Source of the DNA: Aphanothece saxicola GSE-SYN-MK-01-06B | Lineage (GTDB): Bacteria > Cyanobacteriota > Cyanobacteriia > PCC-6307 > Cyanobiaceae | Length of the DNA stretch: 64,000 nucleotides | Reading direction: 5' to 3' | Assembly (NCBI GenBank): GCA_019359745.1 | Contig: JAHHGT010000001.1 | Coordinates: forward strand, 310,001 to 374,000 | Shown here: positions 1 to 64,000 of the stretch, in pieces | Layout of the letters: every line of letters starts with the position of its first letter | Numbering within the stretch: position 1 is the stretch's first letter | Made by a program: the position numbers and the translations under genes | Notes under the pieces: generated by a model | What the model saw: the letters and a program-made list of their open reading frames with translations, nothing else | The model's database searches: none | What the model was told of the DNA's origin: nothing

Positions 1-1277
1 AGGACAGCATCACCAGCGTCAGCCCCGCCTTCGGGGCCGGAGCCGGACTGCGGGTGTTCCTGGGGGAGCGCGACGGCTTCGTCTCCACCAACGACCTGAG
101 CGCCGCCGGCCTGCGGGCCGCCCTCGAGCAGGCCCTCGGCATGCTGGGGCTGGTGCTGCCGGTGCAGGCCGGTGGCCGCTTCGATGGCCTTCCGGAGCTG
201 CGGGACTTTGCCGCCACCAAAGAGGGTTGGTTGCACGCCTGTCCCTCCCTGGCCGAAGCCACGGGCCGGCTGCTGGAGGGCACCGACCGGCTGCAGACCC
301 ATGGCCAGCACCTGCAGGTGCGCCGGGGCAGCTATGCCCGCGACTGGCAGGAAGTCCTGGTGGCCGCCAGTGACGGCACCTTCGCCCGCGATGTGCGCCT
401 GCACCAGTCGGTGGGCCTCAACGTGCTGGCCACCGACGGCGACCACCGGGCCAGCCTGGGCCGTCGCTACGGCACCTCCGACAGCCCCGATGACCTGCGT
501 CACTGGGATGCGGAAGCGGCCGCCGTCGATGTCTGCAGCAGCGCCGGCAGCATGCTCTACGCCGATTACGTCGAGGCCGGCCAGTTCCCCGTCGTGCTGG
601 CCAACCGCTTCGGTGGTGTGATCTTCCACGAGGCCTGCGGCCATCTGCTGGAAACCACCCAGGTGGAGCGGGCCACCACCCCCTTCGCCGAGATGGTGGG
701 CCAGCCCATTGCCCACCCCTCCCTCACCGCCATCGACGAGGGTCTCACCGCTGGTGCTTTCGGCTCCCTTTCGATGGACGACGAGGGCATGGAACCCCAG
801 CGCACCGTGCTGATCGAGAACGGCATCCTGCAGCGCTTCCTCAGCGACCGGGCCGGCGAACGCCGCACCGGCCACCCACGCACCGGCAGCGGCCGCCGCC
901 AGAGCCATGCCTTCGCTGCCGCCAGCCGCATGCGCAACACCTTCATCGCCGCTGGCCCCCACACGCCGGAGCAACTGATCGCCTCCGTCGACAAGGGGCT
1001 CTATTGCAAGTCGATGGGCGGCGGCAGTGTCGGCCCCACGGGCCAGTTCAACTTCGCCGTTGAGGAGGGCTACCTGATCGAGAACGGCAGCCTCACCCGG
1101 CCGGTCAAGGGCGCCACCCTGATCGGCGATGCCAAGGAGGTGATGCCCAGGATCTCCATGTGCGCCAACGATCTGGAGCTGGCCGCCGGCTTCTGCGGCT
1201 CGGTCAGCGGCAGCATCTTCGTCACCGTGGGCCAGCCCCACATCAAGGTCGACACCATCACCGTGGGAGGACGCTGA
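1..1277 (+). CDS. tldD: TldD metalloprotease subunit (5' end outside window)
   Basis: Reading is open from base 3 to the stop at 1277 (424 residues), so the N-terminus lies upstream of the window. The zinc-site signature HEACGH, the HExxxH motif of TldD, is at about bases 627-644. The C-terminal part carries the [24 protein letters not shown] segment typical of PmbA/TldD proteins. In E. coli TldD is the catalytic partner of TldE (PmbA) in a cytosolic heterodimer that cleaves unfolded peptides and matures some peptide antibiotics and antitoxins. The next gene, two bases after this stop, is the TldE-like partner, so the pair should be co-translated. The native substrate in a cyanobacterium is unknown. 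Identification is firm. Confidence 0.93.
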
Positions 1278-1279
1278 CC

Positions 1280-2677
1280 ATGGAGAGCACCACATCGCTC
1301 AGCGCCAGCCTCGACGCCGAGGTGCTGCGCCAACGGCTCGCCAGCCTGGCCCACGCCGAGGGCGTCCGGCGCTGGGATCTTGGCGCTTCCTGCAGCACCG
1401 ACACCTCCGTGCAGGTCGACCGGGGCGAGGCCAAACAGATGAAAGGCGCCCAGCGCAGCGCCATCACCCTGCGGGTCTGGAACGACGACGGTCTGGTGGG
1501 CATCACCAGCACTTCCGACCTCTCCGACGCTGGCCTGGCCCGGGCCCTGGCCGGCGCCCGCGACGCCAGTGCCTACGGCAACGTCGATGAGATCCCTGAT
1601 TTCTCCCCCCTGGCCACGGCGCCGCTGCCGGTACTGGAGCAGCCCCTCAGCACCCCGCTGAGCATCCTCACCCTTCTCGACACCCTCAAGGACGCAGAGC
1701 GCGACTTGCTCGCCCGCCATCCCGCCATCGGCACGGTGCCCTACAACGGCCTCGCCCAGCGCAGCAGCGACCGGCTTTACATCAACAGTGACGGCGCCTG
1801 TCGTCAGCAGCGGCTCAGCACGGCCTCCCTGTACCTCTATGCCCGGGCCGAAGAGGCGGGCCGCAAGCCCCGCAGCAGCGGCGCCGTGCGGCTGGCCTAC
1901 GGCGCCGCTGACCTCGATGTGGCCGGCTGCGTGCAGGAGGCGGCGGAACGCACCATCGCCCACCTTGATTACGCCCCCATCGCCACGGGCCGCTACACCT
2001 GCGTGTTCAGTCCGGAGGCGTTTCTCGATCTGATCGGCGCCTTCAGCAGCCTGTTCAATGCCCGCGCCGTGCTCGATGGCGTCAGCCTCAGCCGGCGTGA
2101 ATCCCTCGGCGAGCAGCTGGCCGTTCCGTTCCTGTCTCTGCACGACAACGGCCTGCATCCGGCCAACGTCGGTGCGGCCGCCTTCGACGGGGAGGGCACC
2201 CCCACCCGTCGCCTGTCGCTGCTGGAGGGGGGTGTGCTGCGCCATTTCCTCCACTCGGAGGCCACGGCGCGGGCCTTCGGGGTGTCCCCCACCGGCCATG
2301 CGGGCCTCGGAGCCAAGGTCTCGGTGGGCCCCGACTGGTTCGAGATCGGCCCCACCCCCGGCAGCAGCGGCGGTGCCCCCGGTCTGGATCGCTTCGCCGC
2401 CGGTGCCAGCGGCGACGACCACGGCCTGGTGGTGATCGATTCCCTCTCGGCCCTCCATGCCGGCGTCAAGGCCAGCCAGGGGTCCTTCTCCCTCCCCTTC
2501 GACGGCTGGCTGGTGCAGGACGGGGTCCCCCGCTCCATCGAGGCGGCCACCGTGGCCGGTGACATCCGAACCCTCCTCAAGGCCATCCTGGGCTTCGAGG
2601 GTCCGGCCAAGGTGACCCCCGATGGCCTCTGCCCCCACGTCTGGGTGGAGGGTCTCTCGATCACCGGCGACGCTTGA
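1280..2677 (+). CDS. tldE: TldE/PmbA-like subunit of TldD/E protease
   Basis: The product is 465 residues starting at ATG 1280, two bases after the tldD stop; GGAGG at 1266-1270 is a good ribosome binding site. It has the PmbA/TldD fold signature (for example VDRGEAKQMKG near residue 50 and SVGPDWFEIGPTPGSSGG in the C-terminal half) but no HExxxH motif. That is expected for the non-catalytic TldE half of the heterodimer. Length and gene order match the usual tldD-tldE pair. It overlaps the following fmt by four bases (TTGA), so the three genes probably form one transcript. An in-frame upstream extension into tldD exists but is not needed. Confidence 0.9.
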   Translation: MESTTSLSASLDAEVLRQRLASLAHAEGVRRWDLGASCSTDTSVQVDRGEAKQMKGAQRSAITLRVWNDDGLVGITSTSDLSDAGLARALAGARDASAYGNVDEIPDFSPLATAPLPVLEQPLSTPLSILTLLDTLKDAERDLLARHPAIGTVPYNGLAQRSSDRLYINSDGACRQQRLSTASLYLYARAEEAGRKPRSSGAVRLAYGAADLDVAGCVQEAAERTIAHLDYAPIATGRYTCVFSPEAFLDLIGAFSSLFNARAVLDGVSLSRRESLGEQLAVPFLSLHDNGLHPANVGAAAFDGEGTPTRRLSLLEGGVLRHFLHSEATARAFGVSPTGHAGLGAKVSVGPDWFEIGPTPGSSGGAPGLDRFAAGASGDDHGLVVIDSLSALHAGVKASQGSFSLPFDGWLVQDGVPRSIEAATVAGDIRTLLKAILGFEGPAKVTPDGLCPHVWVEGLSITGDA

Positions 2678-3705
2678 GGATCCTGTTCTGGGGCACCCCG
2701 GCCTACGCCGTGGCCAGCCTCGATGCGCTTCAGCAGGCCGGCCATGCGCTGGTGGGTGTGGTCAGCCAGCCCGACCGCCGCCGCGGCCGGGGCAAGTCCC
2801 TGGTGGCCTCGGCCGTCAAGCAGCGGGCCCTGGATCTGGGCCTGCCGGTGTTCACGCCCGAGCGCATCCGCCGGGATCTGGCCTGCCAGCAGGAGCTGGC
2901 GGCCCTGGGGGCCGACGTCTCGGTGGTGGTGGCCTTCGGCCAGATCCTGCCGCCGGCCGTCCTGGCCCAGCCCCCCTTTGGCTGCTGGAACGGCCATGGC
3001 TCCCTGCTGCCCCGCTGGCGCGGTGCGGCCCCGATCCAGTGGTCCCTGCTGGAGGGGGACGCCGAAACCGGCGTCGGCATCATGGCGATGGAGGAGGGCC
3101 TCGACACCGGCCCGGTGCTGCTGGAGCGGCGTCTGCCCATCCCCCTGCTGCAAAACGCTGGAGAACTGGGAGAGCGGCTCGCCCTGCTCACCGCCGAGCT
3201 GCTGGTGGAGGCCCTGCCGCGCATCGAGGCGGAGGGCCCCGGACTGGAGGCGGAACGCCTTGCCCGCCTGGGGGTGCGGCCCCAGGCCGGCGAGGTCAGC
3301 CATGCCCGTCAGCTCACCAAGGAAGACACCCTGGTGCGCTGGGACGCTTCCGCCCTGGCCATTCACCGAAGGGTGATGGGGCTCCATCCCCAGGCGTCCT
3401 GCCCCTGGGGGGCCGAGCGGCTGAAGCTTCTGGCCACCGAACCCCTGGTGAGCCGCCTGGCCGACCAGCTCACGCCTGTGGGCGCGGCTCTGACGGCCCG
3501 CTGGGGTGGGGAGGCCACGCCGGCGGTGGCCCCAGGCACCGTGCTCGAGCTGGTGGAGGGGGAGGGGCTGGTGGTGGCCAGCAGCGGCTGCCCCGTGCTG
3601 CTGCGTCAGGCCCAGCTGCCGGGACGCCGGGCCAGCGAGGGTCAGGCCCTGATCCAGCAACTGGGGCTGGTTCCGGGTCAGCGCATCGGTGCAAATACCC
3701 CCTGA
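2674..3705 (+). CDS. fmt: Methionyl-tRNA formyltransferase
   Basis: The 343-residue protein formylates Met-tRNA(fMet) for translation initiation, using 10-formyl-tetrahydrofolate. It opens with the N-terminal Rossmann start MRILFWGTPAYAV and carries the catalytic-region signature NGHGSLLPRWRGAAPIQW (about residues 108-125), followed by EEGLDTGPVL with the conserved Asp. The C-terminal OB-like domain is present, so length is complete. The start is a TTG at 2674 embedded in the tldE stop (TTGA), implying translational coupling. Co-transcription of fmt with a protease pair is a local arrangement rather than a functional hint. Confidence 0.95.
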   Translation: MRILFWGTPAYAVASLDALQQAGHALVGVVSQPDRRRGRGKSLVASAVKQRALDLGLPVFTPERIRRDLACQQELAALGADVSVVVAFGQILPPAVLAQPPFGCWNGHGSLLPRWRGAAPIQWSLLEGDAETGVGIMAMEEGLDTGPVLLERRLPIPLLQNAGELGERLALLTAELLVEALPRIEAEGPGLEAERLARLGVRPQAGEVSHARQLTKEDTLVRWDASALAIHRRVMGLHPQASCPWGAERLKLLATEPLVSRLADQLTPVGAALTARWGGEATPAVAPGTVLELVEGEGLVVASSGCPVLLRQAQLPGRRASEGQALIQQLGLVPGQRIGANTP

Positions 3706-3813
3706 TGCCCCCTTTCGACAACAACTGTTGACGAATTGTTCCCTTCGGCGCGTCTCAGTGTTGGACGGGATCTAGAGGGGCTAGACCAAATCCAGTGATC
3801 GGATGCGGATGCA

Positions 3814-4011
3814 ATGGCCAGCGACCTTTCCTTCGTCAACAGCACCGGCTCGGGGTGCCAGATCTTCCGGGACCGACTGGGGTGCTACGTGGTGAGCCAC
3901 GTTCTCAGGCCTGGCCAGAGGGCGGTTCGCCCCACCCTGGCCGGTGCCTATGCGGCCTGCCAGGGATGGGAGCCCCACGTCCAGGCCGAAACGGCCACGG
4001 GGGGTGGATGA
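3814..4011 (+). CDS. Small hypothetical protein (65 aa)
   Basis: This is an open frame from ATG 3814 to 4011. The product begins MASDLSFVNSTGSGCQIFRD, has two Cys (about residues 15 and 24) and is basic in the middle, with no membrane segment. I do not recognise a family. It lies after fmt with a 108-base gap and points toward another small gene on the other strand. The N-terminal half reads like a natural protein, while the Gly/Pro-rich tail does not, and no strong ribosome binding site is visible. Whether it is expressed is uncertain. Confidence 0.4.
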   Translation: MASDLSFVNSTGSGCQIFRDRLGCYVVSHVLRPGQRAVRPTLAGAYAACQGWEPHVQAETATGGG

Positions 4012-4049
4012 GACGGGTGAGGCAATCCCACCGGCCCGAAGGGACGCTG

Positions 4050-4259
4050 TCAGCCTGCGGTGCCGCTGCTGGAGGCGAGTTCTTCGGGCTGGCGCCGGTG
4101 CAGCTCGTGCAGCCCCTCCAACTGGTTGTGCACGGCCACCAGCTGGTCACGGATGTGGCGGCTGTTGTCGATGCGTTCCAGGGCGAGGAGCATGCCTTCG
4201 ATCTGGGCCTTGCAGTCGATCAGCACGCGGCACTGGGTGGATCCGGGTTCGTAGGGCAT
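4050..4259 (-). CDS. Small conserved-looking helical protein (69 aa)
   Basis: The 69-residue product starts at ATG 4259. Residues 8-55 look like a two-helix bundle (CKAQIEGMLLALERI, then HIRDQLVAVHNQLEGLHEL), with Cys10 and Cys16. The helix-rich pattern is superficially like CsoR/FrmR-type small regulators, but the conserved metal-ligand spacing of that family is not evident, so no function is assigned. It lies between fmt and the helicase and is transcribed leftward. Amino-acid composition favours a real gene. Confidence 0.6.
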   Translation of the reverse strand: MPYEPGSTQCRVLIDCKAQIEGMLLALERIDNSRHIRDQLVAVHNQLEGLHELHRRQPEELASSSGTAG

Positions 4260-4337
4260 GTCGGAAAGAGGCTGATCCTCAGTTCAACGTAGGGCGGCTG
4301 CGAAGGTTGTCACAACCATTGCCATTCCCCGGGCCGT

Positions 4338-5594
4338 TCAGCGGGAGCCGGTGCGGCGCCGGCCCCGCTCGTGGCCCTGGCCCTGGCGGGGCCCCTGGCT
4401 CCGGCGGCCCCGGCCGCCGCTGAGATCCAGCGGAGGGGCGGACAGCACGGTGGGCTCGAAGCCAGACACCTCCTGGCGGGGCAGGGGGGAGCCGACCAGG
4501 CGCTCGATGGCCCGCAGCAGCTCATGCTCTTCGGCCGCCACCAGGGAGATCGCATGGCCGTTCTGGCCCGCCCGGCCGGTGCGGCCGATGCGGTGCACAT
4601 AGTCCTCAGCCACGTTGGGCAGGTCGAGGTTGACGACGTGGGGCAGCTGGTGGATGTCGATGCCGCGGGCGGCGATGTCGGTGGCCACCAGCACCCGCAC
4701 CTCGCCGCTCTTGAACTCCGCCAGCGCCCGGGTGCGGGCCCCCTGGCTCTTGTTGCCGTGGATCGCCGCCGCCCCCAGCCCCTCCTTCTCCAGCCGCTCC
4801 GCCAGACGGTTGGCGCCGTGCTTCGTGCGGGAGAAGACCAGCACCTGGCGCCAGTCGTTGCTGCGGATCAGATGGCTGAGCAGATCCCCCTTTCGGTCCA
4901 TGTCGCAGGGATGGATCACCTGGTCGACCAGGGGGGTGGCCTGGTTCTCGGGGCTGGCCTGCAGCTGCACCGGTTGGTGCAGCAGACCCGTCGCCAGGCG
5001 GCGGATCTCGCTGGAAAAGGTGGCGGAGAACAGCAGGTTCTGGCGCTTCGCCGGCATCAGCGACAGGATCCGGCGGATGTCACGGATGAAGCCCATGTCG
5101 AGCATCCGGTCGGCCTCGTCCAGCACCAGGATCTCGACCCGGTCGAGCCGCAGGGCGTTCTGCTGGTGCAGGTCCATCAGCCGGCCGGGGGTGGCCACCA
5201 GCACGTCGGCGCCCTTGCGCAGCCGCTGCATCTGGGGATTGGCACTCACCCCGCCGAAGACGACGTCGGAGCGCAGATCCAGGTAGCGGCCGTAGGCGGT
5301 GACGCTTTCAGCCACCTGGGCCGCCAGTTCCCGGGTGGGGGTCAGCACCAGGGCGCGCACCACGCCGGCCCGGGCGTGGGGGCCGTGGCGCAACCGCTCC
5401 AGCATCGGCAGGGTGAAACCGGCCGTCTTGCCGGTGCCCGTCTGGGCGGCGGCCATCACGTCGTGGCCCGCCAGCACAGCCGGGATGCATTGCAGCTGGA
5501 TCGGCGAGGGGCTGCTGTAGCCCTTGGCGGCCACGGCCTTGAGGATCGGCTCCGACAGCCCAAGAACGGCAAAATCCGTCGCCAGGCCTGCCAC
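4338..5594 (-). CDS. DEAD-box ATP-dependent RNA helicase (RhlE-like)
   Basis: From the GTG at 5594 the product is 418 residues. The full DEAD-box motif series is present in order: Q motif ([26 protein letters not shown]), [28 protein letters not shown], then ARGIDI and [10 protein letters not shown] in the second RecA domain. A Gly/Arg/Gln-rich tail ([22 protein letters not shown]) follows, typical of RhlE-type RNA helicases that bind RNA nonspecifically. The frame stays open far upstream of 5594, but that part overlaps DUF6464 and terC and looks non-coding; GTG 5594 sits just before the Q motif and gives a normal length. Cyanobacterial members act in RNA remodelling, often in the cold, which is inference here. 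Confidence 0.9.
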
Positions 5595-5773
5595 CGGCGG
5601 ATTCAGGCCCGTGGCGGTGTGGCTGGGGGTGAGCGGTTCAGGGGCGGGGGCGGACCCGTTGCCGCTGGGTCGGCTCCGGATGACCTTGGCCTGGGGCCTG
5701 GAGGAAGGGGCGGTGATCGGGCGCGAGAACGGTGTTGACCTCCAGCCTAGGACCGGCGGGTGGCGCGATCGCC

Positions 5774-6121
5774 TCAGCGGGGGCTGCGGTGGCTGCAGCG
5801 CTCGCAAGGTCCTTCCGGAAGCACGGCGCAGCGCAGCAGGGGGCTGAGAGCATTGAAGCGACAGTGGGGGTCGCCGATCACCCAGCGCCCGTCCCACCAG
5901 AGGGCATCGGCCGGTTGCTGCTGGGACTTCACCTGCAGCGCCACGGCCGCCAGTTCGTAGCGACCCTGCCGCAGCCGGTAACGGTGGCGTCGCTGCAGCA
6001 CCAGAAAGCTGCCATCGCCCGTGGTCAGCCAGCGGCCGGGATGGGGGACATCGCTGAGGTGCTCGACCTCGAGGCTGGTGATCAGCCGGTCCGAGTCGAT
6101 CTGGCGCAGCTCGATCCGCAT
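5774..6121 (-). CDS. DUF6464 family protein
   Basis: The product is 115 residues starting at ATG 6121 ([14 protein letters not shown]). The C-terminal half carries the hallmark segment [20 protein letters not shown], then GPCERCSH, giving four Cys that may bind a metal or iron-sulfur centre. This pattern matches a cyanobacterium-restricted family known as DUF6464, of unknown function; the family name is from memory. An in-frame extension to 6235 overlaps terC and lacks conserved character. The terC stop lies downstream of this start, so the two coding regions only slightly separate (terC ends at 6136). Confidence 0.75.
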
Positions 6122-6135
6122 CGTTCCGGCCGCCC

Positions 6136-6921
6136 TCAGGCCTCGCCGCTGCCCTGCTCGGGCAGGGGCGACGCGGCCGTGCGCAGGGAGAAGCCCCAGG
6201 CGAACAGGGCGGCCACCACCAGCAGCAGGGCCCATTCCGGCACTTCCACCGCCGGAAACAGCAGGCGCAGCAGCAGCCGCAGGCCCACCAGCCCCACCGC
6301 CAGGTAGCCGGCGGTTTCCAGATGGGGGAAGATCTCCAGCCAGCGCAGGAACAGTTCGGCCGTGAGCCGCAGGGCAATGATGCCGATCACCCCTCCGGCC
6401 ATCACCAGGGGCAGCCGGTCGGTGACCGCCACCGCCGCAGAGACGCTGTCGAGGGAGAAGGCCAGATCGGTGAGGGCCAGGGTGGCCACGATCGAGCCCA
6501 GGGAGGCGCCTTTGTGGGGATGGCCGGAGTCGTGGGTGCCTGTGGCCGGCGCGGAGAGGCTCGCCTGCACTCCCTCGGCAACGTCGTTCTTGCCGTCGTC
6601 CTGGCCCAGCAGATGGCGTCCGCAGAGCCAGAGCAGATAGGCCGAGGCCAGCAGTTGCAGCGGCCAGAAATTGAGCACGAAGCTGGCCAGGGCGATCAGG
6701 CCCAGGCGGAAGACCAGGGCGAGCACCAGACCCAGGTTCAGGGCCTGGCGTTGCCGCGCCGGATCATGGAGCCGGCGGGAGATGGCGGCCAGGGCGATGG
6801 CGTTGTCGGCGGAGAGCACGGCCTCGAGCCCCACGAGCAGCGGCAACAGCAGCAGCACCTCGCCCCACTGGTCCGCCTGCTGCAGCAGGGGTGTGAGGCT
6901 CTCCACCGATTCCACTTCCAT
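6136..6921 (-). CDS. TerC family integral membrane protein
   Basis: The product is 261 residues from ATG 6921, with seven to nine hydrophobic segments. The TerC signatures are [16 protein letters not shown] in the first half and [18 protein letters not shown] in the second, whose paired acidic residues lie within membrane helices. TerC-family proteins (E. coli Alx, B. subtilis YceF/YkoY) are implicated in Mn2+ export during metal or pH stress; that role is carried over from other bacteria. A longer in-frame start at 7023 would overlap the divergent gene at 6997, so ATG 6921 is chosen. The 75-base gap to 6997 should hold two divergent promoters. Confidence 0.88.
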
Positions 6922-6996
6922 TCCTGGCGTTCGCTCGGCCCTGGCGCCTTCAAAGAAGCACTCTAGAAAGACTGCCGGCCCCACCCAGCGCCCTCC

Positions 6997-7758
6997 ATGC
7001 AACTTCAGGTCCGACTGCTGCACTGCGACGGCGGGCGCCGCGTCGTGCTGGTCTCGGCCCGCGAGGGGGAGCGGTTTCTGGGCAGTGCCCTTGGGGAGGC
7101 GGGCGATGCCGAGGAGGCCGAGGACCGGGCCAGGGCCCGCCTGCTGGCCAACTTGCAGAGCACGGGCACGGCACGCCTGCCGCGGCAGGCTGCGGCCCCG
7201 GCTCCAGCTTCAGCCCCGAAGCCGCCGACACCGCCGGCAGCCGAGGTTCCAAAGCCAACACCAGCACCACTGCCCACCACGGAACCGCTGCCCGCAGCGG
7301 AAGCGCCCTCCACGTCGGTGAGCCAGGAGGAGGACCCCCAGGATTGGAGCGCCGAACTGACCCACCTGGATCTGCAGATGCGCCGGCTGGGATGGGACAG
7401 GGAGCGGGAAGCCATTTATCTGCAGCGCTCCTTCTCCCACCCCAGCCGCGACCGCATCACCGTCTACGCCGATCTGATCGCCTATCTGCAGGCGATCGAG
7501 GCCCTCGAGCCTGGCTGTGATCCCGCCACGGTTCCCGTTCCTTTACGCCGGGCCGACCTGCTCGACCAATGCAACCTGTTGCTGCAGCAGCTCGGTTGGG
7601 ATGGCGCCATGGGTCGCCGATTTCTCGAGCAGCATCTGGGCGTGAGCAGCCGGCAGCAGCTCAAGGACGCCGACCTGCTGCGCTTCAACATGCTCCTTGA
7701 GGAGGAAACCCTGCTGGGCACTGCCGACGGGCCAGCGGGCCCCGTCACCCCCGGCTGA
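6997..7758 (+). CDS. Conserved hypothetical protein with Pro/Ala-rich linker
   Basis: The product is 253 residues. An N-terminal globular part (residues 1-55, MQLQVRLLHCDGGRRVVLVS) is followed by a Pro/Ala/Thr linker (about 60-110). A helical C-terminal domain (about 115-245) contains LTHLDLQMRRLGWDREREAIYLQRSF and DQCNLLLQQLGWDGAMGRRFLEQ, two similar helix-turn units built around LGWD. There is no signal peptide or membrane segment. I recall similar unannotated proteins in picocyanobacteria but no assigned function. The LGWD-repeat pattern suggests an internal duplication. Confidence 0.75.
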   Translation: MQLQVRLLHCDGGRRVVLVSAREGERFLGSALGEAGDAEEAEDRARARLLANLQSTGTARLPRQAAAPAPASAPKPPTPPAAEVPKPTPAPLPTTEPLPAAEAPSTSVSQEEDPQDWSAELTHLDLQMRRLGWDREREAIYLQRSFSHPSRDRITVYADLIAYLQAIEALEPGCDPATVPVPLRRADLLDQCNLLLQQLGWDGAMGRRFLEQHLGVSSRQQLKDADLLRFNMLLEEETLLGTADGPAGPVTPG

Positions 7759-7774
7759 CGCCGGGCCGCAGGGT

Positions 7775-8614
7775 TCAGGAGAGTTCCACCGCCTCCTTCT
7801 GCTCCACCTCCACGCTGAGCTGGTGGAAATAGGCCATGTCGGCGTGGACGCCACGTTGGGGCGCCACCCTGGCCCTGGAGAGCTCCCAGCGCCTCTGAAT
7901 GTCCCGCAGCAGGGAATGGGCGGAGCCCCGGCGCTGGCTGCCGGCCGCGAAGGTCAGGGCATACAGCGTGGAAAGGGCGAGCACCCGCAGCGTGCGCTGG
8001 ACGATCGACCAGAGGTCCGGATTCCAGGGTGACTGAATCACAGCCCTGGAGCTCCTCACGGATTCCTGGAGGCGCTCGGAAAGCATCAGCTTGAGGGCCG
8101 GCAGGGATGAACCCTGGTCCTTCAACTGCAGTCCCGGCCCCTGGAGGGTGGCGATGCGTTGCTGAAGGTCGACCACCGATGTGGCGCCATCAATGGCGCG
8201 CTGGAACTCTGCGGCGCGCTCGGTCGCCACCGCCATGGCACTGGCCTGGCTGCGGGCCACCAGCCCAACGCCCTGGGCGGCGGACGCCACCTGCAGGGGC
8301 AGCAACAGCAGGAAGCCGATCACCGCTCCGACCGCCCAACGGGCGATGGTCTCGCGGCGGGCCTGGATCCTGATGTCGTCAGGTTCCAGATAGGCCACCA
8401 GGTGCACCAGTCCCAGGCCCAGCAGGGCGAGGGGGGCGCTGTCGATCAGGGCGCTGATCAGGCTCACGAGCCAGGCCGGTTGCAGAACGGCCAGCGGCAA
8501 CATGGTGTTGAGCACCGTCACCCCAAAGGTGACGAAGAGGGCCAAGGCCGTGAGCGACAGGAAGTCCACGGTGTTGACACGGCGCAGGCCATGTCCTTGG
8601 TCAGGCAGGTTCAT
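7775..8614 (-). CDS. HpsJ-like four-helix membrane protein
   Basis: The product is 279 residues with hydrophobic segments at about 17-40, 46-76, 91-112 and 208-225. A soluble helical loop (about 115-200) lies between the third and fourth. The order and the phrase SAPLALLGLGLVHLVAYLEPDD resemble cyanobacterial HpsJ-type proteins, linked to exopolysaccharide or cyanoexosortase loci; this is from memory and moderate. The neighbour 222 bases away, divergently transcribed, encodes an exported protein with a PEP-CTERM-like tail, which fits an envelope role. The 3' end nearly abuts the convergent gene ending at 7758. Confidence 0.6.
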   Translation of the reverse strand: MNLPDQGHGLRRVNTVDFLSLTALALFVTFGVTVLNTMLPLAVLQPAWLVSLISALIDSAPLALLGLGLVHLVAYLEPDDIRIQARRETIARWAVGAVIGFLLLLPLQVASAAQGVGLVARSQASAMAVATERAAEFQRAIDGATSVVDLQQRIATLQGPGLQLKDQGSSLPALKLMLSERLQESVRSSRAVIQSPWNPDLWSIVQRTLRVLALSTLYALTFAAGSQRRGSAHSLLRDIQRRWELSRARVAPQRGVHADMAYFHQLSVEVEQKEAVELS

Positions 8615-8774
8615 TGAAAGGGGTCAGTCCCGGAGGAATCCAGTCGCCATCATTGTGCCCATGGTGAGGGCATGTGTGCAGAACTTCGTTGGCCTGCGGG
8701 GTGTGAACCCATGCCGGTCAAGAAAGGAAGTGTTAGATTCCGCTGGAGAAATTCAATCTTTGAGACCTCAGAAT

Positions 8775-8796
8775 ACTTCCTGAAAAACAAGGAAGT
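8775..8796 (+). promoter_or_regulatory. Hairpin in leader of exported protein gene
   Basis: Bases 8775-8781 (ACTTCCT) and 8790-8796 (AGGAAGT) are a perfect 7-base inverted repeat around an A-rich 8-base loop, followed by a pyrimidine run. It lies 40 bases upstream of ATG 8837 in a locally AT-rich 222-base divergent region. It could be a leader stem-loop or an attenuator; chance is possible. Confidence 0.3.
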
Positions 8797-8836
8797 TCCC
8801 CTTCTTTTCAAGACTGAATTCCCCTGATCCAAGTGA

Positions 8837-9937
8837 ATGTTTCCGGTGAGAGACCGATCGCAACCCATCGCTGACAAGGCCACCACCGTCCTCGCCTGCG
8901 GCCTCGGGGTCTTCACCCTCCTGGTGCTGGAGCCTTCCCTGCCGGCCCGGGCCAACGTCGCCCAGGCCAATGGGCTCAACCTGGGCTGCGCCGCTGGCTT
9001 CGGCCTGGTGAACATCACCTCACGCAACGTGCAGTCGACCCTGGGCACCAGCACCGGGTCACCGAACCAACTCAATGGGGGGAGCACGGTGTCGGTGCCG
9101 GCCAGCTGCAGCGTCGCCCCAGCGGCGCCGGCCCGGCCATCCAACGGCTCGGCGCTGGTGGGTGGCAATGCCCGGCTCAATGCCGGTTCGCTCAGGGCCG
9201 ATCAGATCTTCCGATCCCAGTCCGCCACCGTCACCAACGGCCCCGGCACCACGGTGGTCAGCAATGCCTGGACCGTCCAGGCCGAAGCGGATGCCCGGGC
9301 CGTGGCCACCTACATCGGCGGCATCAACGCCTCCAATTGCACCGTGGCGCTCAGCTCCTGCAAGTTCAACGATGCGGTCAATCTCTCGGGCAGCCTGACG
9401 CTGACCGGTGCGCTGTCCGGCACCGGAGGTATCAACTACTACAACGTCCAGACGGTGGGCCGAAACGTTGATCTGAACTTTGTGGGATCAGCGCGTGACT
9501 ACTTCGTCTTCAACATGCCCGCCAGCCTGACAACCAACCAGGACTGGACCCTGCAGGGGGATGTGGATCCCGCCAAGATCATCTTCAACTTCGCGCGTCC
9601 CGGGTCGAATCTCAGCCTGACGGGATCCGATGTCTTCGGCACCTTCCTGCTGACAGGTGGCGGTACGGCCACGCTGAATCGCTCCGGCAATGGCAATCCT
9701 TCCACGATCACTGGCTCCCTGATCGTCATCAATAACGGATCTGCCCTGCGGTTTGGTTCGACAACCGGCTCCAATCGGGTCAATGCCGTCATCAACGGCA
9801 GGCCCTTCAACCCCACGGCTCTGCGCAGCGTTCCCGTGCCGGGACCCCTGCCCCTGCTGGGTGGTGCCATCGCGTTTGGCTGGAGCCGCAGGTTGCGGCA
9901 ACGCCTGAAGCTGGCCCAGCAGGCAGTCGGAAGCTGA
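8837..9937 (+). CDS. Exported choice-of-anchor-A-like protein with PEP-CTERM-like tail
   Basis: The product is 366 residues. A signal sequence (about 1-41, hydrophobic VLACGLGVFTLLVLEPSLPARA) precedes a Gly/Ser/Asn/Thr-rich beta-type body. Residues about 200-310 (YNVQTVGRNVDLNFVGS, FVFNMPASL, KIIFNFARPGSNLSLTGSDVFGTFLL) resemble the choice-of-anchor-A repeat found in exported surface proteins. The extreme C-terminus has VPGPLPLLGG, a short hydrophobic stretch and SRRLRQRLK, the variant sorting tail common in cyanobacterial PEP-CTERM proteins. Such tails are normally processed by an exosortase; none is in this window. The first 15 residues before the hydrophobic core are long for a signal peptide. 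Exact function is unknown. Confidence 0.7.
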   Translation: MFPVRDRSQPIADKATTVLACGLGVFTLLVLEPSLPARANVAQANGLNLGCAAGFGLVNITSRNVQSTLGTSTGSPNQLNGGSTVSVPASCSVAPAAPARPSNGSALVGGNARLNAGSLRADQIFRSQSATVTNGPGTTVVSNAWTVQAEADARAVATYIGGINASNCTVALSSCKFNDAVNLSGSLTLTGALSGTGGINYYNVQTVGRNVDLNFVGSARDYFVFNMPASLTTNQDWTLQGDVDPAKIIFNFARPGSNLSLTGSDVFGTFLLTGGGTATLNRSGNGNPSTITGSLIVINNGSALRFGSTTGSNRVNAVINGRPFNPTALRSVPVPGPLPLLGGAIAFGWSRRLRQRLKLAQQAVGS

Positions 9938-10005
9938 GCCCGTTTCATCTGGCGACAATGGCCTGGAGGCCTCCGCTGTCGTCCGCCTGCCCCGTGCGAC
10001 GCTGA

Positions 10006-11031
<1,026 letters not shown>

Positions 11032-11052
11032 GGTCCCGGGGCGAGCCCGCCC

Positions 11053-11934
11053 TCAACCCACCGCGCGGGTCCGGCAATGGGTGCGGATCAAGGTGGTGCC
11101 GATCTCCAGTTGCCGCTGGTTGGCGTAGGCCTCCCGCTCCAAAGCCTTCTCCCAGTCGGAGGCCCCGGCGTAGAGGGGATCATCGAGATGCAGCCGCAGT
11201 TCCGGCGGGACCTCCTGGCCCAGGCCGAGGGTTCTGGGGACCGCGCGCAGGCCGCCGGCTGCGCAGCTCTGGGCCACATGGATCGCCTCGTGGTTGAGCA
11301 CCTGGGCGAAGTCCACAGTGCCCTTGGCCACCACGGCAGGCTTGATCCGCAGGGTGCGGGCGGCGTGATCCCATTCTCCTGCAGCCCCCGTCTTTCTGGG
11401 CTCCACCAGTTCCACCTGCACCCCCACCTGATCCAGCACGCTGAGCAGTTCGGCGATGGCCCGGTGCTTCTCGCCGTGGTCCGGTGGGGAATCGATCAGG
11501 GCCTCCAGCTCGGGCACCGACAGTTCGGGCTCGCCGGCGCGCCGACGGTAAAGGAAGCGGGTGCCGCCCCCCGCCAGGGGCTCGGCGGTGGGAATCCACT
11601 GCCGGTCGGCCTCCTGCAGGTTCGCCAGCAGACCGCCGTCCAGCAGGGCCATCGGTCGCAGGCGTGGGTCCGGAGGCGGTTCGAAACGCTCCAGCAGCCG
11701 GGTCGTGACCTCAGGGGCCTGCTCGGGCAGGCTCCCGACCTGCTCCAGCAGACCGGGGAAGGCGGCCCCCCCCAGCACCAGGGCGGCCACCCCAAGCGCC
11801 AGGCCCCAGGCGCGCCCGTGGCGGGGCTTTGGCTCCAGCAGATCGCCGCAGCGTCCGCAGCGGGGCACCCCCGAGAAGGGTCGCTCCAGCCTCAGGGGCC
11901 GATGGCGGCAGGTGGGACAGCGGAAGCGGGCCAT
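11053..11934 (-). CDS. Membrane protein with zinc ribbon and HExxH motif
   Basis: The product is 293 residues from ATG 11934 ([19 protein letters not shown]). Residues 5-35 hold two Cys pairs (CPTC and CGRCG), a zinc-ribbon layout. One membrane segment follows (about 44-62, [21 protein letters not shown]). The C-terminal domain contains [11 protein letters not shown] (HExxH) near residue 220, with later acidic residues (EREAY) that could be the third zinc ligand. This suggests a membrane-anchored metalloprotease-like protein facing one compartment; activity is inference. I do not recognise a named family. It is divergent from mfd with a 74-base gap. Confidence 0.7.
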
Positions 11935-12008
11935 CGCGGGGCGAACCGACCCCCAGCATGAACGCAAACGGGTTGCGAGGATCGACTCCGGTTCGGTCTC
12001 TCCTTGCA

Positions 12009-15000
12009 ATGCCCCTTCACGCCCTTGTGCGCCAGCTGCAGGCCGCCACCCTCACCGCCGAGGTGAGGGGGCGCTGCGAGCGGCCCGAGCGGCTGCGGCT
12101 GAGCGGGGCGGGACGGGCGGCACGGGCCCTAGTGGCCAGTGCCCTGGCGGGCGCCAGCGAGGCCCCCCTGCTGGTGATCGTGCCCACCCTGGAGGAGGCG
12201 GGACGCTGGGCCTCCCTGCTGGAACTGATGGGCTGGCCGCTGTGCCAGCTCTATCCCACCAGCGAGGGTTCCCCCTATGAGCCCTTCGATCCCACCAGCG
12301 AGATCACCTGGGGCCAGCTGCAGGTGCTCGCCGAACTGGTGGGCGACGGGGAAGGCGCCTCAGCCACCAGCGGCGGCCGTTTCGCTGTGGTGGCCACCGA
12401 GCGGGCCCTGCAGCCCCACCTGCCGCCGCCACTGCTGCTGGCGGCCCGTTGCCTCACCCTGCGCCGCGGCGACCGGCTGGATCTGGAGCAGCTGGCCCAC
12501 ACCCTGGCCGGCCTCGGCTACGAGAAGGTGCCGACGATCGAGCAGGAGGGCACCTGGAGCCGCCGCGGCGACATCGTCGATGTGTTTCCGGTCAGCGCCG
12601 AGCTGCCGGTGCGGCTGGAGCTCTTTGGTGAAGACCTCGAGAAGCTGCGGGAGTTCGATCCCGCCACCCAGCGCTCCCTCGATGTGATCGAGCGGGTGCG
12701 CCTCACCCCCACCAGCTATGCCCCCCTGATCGCCGAGGCCCTGCGCGAGCAGATGCCCGACGGCCTGGAGCGACTGCTGCAGCCCGCCGCCCTCGACCAG
12801 CTGCTGGAGGGAGGCACACCGGAGGGGATGCGGCGGCTGATGGGCCTGGCCTGGCAGCAGCCGGCCTCGCTGCTCGACTACCTGCCGGCCTCCACCCTGG
12901 TGGCGGTCGATGAGCGTCGCCAGTGCCTGGCCCATGGCCAGCAGTGGTTCGACCATGCCGCCGACCACCACGGCGAGGTGGTGAAGGCCACGGGCGGTGA
13001 CGGCGGTGGCGACGACTCCCCCCTTCCCCTGCCCGGCCTGCTGCACCGGCCGATCGCGGCGGCCCTGGCGGATGTGGAAACCTTCACCGGCTTCGATCTG
13101 GCGGAGCTGCACGAGAGCGACCGCCATCCCAACGACCTCGACCTGGCCAGCCGTCCGCTGCCGGCCCATCCCAACCAGTTCGGTCGCCTGGCGGAGCAGA
13201 TCAAGGGGCACCTGCGCGACAAGGCCCGGCTCTGGATCGTCTCCGCCCAGCCCTCCCGTGCCGTGGCTCTGCTGGAGGAGCACGACTGCGTCACCCGGTT
13301 TGTGCCCAACGCCCGCGACTTCCCGGCCATCGAGCGGCTGGTGGAGCAGGGGACGCCGGTGGCGCTGAAGCTGCGCGGCACGGCCGAACTGGAGGGGTTC
13401 CAGCTGCCGGCCTGGAGGCTGGTGCTGTTCACCGACCGGGAGATCTTCGGCCAGCACAGCCTGGCGAGCGGCGGCTACGTGCGCCGGCGCCGCAAGGCGG
13501 CCAGCCGCACGGTGGATCCCAACAAGATGCTGCCGGGCGATTTTGTGGTGCACCGCAACCACGGCATCGGCCGTTTCCTGAAGCTGGAGAAGCTGGCCAT
13601 CGGCGGCGAGGCCCGCGACTACCTGGTGGTGCAGTACGCCGACGGGCTGCTGCGGGTGGCCGCCGACCAGCTGGGCAGCCTCGGCCGCTACCGGGCCAGC
13701 AGCGACAGCCCGCCGGAGCTCAACCGCATGGGCGGCACGGCCTGGACCAAGGCCAAGGAGCGGGCCCGCAAGGCGGTGGCCAAGGTGGCGATGGATCTGG
13801 TGAAGCTCTACGCCGAGCGCCACCAGGCGCCGGGCTTCGCCTTCCCCCCCGATGGCCCGTGGCAGGGCGAACTGGAGGATTCCTTCCCCTACGACCCCAC
13901 CCCCGACCAGCTCAAGGCGATCGTGGACGTCAAGCGCGACATGGAGCGGGACCAGCCGATGGACCGGCTGGTGTGCGGGGATGTGGGCTTCGGCAAGACG
14001 GAAGTCGCGATCCGGGCCATCTTCAAGGCGGTCACCGCCGGCAAGCAGTGCGCCCTGCTGGCCCCCACCACCGTGCTGGCCCAGCAGCACTGGCGCACCC
14101 TCAGCGAGCGCTTCGCGCCCTATCCGCTCAAGGTGGCCCTGCTCAACCGTTTCCGCACCGCCGCCGAGCGCAAGACGATCCTCGAGAGCCTGGCCAGTGG
14201 CGCCACCGACGTGGTGGTGGGCACCCACCAGCTGCTGGGCAAGGGCACGGGCTTCCGCCAGCTGGGACTGCTGGTGGTGGATGAGGAGCAGCGCTTCGGT
14301 GTCAATCAGAAGGAGAAGATCAAAGCCCTGCGCAAGGACGTCGACGTGCTGACCCTGTCGGCCACGCCGATTCCGCGCACCCTTTACATGAGCCTGTCAG
14401 GGGTGCGGGAGATGAGCCTGATCACCACACCGCCGCCGCTGCGGCGCCCGATCAAGACCCACCTGGCCAGCCTGGATGAGGAGGCGGTGCGCAGCGCCAT
14501 CCGCCAGGAACTCGACCGCGGCGGCCAGGTGTTCTACGTGGTGCCGCGGGTGGAGGGCATCGAGGAGGTGGCGGGCCAGCTGCGGGCGATGCTGCCGGGG
14601 CTGCGACTGCAGGTGGCCCACGGCCAGATGCCGGAGGGGGAGCTGGAGAGCGCCATGGTGGCCTTCAACGCCGGCGAGGCCGACGTGATGCTCTGCACCA
14701 CGATCATCGAATCGGGCCTCGACATCCCCCGGGTGAACACGATCCTGGTGGAGGACGCCCACAAGTTCGGCCTGGCCCAGCTGTACCAGCTGCGGGGCCG
14801 GGTGGGTCGCAGCGGCATCCAGGCCCACGCCTGGCTGTTCTATCCGGGCGATGCCGCCCTGAGTGAGGCGGCCCGCCAGCGCCTGCGGGCGATCCAGGAG
14901 TTCGCCCAGCTGGGCTCCGGCTACCAGCTGGCCATGCGCGACATGGAGATCCGCGGCGTGGGCAACCTGCTGGGGGTGGAGCAGAGCGGCCAGATGGAGG

Positions 15001-15611
15001 CCATCGGTTTCGACCTCTACATGGAGATGCTGCAGGACTGCCTGGCCGAGATCCAGGGCCAGGACATCCCGGCGGTGGACGAGACCCAGATCGACCTGCC
15101 GGTGACGGCCTTCATCCCGGCCGACTGGATCACCGAGGCCGACGAGAAGATGGCCGCCTACCGGGCCGCCGCCGAGTGCGGCGGCAAGGCGGCCCTGGTG
15201 GAGCTGGCCGCTGGCTGGGCCGACCGCTACGGACCGATTCCCGCACCGGTGCAGAGCCTGCTGCAGCTGATGGAACTGAAGCTGCTGGCACGCCGCTGCG
15301 GCTTCTCGCGCATCAAGCCGGAGAAGCCCAACATCGCCCTGGAAACGCCGATGGAGGAACCCGCCTTCCGCCGCCTGCGCCAGGCCCTGCCCCAGCACCT
15401 GCACGGCCGGCTGGTGTACCAGGCCGGAGCCGGCAGCACCGCCAAGGTGCTGGCCCGGGGCCTCGGCGCCCTCTCCCCTGCCCAGCAACTGGAGCAGCTG
15501 ATGGAATGGCTCTCCGCCATGGCCGGCCAGATCCCGGACGCTGACGGCCTCACCTCCGGCCAGCGGGCCGAGGAGCAGAGCGCGAAGAATGCGGCCGTGC
15601 TGGTGGTGTGA
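12009..15611 (+). CDS. mfd: Transcription-repair coupling factor
   Basis: The product is 1200 residues from ATG 12009. The N-terminal UvrB-like region includes [23 protein letters not shown], followed by the RNA polymerase interaction domain (about residues 500-570, [20 protein letters not shown]). The RecG-like translocase has Walker [12 protein letters not shown] (about 655-665), DEEQRFGV (about 756-763), and [12 protein letters not shown] (about 918-929). Mfd displaces RNA polymerase stalled at lesions and recruits UvrA. The frame is open 60 codons further upstream, but that stretch overlaps the divergent gene; ATG 12009 gives the family's usual length. Its stop overlaps the next gene by four bases. 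Confidence 0.97.
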
Positions 15612-16837
15612 GGGTCCCATTCACCACGACGGGCTCCGTCGCCACAGCGGCGGACATCGCCGTCGTCATCCCGCTGTTCAACGGGGCGGCCTGGATCCGC
15701 CAGACACTGCAGTCGGTGCTGGCCCAGACCCTGCCGGCCCGGGAGATCATCGTGGTCGACGACGGCTCCAGCGACGATTCGATCGCCATCGTCCGATCCT
15801 TCCCCCAGGTGGCCCTGTTTCGCCATCCCGGCAAGGGCACCCACCAGACCCGGCAATTCGGCTTTGCGCGCAGTACGGCGGCCTCGGTCATCTTTCTGGA
15901 CCAGGACGACCTCTGGCATCCCCGCCACCTCGAGCTGCTCAGCACGCTGCTGCGCGACGATCCGGCGGCCAGCGCGGCGGTGTCCCGCACCCTCACCTAC
16001 GAAGACGAGCTCCAGCTGCACTTTCCGCTTCCAGTCCTGGGCCCGGAACGGTTCGACCCCTGGGACAGCTTTCCCTTCCACCGGATCGATACACCGTCCT
16101 TCGTCCTGATCCGGCGCGCCGCCCTGGAGGCCATCGGCGGCTGGCCGGCCCGGAACGCCTGGAGCAGTGATGTGCAGGCCTGGTTCCAGTTGGCCTCCAT
16201 CGCTCCGATGGTGCGCAATGCCAGTGCCACCGCCGCCTATCGCGTGCAGCACCAGGAGGCCACCAGCACCCGCTGGCGCCTGGAGCGGGCCCACGATTAC
16301 TTCCTCAACATCCGCACGAGCTGCGAGGCCCTCGCCTGCGAGCGCGGCCTCAGCCATCCCCAGGAAGCGGACCTGCGCCTTCAGCAGTGCCGCATTCTCA
16401 TCCCCATGGCGCAGGTGATCCAGGCCCTGGAAGGCGTCGATCCGGCGCTGATGCGATCCGCCCTGATGCAGCTCGAAGCGGAGCTCTCCCGATCGGCCGC
16501 TCCCACGGATCTCGTCATCGGCACCCTGGGTTGGTACCTGCGCCCAACCCTCACCTCGAGCGACGTCCGGCAACGGAGACGCCTGGTGAGGATGCTCCAC
16601 AGGGGCCGACCTGACACCATCCGGCACCTGGGCCCATTGGTGCCTTTCCATCGGCAGAGTGCCTACCCAACCTCCCTGCTGCTGGATTATCTGCTGACGG
16701 AACCATGGCAGCCACGTGCCTGGTGGCAGCTGATGCGATTACGGGGGATTCCTATGGCACTCGACCGGATCCGCCGCCTGATGCGTTCCCCTGCAGGATC
16801 GCCATGGCTTCGGCGGGGGTGCAGAACGCGAACCTAG
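15608..16837 (+). CDS. Family 2 glycosyltransferase
   Basis: The product is 409 residues beginning at GTG 15608, inside the mfd stop (GTGA), so it is translationally coupled to mfd. The GT2 (GT-A fold) signatures are [34 protein letters not shown] and [13 protein letters not shown], the last holding the DxD-type nucleotide-sugar/metal site (about residues 98-103). There is no membrane segment. The roughly 190-residue C-terminal part is helical and unassigned. Acceptor unknown; the convergent neighbour is a carbohydrate-deacetylase-like protein, which suggests a surface glycan role. The last 86 bases overlap the 3' end of that neighbour on the opposite strand. Confidence 0.85.
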
Positions 16838-17873
16838 GGCGCTCGGGGTGGTCCATCAGGGCCTGCAGGCAGCGCTCGATTCTCGGCAGCGACCCGGACT
16901 CGACGGGCGCGTTGGAGTGAATGGCGAAGGCCAGATAGGGGTGCCGCTGCCGGGCGATCGCCCGGTCGAGCATCACGCTGAACGCGTTGGGATATCTCCA
17001 GTCCCGCCAGAGCGACAGCGGTGTGTCCTGCCGCCGATGCCGGAAGCCGTTGTTCCGTAGCCGCCGCCATCTCTGCTCCAGACTTCGCGGGCCCCAGCCG
17101 TAATTGAGGTGGGCGGAGGTCAGGGGCAGGAGCGTGATCTGACGCTCCCCGGGCCTGGCCCTGCGGCGAAAGTCACGGCGGGATGGGGCATAGGGTTCCC
17201 TGGGCACGCGGTAGTAGTCCGGCAGATCGCCTGAATGGGGCGGTTTGCGTGCGTCCAGCGCATTCCGGGGGAGGCCAGGCTCGATGGTCAGATCGAAGCG
17301 GAATCCCAGGGCTTCCGCCCGATTGATGGCCTCCGTTCCCGACCAGTAGTTGCCGAAGCGCAGGGAACGGCAGGTCGTGCCGAAGCTGGCTCGGTAGCCA
17401 TCCACGGCCGTTTCCAGGCATTCCGCCACCCAGTCGTCGTGGCCGTGGTCATCCAGCCAGTCGCCGGAGTCCTCACACCAGCGATAGGTATGGACATGGG
17501 CGCCCAGCTCATCCCCGGCGGCGATGACGTCCTCGAACAACGCCCCGTAGTGCTCAACAGCCCAGGAGGCACGGCCATGGGCCAGGGCCACCTGGGGATC
17601 CATCCGGATGAACCAGCTGACTTGCACGGCGTCGCCCGTGAGCTGCTGCAGGGTTGCTCGCAGGGAGCGGATGTAGGCATGGGTGAGCTCGTAGCCCCGC
17701 CAGGGTTCGGGCTCCTGCCGCGAGACGAAGAACGCGTCCGGTTCCACATCGATGCAGATCAGGACGGGGATCTTGGACGTCACCACCGATTGGAACGGAA
17801 CATGGACGTCGGCGTTTGCTGCTGCCCGGGCTGAGATTAAGCCGAACCGAGTCGCTGGCCGGAGGTGGGCCAT
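16752..17873 (-). CDS. Polysaccharide deacetylase-like protein
   Basis: The product is up to 373 residues (ATG 17873); GTG 17786 or 17783, just before TSKIPVLICIDVEPD, are plausible shorter starts. ICIDVEPD, followed by ELGAHVHTYRWCED with two His (HVH), matches the TFSFD-like Asp and the HxxxH region of NodB-type carbohydrate esterases in a diverged form. The conserved late motif IAFAIHSNAPVE is also in the expected place. There is no signal peptide in the shorter form. A deacetylase role on a surface polysaccharide is inferred. Its 3' end overlaps the GT2 gene by 86 bases tail to tail. Confidence 0.7.
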   Translation of the reverse strand: MAHLRPATRFGLISARAAANADVHVPFQSVVTSKIPVLICIDVEPDAFFVSRQEPEPWRGYELTHAYIRSLRATLQQLTGDAVQVSWFIRMDPQVALAHGRASWAVEHYGALFEDVIAAGDELGAHVHTYRWCEDSGDWLDDHGHDDWVAECLETAVDGYRASFGTTCRSLRFGNYWSGTEAINRAEALGFRFDLTIEPGLPRNALDARKPPHSGDLPDYYRVPREPYAPSRRDFRRRARPGERQITLLPLTSAHLNYGWGPRSLEQRWRRLRNNGFRHRRQDTPLSLWRDWRYPNAFSVMLDRAIARQRHPYLAFAIHSNAPVESGSLPRIERCLQALMDHPERPRFAFCTPAEAMAILQGNASGGGSGRVP

Positions 17874-17956
17874 GGTTCTGGTTGTGGCCGGGGGAGGATC
17901 CTTGAATTCAGTGGCAGCAAAGGCACCATGGGGGCGCCGGGCCTCTATCCCCGCTG

Positions 17957-19198
17957 ATGATCGATCTCGCTACCTACCGGCCCAAGGGCGACAAGCGGAA
18001 CACCACCTTCTTCGAGGAGTTCCTGCCCCGCGTCTATGCCCGGCGGGCCAGCTCGGGGCTGGAGCAGGCGGTGGGGCCGATGGCGGCCCTGGTGATTCAG
18101 GTGGACCACGGCAACGGCCTGCCCTACCTGGCGGAGCTGGCGCTCACCGGTCCCTACCGCTATCAGGAGTGCTGGATCAACGCCACCCACCGCATCTACC
18201 TGCTCAAGGGGGGCGAGGCGTTTCCGCGGCTGATCGTGCTGGAGCCGCTGTTTGACGATTTCGAGGATGAGGTCACGCGTTGGAACGCGATGTACCCCCT
18301 CTCGATCGACAAGCCCAACGCTCGCTACATCGGCGAGATCTTTGCTGTTTCCTCCTGCCACGACCTGCGCGCCATCCTCGAACCCCAGAACATCCGCTTC
18401 GCCTACCCAGGGGAGACGGTTAACCCCTTCTATGCCTCCAAGCACCTCTGCTTCACGTTCCTCTCCGACTACACCTACAACCGGGTCGGTTATGTGGATC
18501 GGCCCCTCGATGGCCTGGCGGCCCTGGATCTGGGCGATCGCGTGCTGCTCGATGAGGAGGCCCTCGCCCCGCTGACCGCTGCCGCCCGTCGCCACCGGGA
18601 GCACGGGCTGGAGGGCAAGATCCTGGGCATCGATCACCTGGCCACCCGGGTGCTGGCCGGTGAGCGGGAGGATGCCATCCTCGAATACCTGACGATGGTT
18701 CCCTACTACTACTGGGGCTCCTATGACATCGCCGAGATGAACTCCTCCACCAACGTCACCCGCCATCCCTCGGTGGGGGACGACAAGTTATCTCCCGCCC
18801 GCGTCTTCACGGCCAACAACACCCCCTCCTACCTCAACTCCCTGTCCAACCTGCCCATGCCCACCGAAGATTTCGTGCGCAATTTCGGGCGGCGCATGCA
18901 TCACATCGCCTATGAAGTGATGGATGGCGACAGCAACGGCGAGAAGAACGTGGACGTGGTGGTGCACACCCTGCGCGAGCTGGGCATCCCCTTCCTCGCC
19001 GACATGGTGGGGGAATGCGGCGAGCAGCCCAACCTGCGCCAGATCTTCTCGCGCAGCTCCCCCTACTCCCAGCTGATCACCGAATACGTGGAGCGCTGCA
19101 AGGGCTACGACGGCTTCTTCACCCGGGAGAACGTGGGGGCCCTCACCGAGGCCGCGGGCCATGCGGAGCGCTACGAGCACGGCCACGTCTTCGACTGA
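17957..19198 (+). CDS. HPPD-like vicinal-oxygen-chelate (VOC) fold protein, unknown function
   Basis: The product is 413 residues. The C-terminal half resembles 4-hydroxyphenylpyruvate dioxygenase and kin: GIDHLATRV (His227), then MHHIAYEVMD (His315/316) with TLRELGIPFLADM, then ITEYVERCKGYDGFFTRENVGALTEA (Glu376). These correspond in order to the His-His-Glu iron triad and the C-terminal FFE...GFG.GNF region of HPPD. The N-terminal half is a diverged partner module. Family membership is inference from this order, and the substrate is unknown; ordinary HPPD signatures are otherwise weak. No operon partner is visible: an 83-base gap precedes it and a 59-base gap follows. Confidence 0.6.
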   Translation: MIDLATYRPKGDKRNTTFFEEFLPRVYARRASSGLEQAVGPMAALVIQVDHGNGLPYLAELALTGPYRYQECWINATHRIYLLKGGEAFPRLIVLEPLFDDFEDEVTRWNAMYPLSIDKPNARYIGEIFAVSSCHDLRAILEPQNIRFAYPGETVNPFYASKHLCFTFLSDYTYNRVGYVDRPLDGLAALDLGDRVLLDEEALAPLTAAARRHREHGLEGKILGIDHLATRVLAGEREDAILEYLTMVPYYYWGSYDIAEMNSSTNVTRHPSVGDDKLSPARVFTANNTPSYLNSLSNLPMPTEDFVRNFGRRMHHIAYEVMDGDSNGEKNVDVVVHTLRELGIPFLADMVGECGEQPNLRQIFSRSSPYSQLITEYVERCKGYDGFFTRENVGALTEAAGHAERYEHGHVFD

Positions 19199-19257
19199 AC
19201 GGACCACAGGAATGAGAAGGAACGTTAAGATGGCGACATCTTTCGTTACGCGGCCCC

Positions 19258-19425
19258 ATGGGTGAACTGATCGAGGTTGCGGGCGCCACCCAGAATCCCC
19301 TGCTGCTGCCTGCCTTTCTGGGGGTCCTCGGCCTCGGCTTCTTCGCCCTCTTCCAGGCCGATGCCGGCAACAACGACGACGATGACTCCTCCCCCGGTGG
19401 CGGGCTGATGCAGCCCGTCGCCTGA
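19258..19425 (+). CDS. Small single-span membrane protein (55 aa)
   Basis: The ATG at 19258 opens a 55-codon frame. The product has a short polar start (MGELIEVAGATQ), one hydrophobic helix (about residues 15-33, LLLPAFLGVLGLGFFALFQ) and an acidic Asp/Gly/Ser tail with DDDD. The design (small, one helix, acidic tail) is like many small thylakoid or plasma-membrane proteins, but it does not match PsbX, PetN or a HLIP that I know. It is preceded by a 59-base AT-richer gap and followed closely by convergent DUF6737. I consider it a real gene because the hydrophobic helix and codon use look natural. Confidence 0.6.
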   Translation: MGELIEVAGATQNPLLLPAFLGVLGLGFFALFQADAGNNDDDDSSPGGGLMQPVA

Positions 19426-19435
19426 TCCCTGCGGC

Positions 19436-19669
19436 TCAGCCGTTGCCGCCGCCAGCCTGCGACCGTTTCCAGGCCGCTGGCATCAGCACCAGGAACAGCA
19501 GCCACCAGACCCCGATCACGAGTGAGACTCCCGTGCTGAGCCACCAGAGGTGGAGCACAAACCAGCTGCCGGCCACGATGGCCAGCCCCGTGAGCAGGAT
19601 GCTCCAGGGCTGACACCACCACGGCTTGAGCGCCCAGACCGACCCGGGCGTGGCGCCCGGGTCGTGCAC
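19436..19669 (-). CDS. DUF6737 small membrane protein
   Basis: The product is 77 residues from GTG 19669, one base after the ctpA stop (TAATGTG), so translation is probably coupled. It contains the conserved phrase VWALKPWWCQPWSILLTG, then two membrane segments (about 25-43 and 47-66). This matches a cyanobacterial/plastid family I recall as DUF6737. A longer in-frame start at 19705 lies within ctpA and is less likely. Function is unknown; the conserved location after ctpA in this window hints at a thylakoid-membrane role, which is inference. Confidence 0.7.
   Translation of the reverse strand: MHDPGATPGSVWALKPWWCQPWSILLTGLAIVAGSWFVLHLWWLSTGVSLVIGVWWLLFLVLMPAAWKRSQAGGGNG
19641..19663 (-). 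promoter_or_regulatory. Perfect GC-rich hairpin at ctpA/DUF6737 junction
   Basis: GACCCGGGCG (19641-19650) and CGCCCGGGTC (19654-19663) form a perfect 10-base inverted repeat with a 3-base loop. It lies within codons 3-10 of DUF6737, a few bases after the ctpA stop. In RNA it is a very stable stem that could protect the ctpA 3' end or limit expression of the downstream gene. There is no U-run, so it is not a classic terminator. Confidence 0.45.
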
Positions 19670-19670
19670 A

Positions 19671-21002
19671 TTAGGGTTTGGCAAGGGCCGCCGGCAGATT
19701 GGCACTGCCGGGCTGGAACGCCTTCTGCAGCACAGCGCTGGCCTGCAGCTGCTTGCGCAGGGTGGATTCGGCCGCCCGGTACTGGCTGTCCCGGTTGGTG
19801 CCGATGTCTTCGAGCTTGAGGCGTTGCACCTCCTGTTCGGTCATCTTCACCGGCACGTCCGGATTGATGCCGTGCTTGTGGATGTCCCGGTTGCGGGGGG
19901 TGAGGTACTTGGCAATGGTCACGGTCATGCCCGAGCCATCGGAAAGCCCCCGCACCGACTGCACCAGCCCCTTGCCGAAGGTCTTCTGACCCACCAGCAC
20001 GGCACGGTTGTTGTCCTGCAGGGCGCCGGAAAGAATCTCGCTGGCGCTGGCCGAACCTTCGTTGACCAGCACCACCATGGGCTTGGTGGTCAGGGCCTGG
20101 CCCGTGGCCCGTTTGACGTCCTGAATGCCGTCGCGGGTCTTGGTGGAAACGATGATGCCTTCGTTGATCCATTGGCGGGCAATCTCGACGCTCGCCACCA
20201 GCAGTCCGCCAGGGTTGCTGCGCAGGTCGAGGACGTAACCCTGCACGCCCTTGGCCTCCAGATCCCGCACGGCCGCCCGCATGTCCTTGGTGGCGGTGGC
20301 GCTGAACTGCTTCAGGCGGATGTAGCCGACCTTGGTGCCGTCGGGGGCGGTGTTGACCTGGTGGGTGACCGCGTGGATTTCGATCAGCTCCCGGGTAAGA
20401 GGGGTGTCGAGGTTCTGGCCCTTGCGGCGCAACACCAGATTGACCGTCGTGCCGGCCTTGCCCCGGATCAGCTTCACCGCGTCCTCGGTGCTCATCCCCT
20501 TGGTGCTCTTGCCGTCGATCGAGACGATCACGTCCTTGGGCTGCACGCCGGCCCGGGAGGCCGGAGAGCCCTCGATCGGCGAGATCACCACCAGCTCCTT
20601 GGTCTCCTTGTCGACACTCAGCTGGATGCCCACCCCCGAGAGCTCCCCGGAGGTGTCGATCTGCATCTCCTTGAATTCCCGCGGATCCAGGAAGCGGGTG
20701 TAGGGATCGTCGAGGGTGCCGAGCATGCCGCGGATGCCCTCATAGGCATCCTTGGGGGTGCTGTAGCTCTTGGAGAGCACGCTGCGGCGCAGCTTGCGCC
20801 ACTGTTCTGGTGTGTATTTCCCCGTGGTGTCCAGGTAGTCGCGGAAAACGATCTGCCAGGCCTGATCCATCACCTCCTTGGGGCTGTCGCTGATCGACAC
20901 GGTTCCGGTGGGGGTCAGCACCATATCCCTGGCCATCACCGCGGTGGCGGCGCAGGCACCGAGACCAACCAGCACCACGACCGTGGCGCGAGCTCTTCCC
21001 AT
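19671..21002 (-). CDS. ctpA: Carboxyl-terminal processing protease (S41 family)
   Basis: The product is 443 residues from ATG 21002; GAGG nine bases upstream supports it over the in-frame TTG at 21017. An N-terminal signal-like helix (ATVVVLVGLGACAATAVMA) is followed by a PDZ domain (about 110-190, ELSGVGIQLSVD). The S41 protease domain has the Ser of EGSASASEILSGALQDN and the Lys of VGQKTFGKGLVQ as the Ser-Lys dyad. Cyanobacterial CtpA removes the D1 C-terminal extension to allow assembly of the Mn cluster; paralogues CtpB and CtpC have other roles, so the exact paralogue is not certain. The protein acts in the lumen or periplasm. Confidence 0.9.
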   Translation of the reverse strand: MGRARATVVVLVGLGACAATAVMARDMVLTPTGTVSISDSPKEVMDQAWQIVFRDYLDTTGKYTPEQWRKLRRSVLSKSYSTPKDAYEGIRGMLGTLDDPYTRFLDPREFKEMQIDTSGELSGVGIQLSVDKETKELVVISPIEGSPASRAGVQPKDVIVSIDGKSTKGMSTEDAVKLIRGKAGTTVNLVLRRKGQNLDTPLTRELIEIHAVTHQVNTAPDGTKVGYIRLKQFSATATKDMRAAVRDLEAKGVQGYVLDLRSNPGGLLVASVEIARQWINEGIIVSTKTRDGIQDVKRATGQALTTKPMVVLVNEGSASASEILSGALQDNNRAVLVGQKTFGKGLVQSVRGLSDGSGMTVTIAKYLTPRNRDIHKHGINPDVPVKMTEQEVQRLKLEDIGTNRDSQYRAAESTLRKQLQASAVLQKAFQPGSANLPAALAKP

Positions 21003-21071
21003 GCTGGGGATCCTCAAGGAGGCTGAAACGTGGTTCCAACGTAGCGCCGCTGCCGGTGTTGGGCCCCCCGT

Positions 21072-22325
21072 TCAGGGGTCGACCCAGCGACCGTCCTCTT
21101 TGATTAGGGCGATCAGCGCCTCGACCCCTTCGGCTTCCGGCACCCGGCGAATTTCCTCCCGCCCGCGGTAGAGGGAGATGGTGCCGGGGGTCTTGCCCAC
21201 GTAGCCGTAGTCGGCATCGGCCATCTCGCCAGGGCCGTTGACGATGCAACCCATCACGGCGATGTCCAGCCCTGTCAGGTGGGCGGTGGCCTTGCGCACG
21301 GTGTGCAGTACGTCCTCCAGGTTGAACAGGGTGCGGCCGCAGCTCGGGCAGGCCACGTACTCCACCATCGTCTTGCGCAGCCCCATGGCCTGCAGGATCG
21401 AGTAGCAGACAGGGATTTCCTTCTCCGGTGCCTCGGTGAGCGACACGCGGATCGTGTCCCCCAGGCCCTCGGCCAGCAGGGTGGCGATGCCGGCGGTGCT
21501 CTTGATGCGGCCGTAGTCGCCGTCGCCAGCTTCCGTGACCCCCAGGTGCAGGGGGTAGTGGAAGCCCTCGGCGTCCATGCGGAACGCCATCATCCGGTAG
21601 GCCGCCAGCATCACCGGGGCCCGCGACGCTTTCATCGACACGACGATGTTGTGGAAGTCAAGCCGGTCGCAGATGCGGATGAACTCCATGGCGCTCTCCA
21701 CCATCCCCAGGGGGGTGTCGCCGTAGGTGAACAGCATCCGTTCGGCCAGGGAGCCGTGGTTGACGCCGATCCGCAGGGCCTTGTCCTGCTCCTTGAGCAG
21801 GCTCACCAGCGGTTCAAGGGTGGTCTGGATGCGCTCGCCGATGGCCGCCACCTCGTCGGCCGTGAACTCGGTGCGGTTGGGATCGGGCTTGTCGAACACG
21901 TACAGGCCCGGATTAATGCGCACCTTGTCAACGTGCTGGGCCACCTCCAGGGCAATCTTCATGCCGTTGTGGTGCACGTCCGCCACCAGGGGCACCGGCT
22001 GGTAGCTGTCCTCCAGCCGCCGGCGGATCTCCTTGACGGCCTTGGCATGGGCCAGGCTCGGCACGGTGAGCCGCACGATCTCGCAGCCCGCCTCGTGCAA
22101 CCGGCGGATGCCGGCGGTGGCCCCCTCCACGTCGAGGGTGTCCTCATTGATCATCGACTGCACCACCACGGGGTGCTCGCTGCCCACCCACATGGCGCCG
22201 ACACGGACGCTGCGGGTGCGGCGGCGACGGATCACCGTCTCGAAGCGGGGGTCACTGGCCCAGTCGGCCGGGAGGGGGGAGGTCCCCGGAGCGGAGGTGG
22301 TCAGTGTGGCCAGGCTGCCGGTCAT
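21072..22325 (-). CDS. ispG: 4-hydroxy-3-methylbut-2-en-1-yl diphosphate synthase
   Basis: The product is 417 residues from ATG 22325 ([14 protein letters not shown]). It catalyses the penultimate MEP-pathway step, reducing MEcPP to HMBPP with a 4Fe-4S cluster. Cluster ligands are visible as [14 protein letters not shown] and [19 protein letters not shown]; the TIM-barrel part has [16 protein letters not shown] and GVNHGSL. In cyanobacteria electrons come from ferredoxin. An in-frame ATG at 22349 is a possible longer start. It follows the uracil-DNA glycosylase by 30 bases on the same strand. Confidence 0.96.
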
Positions 22326-22355
22326 CTCGCGTGGGCCGGTGATGGCCAAAGCCTG

Positions 22356-23021
22356 TCACAAAGTGGGTGGCGCCGGCTGGTCCAGCTCCAGCCGGCGCTG
22401 CACCTCCTTGAGGTCCTGCCAGGTGAGCCATTTGGGGGAGCCCTGCTCCCGCGAAGGATTGCGCAGCAGATAGGAGGGGTGGAACACCGGCATCACCCAG
22501 CGGCCCTGCCAGGGGTGCCACTGGCCGCGAAGCCTGGAGATGCCCCCCTTGATGCCGAGCACCCCTTCCAGGGCCGTGGCACCGGTGAGCAACACCACGG
22601 CGGGATCCACTTCGGCGATCTGAACGGCCAGCCAGGGGGCGCAGGCCGCCATCTCCTGGGCCGTCGGCTTGCGGTTGTCGGGGGGGCGGCACTTCACCAC
22701 GTTGCAGACGTAGGCGTCCCGTTCGCTGTCGAGTCCCACACTGGCCAGCATCTGGTCCAGCAGCTGGCCGGCCCGCCCCACGAAGGGCCGGCCGCTGGCG
22801 TCCTCCTGGGCGCCGGGGCCTTCGCCGATCACCATCAGCCGTGCCGCCGGGTCGCCCCGGCTGATCACCACCTGATGGCGGCCCGCGGCCAGGCCGCAGC
22901 GGCGGCAGTCCTGGCAGCTCCGCTGCAGTCCGTCGAGGCCGGGCGCGCCTCCGGCGGCGACAGCCTCACCCAGGAGGGACGGTTGCAGGGGGTCGCCGGG
23001 CATCGCGCCATTCTTGGCCAT
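22356..23021 (-). CDS. Uracil-DNA glycosylase, family 4 (4Fe-4S)
   Basis: The product is 221 residues from ATG 23021. The family 4/5 signature is complete: CQDCRRCGLAAGRHQVV (cluster Cys), VIGEGPGAQEDASGRPFVGRAGQLLD (motif A), NVVKCRPPDNRKP, and HPSYLLRNP (motif B with catalytic-site His). It excises uracil from DNA as the first step of base excision repair. The open frame continues to 23684 through the divergent aminotransferase gene, but that part is a shadow. The intergenic gap to the aminotransferase is 66 bases. Confidence 0.92.
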   Translation of the reverse strand: MAKNGAMPGDPLQPSLLGEAVAAGGAPGLDGLQRSCQDCRRCGLAAGRHQVVISRGDPAARLMVIGEGPGAQEDASGRPFVGRAGQLLDQMLASVGLDSERDAYVCNVVKCRPPDNRKPTAQEMAACAPWLAVQIAEVDPAVVLLTGATALEGVLGIKGGISRLRGQWHPWQGRWVMPVFHPSYLLRNPSREQGSPKWLTWQDLKEVQRRLELDQPAPPTL

Positions 23022-23087
23022 GGCCGCGGGGCGTAGGGCAAGATGGCCGGATTGCCGAATCGCGCCCTCCAGACGCCGCTCACTGCC

Positions 23088-24266
23088 ATGCCGGCCCCGT
23101 TGTCGCTCTCCGCCCGGGCGCAGGCGTTGCAGCCATCGCTCACCCTCGCCATCACCGCCAAGGCCCGTGAGCTGCGTGCCGATGGCAAGGACATCTGCAG
23201 CCTCAGCGCCGGTGAGCCCGATTTCGACACCCCCGCCTTCATCCGCCGGGCGGCGGCCGAGGCCCTTGAGGCCGGCCACACCCGCTACGGACCCGTCGCC
23301 GGCGAACCCCAGCTGCGCCAGGCCATCGCCGCCAAGCTGAGCCAGGAGAACAGTGTTCCCACCCAGGCCGACCAGGTCCTGGTGACCAACGGCGGCAAGC
23401 AGGCCCTCTACAACCTGTTCCAGGTTCTGCTCAATCCCGGCGACGAGGTGCTGCTGCCGGCCCCCTACTGGCTGAGCTACCCGGAAATGGCCCAGCTGGC
23501 CGGCGCCAGTGTCCGCTGTCTTCACACCGACGCCAGCGGCGGCTTTCGCTTCAGCCCCGAGCAGCTCGAGGCGGCGATCACCCCCGACAGCCGGCTGCTG
23601 GTGCTCAACAGCCCTTCCAATCCCACCGGCATGGTGCTCAGCCGCGAAGAACTGGAGGCGATCGCCGCCGTGCTGCGCCGCCATCCCGGCCTGGCGGTGG
23701 TGTGCGATGAGATCTACGAGATGTTGCTCTCACCCGGCCATACGCACCACAGTCTGGCGGCGGTGGCCCCCGACCTGGCCGAGCGCGTCTTCATCGTCAA
23801 CGGCTTCGCCAAGGGCTGGGCCATGACGGGCTGGCGCATCGGCTGGCTGGCGGGGGCCCGTCACGTGGTGGCCGCCGCCAGTGCCCTGCAGAGCCAGAGC
23901 ACCAGCAACGTCTGCACCTTCGCCCAGTACGGCGCCCTGGCGGCGATCAGCGGCTCGCGGGATTGCGTCAGGGAGATGGCGGCCGAATTCAGCCGCCGCC
24001 GCGCCCGGCTCAGCGACGGCCTGATGGCGATCCAGGGCCTGAAGCTGCTGCCCCCCGAGGGGGCCTTCTATGCCTTCCCGGACGTGAGTGCCTGGGGCCT
24101 CGACTCGATGACCCTCTGCGGCCGGCTGCTGGAGGAGGTGGGGCTGGCGGTGGTGCCCGGTGCCGCCTTCGGCGATGACCGCTGCATCCGCCTGTCCTGT
24201 GCCGCGTCACCCGCCACGATCGACGACGGTCTGGATCGGCTGCGGCGCTTCGGCGTGAGCCTCTGA
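23088..24266 (+). CDS. Class I aspartate/prephenate-type aminotransferase
   Basis: The product is 392 residues from ATG 23088 (MPAPLSLSARAQALQPSLT). The PLP lysine is in VNGFAKGWAMTGWRIGWL; SNPTGMVLSREELEAI and VVCDEIYEML are the conserved ligand segments, and Arg near RLSCAASP binds the alpha-carboxylate. This is the Ib subgroup that in cyanobacteria and plants acts on aspartate and often prephenate. Substrate range cannot be read from sequence alone. It diverges from the glycosylase and is followed by an SGNH hydrolase 29 bases downstream, probably co-transcribed. Confidence 0.88.
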   Translation: MPAPLSLSARAQALQPSLTLAITAKARELRADGKDICSLSAGEPDFDTPAFIRRAAAEALEAGHTRYGPVAGEPQLRQAIAAKLSQENSVPTQADQVLVTNGGKQALYNLFQVLLNPGDEVLLPAPYWLSYPEMAQLAGASVRCLHTDASGGFRFSPEQLEAAITPDSRLLVLNSPSNPTGMVLSREELEAIAAVLRRHPGLAVVCDEIYEMLLSPGHTHHSLAAVAPDLAERVFIVNGFAKGWAMTGWRIGWLAGARHVVAAASALQSQSTSNVCTFAQYGALAAISGSRDCVREMAAEFSRRRARLSDGLMAIQGLKLLPPEGAFYAFPDVSAWGLDSMTLCGRLLEEVGLAVVPGAAFGDDRCIRLSCAASPATIDDGLDRLRRFGVSL

Positions 24267-24295
24267 GCGCCCCGCCTGTGCTGGAGGCTCGCCCC

Positions 24296-24982
24296 ATGAC
24301 GGGCTCACCGATGCCGGTCCCCAGGAAGCTGGTGGTGCTGGGGGACAGCGGGGTGTACGGCTGGGGTGATCCCGAGCAGGGCGGTTGGTGTGAACGCCTG
24401 CGCCGCCATTGGATGGACCTGCCCCAGGGGCCGGTGCTGTACGGACTGGGGGTGCGCGGCGACGGCCTGGAGCGGTTGGCGGCCCGCGCCGAGGCGGAAG
24501 TGAGCCACCGGGGCGAGCTGCGCCGCCAGCGCCCCCAGGGGATCCTGCTGTCGATCGGCCTCAACGACACCGCCCGGGTCGGGCGACCCGACGGCCGTTA
24601 CCAACTCGCGCCCGAGGCCTTCCTGTTCGGCCTGCAGCAGCTGCTGCCCCGGCTGCAGGCCATCGCGCCGGTGTTCGTGCTTGGCCTCACCCCGGTGGAT
24701 GAGGCCGTGATGCCCTTCGCCGGGATGCTCTGGTACGACCTGGCCAGCGTGCGGCTCTACGAAGGCCTGCTGGAGGAAGCCTGCATGGAGGCGGATGTGC
24801 CCTTCCTGCCGCTGCTCGATGGCCTGCTGGCCGACCCCCTCTGGCTGCAAGGGCTCTGCAGTGACGGTCTGCACCTCAATGGCGACGGCCATGGCCAGCT
24901 CTACCGGCGCCTGCGCGCCTGGAGCGCCCTGTTGCAATGGGCCGAGCTGCACCCCCACAGCAGCGTGACGGCGGCGCACTGA
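24296..24982 (+). CDS. SGNH/GDSL family hydrolase
   Basis: The product is 228 residues from ATG 24296; GGAG about nine bases upstream favours it over GTG 24278. Block I GDSGVYGWGD (catalytic Ser), block II Gly in GLGVRGDGLE, block III SIGLNDTAR (Asn) and block V CSDGLHLNGDGHG (Asp-x-x-His) are all present, so all four catalytic positions are intact. There is no signal peptide, so it should be cytosolic. Esterase or lipase substrate unknown. It is the second gene after the aminotransferase. Confidence 0.85.
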   Translation: MTGSPMPVPRKLVVLGDSGVYGWGDPEQGGWCERLRRHWMDLPQGPVLYGLGVRGDGLERLAARAEAEVSHRGELRRQRPQGILLSIGLNDTARVGRPDGRYQLAPEAFLFGLQQLLPRLQAIAPVFVLGLTPVDEAVMPFAGMLWYDLASVRLYEGLLEEACMEADVPFLPLLDGLLADPLWLQGLCSDGLHLNGDGHGQLYRRLRAWSALLQWAELHPHSSVTAAH

Positions 24983-25135
24983 TCCCTGCGTCCGGCTCCC
25001 TGCGCCCTGAGCGCTGCACTCCGCCGGCCCCGATGACATCACCCGATCGGAGGAAGGGAACTCCCCCCATCCGGTGAACCGGCGCTGTCGGCCTGCGGCG
25101 ACTCTGAAGAAACGGACCCCGCTGGATTCACCGCC

Positions 25136-26131
25136 ATGGATCGCCCTCCGCCACCCCCTCCGCCGGCCCCTGCACTGGTGGCGACCCGTCGGGCGCCGCA
25201 GCCGGACCTCTGCCTGGGCTGCCGCGAGATCCCCGAAGCGATTGTGGATCGCCGCACCCGCAACCGCCGCCGCCTCAAGGCCTTCGCTGCGGCCACCGAT
25301 CCGCTCACCCGGCTGCGCTGGCGCAACCTGCTGGTGGAGGACAACCTGCCACTGGTGTTCTCGATCGCCGGCCGCCAGGGTGCCGACACCGGCCTGGCGT
25401 TCGAGGATCTGGCCCAGGTGGGAAGTCTCGGCCTGATCCGCGCCGTCGAGGCCTTCGATCCCGATCGCAACGTCAGCCTCAGCAGCTTCGCCGTGCCCTA
25501 CATCCAGGGCGCGATCCAAAGGGAGCGGCGGGATCGCCAGCCCATGGTGCGTCCGCCCAGGCCCCTGTGGGATCTGCATCAGCAGGTGCTCAGCCTCCAG
25601 GAGGCCCGGCGCCGCAAGGGGCTGGAGCCCTTGCCCGCCGCCGCCCTCGCCGATCGGCTGGCCTGTGATCCGGCCCGGCTCGAGGAGGCCCTGCAGGTGC
25701 GCACCACCGGCAAGGTACGCAGCCTGGATGCCCCTTTCGGCCAGGGCGGCGCCGACAGTGAAGCAGCCGGTTGCCTGCTGGATCTGCTGGCGTCCCCCGC
25801 CCCCACCGATGGGAACGATGAGCTGGCGGTCGCCAGCGAGGTTCGCAGCGCCGAGCGCCAGTGGTTGCGCCAGCAGCTGGCGGATCTCGATCCCCGGGAG
25901 CGGGAGCTGCTTGTGGGCCGGATTGATGTGGGCTGCACCTGGGTGGAACTGGGCCGGCAGCTCGGCATGCCGGCCCGCCAGGCCCAGCGCCGCTGCGATG
26001 CTGTTCTCGATCGTCTGCGGCGCGCCGCCCTCGCCTGGCGCCAGCAGGCCCTCAGCCCGATCCAGGGGCCGGAAGCCACGGCACCAGGCCCATGGCCAGC
26101 AGGGCCGCCAACAGCGTCTGCAGCCCATTGA
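25136..26131 (+). CDS. Sigma-70 family factor, group 3-like
   Basis: The product is 331 residues. After a Pro-rich start (seven consecutive Pro at about 5-11) it has region 2 (about 56-145): RNLLVEDNLPLVFSIAGRQ, FEDLAQVGSLGLIRAVEAFDPDRNVSLSSFAVPYIQGAI. Region 3 follows. Region 4 (about 235-290, RQQLADLDPRERELLVGRIDVGCTWVELGRQLGMPARQAQRRCDAVLDRLRR) is a diverged helix-turn-helix. There is no region 1.1 and no rpoD box, so it is an alternative factor resembling cyanobacterial SigF/SigG types. A 153-base gap precedes it. Its last 80 bases overlap the 3' end of the convergent DUF92 gene. Confidence 0.85.
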   Translation: MDRPPPPPPPAPALVATRRAPQPDLCLGCREIPEAIVDRRTRNRRRLKAFAAATDPLTRLRWRNLLVEDNLPLVFSIAGRQGADTGLAFEDLAQVGSLGLIRAVEAFDPDRNVSLSSFAVPYIQGAIQRERRDRQPMVRPPRPLWDLHQQVLSLQEARRRKGLEPLPAAALADRLACDPARLEEALQVRTTGKVRSLDAPFGQGGADSEAAGCLLDLLASPAPTDGNDELAVASEVRSAERQWLRQQLADLDPRERELLVGRIDVGCTWVELGRQLGMPARQAQRRCDAVLDRLRRAALAWRQQALSPIQGPEATAPGPWPAGPPTASAAH

Positions 26132-26816
26132 CCACCTCGTTGCTGAGCCAGCCCCAGCGCTGCTGAAGGCTGGCCCCGACGACGCTTTCGGCCAGGGTGG
26201 CCAGCAGCCCGACACCGCCCACCAGCAGCGCCAGGGGCCAGCCGCTGATCAGCCCGAGGGCCAGCATGACCAGGGTCATCAGGCCGCTGCCCACCAGGCT
26301 GGCCGCGGTTCCCTCCAGGCTGATGGCCCCCTCGGTTCCGGGTGGCACCGGCCGCAGACTGGTGATCAGCACCGTGTGGCGGCCCCAGCGTTTGCCGATC
26401 TCGCTGCCGAAGGTGTCAGCGAGCTTGGCGGCGAAGCTGGCGGCAAAGCCAGCCAGCAGCAGGGGCACCGCGGCCATGGGTGCCCGGCAGGCCAGCAGGG
26501 CCAGCACGGTGCCCACCAGGGCCGAGCCCCAGACGTTCTCCGGCCCCCGCCGACCTTCTCGGGCCTCTGCCAGCCCCAGCTCCCGCTTGCGGCGGAAGCC
26601 CAGCTTGGTCACCAGGCTGCCCAGGGCCAGATAGGCCACGACCGCCAGCCAGCCGCGCCAGCCCAGGCTTCCCCACAGCAGGGTGCCGAGCACCCCGGCG
26701 TGGATCCAGCCGGTCCGCGTCAGCAGGGGCAGCTGCTGGGCGAGCGCGATCAGCAGGCCATTGATCGCCAGGGCCGCCAGCCAGTGCGACGGATCCTGGG
26801 GCGGAAGCAACTGCAT
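26052..26816 (-). CDS. DUF92/TIGR00297 membrane protein (VTE6-like phytyl-phosphate kinase)
   Basis: The product is 254 residues from ATG 26816, with about seven membrane segments. The family signature is GRRGPENVWGSALVGTVLAL followed by FAASFAAKLADTFGSEIGKRWGR and TEGAISLEGTAASL. The plant homologue VTE6 phosphorylates phytyl phosphate for tocopherol and phylloquinone synthesis, and cyanobacterial homologues are thought to do the same; this transfer of function is family knowledge. The open frame extends upstream to 27263 but overlaps a gene on the other strand. The 3' end overlaps the sigma factor gene by 80 bases. Confidence 0.85.
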   Translation of the reverse strand: MQLLPPQDPSHWLAALAINGLLIALAQQLPLLTRTGWIHAGVLGTLLWGSLGWRGWLAVVAYLALGSLVTKLGFRRKRELGLAEAREGRRGPENVWGSALVGTVLALLACRAPMAAVPLLLAGFAASFAAKLADTFGSEIGKRWGRHTVLITSLRPVPPGTEGAISLEGTAASLVGSGLMTLVMLALGLISGWPLALLVGGVGLLATLAESVVGASLQQRWGWLSNEVVNGLQTLLAALLAMGLVPWLPAPGSG

Positions 26817-26907
26817 CACGACAGCCCGACTGTGTTGCACAGATCTAAGCGAGCCGCTTCCGGGTGCCGCCTTCGGCGGATAATCGCTGCATCCGGTGGT
26901 GCTCCGA

Positions 26908-27276
26908 ATGGTCTTCAAACGTCCCAAGTTCTTCCTTGATCTGGGCGGCGGCGAAGGCAACGACCCCCCGGCCGTGGTGGCCCCCCCCAAGGCCGAGCCC
27001 AAGCCCGAAGCCAAGCTGGCTCCCCAGGCGGCGGAGGCCCAGCCCGCCACGCCTTCGGAGGCAGACGCCGCCCTTCCCCCCGTCTCCGGCCTCACCACCG
27101 CCGAGGCGATCGCCGCCGAACTGGCTGCCGCCGAGGCGCTGCGCCCCGCCCCATCGCTGGCCACCTTCGCCCCCGACTGCGTCACAGCGGGTGGGGCCAC
27201 CCCGATCAAGCGCCGCACCCCCGGAGCCAACCTGGGCGTGTTCAAGGAGATGGCGGCCGGCATGATGCGCTCCTGA
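26908..27276 (+). CDS. Conserved cyanobacterial hypothetical protein (122 aa)
   Basis: The product is 122 residues from ATG 26908 (MVFKRPKFFLDLGGGEGND). A basic N-terminus, a Pro/Ala/Lys-rich disordered middle and a compact C-terminus ending GANLGVFKEMAAGMMRS are visible. The conserved ends with a variable linker resemble a picocyanobacterial orphan I have seen, without known function. There is no membrane segment. It is divergent from DUF92 (92 bases) and overlaps the 3' end of rsmE by 35 bases. GTG 26896 is a possible alternative start. Confidence 0.65.
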   Translation: MVFKRPKFFLDLGGGEGNDPPAVVAPPKAEPKPEAKLAPQAAEAQPATPSEADAALPPVSGLTTAEAIAAELAAAEALRPAPSLATFAPDCVTAGGATPIKRRTPGANLGVFKEMAAGMMRS

Positions 27277-28045
27277 GCGCTCGCCAGTCAGCCAGCAGGG
27301 CCACCCCGGCCACCGCGGCCGTGGCCGTGCGCAGGATGGCTGCCCCCAGGCTCACAGTCTGCCAGCCGGCCGCTTCGGCCCGCTGCTCTTCCTCTGGGCT
27401 CCAGCCCCCCTCCGGCCCGATCGCCAGCCGGATCCCAGCCGCGAGATCAGACGGGTTGGCGCCGTCGGCCAGGTCCCGCAGCCGCTGACTGCAGAGCGGC
27501 AGAGCGTCCCGGCGGGTGGTGGCCAGCAGGGCGATGCCAGGGGCCGGCCGTGCGAGCCAGGCCCCGGCCTCGCAGGGGGAGTCCAGCAGGGGATGCCACA
27601 GCCGTTCGCACTGCTCGGTGGCCTCCCGAACAATTCCCCGCCAGCGGTCCAGGGGGCAGCGCTCACCGGGGGCACCGCGCGCGGCCAGCAGGGGCTGGAG
27701 CCGGTCGGCACCCAGTTCGGTGGCCATGCGCCAGACCAGATCCGCCTCCCGCTTGGGCACGGCCATGGCCAGCTCCAGGGGCGGTGTGACCGGTCCCTGT
27801 TGCTGCAGGGGCGCCTCCGGCGCCTGTTCCAGCCGCAGCCGCCGTTCCGGCTCAAGCACTGCCGTCCACAGCTGACCGACACCGTCCACCAGTGCCAGCC
27901 GGTCGCCGGGCCGATAGCGCAGCACCCGTTCCAGGTAGTGGCTTTCCTGGGGTTCCAGCGCCAGCCAGGGCAGCTCCTGGCCCCCGCCCGTCAGGGCGGC
28001 GATCCGCTCCGGGGCGATCAGCAACCGGCGCAACTCCCGCCCCAT
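27242..28045 (-). CDS. rsmE: 16S rRNA (uracil1498-N3)-methyltransferase
   Basis: The product is 267 residues with the SPOUT knot signature IGPEGGWSPEEEQRAEAAGW followed by VSLGAAILRTATAAVAGVALL. The N-terminal PUA-like part has HYLERVLRYRPGDRLALVDG. RsmE methylates U1498 in the decoding region of 16S rRNA using S-adenosylmethionine. Its ATG overlaps the DUF3531 stop (TGATG), so the two are coupled. Its 3' end overlaps the convergent gene at 26908-27276. Confidence 0.94.
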   Translation of the reverse strand: MGRELRRLLIAPERIAALTGGGQELPWLALEPQESHYLERVLRYRPGDRLALVDGVGQLWTAVLEPERRLRLEQAPEAPLQQQGPVTPPLELAMAVPKREADLVWRMATELGADRLQPLLAARGAPGERCPLDRWRGIVREATEQCERLWHPLLDSPCEAGAWLARPAPGIALLATTRRDALPLCSQRLRDLADGANPSDLAAGIRLAIGPEGGWSPEEEQRAEAAGWQTVSLGAAILRTATAAVAGVALLADWRALRSASCRPPSP

Positions 28046-28491
28046 CAGTCTCCGTAGAACGGGCTCTCGGGCTCCTCCTCGATCGGCCAGTCTTCGTTCA
28101 GCCCGCCGATCACCAGCTCGGTGATCTCCAGCACGTCGTTGTCGAGCTGGCGCAGGGCGTTGATCAGCACATCAAGGGCCAGGGCATCGCTGGTGCCCAG
28201 GTCGACCCAGCAGCGCGCCCAGTCGTCCTGGTACTCCATCGGGCCCATGTTGTGCATCAGGGCCGGCAGGCTGCGCTCCGCCGCCTCGGTGTCGTAAGCG
28301 AGCCAGCCGAGATCCACGCCGCCTTCATGGGTCTGCAGGTTCTCGGCGTTGAAGGCGCCCAGCTTGCCCAGAAAGAACCAACTGTCGAGGGCCGTTTCCA
28401 CGTAGCCCCGCTCGGCGCCACCCGGCTGGTCGGCGAAGTGCAGCCAGATCCAGCAGTTGAACGGATCCACCTCGCGAAATCGGACATCCAT
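28045..28491 (-). CDS. DUF3531 family protein
   Basis: The product is 148 residues from ATG 28491. It begins MDVRFREVDPFNCWIWLHFAD and has the acidic tail typical of DUF3531, a family shared by cyanobacteria and plastid-bearing eukaryotes, with no assigned biochemical role. MVLPL-type upstream frames overlap the divergent ABC gene and are not coding. Translational overlap with rsmE suggests a link to translation or ribosome maturation, which is inference. Confidence 0.85.
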   Translation of the reverse strand: MDVRFREVDPFNCWIWLHFADQPGGAERGYVETALDSWFFLGKLGAFNAENLQTHEGGVDLGWLAYDTEAAERSLPALMHNMGPMEYQDDWARCWVDLGTSDALALDVLINALRQLDNDVLEITELVIGGLNEDWPIEEEPESPFYGD

Positions 28492-28569
28492 GGGGAAGGG
28501 GGAAATGGCGCGCGTGTCCCCCCATCCAACACGCACCACCGCCGCAGCGCCGGACGGCATGCTGGTGCC

Positions 28570-29223
28570 ATGCTCGATGTCCTCGGTCTGCGGTACCACC
28601 CCGCCACGGCGCCGGCGCCGGTGCTGGCCGACGTCTCCCTGCAGTTGACGCAGGGATCCCCGGCTCTGGTCGCCGGCCGCAGCGGCAGCGGCAAGACCAC
28701 TCTGCTGGAGGTGATCTGCGGTCTGGCCGAAGCCGATGCCGGACGCTTCCTCTGGCAGGGCGAAGCCCTCAGCAGTCGTCAGCGCCGCTGGCTGTGCGGC
28801 CTGGTGTTCCAGTTTCCGGAACGCCATTTCCTCGGCCTCACGGTGGGTCAGGAACTGAAGCTGGGCCAGCGCCGCCTCACCGCCGAGAAGGCCGAGGCCG
28901 TGCTGGAGCAGGTGGGCCTCGGCAGCCTCTCGTTGCAGCAGGCGCCGGAGCGCCTCAGCGGCGGCCAGCAGCGTCGCCTGGCCCTGGCCGTCCAGCTGGT
29001 GCGCGATGCCCGGGTGCTGCTGCTGGATGAGCCCACCGCCGGCCTCGACTGGACGGTGCGGGAGGAGGTGCTCCAGCTGATCGCCGATCTCGCCAAGGAA
29101 CGGGCCCTGCTGGTAGTGACCCACGAACCGGAACTGTTCCGGGGGGTGGTCGAGCGGGGCTGGCGGCTGGAGCAGGGAACCCTCAGGCCCCTCGAGGCCC
29201 TCCATTCCGGCTCCTTACGATGA
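28570..29223 (+). CDS. ABC transporter ATP-binding protein (CbiO-like)
   Basis: The product is 217 residues from ATG 28570. Walker [14 protein letters not shown] loop [11 protein letters not shown], signature [12 protein letters not shown], Walker [13 protein letters not shown] and the H-loop VVTHEP are intact. The short length and PERHFLG after the Q loop are like energy-coupling-factor (cobalt/biotin-type) ATPases. No permease gene is beside it, so the transported substrate is unknown. Its stop overlaps hslO (ATGA), an uncommon pairing. Confidence 0.88.
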
Positions 29224-30167
29224 CCATCGGATCGCAGGGGACGGGCTGGATGGGGGATCGCATGCTGAGGGCCACCGGTGCCGGGGGCGGCATCCGGATG
29301 GTGGCGGTCACCACCACCTCGGCCATCCGCCAGGCCAGTCACCGCCACGGCCTCTCCTTCCTCACCACGGCCCTGCTGGGCCGGGCCATGACGGCGGGCC
29401 TGCTGCTGGCCAGCTCGATGAAGGTGGCCCATGGCCGGGTCAACCTGCGCATTCAGTCCGATGGCCCCCTGCGGGGTCTGATGGTGGATGCGGGGCGGGA
29501 TGGCACCGTGCGCGGCTACGTGGGCCGGCCGGAGCTCGAGCTGGATCTGCTGACGGATGCGGCCGGCGGCCACCAGTTCGACTTCCGCCGCGCCACCGGC
29601 ACCGGTTACCTGCACGTGGTGCGGGACCGGGGCCAGGGGGAACCCTTCAGCAGCACCGTCGAGCTGGTGAGTGGCGGCATCGGCGAGGACGTGGCCTCCT
29701 ACCTGCTCCATTCCGAACAGACCCCCTCGGCCCTGTTCGTGGGGGAGACGATCGACAGCAGCGGCGTGCGCTGTGCCGGCGGCGTGCTGGTGCAGGTGCT
29801 GCCGAAGGCGGCGCGGGAACCGGCACTGGTGGCCCTGCTGGAGGAGCGCTGCCGGGAAATCACCGGCTTCAGCGAGCGGCTCGCCGCCAATGCCGACCAG
29901 CTCCATGCCCTGTTCGAGGAAATCTTTCCGGACCTCGATCCCCAGCCCCTCGGGGCGGGCTCGATCGAGCAGTCCGTCCAGTTCCACTGCCCCTGCAGCC
30001 GCCACCGCAGCGTCAGCGCCCTCAAGCTGCTGGGCCGTGAAGAACTCACCGACATGCTCAACGAAGACGGCCAGGCGGAACTGACCTGCCACTTCTGCAA
30101 TGCGGTGTATCGGGTGGAAGCCCCTGAGCTTCAGGAGCTGATCGACGAGCTGGCCCCCGTGGCCTGA
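29220..30167 (+). CDS. hslO: Hsp33 redox-regulated chaperonin
   Basis: The product is 315 residues; the ATG at 29220 overlaps the ABC gene, while an internal ATG near 29250 or 29262 could give the usual 295-300 residues. The C-terminal redox switch is the four-Cys zinc centre CPCS (about residue 257) and CHFC (about 290). The N-terminal fold segment [18 protein letters not shown] and the [12 protein letters not shown] stretch match Hsp33. It is a cytosolic holdase activated by oxidation. Confidence 0.94.
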
Positions 30168-30192
30168 GCCCCCGCACGGGCCTGTGCCGGAC

Positions 30193-30879
30193 TCAGGCGA
30201 TCAGCAGGGCACCGAGCAGGAGCAGCAGGATGGCTGGGAGGCTCTGCAGCTGCAGCGTCGTCACCGCGAGGGACTGGCTGAGGGCGGGTCCGAGACCTCC
30301 CGCCAGCAGACCGCCCAGCACGAGTCCCAGGCAGAGCAGGGCAAACGACCAACCCACCGCCGCCAGGAAGCGACCGTGACGACGCTGCAGGTTCAGCAGG
30401 GTGACCCCGGTGGCCAGGGCGGTCAGCAGTTCGGGTGCGGCTCCGGGCATCAGCACGAGCAGCAGCAGCAACACGCCATCCGCCGCCAGGGGAAACCAGA
30501 GATCCCGGCCCGTGGCCAGTTGCAGCTGGGGCAGGGAGAAGCTGGGACGGGGCAGGCGGGAGGGGGGCAGCTGGGGCAGGCTGGGCAGGGCGGAGAGGGC
30601 CGGCCGGCTCGGAGGCGGGGAAGCCTGCTCCCGCTGGGAGGCGGAACGGGCGGCGCTGCTGACCCGGCCCTGCTGGCGTTCCTTCAACCGGTCCATCAAC
30701 ACCGCGTCATAGGCGGCTTCGATGCGGGAGCGAACCAGGGGGTCGTCGCCGGCCTCGTCGAGCCGCGCCAGCTTGGCCTCCTGGACGGTGTCGAAGGAGG
30801 CATCGGGAGCGACACCGAGCCGCTCGTACGGATCGGAGGCGTCAGGGGCCGGCGGGGCTTGGTCGGATCCTTGGTTCAT
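30193..30879 (-). CDS. CPP1-like J-domain-type membrane protein
   Basis: The product is 228 residues. The N-terminal J-like domain (about 15-70, DPYERLGVAPDASFDTVQEAKLARLDEAG) lacks the HPD tripeptide of true DnaJ proteins. A Pro/Ser linker follows, then three to four C-terminal membrane segments (about 130-228). This is the layout of CPP1, which in plants stabilises protochlorophyllide oxidoreductase; a chlorophyll-synthesis role is inferred from the homologue. A small gene lies 24 bases upstream on the same strand. Confidence 0.82.
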   Translation of the reverse strand: MNQGSDQAPPAPDASDPYERLGVAPDASFDTVQEAKLARLDEAGDDPLVRSRIEAAYDAVLMDRLKERQQGRVSSAARSASQREQASPPPSRPALSALPSLPQLPPSRLPRPSFSLPQLQLATGRDLWFPLAADGVLLLLLVLMPGAAPELLTALATGVTLLNLQRRHGRFLAAVGWSFALLCLGLVLGGLLAGGLGPALSQSLAVTTLQLQSLPAILLLLLGALLIA

Positions 30880-30903
30880 GCCACCGAGCGTATCGAGGCG
30901 AGG

Positions 30904-31143
30904 CTAAAAAAGCGGTTCACTGCGGTGATATCCCGCTTCCTGTTGCAGTCTGCGGCGGCAGGCCTCCGCTTCCTCGATCGCCAGCGAACGGCGCCGTTTG
31001 AGCAGGGGCATCTGGGGGGGGAGATGGCTGCCTTCGCGCATTTCCACTGCCCCTTGTGAGGGCTGGAAACTGACGTAATCACTGCCCCCGTCGCTGCGGG
31101 GACGCACCAGCCAGAGCGGGGGTGGCGTCACGGATCGAGGCAT
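30904..31143 (-). CDS. Small hypothetical protein resembling DUF1651 (79 aa)
   Basis: The product is 79 residues from ATG 31143. The C-terminal half has a basic, helical stretch (GSHLPPQMPLLKRRRSLAIE, then EAEACRRRLQQEAGYHRSEP) whose LLK-RRR pattern recalls the picocyanobacterial DUF1651 family, a tentative match. There is no membrane segment. It lies 24 bases upstream of the CPP1-like gene and may share its transcript. Function unknown. Confidence 0.5.
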   Translation of the reverse strand: MPRSVTPPPLWLVRPRSDGGSDYVSFQPSQGAVEMREGSHLPPQMPLLKRRRSLAIEEAEACRRRLQQEAGYHRSEPLF

Positions 31144-31254
31144 CGCTGTGACCGTCCGTTACGGCGTGACGAATTGTTGCTTCATTCTGCCCCCTCCGAT
31201 CGTCTGGCGCGAGGGAGGGATTCCTCCCGTGGCGGCCCTCGGCGGCCCCCCGGC

Positions 31255-32907
31255 TCAGAGGGCGATCGGCTCGACGCCGCTCACCACGGGCGCCACCCCG
31301 TGCAGCTCCAGGTCGGGATGGTCCTCCAGAAGCTGGTGCAGGTTCCAGTCGTTGCGGAACAGCAGCACCGGCCGGTCCCAGGCGTCGCGAACCGTCTTGC
31401 AGTTGAACAGGCGGCCGACGCTCTCCAGGGCTGGCCAGCCGCCGCTCACCCAGCGGGCGACACTGAACTCCAGCGGTTCCAGCCGGCTGGTGACGCCGTA
31501 TTCGTTCTCCAGCCGGTACTGCACCACCTCAAGCTGCAACTGGCCCACCGCCGCCAGGATCGGATCCCGCTTGCTGGGGTCGGTGTCATACAACACCTGA
31601 ACGGCCCCCTCTTCGCGCAGCTCATTCACCCCCTTGCGGAAACTCTTGAACGCCGAGGGATTGGGATTGCGCAGCCAGGCGAAGATCTCCGGGCTGAAGC
31701 AGGGAATGCCCTCGTACTCCACCCGGGAACCGGTGTAGAGGGTGTCGCCGATGGCGAACATGCCGGGGTTGTTGAGGCCGATCACATCGCCGGGGTAGGC
31801 GTCTTCCACCACCTCCCGGTCCTGGCCGAACAGCTTCTGGGGGCGTGACAGGCGGATGGTGCGCCCGCTGCGGGCGTGCCGCACATTCATGTCCTTCTCG
31901 AAGCGGCCGCTGCAGACCCGCACGAAGGCCACCCGGTCCCGGTGGCGGGGGTCCATGTTGGCCTGCAGCTTGAAGACGAAGCCGCTGAACTCCGGCCGCA
32001 ATGGATCCACCGGTCCCTGGTCACTGTCCCGGGCCACCGGCGGCTGGGCCAGCTCCAGGAAGGCATCAAGGAAGGGGCGCACGCCGAAATTGGTCATCGC
32101 CGAGCCGAAGAACACCGGGCTCAGCTCACCGGCGTGCACCCGCGCCAGATCCAGCTCCGCTCCGGCGCCCTCCACCAGCTCCAGTTCCTCCACGGCCAGA
32201 TCCAGCAGCTCCGCCTCCACCCGCTCCTGGCGGTCCGGATCGCCGGGGATCAGTCGCCGCTCCAGGCTCTGCCGGCCCCGTTCGGCCCGCTCGAACAGCA
32301 GCAGATCCTGGGAGCGCCGGTCGATCACGCCGCGGAACCGATCGCCGCTGCCGATCGGCCAGTTCACCGGCCAGCAGGCCAGCCCCAGCTCCTGTTCGAT
32401 CTCATCGACCAGCTCCAGCGGGTCCCGCCCCGGCCGGTCCATCTTGTTGATGAAGGTGAAGATCGGGATCCGCCGCATCCGGCAGACCTCGAACAACTTG
32501 CGGGTCTGCGGTTCCAATCCCTTGGCCGCGTCCACCAGCATCACGGCGTTGTCAGCGGCAGCCAGGGTCCGGTAGGTGTCCTCCGAGAAGTCCTGGTGGC
32601 CGGGGGTGTCGAGCAGGTTGATCGTGCTGCCGGCGTACTCGAACTGGAGCACGGTGGAGGTGATCGAAATGCCGCGCTGCTTCTCCAGCTCCATCCAGTC
32701 GGAGGTCACCTTGCGCTGCTCCCCCTTGGCCTTCACCGCCCCGGCCTGCTGGATGGCACCCCCGTAGAGCAGCAACTTCTCGGTGAGGGTCGTCTTGCCC
32801 GCGTCGGGGTGGGAAATGATGGCGAAATTGCGGCGCCGGCTCACCGCCGCCGCCAGTGCCGCGGCGTCGAACTCAGGAGCTGGGGCAGGGGAGGAGCTGG
32901 TGACCAT
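31255..32907 (-). CDS. prfC: Peptide chain release factor 3
   Basis: The product is 550 residues. GTPase motifs are [15 protein letters not shown] (G1), RGISITST (G2), DTPGHQDF (G3) and [10 protein letters not shown] (G4). The RF3-specific domains 2-3 follow ([39 protein letters not shown]). RF3 removes RF1/RF2 from the ribosome after peptide release. Its ATG overlaps the stop of the upstream methyltransferase (TGATG). The final four residues end close to the next gene. Confidence 0.96.
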
Positions 32908-33599
32908 CAGGCCAGCCTGCCAGGCAGGCTGGGGCCGTGGATCTCCAGGTAGCGGTCGTCCAGCTCCTGCACCTGCAGCCCTTCGAGTCCGGCGGCCTCG
33001 AGCTGGGCCAGCACCTCGGACCGGCTGAAGGCCGCTTGCAAGGAATGGGCGTAGTCCCGCCGCAGCACCTCCGGCGCCGAGGCGGCATGACGATGCACCA
33101 GGGCCTCCAGTTCAGCGTTGTTGGCTGGCCGCCGCAGGTCCCGCACATAAAGGCAGGTGCCTGGCGCTGAAAGTTGCCGCACGCTGCGCCAGAACACCGC
33201 CGGGTCATGGAGGTGATGCAGCAGGCTGTTGCTGACCACGGCACTGCAGGGACCCTCCAGCTGCGGACTGGGCAGCTGTTGCTGGCGGAAGCGAAGGTGC
33301 CGCCAGCCAGCGGGTTCAGCGCGCCGTCGTCGCTCGGCGATCGCCAGCATGGCGCCTGAGCCATCAAGGCCCAGCACGCTGGCCAGAGGCCAGCGCCCGG
33401 CCAGCAGAAAGGTGATGTTGCCGGGTCCGCAGCCCAGATCCACAAAGCTGAGGCCCTCGCCGTCCCCCTGCCCACGGTCGCCCAGAAGGGTCTCGATTCT
33501 GCCCAGCACCGCCCGGTCGCCGCTGGAGAAATCGGCCGCGGCGTAGGCCTCCGCCTGCAGCGGGTCTTCCATCAACTCCGGTTCGCAGATCCGCTCCAT
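32907..33599 (-). CDS. Class I SAM-dependent methyltransferase
   Basis: The product is 230 residues. Motif I is [19 protein letters not shown], with the acidic end of strand 2 at GLDGSGAM and motif IV in [13 protein letters not shown]. These are standard for a Rossmann-fold methyltransferase of the UbiE/BioC-like kind. The substrate cannot be told; NSLLHHL is found in small-molecule enzymes. It is translationally coupled to prfC, whose partner in some bacteria is a translation-factor methyltransferase, but this protein lacks the NPPY motif of PrmC, so that is not proposed. Confidence 0.82.
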
Positions 33600-33745
33600 C
33601 GGCTCGGCCTTCCTGTCCGATCTGGCGCTGTTCTACCCAGCCAAGGCCCCCTCAGCCGCCCCAGGCACCGTGGCTGGTGGCAGGGCACCGTTGCAGACCC
33701 TATGGGTGGCGTTATGGTTTCCAGCACGCACCGGCCGTACCCACC

Positions 33746-36103
33746 GTGACCCTGTCCGCCGCCCGTCCAGCCACACCCGCCGAGGCGGCGACGTCATCGG
33801 CAAGCGTCGACACCGTCACACCGGCGGCCGATTTTCCGGTCACCGCCCCGGCGGCCTATCCGGTCTTCTACCGCACCTACAGCCGCAAGACCCCAAGCGG
33901 GGGCAGGGAGAGCTGGCATGAGGTGGCCGAGCGCAACCTCGAGGGCCTGCGGGTCCTGGGTTCCCTTGCGGCAGAGGAGGTGGAGCTGATCCGGCGCATG
34001 CAGCGGCACCAGATGGCGCTCCCCTCCGGCCGCTGGCTGTGGATCGGTGGTACGGGGTGGATCGAGCAACCCGAGAATTTCTCCGGCGCCTACAACTGCA
34101 CCTCCACCAATCTGGTGGACTGGGAAGCCTTCGCCCTGATGATGGATCTGGCGATGATGGGCTGCGGCACCGGCGCCATCATCGAGCCCCATCTGATCCG
34201 TCGGCTGCCGACGGTGCGCAACACCCTCGTCATCGATGGGGTCACCGACATCGGTGTGACGCCGATCGGCTCCCGCCAGCAGCAGACCACCCACCGGATC
34301 GATGGCCAGCAGGTCAATGTGCGGGTTGGCGACACCCGCTCCGGCTGGGTGGAGAGCTACCGGCTGCTGCTCAACCTCTGCAGCGATGAGCGTTTCGACG
34401 GCCCCGTCCACGTCTCGGTGGACCTGTCCGATGTGCGGCCCGTGGGCGAAACCCTCAAGGGCTTCGGCGGCATGGCCAACCCCGTGAAGCTGAGGGACCT
34501 TTACGGCCGTGTTGCCCAGATCCTCAACAAGGCCCAGGGCCGCCAGCTCACCTCGGTGGAGTGCTGTCTGCTGATCGATGAGGCGGCGGTGACGATCGTG
34601 GCCGGCAACATCCGCCGCAGCGCCGGCATGCGCCAGTTCTGCGCCGACGATGACTCCGCCCTCGGCGCCAAGGAGAACCTGTGGCAGCAGGACGCCCAGG
34701 GCAACTGGCGCATTGATCCCGAGCGCGATGCCCTGCGCATGGCCAACCACACCCGGGTGTTTCACGTTCGCCCCAGCCACGAGGTGGTGCTGGAAGCGGT
34801 CAACAAGCAGTTTCAGTCCGGGGAGGGCGCCATCCAGTTCGCCCCTGAAGCGATCGCCCGCTCCAATGCCGACCTGCTCACCACCCCCCAGCTGCGCACC
34901 GAGTTCATCGGCATCTACTGCGACCAGGGCAAGGAAGAGGCCGGCCGTTGGTTGCAGCTGCACCACCCGCAGATCAGCGACGCCGAGCTTGAGCACCGGC
35001 TCGGCCGCTACGGACTCAACCCCTGCGGTGAAATCCTCGGTGCCGATTTCCACTGCAACCTGGCCGAGATCCACCTCAACCGGATCGACCCGGACGACCA
35101 CCAGGCCCAGGCCGACGCCTTCAAGGCCGGTGGCCTGGCGGTGGCCTGTCTGCTGAACCACCGCTTCGAGGTGGAGCGCTATCGCCAGAGCCGGGCCTGG
35201 GATCCGATCGTGGGGGTCAGCTTCACCGGCCTGTTCGATTTCTTCGTGCATGCCTTCGGTACCCCCTGGTTGCAGTGGTGGGAAGCGGGCCGTCCCGACT
35301 CCGAAGCGGGGCGTGCCTTCCGCGAGCAGGAAGCGGCCTACCTCTCGCGCTGGAAGCAGTGCGTCCATGACGCGGTGTGGGACTACTGCGATCGGCACGG
35401 CATGCGCCGACCCAACCGCTGCACCACCGTCCAACCGGCGGGCACCAAGAGCCTGCTCACCGGCGCCAGCCCCGGCTGGCATCCCCCCAAGGCCCAGCGC
35501 TTCATCCGTCGCATCACCTTCCGCAAGAACGATCCGGTGGCGCTGGCCTGCATGGACTACGGCTACGCGATCGTTCCTTCCCAGTCGGACAAGGACGAGC
35601 AGGGACGTCTGCTGAATGACCCGTTTGATCCGCGCTGCACCGAGTGGCTGGTGGAGATCCCCACCGAGGTGAGCTGGGCCAATCTGCCAGGTGCCGATCA
35701 GGTGGAGATCAACAACTTCTCCGCCCTGGCCCAGTTCGACTTCTACATGCAGGTGCAACGCCACTTCACCACCCACAACACATCGGCCACGGTGGAGTTT
35801 CGCGAGCATGAAATCGAGCCTTTGGCCGCCGCGATCCACCAGGCCATTGAGCAGGGTGAGGGATACATCTCCGCCGCACTGCTGGCCCGCTTCGATGCCA
35901 ATGCCACCTTCCCAAGGTTGCCGTTCGAGCCGATCGACCAGGCCACCTATCACCGCATGGTTCTTGAGGTGGAGCAACGCCGCCAGTGCGGGGATTTCTT
36001 CCTGGCCCTGCAGAAGTACGACCGGGGTGAGCTGATTGAGGCCGGTCCCGCCGGCTGCGATTCCGACAAGTGCCTGCTGCCGCTGGCCAAACCCGACAAC
36101 TGA
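33746..36103 (+). CDS. rtpR: Adenosylcobalamin-dependent ribonucleoside-triphosphate reductase (class II)
   Basis: The product is 785 residues from GTG 33746; the frame is open to 33677 but GTG 33746 gives the family length. Class II monomeric RTPR features are present: the catalytic Cys triad context (YNCTSTNL, NPCGEILG), the finger-loop region NKAQGRQLTSVECCL and C-terminal redox Cys in AGCDSDKCLLP. It makes dNTPs from NTPs using B12; picocyanobacteria make pseudocobalamin as cofactor. It likely supplies the cell's only NTP reductase. A terminator-like hairpin follows. Confidence 0.93.
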   Translation: MTLSAARPATPAEAATSSASVDTVTPAADFPVTAPAAYPVFYRTYSRKTPSGGRESWHEVAERNLEGLRVLGSLAAEEVELIRRMQRHQMALPSGRWLWIGGTGWIEQPENFSGAYNCTSTNLVDWEAFALMMDLAMMGCGTGAIIEPHLIRRLPTVRNTLVIDGVTDIGVTPIGSRQQQTTHRIDGQQVNVRVGDTRSGWVESYRLLLNLCSDERFDGPVHVSVDLSDVRPVGETLKGFGGMANPVKLRDLYGRVAQILNKAQGRQLTSVECCLLIDEAAVTIVAGNIRRSAGMRQFCADDDSALGAKENLWQQDAQGNWRIDPERDALRMANHTRVFHVRPSHEVVLEAVNKQFQSGEGAIQFAPEAIARSNADLLTTPQLRTEFIGIYCDQGKEEAGRWLQLHHPQISDAELEHRLGRYGLNPCGEILGADFHCNLAEIHLNRIDPDDHQAQADAFKAGGLAVACLLNHRFEVERYRQSRAWDPIVGVSFTGLFDFFVHAFGTPWLQWWEAGRPDSEAGRAFREQEAAYLSRWKQCVHDAVWDYCDRHGMRRPNRCTTVQPAGTKSLLTGASPGWHPPKAQRFIRRITFRKNDPVALACMDYGYAIVPSQSDKDEQGRLLNDPFDPRCTEWLVEIPTEVSWANLPGADQVEINNFSALAQFDFYMQVQRHFTTHNTSATVEFREHEIEPLAAAIHQAIEQGEGYISAALLARFDANATFPRLPFEPIDQATYHRMVLEVEQRRQCGDFFLALQKYDRGELIEAGPAGCDSDKCLLPLAKPDN

Positions 36104-36112
36104 TCCTCAGGG

Positions 36113-36142
36113 CAGGCGGCCGATCCCCACTCGGCCGCCCTG
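36113..36142. terminator. Convergent hairpin between rtpR and siaD
   Basis: GGCGGCCGA (36115-36123) and TCGGCCGCC (36131-36139) form a perfect 9-base stem with a 7-base loop, extendable by CAG/CTG with one bulge to 36113 and 36142. It lies in the 70-base gap between two converging genes and is the obvious bidirectional transcription end. No strong U-run is seen, as is usual in this high-GC group. Confidence 0.65.
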
Positions 36143-36173
36143 AACCTGCCCCCTGCGTCTTCTGACGCCGGGC

Positions 36174-37031
36174 CTATTCGGCGGTGGAAACCAGAGAGCT
36201 GATCTCGCGATGGCTGAGAAGATCGGTGGGATCAATGATCACCAGCCGATCGCGACCGCCGTTCTTGGCCATCAGCAGGGCCTTGTCGGCACGACGGAAG
36301 GTGGCGTCATAGTTCTCATCGGACTTGTGTTCCGTAAGCCCCATGCTGGCCGTGAGATTCAACTCCATGTCATCAATGGAAACCCGCATCTCGCGGATGT
36401 TGGCCAACATGCGCTTGGCAACAAGTTCAGCCGTGGAAAGATCCGCGTCGATCAGAAGGGCCATGAATTCTTCACCTCCCCATCGGGCAATGATGTCGTA
36501 GTGACGCAAGCTGCTGGAGAGGGCCTTGACGAAATCCACAAGCATCAGATCGCCTGTGGCGTGCCCATACTCGTCGTTGATCAACTTGAAATGATCGACA
36601 TCAAGGATGATCATCGAATAGGTGGAGCCGTGGCGTGCGGCGCGTTGGTCTTCCTCCAGACAGCGTTCGGCCATGAAGCGGCGGTTGGAGATTCCCGTCA
36701 GCGAATCATGGGTGGAGGCTTCAAAAAGTGAAAGATTCAGTTCTTTGAGAGAGGCCTGATAAAGATCGGAGATTCGTACCACCCGCTTGATTTGGCGCAA
36801 CTGCTTCTCATAGCGGTTCGTCAGGCTGCGGTTGCTTTCAAGCACATGGGACTGGTAGAGATCGGAGATATCAGCCACCCGCTCCAGCCGGTCGACCTGC
36901 TCTTCAATCCGATGCCATAGGCGAGCCAACAGGTTGCGTACGGGATCATTGTCGTAACTCTGGTCGGCAAGAACGGCCATGACCTCCTGTTCCAATTGGT
37001 CGTCCGACTTGGGGGAGGAAGGGTCGAACAT
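36174..37031 (-). CDS. siaD: SiaD-type diguanylate cyclase
   Basis: The product is 285 residues from ATG 37031, one base after the siaC stop (TGACATG). The N-terminal coiled region (about 15-105) contains two near-identical units (VADISDLYQ at 52-60 and VVRISDLYQ at 84-92). The GGDEF domain starts HDSLTGISNRR (108-118) and has the intact active site GGEEF (185-189) plus a canonical inhibitory site RHYD (176-179) five residues ahead. In Pseudomonas, unphosphorylated SiaC binds the SiaD stalk and activates c-di-GMP synthesis. Order and pairing with siaC make the same switch likely here. Base composition is lower in GC than the flanks. Confidence 0.9.
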   Translation of the reverse strand: MFDPSSPKSDDQLEQEVMAVLADQSYDNDPVRNLLARLWHRIEEQVDRLERVADISDLYQSHVLESNRSLTNRYEKQLRQIKRVVRISDLYQASLKELNLSLFEASTHDSLTGISNRRFMAERCLEEDQRAARHGSTYSMIILDVDHFKLINDEYGHATGDLMLVDFVKALSSSLRHYDIIARWGGEEFMALLIDADLSTAELVAKRMLANIREMRVSIDDMELNLTASMGLTEHKSDENYDATFRRADKALLMAKNGGRDRLVIIDPTDLLSHREISSLVSTAE

Positions 37032-37032
37032 G

Positions 37033-37428
37033 TCAGGCGTTGATCGAAAGAATCAAAAATGGAAACGTATAATCTTCTTTGAATTCAGATCCCAATTCGG
37101 CGGAACGAGGATTTCGGTCATCGTACATCCATTGAACAAGCACTTCCTTGCCACTTTCGAAGGCTGTCTGCAGCAAATCAAAAATATCAATCATGAACCG
37201 AATACTGCTGGTATTGAGATAGTTCAAGTGCAGCTCAAGGGTGAGCGAGTGCTCGGCGCTTGACAGATAAGAGTCAATCCATTGAATCAACTGGTCGTAC
37301 AATTCAAACGAATTCTCTGGATAGGATTCGCCACTCATGACCACGACTCCCGCCTTCCAGTCCGCCCGGATCGAAGGGCTGGACTGCGAGCCAGGCACGG
37401 AGAGATTCAGTTCTTCGGTGCTGCTCAT
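37033..37428 (-). CDS. siaC: SiaC phosphoprotein (DUF1987)
   Basis: The product is 131 residues from ATG 37428, four bases after the siaB stop; an in-frame start at 37485 would overlap siaB. Conserved DUF1987 phrases are SGESYPENSFELYDQLIQW and LHLNYLNTSSIRFMIDIFDLL. Thr73 in NTSS aligns with the Pseudomonas Thr68 that SiaB phosphorylates and SiaA dephosphorylates. It is the partner-switch element that activates SiaD when unphosphorylated. The gene is notably AT-rich for this window (runs such as AATCAAAAATGG near 37046). Confidence 0.92.
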   Translation of the reverse strand: MSSTEELNLSVPGSQSSPSIRADWKAGVVVMSGESYPENSFELYDQLIQWIDSYLSSAEHSLTLELHLNYLNTSSIRFMIDIFDLLQTAFESGKEVLVQWMYDDRNPRSAELGSEFKEDYTFPFLILSINA

Positions 37429-37432
37429 GGGA

Positions 37433-37981
37433 TCAGATGATGGCCCGAAGGCTGAAGAAGGCACGGCCGGGCTCAAGGGGATCAAGGGAGGCCTCCATGG
37501 GTTGGCTCGAGCGCCTGGCGATTTCGATCAGACCCAGACCGGCTCCCTGTCCGGGAGTCTGGGCGTGGGGTTGGCGTAACTGCTGTTTGTAGAGCAGCTT
37601 CAGTTGGGCCTTGTCGCAGTCCGCGAGTTCGTGGATCCGCTGGATCAGGGTCTGTCCGTCCTCCATCTGTACGAGGTTACCTGCACACACGGCGTAATGG
37701 CCAGCCTCGGCAGCCGCGATCACAACCGTCGCGGAGGATTCGGCGTCGCTGAAGCCGCGACTTGTTGCATAATTCCTGATATTCTGGCTCATCTCGATAT
37801 AAACGCTGAACACATCCATCACCTCCAGCTCGGGGGCGTGATTGGATTCTATGTGTTCCTTCAGCGCCGATCCGATTTCCCCGATCAAAGTGGTGGAGAT
37901 CGGACCGTTGAAGCAGATGAGGATCTGCTGATGGCTGAAAAACTCCCGTAGCGAGATCAGACTGGTGGTGCTGATTGTCAT
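37433..37981 (-). CDS. siaB: SiaB kinase (DUF6272)
   Basis: The product is 182 residues. ATG 37981 is preceded by GGAGG with a 7-base spacer, an excellent ribosome binding site, and is preferred over the longer in-frame start at 38029. The protein has an HPK/HATPase-like core with MDVFSVYIEMSQNIRNYATSRGF (N-box-like Glu and Asn) and a late GQGAGLGLIEIARRS (G-rich ATP lid). This is the SiaB family, which phosphorylates SiaC on Thr. It has no membrane segment. It sits between siaA and siaC exactly as in Pseudomonas. Confidence 0.88.
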   Translation of the reverse strand: MTISTTSLISLREFFSHQQILICFNGPISTTLIGEIGSALKEHIESNHAPELEVMDVFSVYIEMSQNIRNYATSRGFSDAESSATVVIAAAEAGHYAVCAGNLVQMEDGQTLIQRIHELADCDKAQLKLLYKQQLRQPHAQTPGQGAGLGLIEIARRSSQPMEASLDPLEPGRAFFSLRAII

Positions 37982-38069
37982 CGCTTTGCCTCCGCTATGG
38001 ACACCGAGGTGGTACCCATCAGTGGCCAAAGGGGTGAGGTGTTGGTCGGAGGGGACATCAGGCAGCTCC

Positions 38070-39353
38070 CTAGGAGAAACGGAAGGAAAGGATGGTGATG
38101 TCGTCCCGCTGGGGATGACGGCCCCGGAACTGCTCGAGGGCCTCGGCGAGAGCCTGGCGCTGGCGATCCAGGGGCTGGCGTGCCAGCTGGATCAGCCATT
38201 CCTTGAATTGCTGGGTGCCGAGTGAAAATCCGTCCTTGCCTCCTGATTGATCCAGAAGCCCGTCGGTGGTGAGGTAGTAGGTGCAGTCCGGAAGCAACGG
38301 AATGTCGTGATCGGTGTAGGCACCGATGCGCTGATCGCAAATGGCTCGATGATCTCCTCTGAGCATGTGCATGGTTTGCCCATCACTCCAATAGAGACTG
38401 ATCTTTGCACCCGAGAATCTAAGTGTTCTGGCTTCAAAGTCAAGGCGAACCAGTCCGATGTCCATGCTGGTCGCGATCGACTTGCTCATCCTTGCTCCGT
38501 GCAGCAGGGTACGCATCGCGGTATCGGTGCAGCTCAGAATCGCGGCGGGGGACGTGATCCCCACTTCCATGATCGAGCGGTCAATCCCCGCTCGGGCCAG
38601 CATTGTCATCATGGCGCCCGAGACGCCATGGCCGGCACAGTCGGCCACACCGGCAAGGCAGTGCCCGCCTTCGGAGTGAAAGATGTAGTAGTCACCCCCA
38701 ACCGTGTCCCGGGGCAGCCAGAGGATGAAATGGTCGTTGCCGAAGGTGTCCTGAAGCTGCCGATCCGGCAAGATCGAGCGCTGCAGCAGACCGGCGTAGT
38801 TGATGGAGGCCTCAATCTGTCGGTTGGCTGCCATCAACTGTTGATTGCTGGTCTCTCCCGCCACCAGGGCATGGCGCATCTTGACGAGCACCATGTTGAA
38901 GGCCTGGGCCAGCCTGGAGATTTCGTCGTTGCTCCGGATCGTCAACAGGCTCGTCATATCATCACTTTCGATCTCACTGGCTTCTCGCACCAGTCGGGCG
39001 ATCGGCAGAATGATGCGCCGGGCGATGATCTGATAGGAAATGATCGCCAGGATGACCAGCAGCAACGTGAGAATCAACGAGACATAGATCTCCGCCGAAC
39101 GGGCGCCCGCAACCATCAGCAACTGGATGGCGGCGATCACCAGATACAGCAGAACAAGCCCATTGACAATGGCAATGAGGGTGAAAACCTGCTGAATGGA
39201 GGCCACCGTTCTTCGGGATGGCAAGGTGTGACGTCGTCGCGAGCTCTCGCGATCGCTGCTGGCATCGGGTTCCCCGTCCTCAGGCCGCAGGACGGGGATC
39301 TTCAACGCCTGAGAGTTCTTTGGGCCCGTGGTGGCCTTCAGGGTGTCGGGCAA
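38070..39353 (-). CDS. siaA: SiaA-type PP2C (SpoIIE) phosphatase with HAMP, short sensor
   Basis: The product is up to 427 residues from TTG 39353; no strong ribosome binding site is seen, so the start is tentative. A polar N-terminus (1-50) leads to two membrane helices (about 56-79 and 90-112) joined by only about ten residues. A HAMP domain (about 113-165), a short coil and a PP2C domain (about 206-427) follow. The metal aspartates are present: GGDYY (221), ADCAGHG (238), TTDGLLD (364) and RDDIT (417/418). It should dephosphorylate SiaC. Pseudomonas SiaA has a large periplasmic domain that is missing here. Confidence 0.87.
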   Translation of the reverse strand: MPDTLKATTGPKNSQALKIPVLRPEDGEPDASSDRESSRRRHTLPSRRTVASIQQVFTLIAIVNGLVLLYLVIAAIQLLMVAGARSAEIYVSLILTLLLVILAIISYQIIARRIILPIARLVREASEIESDDMTSLLTIRSNDEISRLAQAFNMVLVKMRHALVAGETSNQQLMAANRQIEASINYAGLLQRSILPDRQLQDTFGNDHFILWLPRDTVGGDYYIFHSEGGHCLAGVADCAGHGVSGAMMTMLARAGIDRSIMEVGITSPAAILSCTDTAMRTLLHGARMSKSIATSMDIGLVRLDFEARTLRFSGAKISLYWSDGQTMHMLRGDHRAICDQRIGAYTDHDIPLLPDCTYYLTTDGLLDQSGGKDGFSLGTQQFKEWLIQLARQPLDRQRQALAEALEQFRGRHPQRDDITILSFRFS

Positions 39354-39530
39354 TCAGGAGCAGGCTGCTGAGTCCATTCTGCGCAGAAAGTCCCTGGGGC
39401 GCTGTCAACACCGTGGCCCCGCAGGTCGATCCACTCCCTTCTTGTTGCCATGTCCGCGTTGATGGTTTGACTGGCGATGGCCCCCTTGGTCAACAGTCGG
39501 TCACAATGGGACACCGAATTGCACCCTTTC

Positions 39531-40646
39531 ATGCCTGCTCGCCTGCGCATCGCCATCGGCCTGCTGGCGATGTTGCCGGTGGCGGCGGCCGCCGACCGAC
39601 TTCACTGGGGCGATGGGGTCGTCTTCGTGACGTCGATCCTGTCGATCATCCCCCTGGCGATCCTGCTGAGCACCGCCACCGAGGAACTGTCCATCACCCT
39701 CGGTCCTTCCATCGGGGCCTTGCTGAATGCCCTGTTCGGCAACGCCACCGAATTGATCATCGCTCTGGCGGCCCTGCGGGCGGGCCTGGTGGACATCGTC
39801 AAGGCCAGCATCACCGGCACGGTCATGGCCAACCTGCTGCTGGCCCTGGGTCTGTCGATGCTGGTGGGGGGCATCGGCCGCAGCGAGCAGCGCTTCCAGC
39901 CGGTGGTGGCACGGGTCAACGGCTCGGCCATGACCCTGGCGGTCCTGGCAATTCTGATTCCGAGCCTGCGGGGGATGGTGGGTGGCGAGGGCGGGGGTCT
40001 GGATGCGGGCGCCGCCGAGTCGTTCTCCCTGTTCGTGGCCTGGGTGTTGCTGGCCGTCTACGCCCTCACCCTGCTGTTCTCCCTGAAAACCCACCGCACC
40101 CTCTATGCGGTTGCCGAGGCTGATCTGCTGGTGGAAGGGGAGGCTCCTGGTCACGGCGCTGAGGCCGCCCATCGACCGCCCCTGCTTCCCTGGGTGGCTG
40201 TGCTGCTGGCGGCCACCGTGGGCCTGGCCTATTCCTCCGAGCTGTTCGTGGGCGTCGTCGAGACCGTCACCGAGTCACTGGGTCTCTCGGCCCTGTTCAC
40301 CGGCGTGGTGCTGCTCCCGCTGCTGGGCGGTGCCGCGGAATATCTCACCGCCGTGAGCATGGCCCGCAAGGACAAGATGGACCTGGCGGTCTCGGTGGCC
40401 CTGGGCTCCACCCTGCTGGTGGGCCTTCTGGTGGTGCCGGTGCTGCTGCTGGTGGCCCCCCTGCTCGGCCATCCCCTCGACCTCAGTTTCAACGTCTATG
40501 AGGTGGTGGCAGTCGCCACCGCTGTGCTGGTGAGCAATCTGGTCAGTCTCGACGGTCGCTCCGACTGGCTTGAGGGGGTGCTGCTGCTGGCGGCCTACGC
40601 CATCCTCGCCGCCGGGTTCTTCTTCCAGAGCAGCCCCCTGCCATGA
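39531..40646 (+). CDS. Cation/proton antiporter of the CaCA superfamily
   Basis: The product is 371 residues from ATG 39531, with about ten membrane segments. The two alpha-repeats are visible: FGNATELIIALAAL and GGAAEYLTAVSMARKDKMDLAVSVALGST. These Glu-containing helices are the ion-binding site of CAX/ChaA-type Ca2+/H+ exchangers. It overlaps the following gene by four bases (ATGA). A longer in-frame start at 39477 is less convincing. It shares a 177-base divergent region with siaA. Confidence 0.9.
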   Translation: MPARLRIAIGLLAMLPVAAAADRLHWGDGVVFVTSILSIIPLAILLSTATEELSITLGPSIGALLNALFGNATELIIALAALRAGLVDIVKASITGTVMANLLLALGLSMLVGGIGRSEQRFQPVVARVNGSAMTLAVLAILIPSLRGMVGGEGGGLDAGAAESFSLFVAWVLLAVYALTLLFSLKTHRTLYAVAEADLLVEGEAPGHGAEAAHRPPLLPWVAVLLAATVGLAYSSELFVGVVETVTESLGLSALFTGVVLLPLLGGAAEYLTAVSMARKDKMDLAVSVALGSTLLVGLLVVPVLLLVAPLLGHPLDLSFNVYEVVAVATAVLVSNLVSLDGRSDWLEGVLLLAAYAILAAGFFFQSSPLP

Positions 40647-41824
40647 GCACCAAACCGGACGATCGCTCCCTGGCGGGTGCCGCCGCGCCGCCCCTGGCCC
40701 TGCGCTCGGGCGGACCCTGGACGCGCCTGCGTCATGGGGCGGGCTTGCAGTTGCTGCTCACCCTTCTGGTTCTGCTGGCGGCCCTGCTGCTGGGCCTGGC
40801 CTGGCTGGCCCTGCCGGCGGCCCTGCTGACGGTGGTGCTGGCCCTGCGCCAACTGCTGCCTCCGCTCTGGCAGCTGCTGGCCCGCCACCTCGAAGATCCC
40901 CCCACCGTCCGGCTGGTGGCGACCCTGGCCCTCGTGCTGGCCCTTCTCTCGATTCCCCTGGCCCTCGGCTGGCTTGACCCGCTGCTGGAGATCTATCGCA
41001 ACGGCGACTGGGAGGCGATCGGTGCCTTCGGCGAGGGGGTGATCGGGGCCGTCGGCCAGATCCTGGTGGCCCTTGTGGCGCTGATGATCGCCTGGCGCCA
41101 GGTGATGGTGGATCAGCGGCTCACCACCCAGCAGAACCGCATCACCCAGGCCCAGACGATCGACAGCTTCATCCATGGCATCTCGGAGCTGATCAGCGAC
41201 GAAGAAGGTCTGCTGGAGGACTGGCCCCTGGAGCGGATGCTGGCGGAGGGCCGCCTGGCCGCCGTGCTGAGCAGCATCGACGGCGATGGCAAGGCCAGGA
41301 TCCTGCGCTTCCTCTCCCACGCCAGGCTGCTGACCCCCCTGCGCCGCGACCAGCGGCTGGGGCGCGCCATCCTCGACGGCGAGGGCAGCTATGAAGAAGA
41401 CCGCCTGCGGGGGGTTCCCGTGATTCGTCTGCAGAGCATGCTGCGGGGCGCCGATCTCACCGGCACTGACCTGCGCGCCATCGACTTCAACGGCGCCGAT
41501 CTCTCCGGCGCCGACCTCTCCGGCGCCGACCTGGCCGAGGCCAACCTGGCCGCAGTGAATCTGGGGGGCGCCAATCTCCAGGGGGCCTGCCTGCAGGCCA
41601 CCCGGTTCTTCTACGGGGATGCCCTGGTGGCCACCCCCCACCAGGCCCTGGTGGAGCCCGATCACAGCGCAGGAATCGGCACCGGAGCCCAGGTGGAGAA
41701 CATCAATCTCAGCGGCGTTCGGCAGCTGGATCCGGACAACCGCGCCTACCTGGCGGCTTGGTCCGGGGCCCGCTCGCGCCTCACCCTGCCTGGGGGCTGC
41801 AAGGGGCTGCCCAACCGGCTGTAG
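40643..41824 (+). CDS. Membrane protein with pentapeptide repeats
   Basis: The product is 393 residues, coupled to the antiporter by an ATGA overlap. It has two to three N-terminal membrane segments (about 33-66, 90-110, 132-148). A soluble helical region (150-270) follows, then a pentapeptide-repeat patch (about 272-320: LRGADLTGTDLRAIDFNGADLSGADLSGADL AEANLAAVNLGGANL). The right-handed helix formed by such repeats usually mediates binding. Function unknown; the coupling suggests it works with the antiporter, possibly as a regulator, which is inference. Confidence 0.8.
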   Translation: MSTKPDDRSLAGAAAPPLALRSGGPWTRLRHGAGLQLLLTLLVLLAALLLGLAWLALPAALLTVVLALRQLLPPLWQLLARHLEDPPTVRLVATLALVLALLSIPLALGWLDPLLEIYRNGDWEAIGAFGEGVIGAVGQILVALVALMIAWRQVMVDQRLTTQQNRITQAQTIDSFIHGISELISDEEGLLEDWPLERMLAEGRLAAVLSSIDGDGKARILRFLSHARLLTPLRRDQRLGRAILDGEGSYEEDRLRGVPVIRLQSMLRGADLTGTDLRAIDFNGADLSGADLSGADLAEANLAAVNLGGANLQGACLQATRFFYGDALVATPHQALVEPDHSAGIGTGAQVENINLSGVRQLDPDNRAYLAAWSGARSRLTLPGGCKGLPNRL

Positions 41825-41842
41825 GGTCGGGCCGTCCAGCCT

Positions 41843-41927
41843 GGAGGGGTGGTCGAGTGGTTGATGGCTCCGGTCTTGAAAACCGGCGAATCGCAAGATT
41901 CCGTGGGTTCGAATCCCACCCCCTCCG
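41843..41927 (+). tRNA. tRNA-Ser(TGA)
   Basis: An 85-base cloverleaf can be folded by eye. The acceptor stem GGAGGGG (41843-41849) pairs with CCCCTCC (41920-41926), discriminator G at 41927. The anticodon stem CCGGT/ACCGG encloses CTTGAAA with anticodon TGA (41877-41879). A long variable arm (about 41887-41902) is characteristic of tRNA-Ser. T-arm GTGGG-TTCGAAT-CCCAC is at 41903-41919. CCA is not encoded. Confidence 0.96.
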
Positions 41928-41962
41928 TCCTTCTTCCCTGCCCGGTCACTGCGTCCACGGGC

Positions 41963-44473
41963 TCATGGCCCTTCGGCGCGTTCCGCCTGCTGCCGCAGCT
42001 TCTCGAGCCGCTCCAGCAGTGATTCGTTGCTCATCCGGTTGTTGAGCCGTTCCGCCAGCAGGGGGAAGGCCATCGGCCCGGGTCGGGGCAGGCGGCGCTG
42101 CAGCCATTCACTGCCCCCCAGGCGCTGCAGGGTGCTGAGCAGGCGTCCGAGATCGAGCTGATCCTGCAGCACTTCGCTGCGGGCCTGGGCCAGCAGCAGG
42201 TTGGCCGGCTCATGGCGCTCGAAGACATCGAAGAGCAGAGCGGCACTGATCTGCAGCTGGCCGCCAGAGCGGGCCTGGCCGGGATAGCCGTTCACCACCA
42301 GCCCACTCACCTGGGCGATGGAGCGGAAGCGGCGACGACACAGCTCCGAGAGATTCACCGCCCGCTCCAGATCCTCCAGCAGCCCGTCCGGATCCAGCAG
42401 GGTTTCCCCATGCCGCTCCAGCAGCTCCTCGAAGGGGTAGTCCCGAGCCGCCAGCAGCTCGAAGCCGTAATCGTTCACCGACACCGTGAAGGTGCCGGGA
42501 TGGTGCCGGGCCAGCCGCCACGACCACAGGAAGCCCAGGCCTTCGTGCACGAAGCGTCCTTCGAAGGGATAGGCGTAGAGATGGCTGCCCTCCCGGGTGT
42601 GGCACACCTCCACCAGAAACTGCTGGCTGCGGGGCAGGGCGGAGAGCAGCACCTGGCGCTCCAGCAGCGGCCGCAGGGCCTGCAGTTCGGCGGTGTCCAG
42701 CGCAAAGCCCGTCTCACCGTCGAGGGCGCGGGCGCAGCGGTCCACCTCCTGGCGCAGATGGGCGCTGAGCAGGTCGGACAGGGCCATCTGGCCGCCGCCC
42801 CAGGCCGGCACCATGGCGCTGCGGCGCGTCGTGGCCTTGACCATCGCCGTCATCTCCCGCAGTCGCACGAACTCCAGCTGGCGGCCGGCGAAGAAGAAGA
42901 CATCCCCGGGCTTGAGCCGGCCGATGAACACCTCCTCCACGTGGCCCAGCACGGCCCCACGCACGAAGCGCACGGTCACGGCCCGATCGGCGCTGATCGT
43001 GCCGATGTTGAGCCGGTGCAGGCGGGCCACCGCCGTCTCCCGCACCACGAAGCGCCAGGTGCCGTCCCCTTCCGTCCCGCTTGGCTCCCGCTCCAGCTTG
43101 CGGTAGCGGGGATAGGCCCCCAGGCAGTCCCCCCCGTGCTCGAGAAAGCGCAGGCACCACTCCCAGCGGCTTCGCTCCAGCTGGCGGTAGCTCCAGCTGC
43201 GGCGCACGGCCTCAAATGTGGCTTCGGGCTCGAAGCCCGGACCGCAGGCCAGGGTCACCAGGTGCTGCAGCAGCACATCCAGCGGCGCCACCGGCGGGCG
43301 GCGGTGTTCCACCAGCCCCTGCCCCAGCCCCCGGCGCATCGCTGAGACCTCCAGCAGTTCCAGGGCGTTGGTGGGCATGAACAGCACCTGGGCCGTGCCC
43401 CCGGGCTGGTGGGCCGACCGGCCCGCCCGCTGCAGCAGCCGGGCCAGGTTCTTGGCACTGCCGATCTGCACCACCCGCTCCACCGGCTGGAAGTCGACCC
43501 CCAGGTCGAGGGAGCTGGTGCACACCACCCAGCGGATCGCGGCGGCCTTCACCCCCGCCTCGATGGCTTCGCGGGTGGCCCGGTCGATGGCGCTGTGGTG
43601 CAGGGCCATCGACCCTTCCATCTCGGGACAGGCGAAGCGCAGGCATTGGTGCCAGCGCTCGGCCTGGTTGCGGGTGTTGGTGAACAGCAGGATGGAGACA
43701 TCCGGCTCCATGGCCGCCACCAGCTCCTCGTACATGCGCAGGCCCAGATGGCCGGCCCAGGGGAAGCCGTCGATCGTGTCCGGTAACAGGCTGCGGATCT
43801 GGGTGTCCCGCTGGATCCGTGCCGTGATGATGCGCGGCTCGACGCCGACACCCACCGCGGCCCGGGCCGCCTCCTCCAGGTTGCCGATGGTGGCGCTGAT
43901 TGCCCAGGTGCGCAGGGCCGGACGGCGGCTCCGCAGCCAGCTCAGGCACAGCTCGCTCTGGGAGCCCCGCTTGCTGCCCATCAGCTCGTGCCACTCGTCG
44001 ATCACCACCGCCTCGAGATCGGCGAACAGGGCTTCGGCCCTGGGGCCCGCCAGCAGCAGGGAGAGGGACTCGGGGGTGGTGATCAGGATCTGCGGCGGCG
44101 CCTTCAGCTGCTTGCTGCGCTCGTGGCTGCTGGTGTCGCCGTTGCGCAGCCCCACCCGCAGCGGCCAGCCCATGGTCTCGATCGGCTCCCGGATCGCCAG
44201 CAGCAGGTCGCGGCTCAGGGCCCTCAGGGGTGTCAGCACCACCAGGCGCAATCCGCCATCCGGTCCGGCGCCCCCCTTCTCGGCCAGCATCGCCGCGATC
44301 GGCCCCATCACCGCGGCGTAGGTCTTCCCCGAGCCGGTGGGCACCTGGATCAGGCCGCTGCTTCCTTCCAGGTAGGCGCGCCAGCTCTGCCGCTGGAAGG
44401 GCATCGGCCGCCAGCCGCGGCGAGAGAACCAGTCCTCGATGGGGCGCAGCGCCGCCGCGAAGGAACGGGACAA
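41963..44473 (-). CDS. Ligase-associated DEXH helicase (Lhr-like)
   Basis: The product is 836 residues. Helicase motifs are VPTGSGKTYAAV (I), LTPLRALSRD (Ia), TPESLSLLLAG, DEWHE (II, DEVH-like), SATIGN (III), FTNTRNQAERW (IV), SSLDLGVDFQPVERVVQIGS (V) and LLQRAGRSAHQPGG (VI), followed by the Lhr-core C-terminal domains. This matches the ligase-associated DNA damage response helicase (TIGR04121). In other bacteria it clusters with an ATP-dependent ligase, an MBL exonuclease and a phosphoesterase. Here the ligase and exonuclease are elsewhere in the window, at 48209-49873 and 54483-55550. It is near the tRNA on the opposite strand. Confidence 0.9.
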   Translation of the reverse strand: MSRSFAAALRPIEDWFSRRGWRPMPFQRQSWRAYLEGSSGLIQVPTGSGKTYAAVMGPIAAMLAEKGGAGPDGGLRLVVLTPLRALSRDLLLAIREPIETMGWPLRVGLRNGDTSSHERSKQLKAPPQILITTPESLSLLLAGPRAEALFADLEAVVIDEWHELMGSKRGSQSELCLSWLRSRRPALRTWAISATIGNLEEAARAAVGVGVEPRIITARIQRDTQIRSLLPDTIDGFPWAGHLGLRMYEELVAAMEPDVSILLFTNTRNQAERWHQCLRFACPEMEGSMALHHSAIDRATREAIEAGVKAAAIRWVVCTSSLDLGVDFQPVERVVQIGSAKNLARLLQRAGRSAHQPGGTAQVLFMPTNALELLEVSAMRRGLGQGLVEHRRPPVAPLDVLLQHLVTLACGPGFEPEATFEAVRRSWSYRQLERSRWEWCLRFLEHGGDCLGAYPRYRKLEREPSGTEGDGTWRFVVRETAVARLHRLNIGTISADRAVTVRFVRGAVLGHVEEVFIGRLKPGDVFFFAGRQLEFVRLREMTAMVKATTRRSAMVPAWGGGQMALSDLLSAHLRQEVDRCARALDGETGFALDTAELQALRPLLERQVLLSALPRSQQFLVEVCHTREGSHLYAYPFEGRFVHEGLGFLWSWRLARHHPGTFTVSVNDYGFELLAARDYPFEELLERHGETLLDPDGLLEDLERAVNLSELCRRRFRSIAQVSGLVVNGYPGQARSGGQLQISAALLFDVFERHEPANLLLAQARSEVLQDQLDLGRLLSTLQRLGGSEWLQRRLPRPGPMAFPLLAERLNNRMSNESLLERLEKLRQQAERAEGP

Positions 44474-44486
44474 GGGGGGCGGCGGA

Positions 44487-44696
44487 TCAGGTGGAGAGCA
44501 CGGCCACCACCACGGCGGCGATGGCCAGGATCACCGCCCCCAGCACCACGCCGGCGGCGATGTTGCCGCGGCGGATCTCGGCCCGGTAATCGATCGGGGA
44601 GAGGCGATCGAAGAGCAGCAGCCCGAGGTAGATGAGGATGATGCCCAGAAAGGTCCAGCCGACCATCAGCAGCATCTGGAGCAGTGGTTTGACCAT
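44487..44696 (-). CDS. DUF350 small membrane protein
   Basis: The product is 69 residues from ATG 44696 with two membrane helices (about 5-27 and 46-68); the intervening basic loop has DYRAEIRRGNIAAG. This is the single-unit form of the DUF350 (YjfL-like) family. It is divergent from the neighbouring membrane protein gene with 54 bases between, suggesting a shared control region. DUF350, DUF4178 and spermidine synthase genes co-occur in many genomes as a stress-related envelope module; the DUF350 half is on the opposite strand here. Confidence 0.8.
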   Translation of the reverse strand: MVKPLLQMLLMVGWTFLGIILIYLGLLLFDRLSPIDYRAEIRRGNIAAGVVLGAVILAIAAVVVAVLST

Positions 44697-44750
44697 CCCC
44701 TCATTGCAACGCCGGCACCACCGTAGGGATGGACAGGAGGCCAGCTCCTG

Positions 44751-45785
44751 ATGGCGCCGGCGTCCATGGGTGGGCGGCGCGATCCGGCCCTGCTGCTCTG
44801 GCCCCTTGCCAGCCTGCTGCTGCCGTTGCTGCCCCTGCTGGTGCTGCTGCTGTCGGCCCTGGAGGGGCCTCGGCGGTTGGTGATGGTGGTGCCGGAGGGT
44901 CAGCGGGTGCTGAGTGCCCCCTTTGCGCTGCAGGACGGTTGGCTGGGCAGCCCTCGACTGGCGCTGACGGCCGAGATTCCCCCCAACAGCTCGATCGAGC
45001 TGGACGTGGCCGTCCTCGATGCAACCGGCCGCACCGTGCTGGACCTCACCAAGGACGGGTGGCGTGCCAGTGGCGTCTGGGCGGAGGGAGGGGAGAGCGG
45101 CACCTGGGAGGAAAACGATGCGGGCCTGGCGCTGGCCATGCGGCCAGGGCAGAGCGGCCGCTTCCAGCTGGCCGTGCAGGTGCAGGACCTGCTCAATGAA
45201 GCGGGCCAGCCGCTGCCCGATCCGGTGGTCGTGCGCGGCAGCGTCCGTAATCACAGCGTTGACGCCCCGCTGCTGTTGGTCACCGCCGTGCTGTCCCTGG
45301 CGGTGGTTCAGGTGCTGCTGCTGGCCTGCTATGGCGCCAGTCGCGGCCGCTGGGTCCAGCGCAGCCAGGACGCCAGTGGCGCGATCCGCTGCGGGGTCGG
45401 TGGCCCGGGTCTGCTGCGGCTGGGCGTGGTGGCGCGCTGGGAGCTGCCCCACGACAATCCGCCGCTGGGGCAGCCCCCGGGCCCGGCGGCCCTGGAGCTG
45501 CGGGTGAGCGATGACCGCGGACGCTCTCTCCTGCAGCATCGCGAGCTGGTGGCGGTGGCCCACCGCTCGGATGATGGCGACCATTGGTTGTCGGTGCGCC
45601 ACACCCTGCACCTGCGGCTTCCGGAGCGTGGCAGCTACCGCTTCCAGGTGAAACTGCCGGAGGAATTCCGGGGGGATGGCGACGTCTGGGAGATCGAATG
45701 GCTGCAGCTCAGCGTCGAAGACGGTCGGATGATCGCCTGGCCGGTGCCCGTTCTGCCCCTTGCTGGGGCGGTGGAGGGCTGCTGA
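44751..45785 (+). CDS. Membrane protein of DUF350/DUF4178 module
   Basis: The product is 344 residues with an N-terminal membrane helix (about 14-37, ALLLWPLASLLLPLLPLLVLLL) and another at about 172-192 (PLLLVTAVLSLAVVQVLLLACY). The first extramembrane region (40-170) is a beta-rich domain with PPNSSIELDVAVLDATGR. The C-terminal region also looks beta-rich, ending SYRFQVKLPEEFRGDGDVWEIEWLQLSVEDG. I do not recognise a family name. It is followed two bases later by the 77-aa gene (TGAGATG), and so heads an operon with the spermidine-synthase-like gene. Confidence 0.75.
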   Translation: MAPASMGGRRDPALLLWPLASLLLPLLPLLVLLLSALEGPRRLVMVVPEGQRVLSAPFALQDGWLGSPRLALTAEIPPNSSIELDVAVLDATGRTVLDLTKDGWRASGVWAEGGESGTWEENDAGLALAMRPGQSGRFQLAVQVQDLLNEAGQPLPDPVVVRGSVRNHSVDAPLLLVTAVLSLAVVQVLLLACYGASRGRWVQRSQDASGAIRCGVGGPGLLRLGVVARWELPHDNPPLGQPPGPAALELRVSDDRGRSLLQHRELVAVAHRSDDGDHWLSVRHTLHLRLPERGSYRFQVKLPEEFRGDGDVWEIEWLQLSVEDGRMIAWPVPVLPLAGAVEGC

Positions 45786-45786
45786 G

Positions 45787-46020
45787 ATGGCCGATGAACG
45801 CGGGCTGATTCTGTTGCTGGCCGTCGCGGTGGTCGCCGTCGGCACCGTCACGGCCGTGACACGCCCCGGCCTCTGGCGCCTCGGCCAGGACGGCACCCCC
45901 GCCGCCGGCAGCGGTGTGCGCTATGGCGGCACCTACCGCTCCGGACGCTGGGTGGCGGCTCCGACCCGCCGCCAGGACTGGTCCGGCTTCCAGGGGCGCG
46001 GACCGGGCCCGGCCAAGTGA
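45787..46020 (+). CDS. Small secreted or membrane protein of the spermidine-synthase operon
   Basis: The product is 77 residues from ATG 45787. It has an N-terminal hydrophobic helix (about 6-24) and a Gly/Arg/Trp-rich tail (YGGTYRSGRWVAAPTRRQDW, then SGFQGRGPGPAK). It has the shape of a short membrane-anchored protein; I do not recognise its family with certainty. The stop overlaps the start of the next gene (GTGA), so the two are translated together. It belongs to the same operon as the membrane protein before it. Confidence 0.7.
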   Translation: MADERGLILLLAVAVVAVGTVTAVTRPGLWRLGQDGTPAAGSGVRYGGTYRSGRWVAAPTRRQDWSGFQGRGPGPAK

Positions 46021-47564
46021 CACCGCGTCGCCTGGCGGCCCTCACACCCCTGCAGGTACGGGTGCTGCTGGCGGCGGCGGCCATCTCCTCCACGGTCAGC
46101 CTGGTGCTGGAACTGATGCTGGCCACCCAGGCCAGCTACCTGCTGGGCGACCACGCCCTGGCCACCGGCGTGGTGATCGGCACGTTCCTGGCCGCCATGG
46201 GGCTGGGCGCCTGGCTGAGCCAGTTCCTGGCCACTGGCGCGGAGCCCGGCTTCGCCCTGCTGCAGTGGTTTCTGGCCGTGGAACTGGCCCTGGCTCCCCT
46301 GTGCCTGCTGGCGCCCCTGGCCCTGTTCGCCCTCTTCCGGGTGGGCGGGCCGGTGTGGCTGGGCCTGGTGGTCTGCACCGTGCTGGTGGGGGTGCTCGGT
46401 GGCATGGAGGTGCCACTGCTGACCCGGCTGTTGGAGTGTGGTCAACAGCTGCGGGTGGCCCTGGCCCGGGTGCTGGCCCTCGATTACCTGGGGGCTCTGG
46501 TGGGGGCCCTGCTGTTCCCCCTGGTGCTGCTCCCCTGGCTGGGCCTGCTGCCCACCGCCGGCTTGCTGGCCCTGGTGCCCCTGGCCAGTTGCGTGGCCAT
46601 CGCTGTCGTGTTCCCGGTGGGGCGCCGCTGGCGCCGCTTGATCGCCGTGGCTTTCCCCGTGATCGCCCTGGCCGGCTGGGGGTTGGTTCCGCTTGGGGAT
46701 CGGATCGAGGATGGCCTCTACGACGATCCGGTGGTGAGTCGTCTGCAGAGCCGCCACCAGCGCATCGTGCTCACCCGCCGCCGCGACGACCTGCGCCTGT
46801 TCCTCGATGGCCAGCTGCAGTTCTCGAGCCTCGATGAGTACCGCTACCACGAGGCCCTGGTCCACCCGGCGATGGCCTGGCAGGGCCAGCCGCAGCGGGT
46901 GTTGCTGCTGGGGGCTGGCGATGGCCTGGCCCTGCGGGAAGTGCTGCGCTGGCCCGGGGTGCGGCAGGTGGATGTGGTGGAACTCGATCCAGCCGTGGTG
47001 CACCTGGCGAGGGAGCAGCCGTTCCTGCGGCGCCTCAACGGCGCCAGCCTGGAGGACCGGCGGGTGCGGCTCCTGATCGGCGATGCCTTCGAGCGGGTGC
47101 GGCAGCTGCGGGGCACCTACGACGTGATCATCGCTGACTTCCCCGACCCGGCCACGCCGCCGCTGGCGCGCCTCTACAGCGTCACCTTCTACGGGCGCCT
47201 GCTGCGGCGCCTGGCCCCCGACGGCATGTTGGTCACCCAGGCCTCGACGCCCTTCTTCAGCCCCAAGGTGCTGGCCTCGATCCAGGCCACCCTGAAAGAG
47301 CTGAACCTGACCACAACGCCCTACGGCGTGGATGTCCCCAGCTTCGGCCCCTGGGGTTTCGTGCTGGCCCACCGGGGACAGGTGCGGCCGCCCCAGGCAG
47401 TGCTTCCCTTCCATGGCCGCTGGATCGACCAGGGGCAGCTCGACCGGCTGTTCCCCCTGAGCCGGGATCTGGCCCTGCCACCGGGGGAGCGGGTGCTGCC
47501 CAACCGCCTGCACCGGCCCGTGCTGGCCGACTACCAGCGCCAGGGCCGCTGGCGGGAGAACTGA
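46017..47564 (+). CDS. Membrane-bound spermidine synthase-like protein
   Basis: The product is 515 residues from GTG 46017. The first half has seven or so membrane helices (about 12-220), the second is a soluble spermidine-synthase fold. The SAM/dcSAM site is VLLLGAGDGLALREVLRW, with VDVVELDPAVVHLAREQ and VIIADFPDPATPP (the catalytic Asp motif). Membrane-spanning aminopropyltransferase-like proteins of this type are found with DUF350 and DUF4178. The substrate may be a polyamine or another amine; it is not proven. Length is normal for this membrane form. Confidence 0.85.
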   Translation: MTPRRLAALTPLQVRVLLAAAAISSTVSLVLELMLATQASYLLGDHALATGVVIGTFLAAMGLGAWLSQFLATGAEPGFALLQWFLAVELALAPLCLLAPLALFALFRVGGPVWLGLVVCTVLVGVLGGMEVPLLTRLLECGQQLRVALARVLALDYLGALVGALLFPLVLLPWLGLLPTAGLLALVPLASCVAIAVVFPVGRRWRRLIAVAFPVIALAGWGLVPLGDRIEDGLYDDPVVSRLQSRHQRIVLTRRRDDLRLFLDGQLQFSSLDEYRYHEALVHPAMAWQGQPQRVLLLGAGDGLALREVLRWPGVRQVDVVELDPAVVHLAREQPFLRRLNGASLEDRRVRLLIGDAFERVRQLRGTYDVIIADFPDPATPPLARLYSVTFYGRLLRRLAPDGMLVTQASTPFFSPKVLASIQATLKELNLTTTPYGVDVPSFGPWGFVLAHRGQVRPPQAVLPFHGRWIDQGQLDRLFPLSRDLALPPGERVLPNRLHRPVLADYQRQGRWREN

Positions 47565-47624
47565 TCGGTGCCAGCCTCCATAAGCTGAGCCAGCCGGCTG
47601 TGCTGGTCCGGCCCCTGCGCACCG

Positions 47625-48218
47625 ATGGCTGTCTGGTTCCTTCTGCCCCTGCTGCTGCTGGCCGCCGTTGCCCTGCTGCTGCTGCGGCGCTCGCGCCTGA
47701 AGCGTCAGGCGCCCAAGCTGCTGGGACGCACCCTGTTCAACCTGACCACCGGCGACATCGTCCAGTACGACGGCCGCGACTGGGTGGTGGAGGACCGGCT
47801 CCTCTACGACGACGGCGGCTTCCAGTGGCTGGAGTACCTGCTGCGCGACGGCGGCGATGGCCGCTGGCTCAGCGTCTGCGAGGACGACTGGCTGGAGGTG
47901 AGCTGGCTGGAGGACGCCCCGGCCTCGGAGCTGGAGGGTCTGACCGCCGATTTCCCCGATCACCTGCGCTGCCGCGGCCAGCTGTATCACCTCAAGGAAA
48001 CGGGCCGGGCCTCCGTGAGCGCCGCTGCCCGGGTGATGAACCGGCGCATGCAGGGCTGCCGCTTCGGTGATTACGAGGGGGAGGAGGGCCGAGTCCTGTC
48101 GTTGGAGCGCTGGGAGGAGGGGGACGATCCCGGCCCGCCGGAGCTCAGCCTGGGCCGGCGCATCGACCCGGCCGCCCCGGTGCTGCTGCCCGGTGATGGC
48201 CACACGGTTTACCGCTGA
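47625..48218 (+). CDS. DUF4178 protein
   Basis: The product is 197 residues with an N-terminal membrane anchor (about 3-20). The DUF4178 core reads LTTGDIVQYDGRDWVVEDRL, then WLEYLLRDGGDGRWLSVCED, which are the hallmark phrases. It lies 60 bases after the spermidine-synthase-like gene. Function in the family is unknown, but with DUF350 and aminopropyltransferases it forms a recurrent module. Its last ten bases overlap the 3' end of the DNA ligase gene on the other strand. Confidence 0.85.
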   Translation: MAVWFLLPLLLLAAVALLLLRRSRLKRQAPKLLGRTLFNLTTGDIVQYDGRDWVVEDRLLYDDGGFQWLEYLLRDGGDGRWLSVCEDDWLEVSWLEDAPASELEGLTADFPDHLRCRGQLYHLKETGRASVSAAARVMNRRMQGCRFGDYEGEEGRVLSLERWEEGDDPGPPELSLGRRIDPAAPVLLPGDGHTVYR

Positions 48219-49873
48219 CCAGCTGATCGCTGGGCCCCTGGATCCTCCAGCAGGGCCTGGGCATTGCTGAGGTTGTCGGCCGATTCGGGGGTGCGATCGC
48301 GACGCCAGCGCAGGATGCGGGGGAAGCGCACGGCCAGGCCGCTGCGATGGCGGCTGGAGCGTTGCAGGCCCTCAAAGCCCAGGGTGAAGACCTGCAGCGG
48401 TTCGACGGCACGCACCGGGCCGAAGCGCTCGGTGGTGTGGCGGCGGATCCAGCGGTCCAGTTCGTTGATCTCGCTGTCGTCGAGCCCCGAATAGGCCTTG
48501 GCGAAGGTCACCAGACGTCCGTCGCCATCCCAGAGGCCGAAGGTGTAGTCGGTGTAAAGGTTGGCGCGGCGGCCGCTGCCGGCCTGGGCGTAGAGCAGCA
48601 CCGCATCGAGCTCCATGGGCTCCAGCTTGTGTTTCCACCACAGCCCGCGGCGTCGTCCGACGCCATAGGCCGAATCGAGGGCCTTGAGCATCAGCCCTTC
48701 GGCGCCCACCAAGCGGGCCTGCTGCCGCAGGGCTTCAAGGTCGTCCCAGCACCCCAGCGGCAGCACCGGGGAGAGGCGCAGGAGCCCGGCGGCGGGCGTG
48801 GAGGCCGCCGCCGGTAGCCGCCGCACCAGGGTCTCCAGGGCGGCGCGGCGCTGGCTCAAGGGTTCGGGGCGCAGGTCCCGGCCCCCCTGCTCAAGCAGGT
48901 CGTAGGCGACGAAGGCCGCGGGACACTTCCGCAGCAGGGCAGCGCCGGGCTTCTGGCGCCCCAGTCGCCGCTGCAGGGGGCCGAAGCCGGCGGGCTGGCT
49001 CGCCTCGGCCGGCCAGACGGTCAGCTCCCCATCCAGCACCGTGCCCGCCGGCAACCCTTTGGCCATCCCCTCTAGCTCGGGGAAGCTGGCATTGATCAGC
49101 TCCTCGCCGCGGCTCCAGAGGAAGGTCTGGCCGCCCCGGCGGATCAGCTGGGCGCGGATTCCGTCCCACTTCCACTCCACCTGCCAGCCGGCGGGGTCGG
49201 TGGCGGCCAGGCGCTCCGCCTCCAGGGGGGAGGCCAGACAAAAGGGATAGGGACGGCTGATCGGGGCGGCCGCGCCATCCTCTACAGGCGCCAGCAGGGC
49301 CTGCATCGCCTCTGGGGAGGGGTCGAAACCGCCCATCAGCCGGTGGGCCAGCTCCGCCTCCTCCAGCCCTGACACCGCCGCCAGCGCCCGGGTGACCAGG
49401 CCTGCGGCCACACCCACCCGGAAGCCGCCGGTGAGCAGCTTGTTGAACAGGAAGCACTGGCCCTCGGGCAGGGCCGCCCAGATCGCCAGCACGGCGTCCG
49501 CCTGCGCCTCGGCCTCCAGAGCAGCCAGGGCCGGCAGCCGCGATTCCATCCATTCGGCCAAGGGCAGCTCCAGGGGCGGGGCCGGCGGCAGGGCCAGCTG
49601 GGGAAGCAACAGGGCGATGGTCTCGGCCGAGTCCCCCACCTGGGCGTGGCAGGACGCAAACAACCACTCCGGCAACCCCGAGCGCTCCAGGCAGATCTCC
49701 CGCAACCGTCGGCCGGTGATCAGCCGCCGGCGCCGCTTGCCCAGCAGCAGGGCCAGGGCCCAGGCGCCATCGGCCGGCCCAACCACCTCAAGATGGTTCG
49801 CCAGCGCGGCCACCCGGGCTCGGGTGCCGGCGGCGCGCTCCAGCTGCTGGATCAGGTCGGCAAAGGCCTGCAT
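48209..49873 (-). CDS. ATP-dependent DNA ligase (ligase-associated repair type)
   Basis: The product is 554 residues. An N-terminal helical DNA-binding domain (1-200) precedes the adenylation domain with the nucleotidyl lysine in EWKWDGIRAQLIRRGG (KxDG). Motif III VAYDLLE, motif IV EGLMLKALDS and motif V WWKHKLEPMELDAVLLYAQ are clear; the OB domain follows. The length and N-terminal domain match the TIGR04120-type ligase that clusters with Lhr-like helicase and MBL exonuclease, rather than the essential NAD ligase LigA. It sits five bases after the Coq4 gene on the same strand. Confidence 0.92.
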   Translation of the reverse strand: MQAFADLIQQLERAAGTRARVAALANHLEVVGPADGAWALALLLGKRRRRLITGRRLREICLERSGLPEWLFASCHAQVGDSAETIALLLPQLALPPAPPLELPLAEWMESRLPALAALEAEAQADAVLAIWAALPEGQCFLFNKLLTGGFRVGVAAGLVTRALAAVSGLEEAELAHRLMGGFDPSPEAMQALLAPVEDGAAAPISRPYPFCLASPLEAERLAATDPAGWQVEWKWDGIRAQLIRRGGQTFLWSRGEELINASFPELEGMAKGLPAGTVLDGELTVWPAEASQPAGFGPLQRRLGRQKPGAALLRKCPAAFVAYDLLEQGGRDLRPEPLSQRRAALETLVRRLPAAASTPAAGLLRLSPVLPLGCWDDLEALRQQARLVGAEGLMLKALDSAYGVGRRRGLWWKHKLEPMELDAVLLYAQAGSGRRANLYTDYTFGLWDGDGRLVTFAKAYSGLDDSEINELDRWIRRHTTERFGPVRAVEPLQVFTLGFEGLQRSSRHRSGLAVRFPRILRWRRDRTPESADNLSNAQALLEDPGAQRSAGQR

Positions 49874-49877
49874 GGGC

Positions 49878-50540
49878 TCAGTGCAGCGGCGCCTCCGGCA
49901 GCCCCAGCTCCCGTCGCCAGTCGGCCAGGGGGCGCTCCCAGCCCTCCTCGAGCTTGAAGGTGATCAGGCAGCGGGCCGAGAGCCCCAGCTCGAAGCCGCG
50001 GGCCAGGGCGCGCAACAGCGGTTCGAGCGGCTCGTCGTCCTGGAGGGTGCCGAGCAGCCCGCCGAAGATCAGCAGCACCGCCAGGGGGGAGCGCACCTGG
50101 GCCAGATTGAAGGCCTGCAGCCCCAGCTCACCGGGGCCGTCGATGCCGAAGCCGGTGAGCACATGGACGATGTCGTGCGTTTCCCGCATCCGGTGGGTGA
50201 GGTACTCCGCCGGGGTGGTGATCGGCCGGGGATCCATCAGGCTCTCAGGGGTCAGATTCAGACGCTTCAGTTGCTCGGCATAGGTGCGTCCCAGGCTGCC
50301 CTCGGGCAGGGCCGCCAGAGCGGCCAGGTCGATCGGGGCGGGCCGCCAGCCTTCCGCCACCAGGGCGGCCATGGCGGGGTTCTCCAGCAGGTGACGCTGC
50401 ATCTGGGTGGCCAGGGGGCTGCCCTGGAGGCTGCGCGCCACGCCGAAGACGCTGTTGAGTTGCGTGGGGTTTTTCAGGAAGGCGGCGAGGCTGGCCACCA
50501 TCCGCAGCGACTGCAGGCGTTGGCTGAGGTTGAACCGCAT
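49878..50540 (-). CDS. COQ4 family protein
   Basis: The product is 220 residues. The COQ4 signature HDIVHVLTGFGID (HDxxHxxTGF-like), preceded by TTPAEYLTHRMRET, is intact, and GELGLQAFNLAQ follows. In eukaryotes and some bacteria Coq4 removes the C1 carboxyl in ubiquinone synthesis and binds metal through this motif. Cyanobacteria use plastoquinone, so the substrate may be different; that is inference. Only four bases separate its stop from the ligase start, and the multidomain GGDEF gene lies upstream. Confidence 0.88.
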   Translation of the reverse strand: MRFNLSQRLQSLRMVASLAAFLKNPTQLNSVFGVARSLQGSPLATQMQRHLLENPAMAALVAEGWRPAPIDLAALAALPEGSLGRTYAEQLKRLNLTPESLMDPRPITTPAEYLTHRMRETHDIVHVLTGFGIDGPGELGLQAFNLAQVRSPLAVLLIFGGLLGTLQDDEPLEPLLRALARGFELGLSARCLITFKLEEGWERPLADWRRELGLPEAPLH

Positions 50541-50585
50541 GGGGATCGCCGCCGTCTGGATGTGTTGCCAGTCTGATGGGCCCGA

Positions 50586-53500
50586 TCACAGGGCCACGAC
50601 CCGGTGCCGGCCGGCGGCCTTGGCCGCATACATGTTCCGATCGGCGCGCTTGAGGAAGAGGTCCGCATCTTCCCCGGCTCCGTGCAGGGCGATGCCGATG
50701 GAGAACGACGGAACGATGGTGTCGTCGTTCCAGGCGATGGGTTCGCCGATGCTGCGCTGCAGCGCTTCAGCGATGGCAATCCCTTCATCCAGGCCCTGGA
50801 CACCTTCGAGTAAAACGAGAAATTCGTCTCCACCCAGCCGTCCGGCATGGTCGCCGAGACGGATCCGGGTGGTGATTCTCCCGGCCACCGTCCTGAGCAC
50901 GGCATCGCCGCAGGCATGGCCATAGCGGTCGTTGATGCCCTTGAAACCATCGCAGTCACAGAACAACAACGCCAGCGGCTGGGCGCTGTAGGCCCGTTGG
51001 TCCTGAAGGAGCTGCTCCAATCGACTGAGAATGGCCGCGCGGCTGAACAGACCCGTGAGCGGATCGGTGTTGGCGCGTTGCAGCAGCAGCCGCTCCTCCA
51101 TCACCTGCTGATCCACGGGTTGCAGGGTGATCACGTAGCCATGGGACAGCCGCAGGGTGCCCCCCACCGGACCCACCTCAGCACCGGTGTCGAGTCCTTT
51201 GGTATCGAGGCTGATCAGCCCTTCGCTACTGAGGGTCCGGACGTTGAGTTGCACCCAGCTCCAGCCCCCCGCCGGATCGGCCAGTCGTAGGCGTCCCTGG
51301 CGGATCGGACCTGATTCCGCCAGCCATTGGCAGAGATCCACAGACTCGGGAGGATCATCGGCCGAGGCCAACAACTCCGGAAACCGGCGTCCGAGCCATT
51401 GCGTCTGCTGCCAGCCCGTCATCGGCTGCAGCGACGGCGATACCCAGACGACCGATTGCTGCTGATCCAGCAGCAGCATCACATCCACGATGTTGTCGGC
51501 CAACAGCCGGTAGAGGGCGGCCGCGTCGCCCAGGCTTCGTGCCGCCTGGTTCTGCTCGGTGACGTCCCGCCATTTCACGGCAACAAGGCCGCGATCGGGA
51601 GTGATTTCGATATCAAGAAAATGGCCCTCCAGGGAAGGGTCGATCTGGTTGCAATCAAAGCCGCTGACGACCGTTGGCGCGTTCCGCATGGCGGCTTCCA
51701 CATAGAGGTCCATCAGGCCGTTGTGGCTCACCTGGGGAGCAACGGCCAGCAGCATCTGGCCAATCAGGAGGTCGTCATCCTGCGCCAGGTAGGAGCAGGC
51801 CGCTTTGTTGGCATCCAGAATCTGAAAGTCCTCAATGCTGCCGTCATGCCGATAGATTGTCTGCAGCAGAAGAAAGCACTCGCTGCTTGAGTCAACAGCC
51901 GATCGCAACAGCTCGAGTTGTTCAAAGGTGCTTGGCACACGCGTTTTCCCTCCAGTCACACCGTGATGAAGATCGGTTCTGATGGGAACGGCGGGTGGCG
52001 GAGCTTGGCCCTGGATCGCCGCCGGCTGCGGATCCCGGATCAGGGCCTCAAAAGCTTGCAGTTCCATGGGACGGCCGCAGAGAAAACCCTGGAAGCAATC
52101 GCAACCCAAATCCTGCAGCATGGAACGCTGCGCCTCCGTTTCCACCCCCTCGGCCGTGCATTCCATCCCCAGGCCATGGGCCAGGGTGATGGTCGTGGCC
52201 ACAATCGTCTGATCCAACGACGATTCCGTCATGTTCCGCACGAAGGTGCGATCAATCTTCAACCGGTGCACCGGCAGGGCCCTCAGCAGGTCCAGCGAGG
52301 AATAGCCGGTGCCGAAATTGTCAATCACGATCCGGAACCCCTGTTCGGCCAGCACCCGTAACTGTTCACGGGCCAGGAGGGGATTGCGGATCAGGGCCGT
52401 TTCCGTGATTTCCAGCTCCAGCTGCTCCGGACGCAGCGCGTGCTCATGGAGGGCCTCAATCAAGGTGTTGACATAGCGCCGTCCTGGCAGTTCCAGCTCC
52501 CGAGGCGAGACATTCAGGGCCAGTCGGGGGGGCTGCAGGCCAGCCTGCTGCCAGACCTGGAGCTGTTGCAGGGTCTGGCGCAGGACCCATGGCGATAACT
52601 GCAGGATCAGACCACTCTCTTCAGCGAGTGGCAGGAAATGGCTCGGTGGAATGGTGATCCTCTGGCCGTTGGTCCAGCGCAGCAGGATCTCTCCTCCGGC
52701 AACCACATTGCCTGGATTCAGCTGCGGTTGGACCAGAAGTCCGAACTCCTGCCGTTCGATGGCCTGGGACAGTTGACAGCCCAGTTCCATTCGTTCCTGA
52801 ATTCTGCGGCTGATCGTGCTGGAGTAAGCACACAACTGGCTGCGCCCCTGGGCCTTCGCCTTCATCAGAGCCGTGTTGGCGCACTGGATCAACGGCTGGC
52901 TGTCCTGGGCATGTTCGGGATAGGTGGCGATGCCCACGGCAAAGGTGGGGTGGAGGGGCAGATCCTTGAGCAACTGCTGTTGCTGGCCCCAGTCCTGCTG
53001 CAGCCGCCGCGTGGCTGCTATCGCATCGCCGATCGAGCGAATCCCATCCTCCAGGATGATCAGAAACTGATCGCTGCTCAACCGCGCCAGCCAGTCGTTT
53101 GGCCCGGTGAGCTCGCGCAGGCGGCTGGCCATGGTCCGGAGCACCCGGTCGCCCACCTCGGAGCCGTAGGTGTCGTTGATCTCCTCAAAGCCATCCACGT
53201 CCAGGCTCAGGACAGCCAGTGAAGCGTTGTAGCTGCGTCCATTCAGACGTCGCTTCAACTCCTCCAGGGTGGCGAGCTTGTTGGGCAGCCCTGTGAGTGG
53301 GTCGTGCAACCGGTCGGCCGCCAGCTCCTGAACCAGGGACCGTGCCTCGGTGACATCTTTGAGAGTTCCCACCATGCGCAGGGGCGCCCCGTCCTGGTCG
53401 TAGCTGATGTGTCCCACGACGTCCACCATCAACTCGAAGCCGTCCGCGAGACTCAGCCGATGGCAGCTTCGGAAAATGTCTCCCCGGGTCACGGCCCGGC

Positions 53501-54125
53501 GAACATCCATGTGCCAGCGCAGGCGGTCGTCGGGATGCACCAGGGCGACATAGGCCCTGAGTGAGCTGTGCTCGTCGTTCGTCTGGCTTCTGCAGAGGCG
53601 CCGCATCTGTTGCGACCACCGCATACGGCCATCGGCAAAGCGCAGATCCCAGACGCCGATGCCGCTGATGGCTGAGCCGTCGTCCAGCAGGCTGAGGGTG
53701 TCTTCCAGCTCGTGTTCCCGATGGCGCTGCTGGGTTTGATCGTGCACACAGCTCACGATCAGCGTCAGACCGCCAACCTCAAGGACGCTGTTGCTGACGA
53801 TGACGTCACGGATGGAGTCATCGCGGCAGCGGTGGCGCGTCTGGAAGCGGCTGCCACCGCTGGCCATCATCTCGCGGCGACGCTCCGCGACCCAGTCGGC
53901 GTCGTGATCGGGATCGGCCTGGATCGCCTCGGGGGATAGGGCAAGTAACTCGTCTGTGCTGTATCCGAGGTGTTCATGGGCCAGATGGTTGCAGGCGAGG
54001 AATCCGCCGCCTACCGCATCCGACACCAGCAGGTCGGTGCCGGTGAGGTCCGCGATCAGGCAGTAGTCGGCAAGGCGGCGTCGCACGGGCTCGGAGAGGC
54101 TGGCGGACAGTCCGATTTCTCCCAT
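50586..54125 (-). CDS. PAS-PAS-GGDEF-EAL-PAS-PAS-GGDEF signalling protein
   Basis: The product is 1179 residues. Two PAS-like domains (about 15-135 and 145-265) lead to a degenerate GGDEF (274-435, SSDQF at 350-354 in place of GGDEF). An EAL domain (about 445-695) has EILLR at 479, LEITET with Glu572, Lys623 and EGVE at 659, but DNFGTG (602-607) replaces the usual DDFGTG. Two more PAS-like regions (about 735-860 and 870-1005) and an intact C-terminal GGDEF (GGDEF 1098-1102, I-site RLGD 1089-1092) follow. No membrane helix is seen. It should be able to make c-di-GMP; whether the EAL still degrades it is uncertain because of the Asp-to-Asn change. Confidence 0.92.
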   Translation of the reverse strand: MGEIGLSASLSEPVRRRLADYCLIADLTGTDLLVSDAVGGGFLACNHLAHEHLGYSTDELLALSPEAIQADPDHDADWVAERRREMMASGGSRFQTRHRCRDDSIRDVIVSNSVLEVGGLTLIVSCVHDQTQQRHREHELEDTLSLLDDGSAISGIGVWDLRFADGRMRWSQQMRRLCRSQTNDEHSSLRAYVALVHPDDRLRWHMDVRRAVTRGDIFRSCHRLSLADGFELMVDVVGHISYDQDGAPLRMVGTLKDVTEARSLVQELAADRLHDPLTGLPNKLATLEELKRRLNGRSYNASLAVLSLDVDGFEEINDTYGSEVGDRVLRTMASRLRELTGPNDWLARLSSDQFLIILEDGIRSIGDAIAATRRLQQDWGQQQQLLKDLPLHPTFAVGIATYPEHAQDSQPLIQCANTALMKAKAQGRSQLCAYSSTISRRIQERMELGCQLSQAIERQEFGLLVQPQLNPGNVVAGGEILLRWTNGQRITIPPSHFLPLAEESGLILQLSPWVLRQTLQQLQVWQQAGLQPPRLALNVSPRELELPGRRYVNTLIEALHEHALRPEQLELEITETALIRNPLLAREQLRVLAEQGFRIVIDNFGTGYSSLDLLRALPVHRLKIDRTFVRNMTESSLDQTIVATTITLAHGLGMECTAEGVETEAQRSMLQDLGCDCFQGFLCGRPMELQAFEALIRDPQPAAIQGQAPPPAVPIRTDLHHGVTGGKTRVPSTFEQLELLRSAVDSSSECFLLLQTIYRHDGSIEDFQILDANKAACSYLAQDDDLLIGQMLLAVAPQVSHNGLMDLYVEAAMRNAPTVVSGFDCNQIDPSLEGHFLDIEITPDRGLVAVKWRDVTEQNQAARSLGDAAALYRLLADNIVDVMLLLDQQQSVVWVSPSLQPMTGWQQTQWLGRRFPELLASADDPPESVDLCQWLAESGPIRQGRLRLADPAGGWSWVQLNVRTLSSEGLISLDTKGLDTGAEVGPVGGTLRLSHGYVITLQPVDQQVMEERLLLQRANTDPLTGLFSRAAILSRLEQLLQDQRAYSAQPLALLFCDCDGFKGINDRYGHACGDAVLRTVAGRITTRIRLGDHAGRLGGDEFLVLLEGVQGLDEGIAIAEALQRSIGEPIAWNDDTIVPSFSIGIALHGAGEDADLFLKRADRNMYAAKAAGRHRVVAL

Positions 54126-54482
54126 CCAGCGGCCTCTGGCACCGGATCAATGTTAGGAGCCGGTCACCATGCCGACCTTGGCTTTTATCGCATCGATAAT
54201 CCTCTCGGAGGTCTTGACAATGGTGCGCTGTCCTGGCCACGGATGCGTGCCTTTTGCGCCTTTGGCCACCCCGCCGATGTGCGGCCATTCATCGTGGCAC
54301 TGCCGACTGCTCCGAAGGGGCCAGTCAACCTGCTAAGTAACTGAATCTTAGGCGATCTGCACGTCGTTTCATGGATGTGGCCACGAACGATCTGACTGCT
54401 TCCATTGTCGGACTGCAAGTCAGATGTTGATGATTCTTGACTGAAACTGGTGGCTGGTGCTGGGAGCGGTCGTGTCCGCCGC
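54126..54482. other. 357-base region without a gene
   Basis: This is the leader of the multidomain GGDEF/EAL gene (54125, leftward) and lies after the exonuclease stop (54483). It is AT-richer than the flanks. I see no convincing gene or RNA fold in it. It holds an 8-base inverted repeat: ATCTGACT (54390-54397) and AGTCAGAT (54418-54425), separated by 20 bases, possibly a regulatory site. Confidence 0.5.
54390..54425. repeat. Inverted repeat in the upstream region of the GGDEF/EAL gene
   Basis: The two arms ATCTGACT and AGTCAGAT are exact complements with a 20-base spacer. It lies about 270 bases upstream of the start at 54125. An operator for a dimeric regulator is possible; chance cannot be ruled out. 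Confidence 0.3.
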
Positions 54483-55550
54483 TCAGACGCTTTCTATGGG
54501 CCGTCCTGGCGGCATGGCTCCCTCCACCTCCACGTCCCCTTCCTCGCTGCGTTGCCCCTCGAACGCCCGCCCCAGCGGTTCCGCCGCCAGGCCCTGCTCC
54601 TCCCGAAGGAAACGGGCCAGGCCGTCACTGTTGCCGTGGGTCACGTACACCTGGCGGGCACCGGAGTCCCGCACGGTGCGCAGCAGGCCGTCCCAGTCAG
54701 CGTGGTCGCTGAGGGCGAAACCCCGCTCGAAACCCCGCCGCCGCCTGGCCCCCCGCACCGCCATCCAGCCGCTGACAAAGGCGGTCTGGGGAGCGTTGAA
54801 TCGCTTCATCCACGCGGAGCGATGGGCCGAAGGCGGAGCGATCACCAGGCGCCCCGCCAGCGATTCGCCGCGGGGGAGCTCACTCAGTGGCCGCGTCGGG
54901 GGCAGAACCACACCTGCACGCCTGTAGGGCGCCATCAGGGCCTGCACCGCCCCGTGCAGCAGCACCTCCTCCTCCACCCCAAGCGCCGCCAGTTCCGCCA
55001 GCAGCCGCTGGGCTTTGCCGAAGGCATAGGCGAACAGCAGCGAGGGGTGCTGGGTGGCCGCACGCCACCAGGCCAGGATCTCGGCCGCCACCTGCCTGCC
55101 GGGCCGCCAGCGGTAGATCGGCAGCCCGAAGGTGGCCTCGGTGATCAGCACGTCGGCGGCCACCGGTTCAAACGGGGCGCAGCTGGGGTCGGCATCGCGC
55201 TTGTAGTCGCCACTGATCAGCCAGGTCTCGCCGCCGGCGCTGATCCGGATCTGGGCCGAACCCAGCACGTGGCCGGCCGGATGGAACGACACCAGCGCCT
55301 CGCCGATGCGCCGTTCCTCGCCGTAATCGACCCCCTTGAGGTCGATGCCGGCCCCCAGCCGCTGACGCAGCACGCCTTCACCGGCAGCCACCGCCCAGTA
55401 CGCGCCGCTGCCGGGCCGGGCGTGGTCGGCGTGGCCGTGGGTGATCAGGGCCCGGCTCACCGGGCGCCAGGGGTCGATCCAGGCTTTGGCGGCCGGACAG
55501 TAGAGCCCCTCGGGGGTGAGTTGGATCAGGCCGTCGCCTGGCAGGACCAT
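54483..55550 (-). CDS. Ligase-associated MBL-fold exonuclease
   Basis: The product is 355 residues from ATG 55550. The metallo-beta-lactamase motif THGHADH (HxHxDH) is at about residue 39, with HPAGHVLGSAQIRI, ISGDYKRD and the late FALSDHADWDG, the beta-CASP-like core of the TIGR04122 exonuclease. It belongs with the Lhr-like helicase and the ATP ligase, but lies 4.6 kb from the ligase and 10 kb from the helicase, on the same strand. The frame is open upstream to 55802 through the divergent aldolase leader. The divergent gap to the aldolase is 118 bases. Confidence 0.9.
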   Translation of the reverse strand: MVLPGDGLIQLTPEGLYCPAAKAWIDPWRPVSRALITHGHADHARPGSGAYWAVAAGEGVLRQRLGAGIDLKGVDYGEERRIGEALVSFHPAGHVLGSAQIRISAGGETWLISGDYKRDADPSCAPFEPVAADVLITEATFGLPIYRWRPGRQVAAEILAWWRAATQHPSLLFAYAFGKAQRLLAELAALGVEEEVLLHGAVQALMAPYRRAGVVLPPTRPLSELPRGESLAGRLVIAPPSAHRSAWMKRFNAPQTAFVSGWMAVRGARRRRGFERGFALSDHADWDGLLRTVRDSGARQVYVTHGNSDGLARFLREEQGLAAEPLGRAFEGQRSEEGDVEVEGAMPPGRPIESV

Positions 55551-55668
55551 GGTGCGGGCAGGCCACGACGGCGCCGCTGATCGGGACGATCGGCATCCTG
55601 GCGACCCCAGCCCGTTGACGGCGAGGGCGCTGCCCCCTAGCCATGGGGCAGTGAATTCCAGCCGCTCC

Positions 55669-56754
55669 ATGGCACTCGACACCCATCGCGAGGAACTCGA
55701 GGCCACCGCCATCGCCCTGGCCCGGCCGGGCACCGGCCTGCTGGCGGCCGATGAATCCACCGGCACCATCGGCAAGCGCTTCGCAGCGATCGGCCTGGCC
55801 AACAGCGAGGAGAACCGCCGCGCCTACCGCACCCTGCTGGCCACGGCCCCCGGCCTCGGTGAAACGGTCAGCGGCGTGATCCTCTACGAGGAAACCCTTT
55901 TCCAGCAGGCCACCAGCCTGCCGGGTCAGCCGGCCGGATCGATCCTCGAGCTGTTCCAGGCCCAGGGCCTGGTGGTGGGGATCAAGCTGGATCTGGGTGT
56001 GGAGCCCCTGGCGGGCGGCCTGCCCGGTGAGACCTGGTGCACCGGATTACGAGGCCTGCGGGAACGGGCGGCCCTGGCCTACGCCCGGGGCGCCCGCTTC
56101 GCCAAATGGCGGGCGGTGCTGCGCATCAGCGCCGATGGCTGCCCCTCGGAGCTGTGTGTGCGCGAGAACGCCTGGGGCCTGGCCCGCTACGCCCGCACGG
56201 CCCAGGAGGAGGGGCTGGTGCCCATCGTGGAGCCGGAGATCCTGATGGACGGTGACCACGACATCCTCACCACCGCGGCGGTTCAGGAGTGGGTGCTGCG
56301 CAGCGTCTACGAGGCCCTGGGCCAGAACGGGGTGTTTCTGGAGGGCACCCTGCTCAAGCCGTCGATGACCCTGCCCGGTGCCGACAGCAGCGAGCGTCCC
56401 GACCCCGAGCAGGTGGCCGCCTTCACCGTGCGCACCCTGCGGCGCAGCGTTCCCCCCGCCGTGCCGGCCATCCTGTTCCTCTCGGGCGGCCTGGGCGAAG
56501 AGGAGGCCAGTGTGTTCCTCTCGGCGATTCACCATGCCGCCCCCGACGCCCCCTGGCACCTGGGTTTCTCCTACGGCCGCGCCCTGCAGCACTCCTGCCT
56601 GAGCCACTGGAAAGGAACCGATAGGGCGGCGGGTCAGGCGGCCTTGCTGGCCCGTGCCCGTGCCAACGGTGCGGCGGCCCGCGGCGCCTACGTGGCCGGC
56701 TCCGAACCCTCCGATGACGCCGCCTCCCTGTTCGTGGCCAATTACAGCTATTGA
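55669..56754 (+). CDS. Class I fructose-bisphosphate aldolase
   Basis: The product is 361 residues from ATG 55669 (MALDTHREELEATAIALA). The class I signature is visible: LLAADESTGTIGKRFA near the start, WRAVLRISADGCPS, and the Schiff-base lysine in EGTLLKPSM. It cleaves or makes fructose-1,6-bisphosphate without a metal, in glycolysis and the Calvin cycle. It is complete. Many cyanobacteria also have a class II enzyme, so this could be a second or sole aldolase. Confidence 0.94.
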   Translation: MALDTHREELEATAIALARPGTGLLAADESTGTIGKRFAAIGLANSEENRRAYRTLLATAPGLGETVSGVILYEETLFQQATSLPGQPAGSILELFQAQGLVVGIKLDLGVEPLAGGLPGETWCTGLRGLRERAALAYARGARFAKWRAVLRISADGCPSELCVRENAWGLARYARTAQEEGLVPIVEPEILMDGDHDILTTAAVQEWVLRSVYEALGQNGVFLEGTLLKPSMTLPGADSSERPDPEQVAAFTVRTLRRSVPPAVPAILFLSGGLGEEEASVFLSAIHHAAPDAPWHLGFSYGRALQHSCLSHWKGTDRAAGQAALLARARANGAAARGAYVAGSEPSDDAASLFVANYSY

Positions 56755-56787
56755 GCCAGGGGAGCCCCAGGCGCCGGCGCTCGTGCC

Positions 56788-57834
56788 TCAGGCACTCATC
56801 GCCAGCATGCGCTCGATCGGCACCAGCGCCTGGCGCCGGATCTCCTCATCGAGTTCAAGGGCCGGCGCCATGGTGTGCAGGCACTGCCACAGCTTCTCCA
56901 GCGTGTTCAGTCGCATGTAGGGACAGGCGTTGCAGCTGCAGCCATCGGCTCCGGGGACTTCATAGAGGGTCTTGCCGGGGGAGCGGCGGCGCATCTGATG
57001 CAGGATCCCAGGCTCGGTGAGCACGATGAAGGAGGGGGCGGGACTGGTTTCGGTGCGCTGCAGGAGCTTGCTGGTGGAGCCGATGAAGTCGGCCAGATCC
57101 AGCAGATGCTGCTGACACTCCGGATGGGCGATCACCTCGGCTTCGGGGTGTTCCAGGCGGAGCTGCAGCAGGGCCTGCTCGCTGAACGTCTCGTGGACGA
57201 TGCAGCTTCCCGGCCAGAGGGTCAGCTCCCGGCCGCTCTCGCGGGCGACCCAGCGGCCCAGGTTCTGGTCGGGGGCGAACAGGATCGGCCGGTCGGCCGG
57301 CAGCTGCTGCACCAGGTGCACGGCGTTGCTGCTGGTGCAGATCAGGTCGCTCTGGGCCTTCACCGCGGCGGAACAGTTGATGTAGCTCACCACGATGTGG
57401 TCCGGGTGGCGGCGGCGGAAGTCGGCGAAGGCGTCGGCCGGACAGGCATCGGCCAGGCTGCAGCCGGCCTCCAGGTCGGGCAGCAGCACGGTCTTGCCCG
57501 GGTTGAGGATCTTGGCGGTCTCGGCCATGAAGTGAACGCCGCAGAAGACGATCACCTCGGCCTCGGTGCTGGCCGCCTTGCGGGAGAGCTCGAGGGAATC
57601 ACCGATGAAATCGGCGCAATCCTGGATGCTGTCGTCCTGGTAGTAGTGGGCCAGGACCACGGCGTTGCGCTCTTGTTTCAGCGCCTCGATGCCCGCCGCC
57701 AGTTCCTGGCGGGATGGAATGGCCCCGGGCTCTGCGGCCGACGGATCGGGGACGTCGCCCGGTGGCCGGCCATTGTGGGGCGGTGCCTGGGTCAGCGTCT
57801 GCGTGAAGACCAACCGATGCCCCTTCTCATGCAC
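56788..57834 (-). CDS. nadA: Quinolinate synthase A
   Basis: The product is 348 residues; GTG 57834 is the start, and the first 45 residues are a variable Pro-rich tail, so a later start is possible. Substrate and iron-sulfur features are [46 protein letters not shown] and [11 protein letters not shown]. It condenses iminoaspartate with dihydroxyacetone phosphate in NAD synthesis using a 4Fe-4S cluster. It is convergent with the aldolase and divergent from the phosphoesterase. No nadB or nadC gene is next to it. Confidence 0.95.
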
Positions 57835-57857
57835 GATGATCCCACTCTAGGAAGCGG

Positions 57858-58742
57858 TTGGTATTGGCTGAGCTGAACATCGCCATCGCCGGGGATCTAC
57901 ACGATCAGTGGGATCGCAGCGACCACGACGTGTTGGATCTGATCCGTCCGGATGCCCTGCTGCTGGTCGGTGATTTCAGTGACGGCAAAAGTCGCATTCC
58001 CGAACTCCTCGCCACCCTGGAGCTGCCGGTGGCCTGCGTGCTCGGCAACCACGATGCGGGCAAGGACGGCAGCGGCCGCACCCTGCGCCACCAGTTGGAG
58101 CTGCTGGGTGATCGGCACTGCGGCTGGGGTCTCAAGGAGCTGCGCCCCCCTGGGCTGGCCGTGGTGGGGGCCCGTCCCGGGACCGCCGGTGGTGGGTACC
58201 ACCTCTCCAAGGCCGTCAGGGCCGTCTATGGACCGGTGGGCCTGCAGGAGTCCGCGCAGCGCATCACCCGGGCGGCGCTGTCGGCCGATCCCCAGTTGCC
58301 GTTGGTGCTGCTGGCCCATTCCGGCCCCAGTGGCCTGGGCGCCCAGGTGGACGACCTCTGCGCCCGCGACTGGAAAGCCCCCGCCTGCGACTGGGGCGAC
58401 CAGGATCTGGCCCTGGCGGTGGATCAGATCCGCCGCCGACGCCCCCTGCCCCTGGTGATCTTCGGCCACATGCACCACGCCCTGTGCCACCACCAGGGGG
58501 AGAGGCTCAGCTTCCGTCGCGACGCCCATGGCACCGCTTTCCTCAACACCGCCTCCGTGCCCCGTCACGGGGTGGATCAACAGGGGAGGGCCCTGCGCCA
58601 CTTCAGCTGGGTCGTGTTTGACGCCAATGGCGACCTGCGCCATGTCAGCCACCGCTGGTACGGCATCGATGGCGCTCTCCACTACGAACAGACCCTGTGG
58701 ACGGCGGCCCTGCCGGCGGCGGGCGTCCTGAGTCCTTGCTGA
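57858..58742 (+). CDS. TIGR04168 family metallophosphoesterase
   Basis: The product is 294 residues from TTG 57858. Calcineurin-type motifs are IAGDLHDQW (DxH), LLLVGDFSDG (GDxxD-like), VLGNHDAGKDG (GNHD), LAHSGPSGLG and IFGHMHHAL (GHxH). The wording, for example GDRHCGWGLKELRPPGLAVVG, matches the cyanobacterial/plastid family TIGR04168, a phosphoesterase of unknown substrate. It is not the ligase-associated PdeM. The following glycosyltransferase starts within its last codons. Confidence 0.9.
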   Translation: MVLAELNIAIAGDLHDQWDRSDHDVLDLIRPDALLLVGDFSDGKSRIPELLATLELPVACVLGNHDAGKDGSGRTLRHQLELLGDRHCGWGLKELRPPGLAVVGARPGTAGGGYHLSKAVRAVYGPVGLQESAQRITRAALSADPQLPLVLLAHSGPSGLGAQVDDLCARDWKAPACDWGDQDLALAVDQIRRRRPLPLVIFGHMHHALCHHQGERLSFRRDAHGTAFLNTASVPRHGVDQQGRALRHFSWVVFDANGDLRHVSHRWYGIDGALHYEQTLWTAALPAAGVLSPC

Positions 58743-59836
58743 TTCACGCCTGCATCAGTAGCCATGGTTTCGGCCACGGCTCCCGCACGGCGTCGGTGCT
58801 CTCTGAACTGGCTGCCCTGAAGCCCGACTGGCGTCTTGTGCTTTCCACCGGACTGCCCGAAGCGTTCCTGACGCTGTCCATGGGCGACGTCCCCTTCGCG
58901 CTGCGCCCCTGCCGCTGGGACGTGGGGGTGATCCAGGCTGATGCCCTCGGAGCCGATGCCGACGCCACCCTGACGGCCCTCGAGCGGCTGGAGGAGGAGC
59001 TTCCGGCGCTGGTGGAGCGCGAGGCCCGCTGGCTGGAGGCCCAGCGCCAGCCGGTGCTGGTGCTGGGGGATGTGCCCCCGGCGGCGGCCCTTCTGGCCCA
59101 GCGCCTGGGGGTGCCCCTGGTGTGGCTGGCCAGTTTCGGCTGGGACGCAATCCATGCCCCCATGGGCCCCCCCTTCCAGGCCTGGGCAGACCGCCACCGG
59201 CAGCTCTATGCCCAGGGGGATCTGCTGCTCCATTGCCCCCTCTCCCTGCCGATGGACTGGGGTCTGCCGGAGGTGCGGCTTGGCTTGACGAGCTCGAGGC
59301 CCCGGCTGGATCTGGAGCGGTTGGCCCGGGAGCTGGCCCTGCCTCCCGATCGGGAGCGGGTGGTGCTGGTGAGCTTCGGGGGCCTGGGCATGGCCATCGA
59401 CCCGGCCCTGCTGGCCCGCTGGCCCGAGCATGTGTTCATCGGGCCGGAGCCGCTGCTGGCCACGGCGGCCAATGGCCGCTGTCTGCCGGCGGGTGTGCGC
59501 CCCCTCGACCTGATGCCCCTGGCAGGACGGCTGATCACCAAACCCGGCTACAGCAGCTTCTGTGAGGCCTTCGGCCAGGGGGTGGGGATCCACCTGGTGC
59601 ACCGCACGGGATTCGCCGAAGCGCCGGTGCTGGAGGAGGATCTTCGCAACCACGGCTGGCACCGGCTGCTGAGCCAGGAGGCGTTTCGCCAAGGCGACTG
59701 GCAGCTGGATCAGCCCCTGGAGCCCCCCAGGCTGGGACCCCTGCCGGTGGATGGGGCGTCGACCGCCGCCCGGGCGATCGTTTCGCTGCTGGAGGGACGA
59801 TCAGCACTGCCTATGGGGTCTGGCTTCAGGATTTGA
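58736..59836 (+). CDS. Glycosyltransferase, GT-B (MurG-like)
   Basis: The product is 366 residues from TTG 58736; GTG 58697 is an in-frame alternative. The N-terminus HACISSHGFGHGSRTASVLSEL carries the HGFGHxxR motif of GT-B enzymes that bind NDP-sugars; the C-terminal part has VVLVSFGGLGMAID and LITKPGYSSFCEAFGQG, typical of the nucleotide-sugar half. Related proteins transfer sugars to lipids or small molecules. Its start overlaps the phosphoesterase stop, so the pair is probably co-translated. Donor and acceptor unknown. Confidence 0.8.
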   Translation: MLIHACISSHGFGHGSRTASVLSELAALKPDWRLVLSTGLPEAFLTLSMGDVPFALRPCRWDVGVIQADALGADADATLTALERLEEELPALVEREARWLEAQRQPVLVLGDVPPAAALLAQRLGVPLVWLASFGWDAIHAPMGPPFQAWADRHRQLYAQGDLLLHCPLSLPMDWGLPEVRLGLTSSRPRLDLERLARELALPPDRERVVLVSFGGLGMAIDPALLARWPEHVFIGPEPLLATAANGRCLPAGVRPLDLMPLAGRLITKPGYSSFCEAFGQGVGIHLVHRTGFAEAPVLEEDLRNHGWHRLLSQEAFRQGDWQLDQPLEPPRLGPLPVDGASTAARAIVSLLEGRSALPMGSGFRI

Positions 59837-60115
59837 TCATCTGTTCATCGCACTCGAAAAACTTCAGTGCCTGGCTGTAACTCGAATCCAAAGCGTCATT
59901 TCTGATACCAGTAGACAGTTATTCGACCGTCACTAACACCGAATCGTTTCGACGCTTTCATCGGCAAATTACCCCGAAGTTCCGGTGCAAGGAATCACTA
60001 TTCCTCGTCACGGGATCGCTGGTTCTTCCTGATGCCGTTCTCCAGAAGACCTGGTCCTACCAAGCACATCACGTCGGATTAATTCCGTTGCCCATTTAAC
60101 GGAATCTTCCCCCAC
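59837..60115. other. 279-base AT-richer intergenic region
   Basis: This lies between the glycosyltransferase and the GH104 gene, on the same strand. Composition is clearly lower in GC than neighbouring genes. Apart from the stem-loop at 60082-60105 I see no gene or RNA fold. It is the likely promoter and leader of the exported lytic enzyme. Confidence 0.5.
60082..60105 (+). promoter_or_regulatory. Stem-loop upstream of the GH104 gene
   Basis: ATTCCGTT (60082-60089) and AACGGAAT (60098-60105) form a perfect 8-base stem with an 8-base loop. It ends ten bases before the TTG start at 60116, in an AT-richer 279-base region (59837-60115). It could block or modulate initiation at a non-ATG start, or be an operator. 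Confidence 0.45.
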
Positions 60116-60883
60116 TTGTCCTTCACGACCGTTCTCTTGCCGAACCTTCAGCCCCGTCACCTCGTCCTCGCCTTCGCCGGCCTGAGCCTTGCTGGCCCAG
60201 CCAGTGCCGCTGAGGCCTCCCGCGCCTGGCAGCTTGGTCCTGAGGCCCGTGTGGCCCCCGCTCGGGTGGCGATGTTGACGCCCCTGCCGGCTGCGCCCCG
60301 GGTTTTCGCCATCACGCCTGAGCGCCGGGCCCTGCTCAACACCATCCGCTACGCCGAAGGCACCTGGGCCAATGGCCATCAGGTTGGCTACCGCATCCTC
60401 TTCGGCGGCAGCCTGTTTGATTCCCTCGACCGCCATCCCAACCGGGTGATGCGCACCGCCCGCTACGCCAGTGCGGCGGCTGGCGCCTACCAGTTCATGC
60501 CCTTCACCTGGGACATGGTCACCCGCGCCCTGGGCATCCCTGATTTCGGACCCGAGTCCCAGGACCAGGCCGCCCTCTTCCTGGTGCAGCGTCGGGGCGC
60601 CCTGCACCTGGCCGACCGCGGTGAGCTGAGCCCCGACCTGGCGGCCCGTCTGGCCCCTGAATGGGCGTCCTTCCCCACCCTGGCCGGTCGCAGCTACTAC
60701 GGGCAACCCGTCAAGCGCCTCAACGACCTGCGTCGCTTCTACCAGCAGAACCTGGCGCAGCTGCGTAACGAAGCCGCCGCGGTCTGGGAAGAAGTGGCGA
60801 TCCGCCAGGTGCCTCCGGCCTGCAGCGATGCCAGCCTCTCCTGCCAGCTGGAACGGGTGGGCGACGCTTCCACCGCCCCCTGA
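60116..60883 (+). CDS. Exported lambda-endolysin-like lytic enzyme (GH104)
   Basis: The product is 255 residues from TTG 60116. A signal sequence (about 14-33, RHLVLAFAGLSLAGPASAAE) precedes the catalytic domain (about 70-190). This reads like phage lambda endolysin R: LLNTIRYAEGTWANGHQVGYRILFGG (catalytic Glu in AEGT), LDRHPNRVMR, AAGAYQFMPFTWDMVTRALGI, PESQDQAALFLVQRRGALHL. Lambda R and kin are lytic transglycosylases cutting peptidoglycan. A short Cys-containing tail (CSDASLSC) follows. With a signal peptide and no phage genes nearby it is probably a housekeeping wall enzyme. The stop is three bases from the convergent psb32. Confidence 0.88.
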   Translation: MSFTTVLLPNLQPRHLVLAFAGLSLAGPASAAEASRAWQLGPEARVAPARVAMLTPLPAAPRVFAITPERRALLNTIRYAEGTWANGHQVGYRILFGGSLFDSLDRHPNRVMRTARYASAAAGAYQFMPFTWDMVTRALGIPDFGPESQDQAALFLVQRRGALHLADRGELSPDLAARLAPEWASFPTLAGRSYYGQPVKRLNDLRRFYQQNLAQLRNEAAAVWEEVAIRQVPPACSDASLSCQLERVGDASTAP

Positions 60884-60886
60884 CCG

Positions 60887-61798
60887 TCAGCCCTCGCCCT
60901 TGCCCTGGAGGCGCACCCCTCCCATGGTTTTCTGGGCAATCAGGTAGGCCAGCACCGACGCCCCGAGGAATCCGAGCACGTTGCGCAGCAACGGAAGCAC
61001 GTCATGGGTGCGGGTGATGATCGGGCCCATGCCCAGGGCGACGAACAGGATCACCCAGAGGGGAGAGAGCAGCAGCACCCAGGTCCATTCCACCCGGCGG
61101 CCCTCCTGGCGTGGGAAGGCGGCGAATCCCACCACCAGGCCGCCCAGAATGGAGGTGCAGAGCGTGAGGATCCACTGCTCCTGGGGCAACCCCGGCACCA
61201 CCTGGCAGCCACCGATGGCCAGGCACCCTTTGACGGCGTGGATCGCCGACAGGATTGAGCCATCCTCACCGTGGTCACGCACGTAGAACTGGTTGCCGTA
61301 ACGGGTCTGGAGTTCCACCCAGAAGGTTCTGGGCATCAGGGCGAACAGAGCCTCGCCCACGTTGAAGTTGAGCAGGTTGCCGCCACGGGGATCGGCGACC
61401 AGCAGCAGGCTGCGCTCGTCCAGGTCCCAGAAGCCTTTGACCGCCAGACCGGGGGTGCGCTCGTACTGGGTCAGCACCCGCAGTTTCCAGCCACTGGTGG
61501 CTTCGAAGCTCTCCAGCTCGGCCTCCAGCTCCCCCCGTTCGCCATCGGTGAGGGCTTTGGCCAGGTCGATCACCGGGGTGGGGTGATCGGGCAACAGCTG
61601 GGGGTTGTCAGCGGCATAGGCGGCAGCCCCCAGACCCGGCAGCAGCCAGGTCACCAGCACCAGCGTGAGGGTGGCCAGGCCTGCGCCCAGCCGCCGTCCA
61701 AGCCCACCATGCCAGCCACTCCCCCGGCGATTCGGGGTTGTTGCCGCCGGTGTCGCTGCCCCTGCCGCTGTCGCCATCGCCATCACTCGTGCTCCCAT
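60887..61798 (-). CDS. psb32: Psb32 homologue (TPM domain membrane protein)
   Basis: The product is 303 residues from ATG 61798. A long N-terminal targeting region with hydrophobic helix (about 37-60) precedes a lumenal TPM domain (about 68-200, TPVIDLAKALTDGERGELEAELES). Three C-terminal membrane helices follow (about 215-290). This is the cyanobacterial Psb32/TLP18.3 layout; the protein aids photosystem II repair and turnover of D1. It is divergent from the methyltransferase with 35 bases between. The window's CtpA acts in the same D1 pathway. Confidence 0.85.
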   Translation of the reverse strand: MGARVMAMATAAGAATPAATTPNRRGSGWHGGLGRRLGAGLATLTLVLVTWLLPGLGAAAYAADNPQLLPDHPTPVIDLAKALTDGERGELEAELESFEATSGWKLRVLTQYERTPGLAVKGFWDLDERSLLLVADPRGGNLLNFNVGEALFALMPRTFWVELQTRYGNQFYVRDHGEDGSILSAIHAVKGCLAIGGCQVVPGLPQEQWILTLCTSILGGLVVGFAAFPRQEGRRVEWTWVLLLSPLWVILFVALGMGPIITRTHDVLPLLRNVLGFLGASVLAYLIAQKTMGGVRLQGKGEG

Positions 61799-61833
61799 CG
61801 GTCAGCATTCTCACCGAGTCACCCTGACGCCGC

Positions 61834-63024
61834 GTGCAGACCCCCGATTCCGGCTCTCCGGCTGTTCCCGATTGGCTCGGCCGGCGGCTGCAGGCAGCCG
61901 GTGGGTCGGTGCCGTTCCACGACTACATGGAATGGGTCCTGCATGATCCGGAGCACGGCGCCTACGGCAGCGGCCGTCTGAGCATCGGCCCCCGTGGGGA
62001 CTTCGCCACCGCCCCCTCCCTGGGGGCGGACTTCGCCGCCTTGCTCGCCCCCCAGGTGGCCCAGTGGCTGGGCCTGCTGCCGGCGGAGGGGCCCCTGGCC
62101 CTGGTGGAGACCGGGCCTGGGGAGGGCCAGCTGGCCCAGCAGCTGGCCGAAGCGCTCCATGCGGGTTGGCCCGAGCTGGCCAGGCGAACCGAACTGGTGC
62201 TGGTGGAGCCGAATGCCGGCATGGCCCAGCGGCAACGGCAGCGCCTCCATGCCTGCCCGCTGCCGGTGCGCTGGACCGCTTTCGAAGCCTTGGCCGGCGC
62301 TCCCCTGCGGGGTGTGGTGATGGCGCACGAAGTCCTCGATGCCCTGGCCATCGAGCGCATCGAGCGCCGGGCCGACCAGTGGTGCCGCCAGCGGGTGGTG
62401 CAGACCGGGGCCCGCCTCAGCCTGGAGGCCGGCGAGCCCCTCGACGGCCCCGCGCTCGAGCCGTTGCAATCCCTCGGCCTTCTCCCCCTGGATGGGAGCC
62501 GGCCTCCGGGCTGGTGCACGGAGCTCCACCCCGGACTGGAGCCCTGGCTGGCCGCCTGCGGTGGAGCGCTGAGCGAGGGATGGTTGCTGGTGATCGATTA
62601 CGCCCACGAGGCCCGGCGCTATTACGCGCCCCAGCGCTCACGCGGCACCCTGATGGCCTACCGCCGCCAGCGGGCCAGCGGCGACCCGCTGCTGGAGCCG
62701 GGTCTGTGGGACCTGACGGCCCATCTCTGCCTGGAGACCGTGGAGGCGGCGGCCCGGGCCGGCGGCTGGCAGCCCCTGGGCAGTTGCCGCCAGGGAGAGG
62801 CCCTGCTGGCGCTTGGTCTGGCCCAGCGTCTGCATGCGCTGCAGCAGGAGCCGGCGTCTCGGCTGGCGGAGCTGTTGCAGCGGCGGGAGTGCCTGTTGCG
62901 GCTGGTGGATCCCGCTGGGCTCGGTGATTTCCGCTGGTTGGCCTTCCACCGGGGTTCACCGGTGTCGGGGCAGGCTCCCAGGCCTCAACCAGCGCCCCTG
63001 TTTCTCAGCCAGCCGCCCGCCTGA
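61834..63024 (+). CDS. MidA/NDUFAF7-type SAM-dependent methyltransferase
   Basis: The product is 396 residues from GTG 61834. The family phrases are FHDYMEWVLHDPEHGAYG, GDFATAPSLGADFAALLAPQ, LVETGPGEGQLAQQLAEAL (motif I), VVMAHEVLDALAIERIE and WLLVIDYAHEARRYYAPQR. The human and Dictyostelium relative NDUFAF7/MidA methylates an Arg in a complex I subunit; cyanobacterial NDH-1 could be an equivalent target, which is inference. Cytosolic, no membrane segment. Confidence 0.9.
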   Translation: MQTPDSGSPAVPDWLGRRLQAAGGSVPFHDYMEWVLHDPEHGAYGSGRLSIGPRGDFATAPSLGADFAALLAPQVAQWLGLLPAEGPLALVETGPGEGQLAQQLAEALHAGWPELARRTELVLVEPNAGMAQRQRQRLHACPLPVRWTAFEALAGAPLRGVVMAHEVLDALAIERIERRADQWCRQRVVQTGARLSLEAGEPLDGPALEPLQSLGLLPLDGSRPPGWCTELHPGLEPWLAACGGALSEGWLLVIDYAHEARRYYAPQRSRGTLMAYRRQRASGDPLLEPGLWDLTAHLCLETVEAAARAGGWQPLGSCRQGEALLALGLAQRLHALQQEPASRLAELLQRRECLLRLVDPAGLGDFRWLAFHRGSPVSGQAPRPQPAPLFLSQPPA

Positions 63025-63091
63025 TCGACGGCCTTGACGTTCCATCTCTGCATCCAATGGCGAGCTGCGGCGGCAGCGCGATGGAGGCGGC

Positions 63092-64000
63092 TCAGAACCA
63101 CTCCGACTGGGCGTCTTCCTGGGCGTTGACGTTGGCGTGGGGGGTGGTGCGGCGGAACTCCATGGTGATGCTGCGCTTCTGCTCCCCGTCGGCGGCCAGG
63201 GCCTCGATCGGATACAGCTGCTGGCCATCCCGGAAGGGCACCTGGAGCCGGAAGGTGCCATCGGAGGAGAGGGGAATGTCCTCCCCGCCGATGGTGAGGC
63301 GGGCGGAGGGATCGGTGGCGCCGTAGACAATCAGTTCGGCATCGGCCACCAGCCAGAAGGAGCGCTGGCGCGTGGGCACGCCGCCGATGCCGGAGCCGCT
63401 GCGGCCGGAGGCCCAGGAACCCGCACCGGAAGCGGAGAAGTCACCGCCGCCATAGAGACCGGAGGCGGAATCGAGCTCATGAAACGCCTCCGACCCCCTT
63501 CCGAGGGGGCGCCAGGGGCTCGTGGCGCTCTGATAGAGCCGTTCGTGCAGGTCATTGATGATCTCCCTGGTCGGCGCAGGAGCGGGCGTGCCGTCGACCG
63601 CCGGAGGCATGGAGAAGGCCACGAAGGGGTCGGGAAGGCTGATGGCCGGGCTGTCCAGAACGGGGACGTGGGCGGTGGCGGAAAACGCCAGCGAAATCCA
63701 GCCACCGCTGCCCCCTTTGCGGAAGCCGAGCTCCACCCTGTAGTCGCGACCGGACAGGGGCACGGGCAGGTACCACTCGGTGGCCTGGCTTTCGACCACC
63801 ACTTCCTGGAGGGTGTGGGGATGGGTGGAGCCGCCGTCGAGTCCGGTCACGTCGGCGACACGCAGGCAAAGCTGGGTGGCACCCTCGGCCTGGGCCCGGC
63901 TCCTGTCGGTCGGGTTGATCGACCAGCGCACCTGGGACCACTGGGGATCACGGGGCAGGAAGGCGACCCAGGAGGCCTCTCCGCCGCCGCTCGGCGCCGC
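63092..64000 (-). CDS. DUF4912 protein (5' end outside window)
   Basis: Coding stays open to base 64000, so the N-terminus is outside; about 302 residues are visible. The beginning reads ASWVAFLPRDPQWSQVRWSI, the DUF4912 entry phrase, and the rest has EWYLPVPLSGRDYRVELGF and LTIGGEDIPLSSDGTFRLQVPFRDG, which match the second part of this family. Residues with GGGDFSASGAGSWASGRSGS form a glycine/serine insert. DUF4912 is a widespread family without settled function, in cyanobacteria commonly found in single copy. A GTG at 63931 is an internal codon, not the start. Confidence 0.85.
   Translation of the reverse strand, partial: AAPSGGGEASWVAFLPRDPQWSQVRWSINPTDRSRAQAEGATQLCLRVADVTGLDGGSTHPHTLQEVVVESQATEWYLPVPLSGRDYRVELGFRKGGSGGWISLAFSATAHVPVLDSPAISLPDPFVAFSMPPAVDGTPAPAPTREIINDLHERLYQSATSPWRPLGRGSEAFHELDSASGLYGGGDFSASGAGSWASGRSGSGIGGVPTRQRSFWLVADAELIVYGATDPSARLTIGGEDIPLSSDGTFRLQVPFRDGQQLYPIEALAADGEQKRSITMEFRRTTPHANVNAQEDAQSEWF

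Follow-up and report, generated by a model that had tools for sequence, protein, structure and literature searches.

A probable SiaABCD partner switch with a membrane-hairpin SiaA phosphatase in a picocyanobacterial family

Four leftward genes in a 64,000-nucleotide stretch of the Aphanothece saxicola GSE-SYN-MK-01-06B genome (the window) encode homologues of the Pseudomonas aeruginosa SiaA, SiaB, SiaC and SiaD proteins. Their homology, gene order, motifs and docking sites are conserved, and we consider it likely that they form a working SiaABCD partner switch, inherited within a picocyanobacterial family, that receives its input within the membrane; from these features we infer the activities of the proteins, the direction of the switch, what it senses and its output. 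A literature search found no paper describing siaABCD in cyanobacteria, in line with the initial annotation of this DNA, which had proposed a new host group. The locus is arranged as follows.

38070 to 39353, minus strand: siaA, 427 aa, TTG start; membrane hairpin, HAMP domain and PP2C phosphatase domain
37433 to 37981, minus strand: siaB, 182 aa from an inner ATG; DUF6272, SiaC kinase by homology
37033 to 37428, minus strand: siaC, 131 aa from an inner ATG; DUF1987, phosphoprotein by homology
36174 to 37031, minus strand: siaD, 285 aa; diguanylate cyclase by homology
39354 to 39476, no strand assigned: 123-bp region upstream of siaA, between siaA and a divergent sodium/calcium exchanger gene; predicted site of the operon promoter

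The longest open reading frames of siaB and siaC in the ORF list extend further, to 38029 and 37485, respectively. The gaps between siaA and siaB, siaB and siaC, and siaC and siaD are 88, 4 and 1 bases, which agrees with the spacing of 1 to 88 bases first reported. The A-B-C-D order found in the window recurs at all 31 of the other cyanobacterial loci that we fetched, and the arrangement is therefore not due to chance. An alignment of the region upstream of siaA from 14 loci contained short conserved blocks and no clear promoter, and a search of the window at the gathering threshold for structured RNA families found none except a tRNA-Ser.

Profile searches placed SiaB in DUF6272 (PF19788, 4.4e-38) and SiaC in DUF1987 (PF09345, 1.8e-36), which upheld the two domain assignments on which the initial annotation depended, and matched SiaD to the GGDEF profile (6.9e-41). 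All three proteins scored above the cut-offs of the corresponding NCBIfam equivalog models (SiaB, 251.4 bits against NF038264, cut-off 225; SiaC, 187 bits against NF038265, cut-off 150; SiaD, 302.7 bits against NF038266, cut-off 290) and matched the solved P. aeruginosa proteins (SiaB, 6kko, E 2.4e-59; SiaC, 6k4f/6kko, E 7.9e-40; SiaD, 7e6g, E 7.3e-70); the identification of the four genes as SiaA to SiaD homologues in the Pseudomonas order held. In the 131-aa SiaC, the phosphosite Thr73 lies within YLNTSS (the NTSS site), a stretch that is invariant in a 12-row alignment; the YLNTSS pattern is present in 31/32 cyanobacterial SiaC proteins, the exception being that of a decayed locus (L073). 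The strict pattern at the predicted catalytic Glu of SiaB is missed by 5 of 32 cyanobacterial sequences, two of which (L065 and L077) have Val for Ile. The slr1658/slr1659-type proteins of other cyanobacteria (named as in NCBIfam) may be distant kin of SiaB and SiaC; the window proteins gave weak scores of 17.2 and 18.5 bits against these families, the cut-offs of which are 100, and DUF6272 scores outside the genus were at most 54 bits versus ~130 for SiaB.

SiaD carries GGEEF at residue 185 and an RHYD I-site, and GGEEF together with an RxxD I-site is found in all 32 cyanobacterial SiaD proteins. The passages of PMC8457831 that deal with the P. aeruginosa SiaD crystal structure give S50/Q54 and S82/Q86 as the docking residues, and twin motifs sit at the corresponding positions of the window protein:

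36756 to 36869, minus strand: siaD codons 55 to 92, twin SiaC-docking motifs ISDLYQ (Ser56 and Ser88, spacing 32 residues)

The twin motif with its spacing of 32 occurs in 26/32 cyanobacterial SiaD proteins, and its strict form is absent from the other 6.

SiaA matched the Pfam HAMP and SpoIIE/PP2C profiles and the solved P. aeruginosa SiaA PP2C domain (6k4e, E 1e-88), and all of the PP2C metal-binding motifs (GGDYY, DCAGHG, TDG and QRDD) are in place; this part of the protein is thus as intact as the GGDEF active site, the I-site and Thr73, as had been claimed. Against the equivalog model NF038263, the protein scored 411 bits, below the cut-off of 700, with positions 286 to 657 of the model covered and 1 to 285 unmatched, and two divergent relatives likewise fell below the cut-off (417.7 and 422.3 bits). 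We found no sensing domain in the window SiaA, and the periplasmic domain is also absent from 29 other cyanobacterial SiaA proteins, so that the description of the cluster as complete and the same as that of Pseudomonas had to be revised. In all 30 readable cyanobacterial sequences, two membrane helices adjoin each other ahead of the HAMP and PP2C domains, whereas 55 of 56 noncyanobacterial SiaA proteins, drawn from the best 80 of 387 loci matching one SiaC query, are at least 661 aa long, with ~270 residues between the helices in most. The AlphaFold model of the window protein has helices at residues 53 to 80 and 86 to 129, joined by a five-residue turn (81 to 85), and the first helix carries a motif of its own:

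39117 to 39206, minus strand: siaA codons 50 to 79, helix 1 of the membrane hairpin, bearing the cyanobacterial motif [ST]IQxxFx6Nx3LxxL

I53, Q54, F57, N64, L68 and L71 are identical in 30/30 cyanobacterial sequences, so that helix 1 contains a fixed Asn and is preceded by a fixed IQ, in contrast to the variable turn; the conserved polar residues of the hairpin are Asn64 and Ser106. In a search of 292 cyanobacterial genomes, a profile of the hairpin gave strong matches (~1e-29) to SiaA genes alone, in three genomes, and four weak partial matches in three others (E 3e-5 to 9e-4). On the results from these 292 genomes, we rejected the idea that SiaA acquired its hairpin from some other sensor protein of cyanobacteria.

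The cluster resembles P. aeruginosa SiaABCD in gene order, in its four homologues, in the phosphosite, in the PP2C and GGEEF motifs and in the 32-residue docking spacing, and differs from it in its host and in having a SiaA with a distinctive hairpin instead of a long inter-helix region. The siaABCD clusters of Halomonadaceae, Stutzerimonas, Rubrivivax, Telmatospirillum and others also encode homologous proteins, in the same order in nearly all cases, but nearly all have the longer form of SiaA described above, and they fall on the opposite side of the tree.

If the proteins act as in P. aeruginosa, the SiaB kinase would phosphorylate SiaC at Thr73 and the PP2C domain of SiaA would strip the phosphate from it; unphosphorylated SiaC would then dock on the two stalk motifs of SiaD and keep the SiaD dimer active, raising c-di-GMP. 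The input to SiaA would be the tight helical hairpin, with its polar Asn64 and Ser106, feeding the HAMP domain. As SiaA lacks an outside sensing domain, it most likely responds to physical changes in the membrane (from cold, stress or altered lipids) or to a membrane partner rather than to an external ligand. The output would probably be aggregation or polysaccharide production mediated by PilZ proteins, for example the cellulose-synthase-like protein with a PilZ domain that this genome encodes; the term biofilm switch, used in the initial annotation, would apply by analogy with Pseudomonas.

In intramembrane-sensing histidine kinases and DesK-type thermosensors, membrane helices make up the sensing unit, and an external domain is small or missing. 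Cyanobacterial SiaA, which delivers its output through a PP2C phosphatase as part of a partner switch, resembles them by analogy only. A recent study, PMC12834913, which also treats DesK, argues that residues 1 to 336 of P. aeruginosa SiaA are the part that perceives perturbation of the membrane; the swap described there exchanged these N-terminal residues as a whole and did not single out the membrane helices. The cyanobacterial SiaA, which naturally lacks the periplasmic part, could test directly whether the membrane helices suffice. The switch of picocyanobacteria may have become, or may have stayed, of the intramembrane type, as the change could have run in either direction. We suggest, tentatively, that a hairpin PP2C phosphatase with no external domain might read the bilayer and set c-di-GMP, as an intramembrane thermometer or stress gauge; if so, it would be a natural minimal SiaA in which the sensing of the membrane is uncoupled from that of ligands.

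The hairpin could instead be a mere anchor, with SiaA constitutively active and the switch set by SiaB, through ATP or metabolites, or by protein amounts. A SiaA with no detectable sensing domain and intact PP2C motifs would fit this explanation, which we find doubtful because certain positions of helix 1, together with the Asn within it and the IQ before it, are fixed in 30/30 sequences while the turn varies, and because the HAMP domain, a type of domain that normally relays signals, has been retained. We think it unlikely that SiaA relies for the sensing part on a partner in the membrane or periplasm whose gene is not linked to the operon. Some intramembrane-sensing histidine kinases do obtain theirs from accessory proteins, and conserved helix positions in a SiaA that has no sensor of its own could be explained in this way; however, no such partner is seen with the window operon, in which siaA is the first gene, and the matched neighbors are a reductase gene, a methyltransferase-like gene and an exchanger gene, the last of these at most of the loci within the genus. 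Two of them flank the operon in the window:

33677 to 36103, plus strand: B12-dependent-type ribonucleotide reductase gene, convergent with siaD (PF21995)
39477 to 40646, plus strand: sodium/calcium exchanger gene, divergent from siaA (PF01699)

The reductase gene was matched at 27/31 other cyanobacterial sia loci and the exchanger gene at 15/18 other sia loci of the genus.

Most cyanobacterial sia loci share this one neighborhood, and empty sites and remnants of the cluster also exist. The cluster is present in 19/42 genomes of the genus, in 27/251 sampled genomes of the family and in 5/386 sampled genomes across the phylum, the source genome included, and so is uncommon in the phylum, in keeping with the new host group proposed in the initial annotation; the closest loci are mostly in records labelled Cyanobium or Synechococcus, which bears out the picocyanobacterial host. 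With 6 of 59 sampled family genera represented, the window cluster is not a lone case. The 23/42 genus genomes without SiaC indicate that the switch is dispensable, and the cluster looks patchy yet old. Some copies are decaying: one genome (G386) has a frame-broken siaD piece next to nrdJ and nothing else of the cluster that we could find, L073 has an interrupted SiaA and a SiaC that contains a stop and reads NASS where the phosphosite lies, and the SiaC of L077 is split into two frame-shifted pieces. Such cases would suit a functionless, decaying relic in this lineage, but this is very improbable, given that all four frames are open and the active-site motifs are retained in the window, and that the motifs persist in the cyanobacterial sequences used for the tree, with identities to the window of 44 to 98%, depending on the protein.

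The tree was made by a quick method without bootstrap and is unrooted, with the midpoint used for drawing; it left out L070 (cut by the end of its contig), L073 and L077 (broken or shifted), L114, L136, L145, L148 and L157, the second copies L117 and L125 (of L073 and L070, respectively) and L078 to L097, which are named copies of other cyanobacterial loci. Contamination or recent transfer from a proteobacterium, for which it might be said that the noncyanobacterial relatives among the best 80 of 387 matches are nearly all Pseudomonadota, was rejected as scarcely credible, because the 29 cyanobacterial rows form one clade on one side of a branch with an SH-aLRT of 100 and a long stem (0.51), and because the neighbors are common to genomes of several genera, single-contig ones included.

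The source genome has 21 GGDEF, 11 EAL and 7 PilZ matches, and c-di-GMP thus has uses in this organism. These numbers also led us to reject SiaD as the sole cyclase of the genome; with 21 GGDEF matches in all, SiaD may contribute little to the c-di-GMP of the cell. Within the genus, the median number of GGDEF matches was 17 in genomes with SiaC (n = 19) and 5 in genomes without it (n = 23; p 1e-5), and when only genomes at least 95% complete were counted, the medians were 17.5 (n = 16) and 7 (n = 13; p 0.002). SiaC-bearing genomes therefore have more GGDEF matches, which is a hint only, as the genomes are related to each other.

The initial annotation read four adjacent minus-strand genes as siaABCD, the Pseudomonas c-di-GMP partner switch, and it identified the module correctly: Pfam, the NCBIfam models for SiaB, SiaC and SiaD, and solved relatives agree. 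The genes, separated in the order siaA/siaB/siaC/siaD by 88, 4 and 1 bases, are as follows.

38070-39353, minus strand: siaA, HAMP and SpoIIE/PP2C domains (Pfam)
37433-37981, minus strand: siaB, DUF6272 (Pfam), from an inner ATG start
37033-37428, minus strand: siaC, SiaC family (Pfam), from an inner ATG start
36174-37031, minus strand: siaD, GGDEF domain (Pfam)

We took the inner ATG codons of siaB and siaC because ~182 and 131-134 amino acids are common lengths among relatives. The top solved structures were 6k4e (SiaA-PP2C), 6kko (SiaB), 6k4f/6kko (SiaC) and 7e6g (SiaD). The profile search proposed in the annotation gave a mixed outcome: SiaB (251.4 bits, cut-off 225), SiaC (187 bits, cut-off 150) and SiaD (302.7 bits, cut-off 290) passed their NCBIfam equivalog models, but SiaA, at 411 bits, fell below its cut-off of 700 and aligned over model positions 286-657 alone. 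What the annotation missed is that the module is SiaABCD of a consistent, sensor-less variant.

The variant is defined by SiaA, which lacks an external domain and is readable through this region in 30 of the 32 cyanobacterial loci compared (the window and 31 others; L070 ends at a contig edge and in L073 the gene is interrupted). These 30 proteins have 385-465 amino acids, whereas 55 of 56 noncyanobacterial SiaA proteins, from the best 80 of 387 relatives matched with one SiaC query, have at least 661, the exception being L157 with 382. Most long SiaA proteins carry one hydrophobic stretch around residues 1-50 and another around 304-360, of which L104 showed the second alone in the scan. In cyanobacterial SiaA, the two stretches adjoin. 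An AlphaFold model of the window SiaA (mean pLDDT, 77; pTM, 0.59; residues 1-49 below 50), whose top PDB match was the PP2C part of 6k4e, places helices at residues 53-80 and 86-129, separated by a five-residue turn. Across the 30 aligned hairpins, I53, Q54, F57, N64, L68, L71, L99, S106, R113 and P117 are invariant and the turn is variable. When 292 cyanobacterial genomes were searched with a profile built from 12 hairpins, 3 had strong matches, all of them to SiaA genes, and 3 others had partial matches that were weak (E, 3e-5 to 9e-4).

In P. aeruginosa, SiaC is phosphorylated by SiaB and dephosphorylated by SiaA, and unphosphorylated SiaC activates SiaD (PMC12834913, PMC8457831, PMC7647112). 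Pattern searches of the 32 cyanobacterial loci found YLNTSS in 31 SiaC proteins, Thr73 of the window protein aligning with the phosphosite that papers on P. aeruginosa number Thr68, and GGEEF and the RxxD I-site in all 32 SiaD proteins. The SiaD stalk of P. aeruginosa has two SiaC-docking motifs, around S50/Q54 and S82/Q86 (PMC8457831); the window SiaD has ISDLYQ twice, at Ser56 and Ser88, with the same spacing of 32. The strict twin motif occurs in 26/32 cyanobacterial SiaD proteins (absent from L065, L069, L072, L074, L075 and L077), and by a looser pattern several noncyanobacterial SiaD proteins likewise have one copy or none. Glu63 of the window SiaB, in YIEMxQN, aligns with Glu61, the predicted catalytic residue in P. 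aeruginosa (PMC7647112); the strict pattern is found in 27/32 and missed in L065, L067, L070, L074 and L077, with Val replacing Ile in L065 and L077. In SiaA, the counts among 32 were 29 for GGDYY, 30 for DCAGHG, 31 for TDG and 32 for QRDD, the misses being accounted for by the truncated L070 locus, the broken L073 gene and, in the case of GGDYY, L074. Because the interfaces are kept, the core is likely the same, judging from sequence: SiaB and SiaA would act on SiaC, and free SiaC would activate SiaD.

The input to cyanobacterial SiaA must differ from that in P. aeruginosa, where SiaA has been proposed to sense membrane perturbation after cold or detergent on the basis of a chimera with residues 1-336 replaced (PMC12834913). 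A SiaA whose membrane part is just a conserved hairpin is consistent with membrane sensing. Alternatively, the sensing part may be supplied by an unlinked partner, or the hairpin may be a mere membrane anchor.

The annotation had also suggested that picocyanobacteria would be a new host group, and as far as our search of the open-access literature goes (titles and abstract openings), they are one, no earlier report of the module in cyanobacteria having been found. Two papers mention both SiaABCD and cyanobacteria, and their subjects are heme-degrading enzymes and a phage protein in P. aeruginosa. The stem "cyanobacteri-" is absent from the main text of PMC12834913, PMC8457831 and PMC7647112, as is Sia from that of one cyanobacterial review. 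Automatic annotation probably already exists, since the SiaB, SiaC and SiaD proteins of these genomes would be recognised as such by NCBI's own models. Mapping in other cyanobacteria showed the cluster to be uncommon in the phylum: SiaC counts, which vary with model and sample, were 19/42 genomes of the window's genus and 5/386 genomes sampled across the phylum with NF038265, the five all being of this genus and including the genome carrying the window, and 27/251 genomes sampled in the family (6/59 genera) with PF09345. DUF6272 alone is more widespread (39/386 genomes, 26/142 genera), with weak scores, ≤54 bits, beyond the genus; the weakly matching proteins, in 34 genomes of 25 further cyanobacterial genera, are possibly slr1658-type relatives of SiaB.

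The ribonucleotide reductase gene nrdJ lies beside the cluster in 27/31 other cyanobacterial loci, often accompanied by methyltransferase-like and prfC-like genes, and exchanger and pentapeptide genes are also present at 15/18 other loci of the genus. None of these five neighbors was matched in the fetched L064 and L076 loci, the prfC-like gene is the sole shared neighbor in L074, and L070 is a short stretch. In a quick, unrooted tree with SH-aLRT support alone, built from 884 columns of 82 concatenated rows in which SiaA started at residue 105 and so excluded the first helix, one branch (SH-aLRT, 100; length, 0.51) split off 29 cyanobacterial rows from 53 others, drawn from the best 80 of 387 relatives and all Pseudomonadota except one metagenome bin. 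That bin, titled Actinomycetota, carries the siaABCD locus L155, which groups with Rhodoferax; its label is likely a binning error. SiaC was not matched in 23 genomes of the genus; nrdJ was found in all 13 of these that were searched for it, and we read around it in 9. It directly adjoins the exchanger gene in G411 and G415. In G386 (L185, C37:12000-26000), a frame-broken siaD remnant lies beside nrdJ, with siaA, siaB, siaC, exchanger and pentapeptide genes unmatched in that stretch; this is a lost sia operon. The remaining six had nrdJ without sia matches in the stretches read, some of them short. The simplest reading is a single early arrival followed by repeated loss. L073 (G566) is decayed, with SiaA interrupted, a stop within SiaC and NASS instead of NTSS, and the SiaC match of L077 (G439; 6667-7067) is split into two frame-shifted pieces, reflecting either decay or sequencing error.

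Candidate c-di-GMP outputs exist in the genome carrying the window (3.25 Mb, 11 contigs), which has 21 GGDEF, 11 EAL and 7 PilZ profile matches. One candidate target is a cellulose-synthase-like glycosyltransferase bearing PilZ (L201 1878-4064, contig C1), whose gene overlaps the end of the HlyD-type gene ahead. Within the window, ~11 kb from siaA, 50586-54125 (minus strand) encodes a 1179-amino-acid c-di-GMP enzyme with GGDEF and EAL matches (50601-51074 and 52068-52775).
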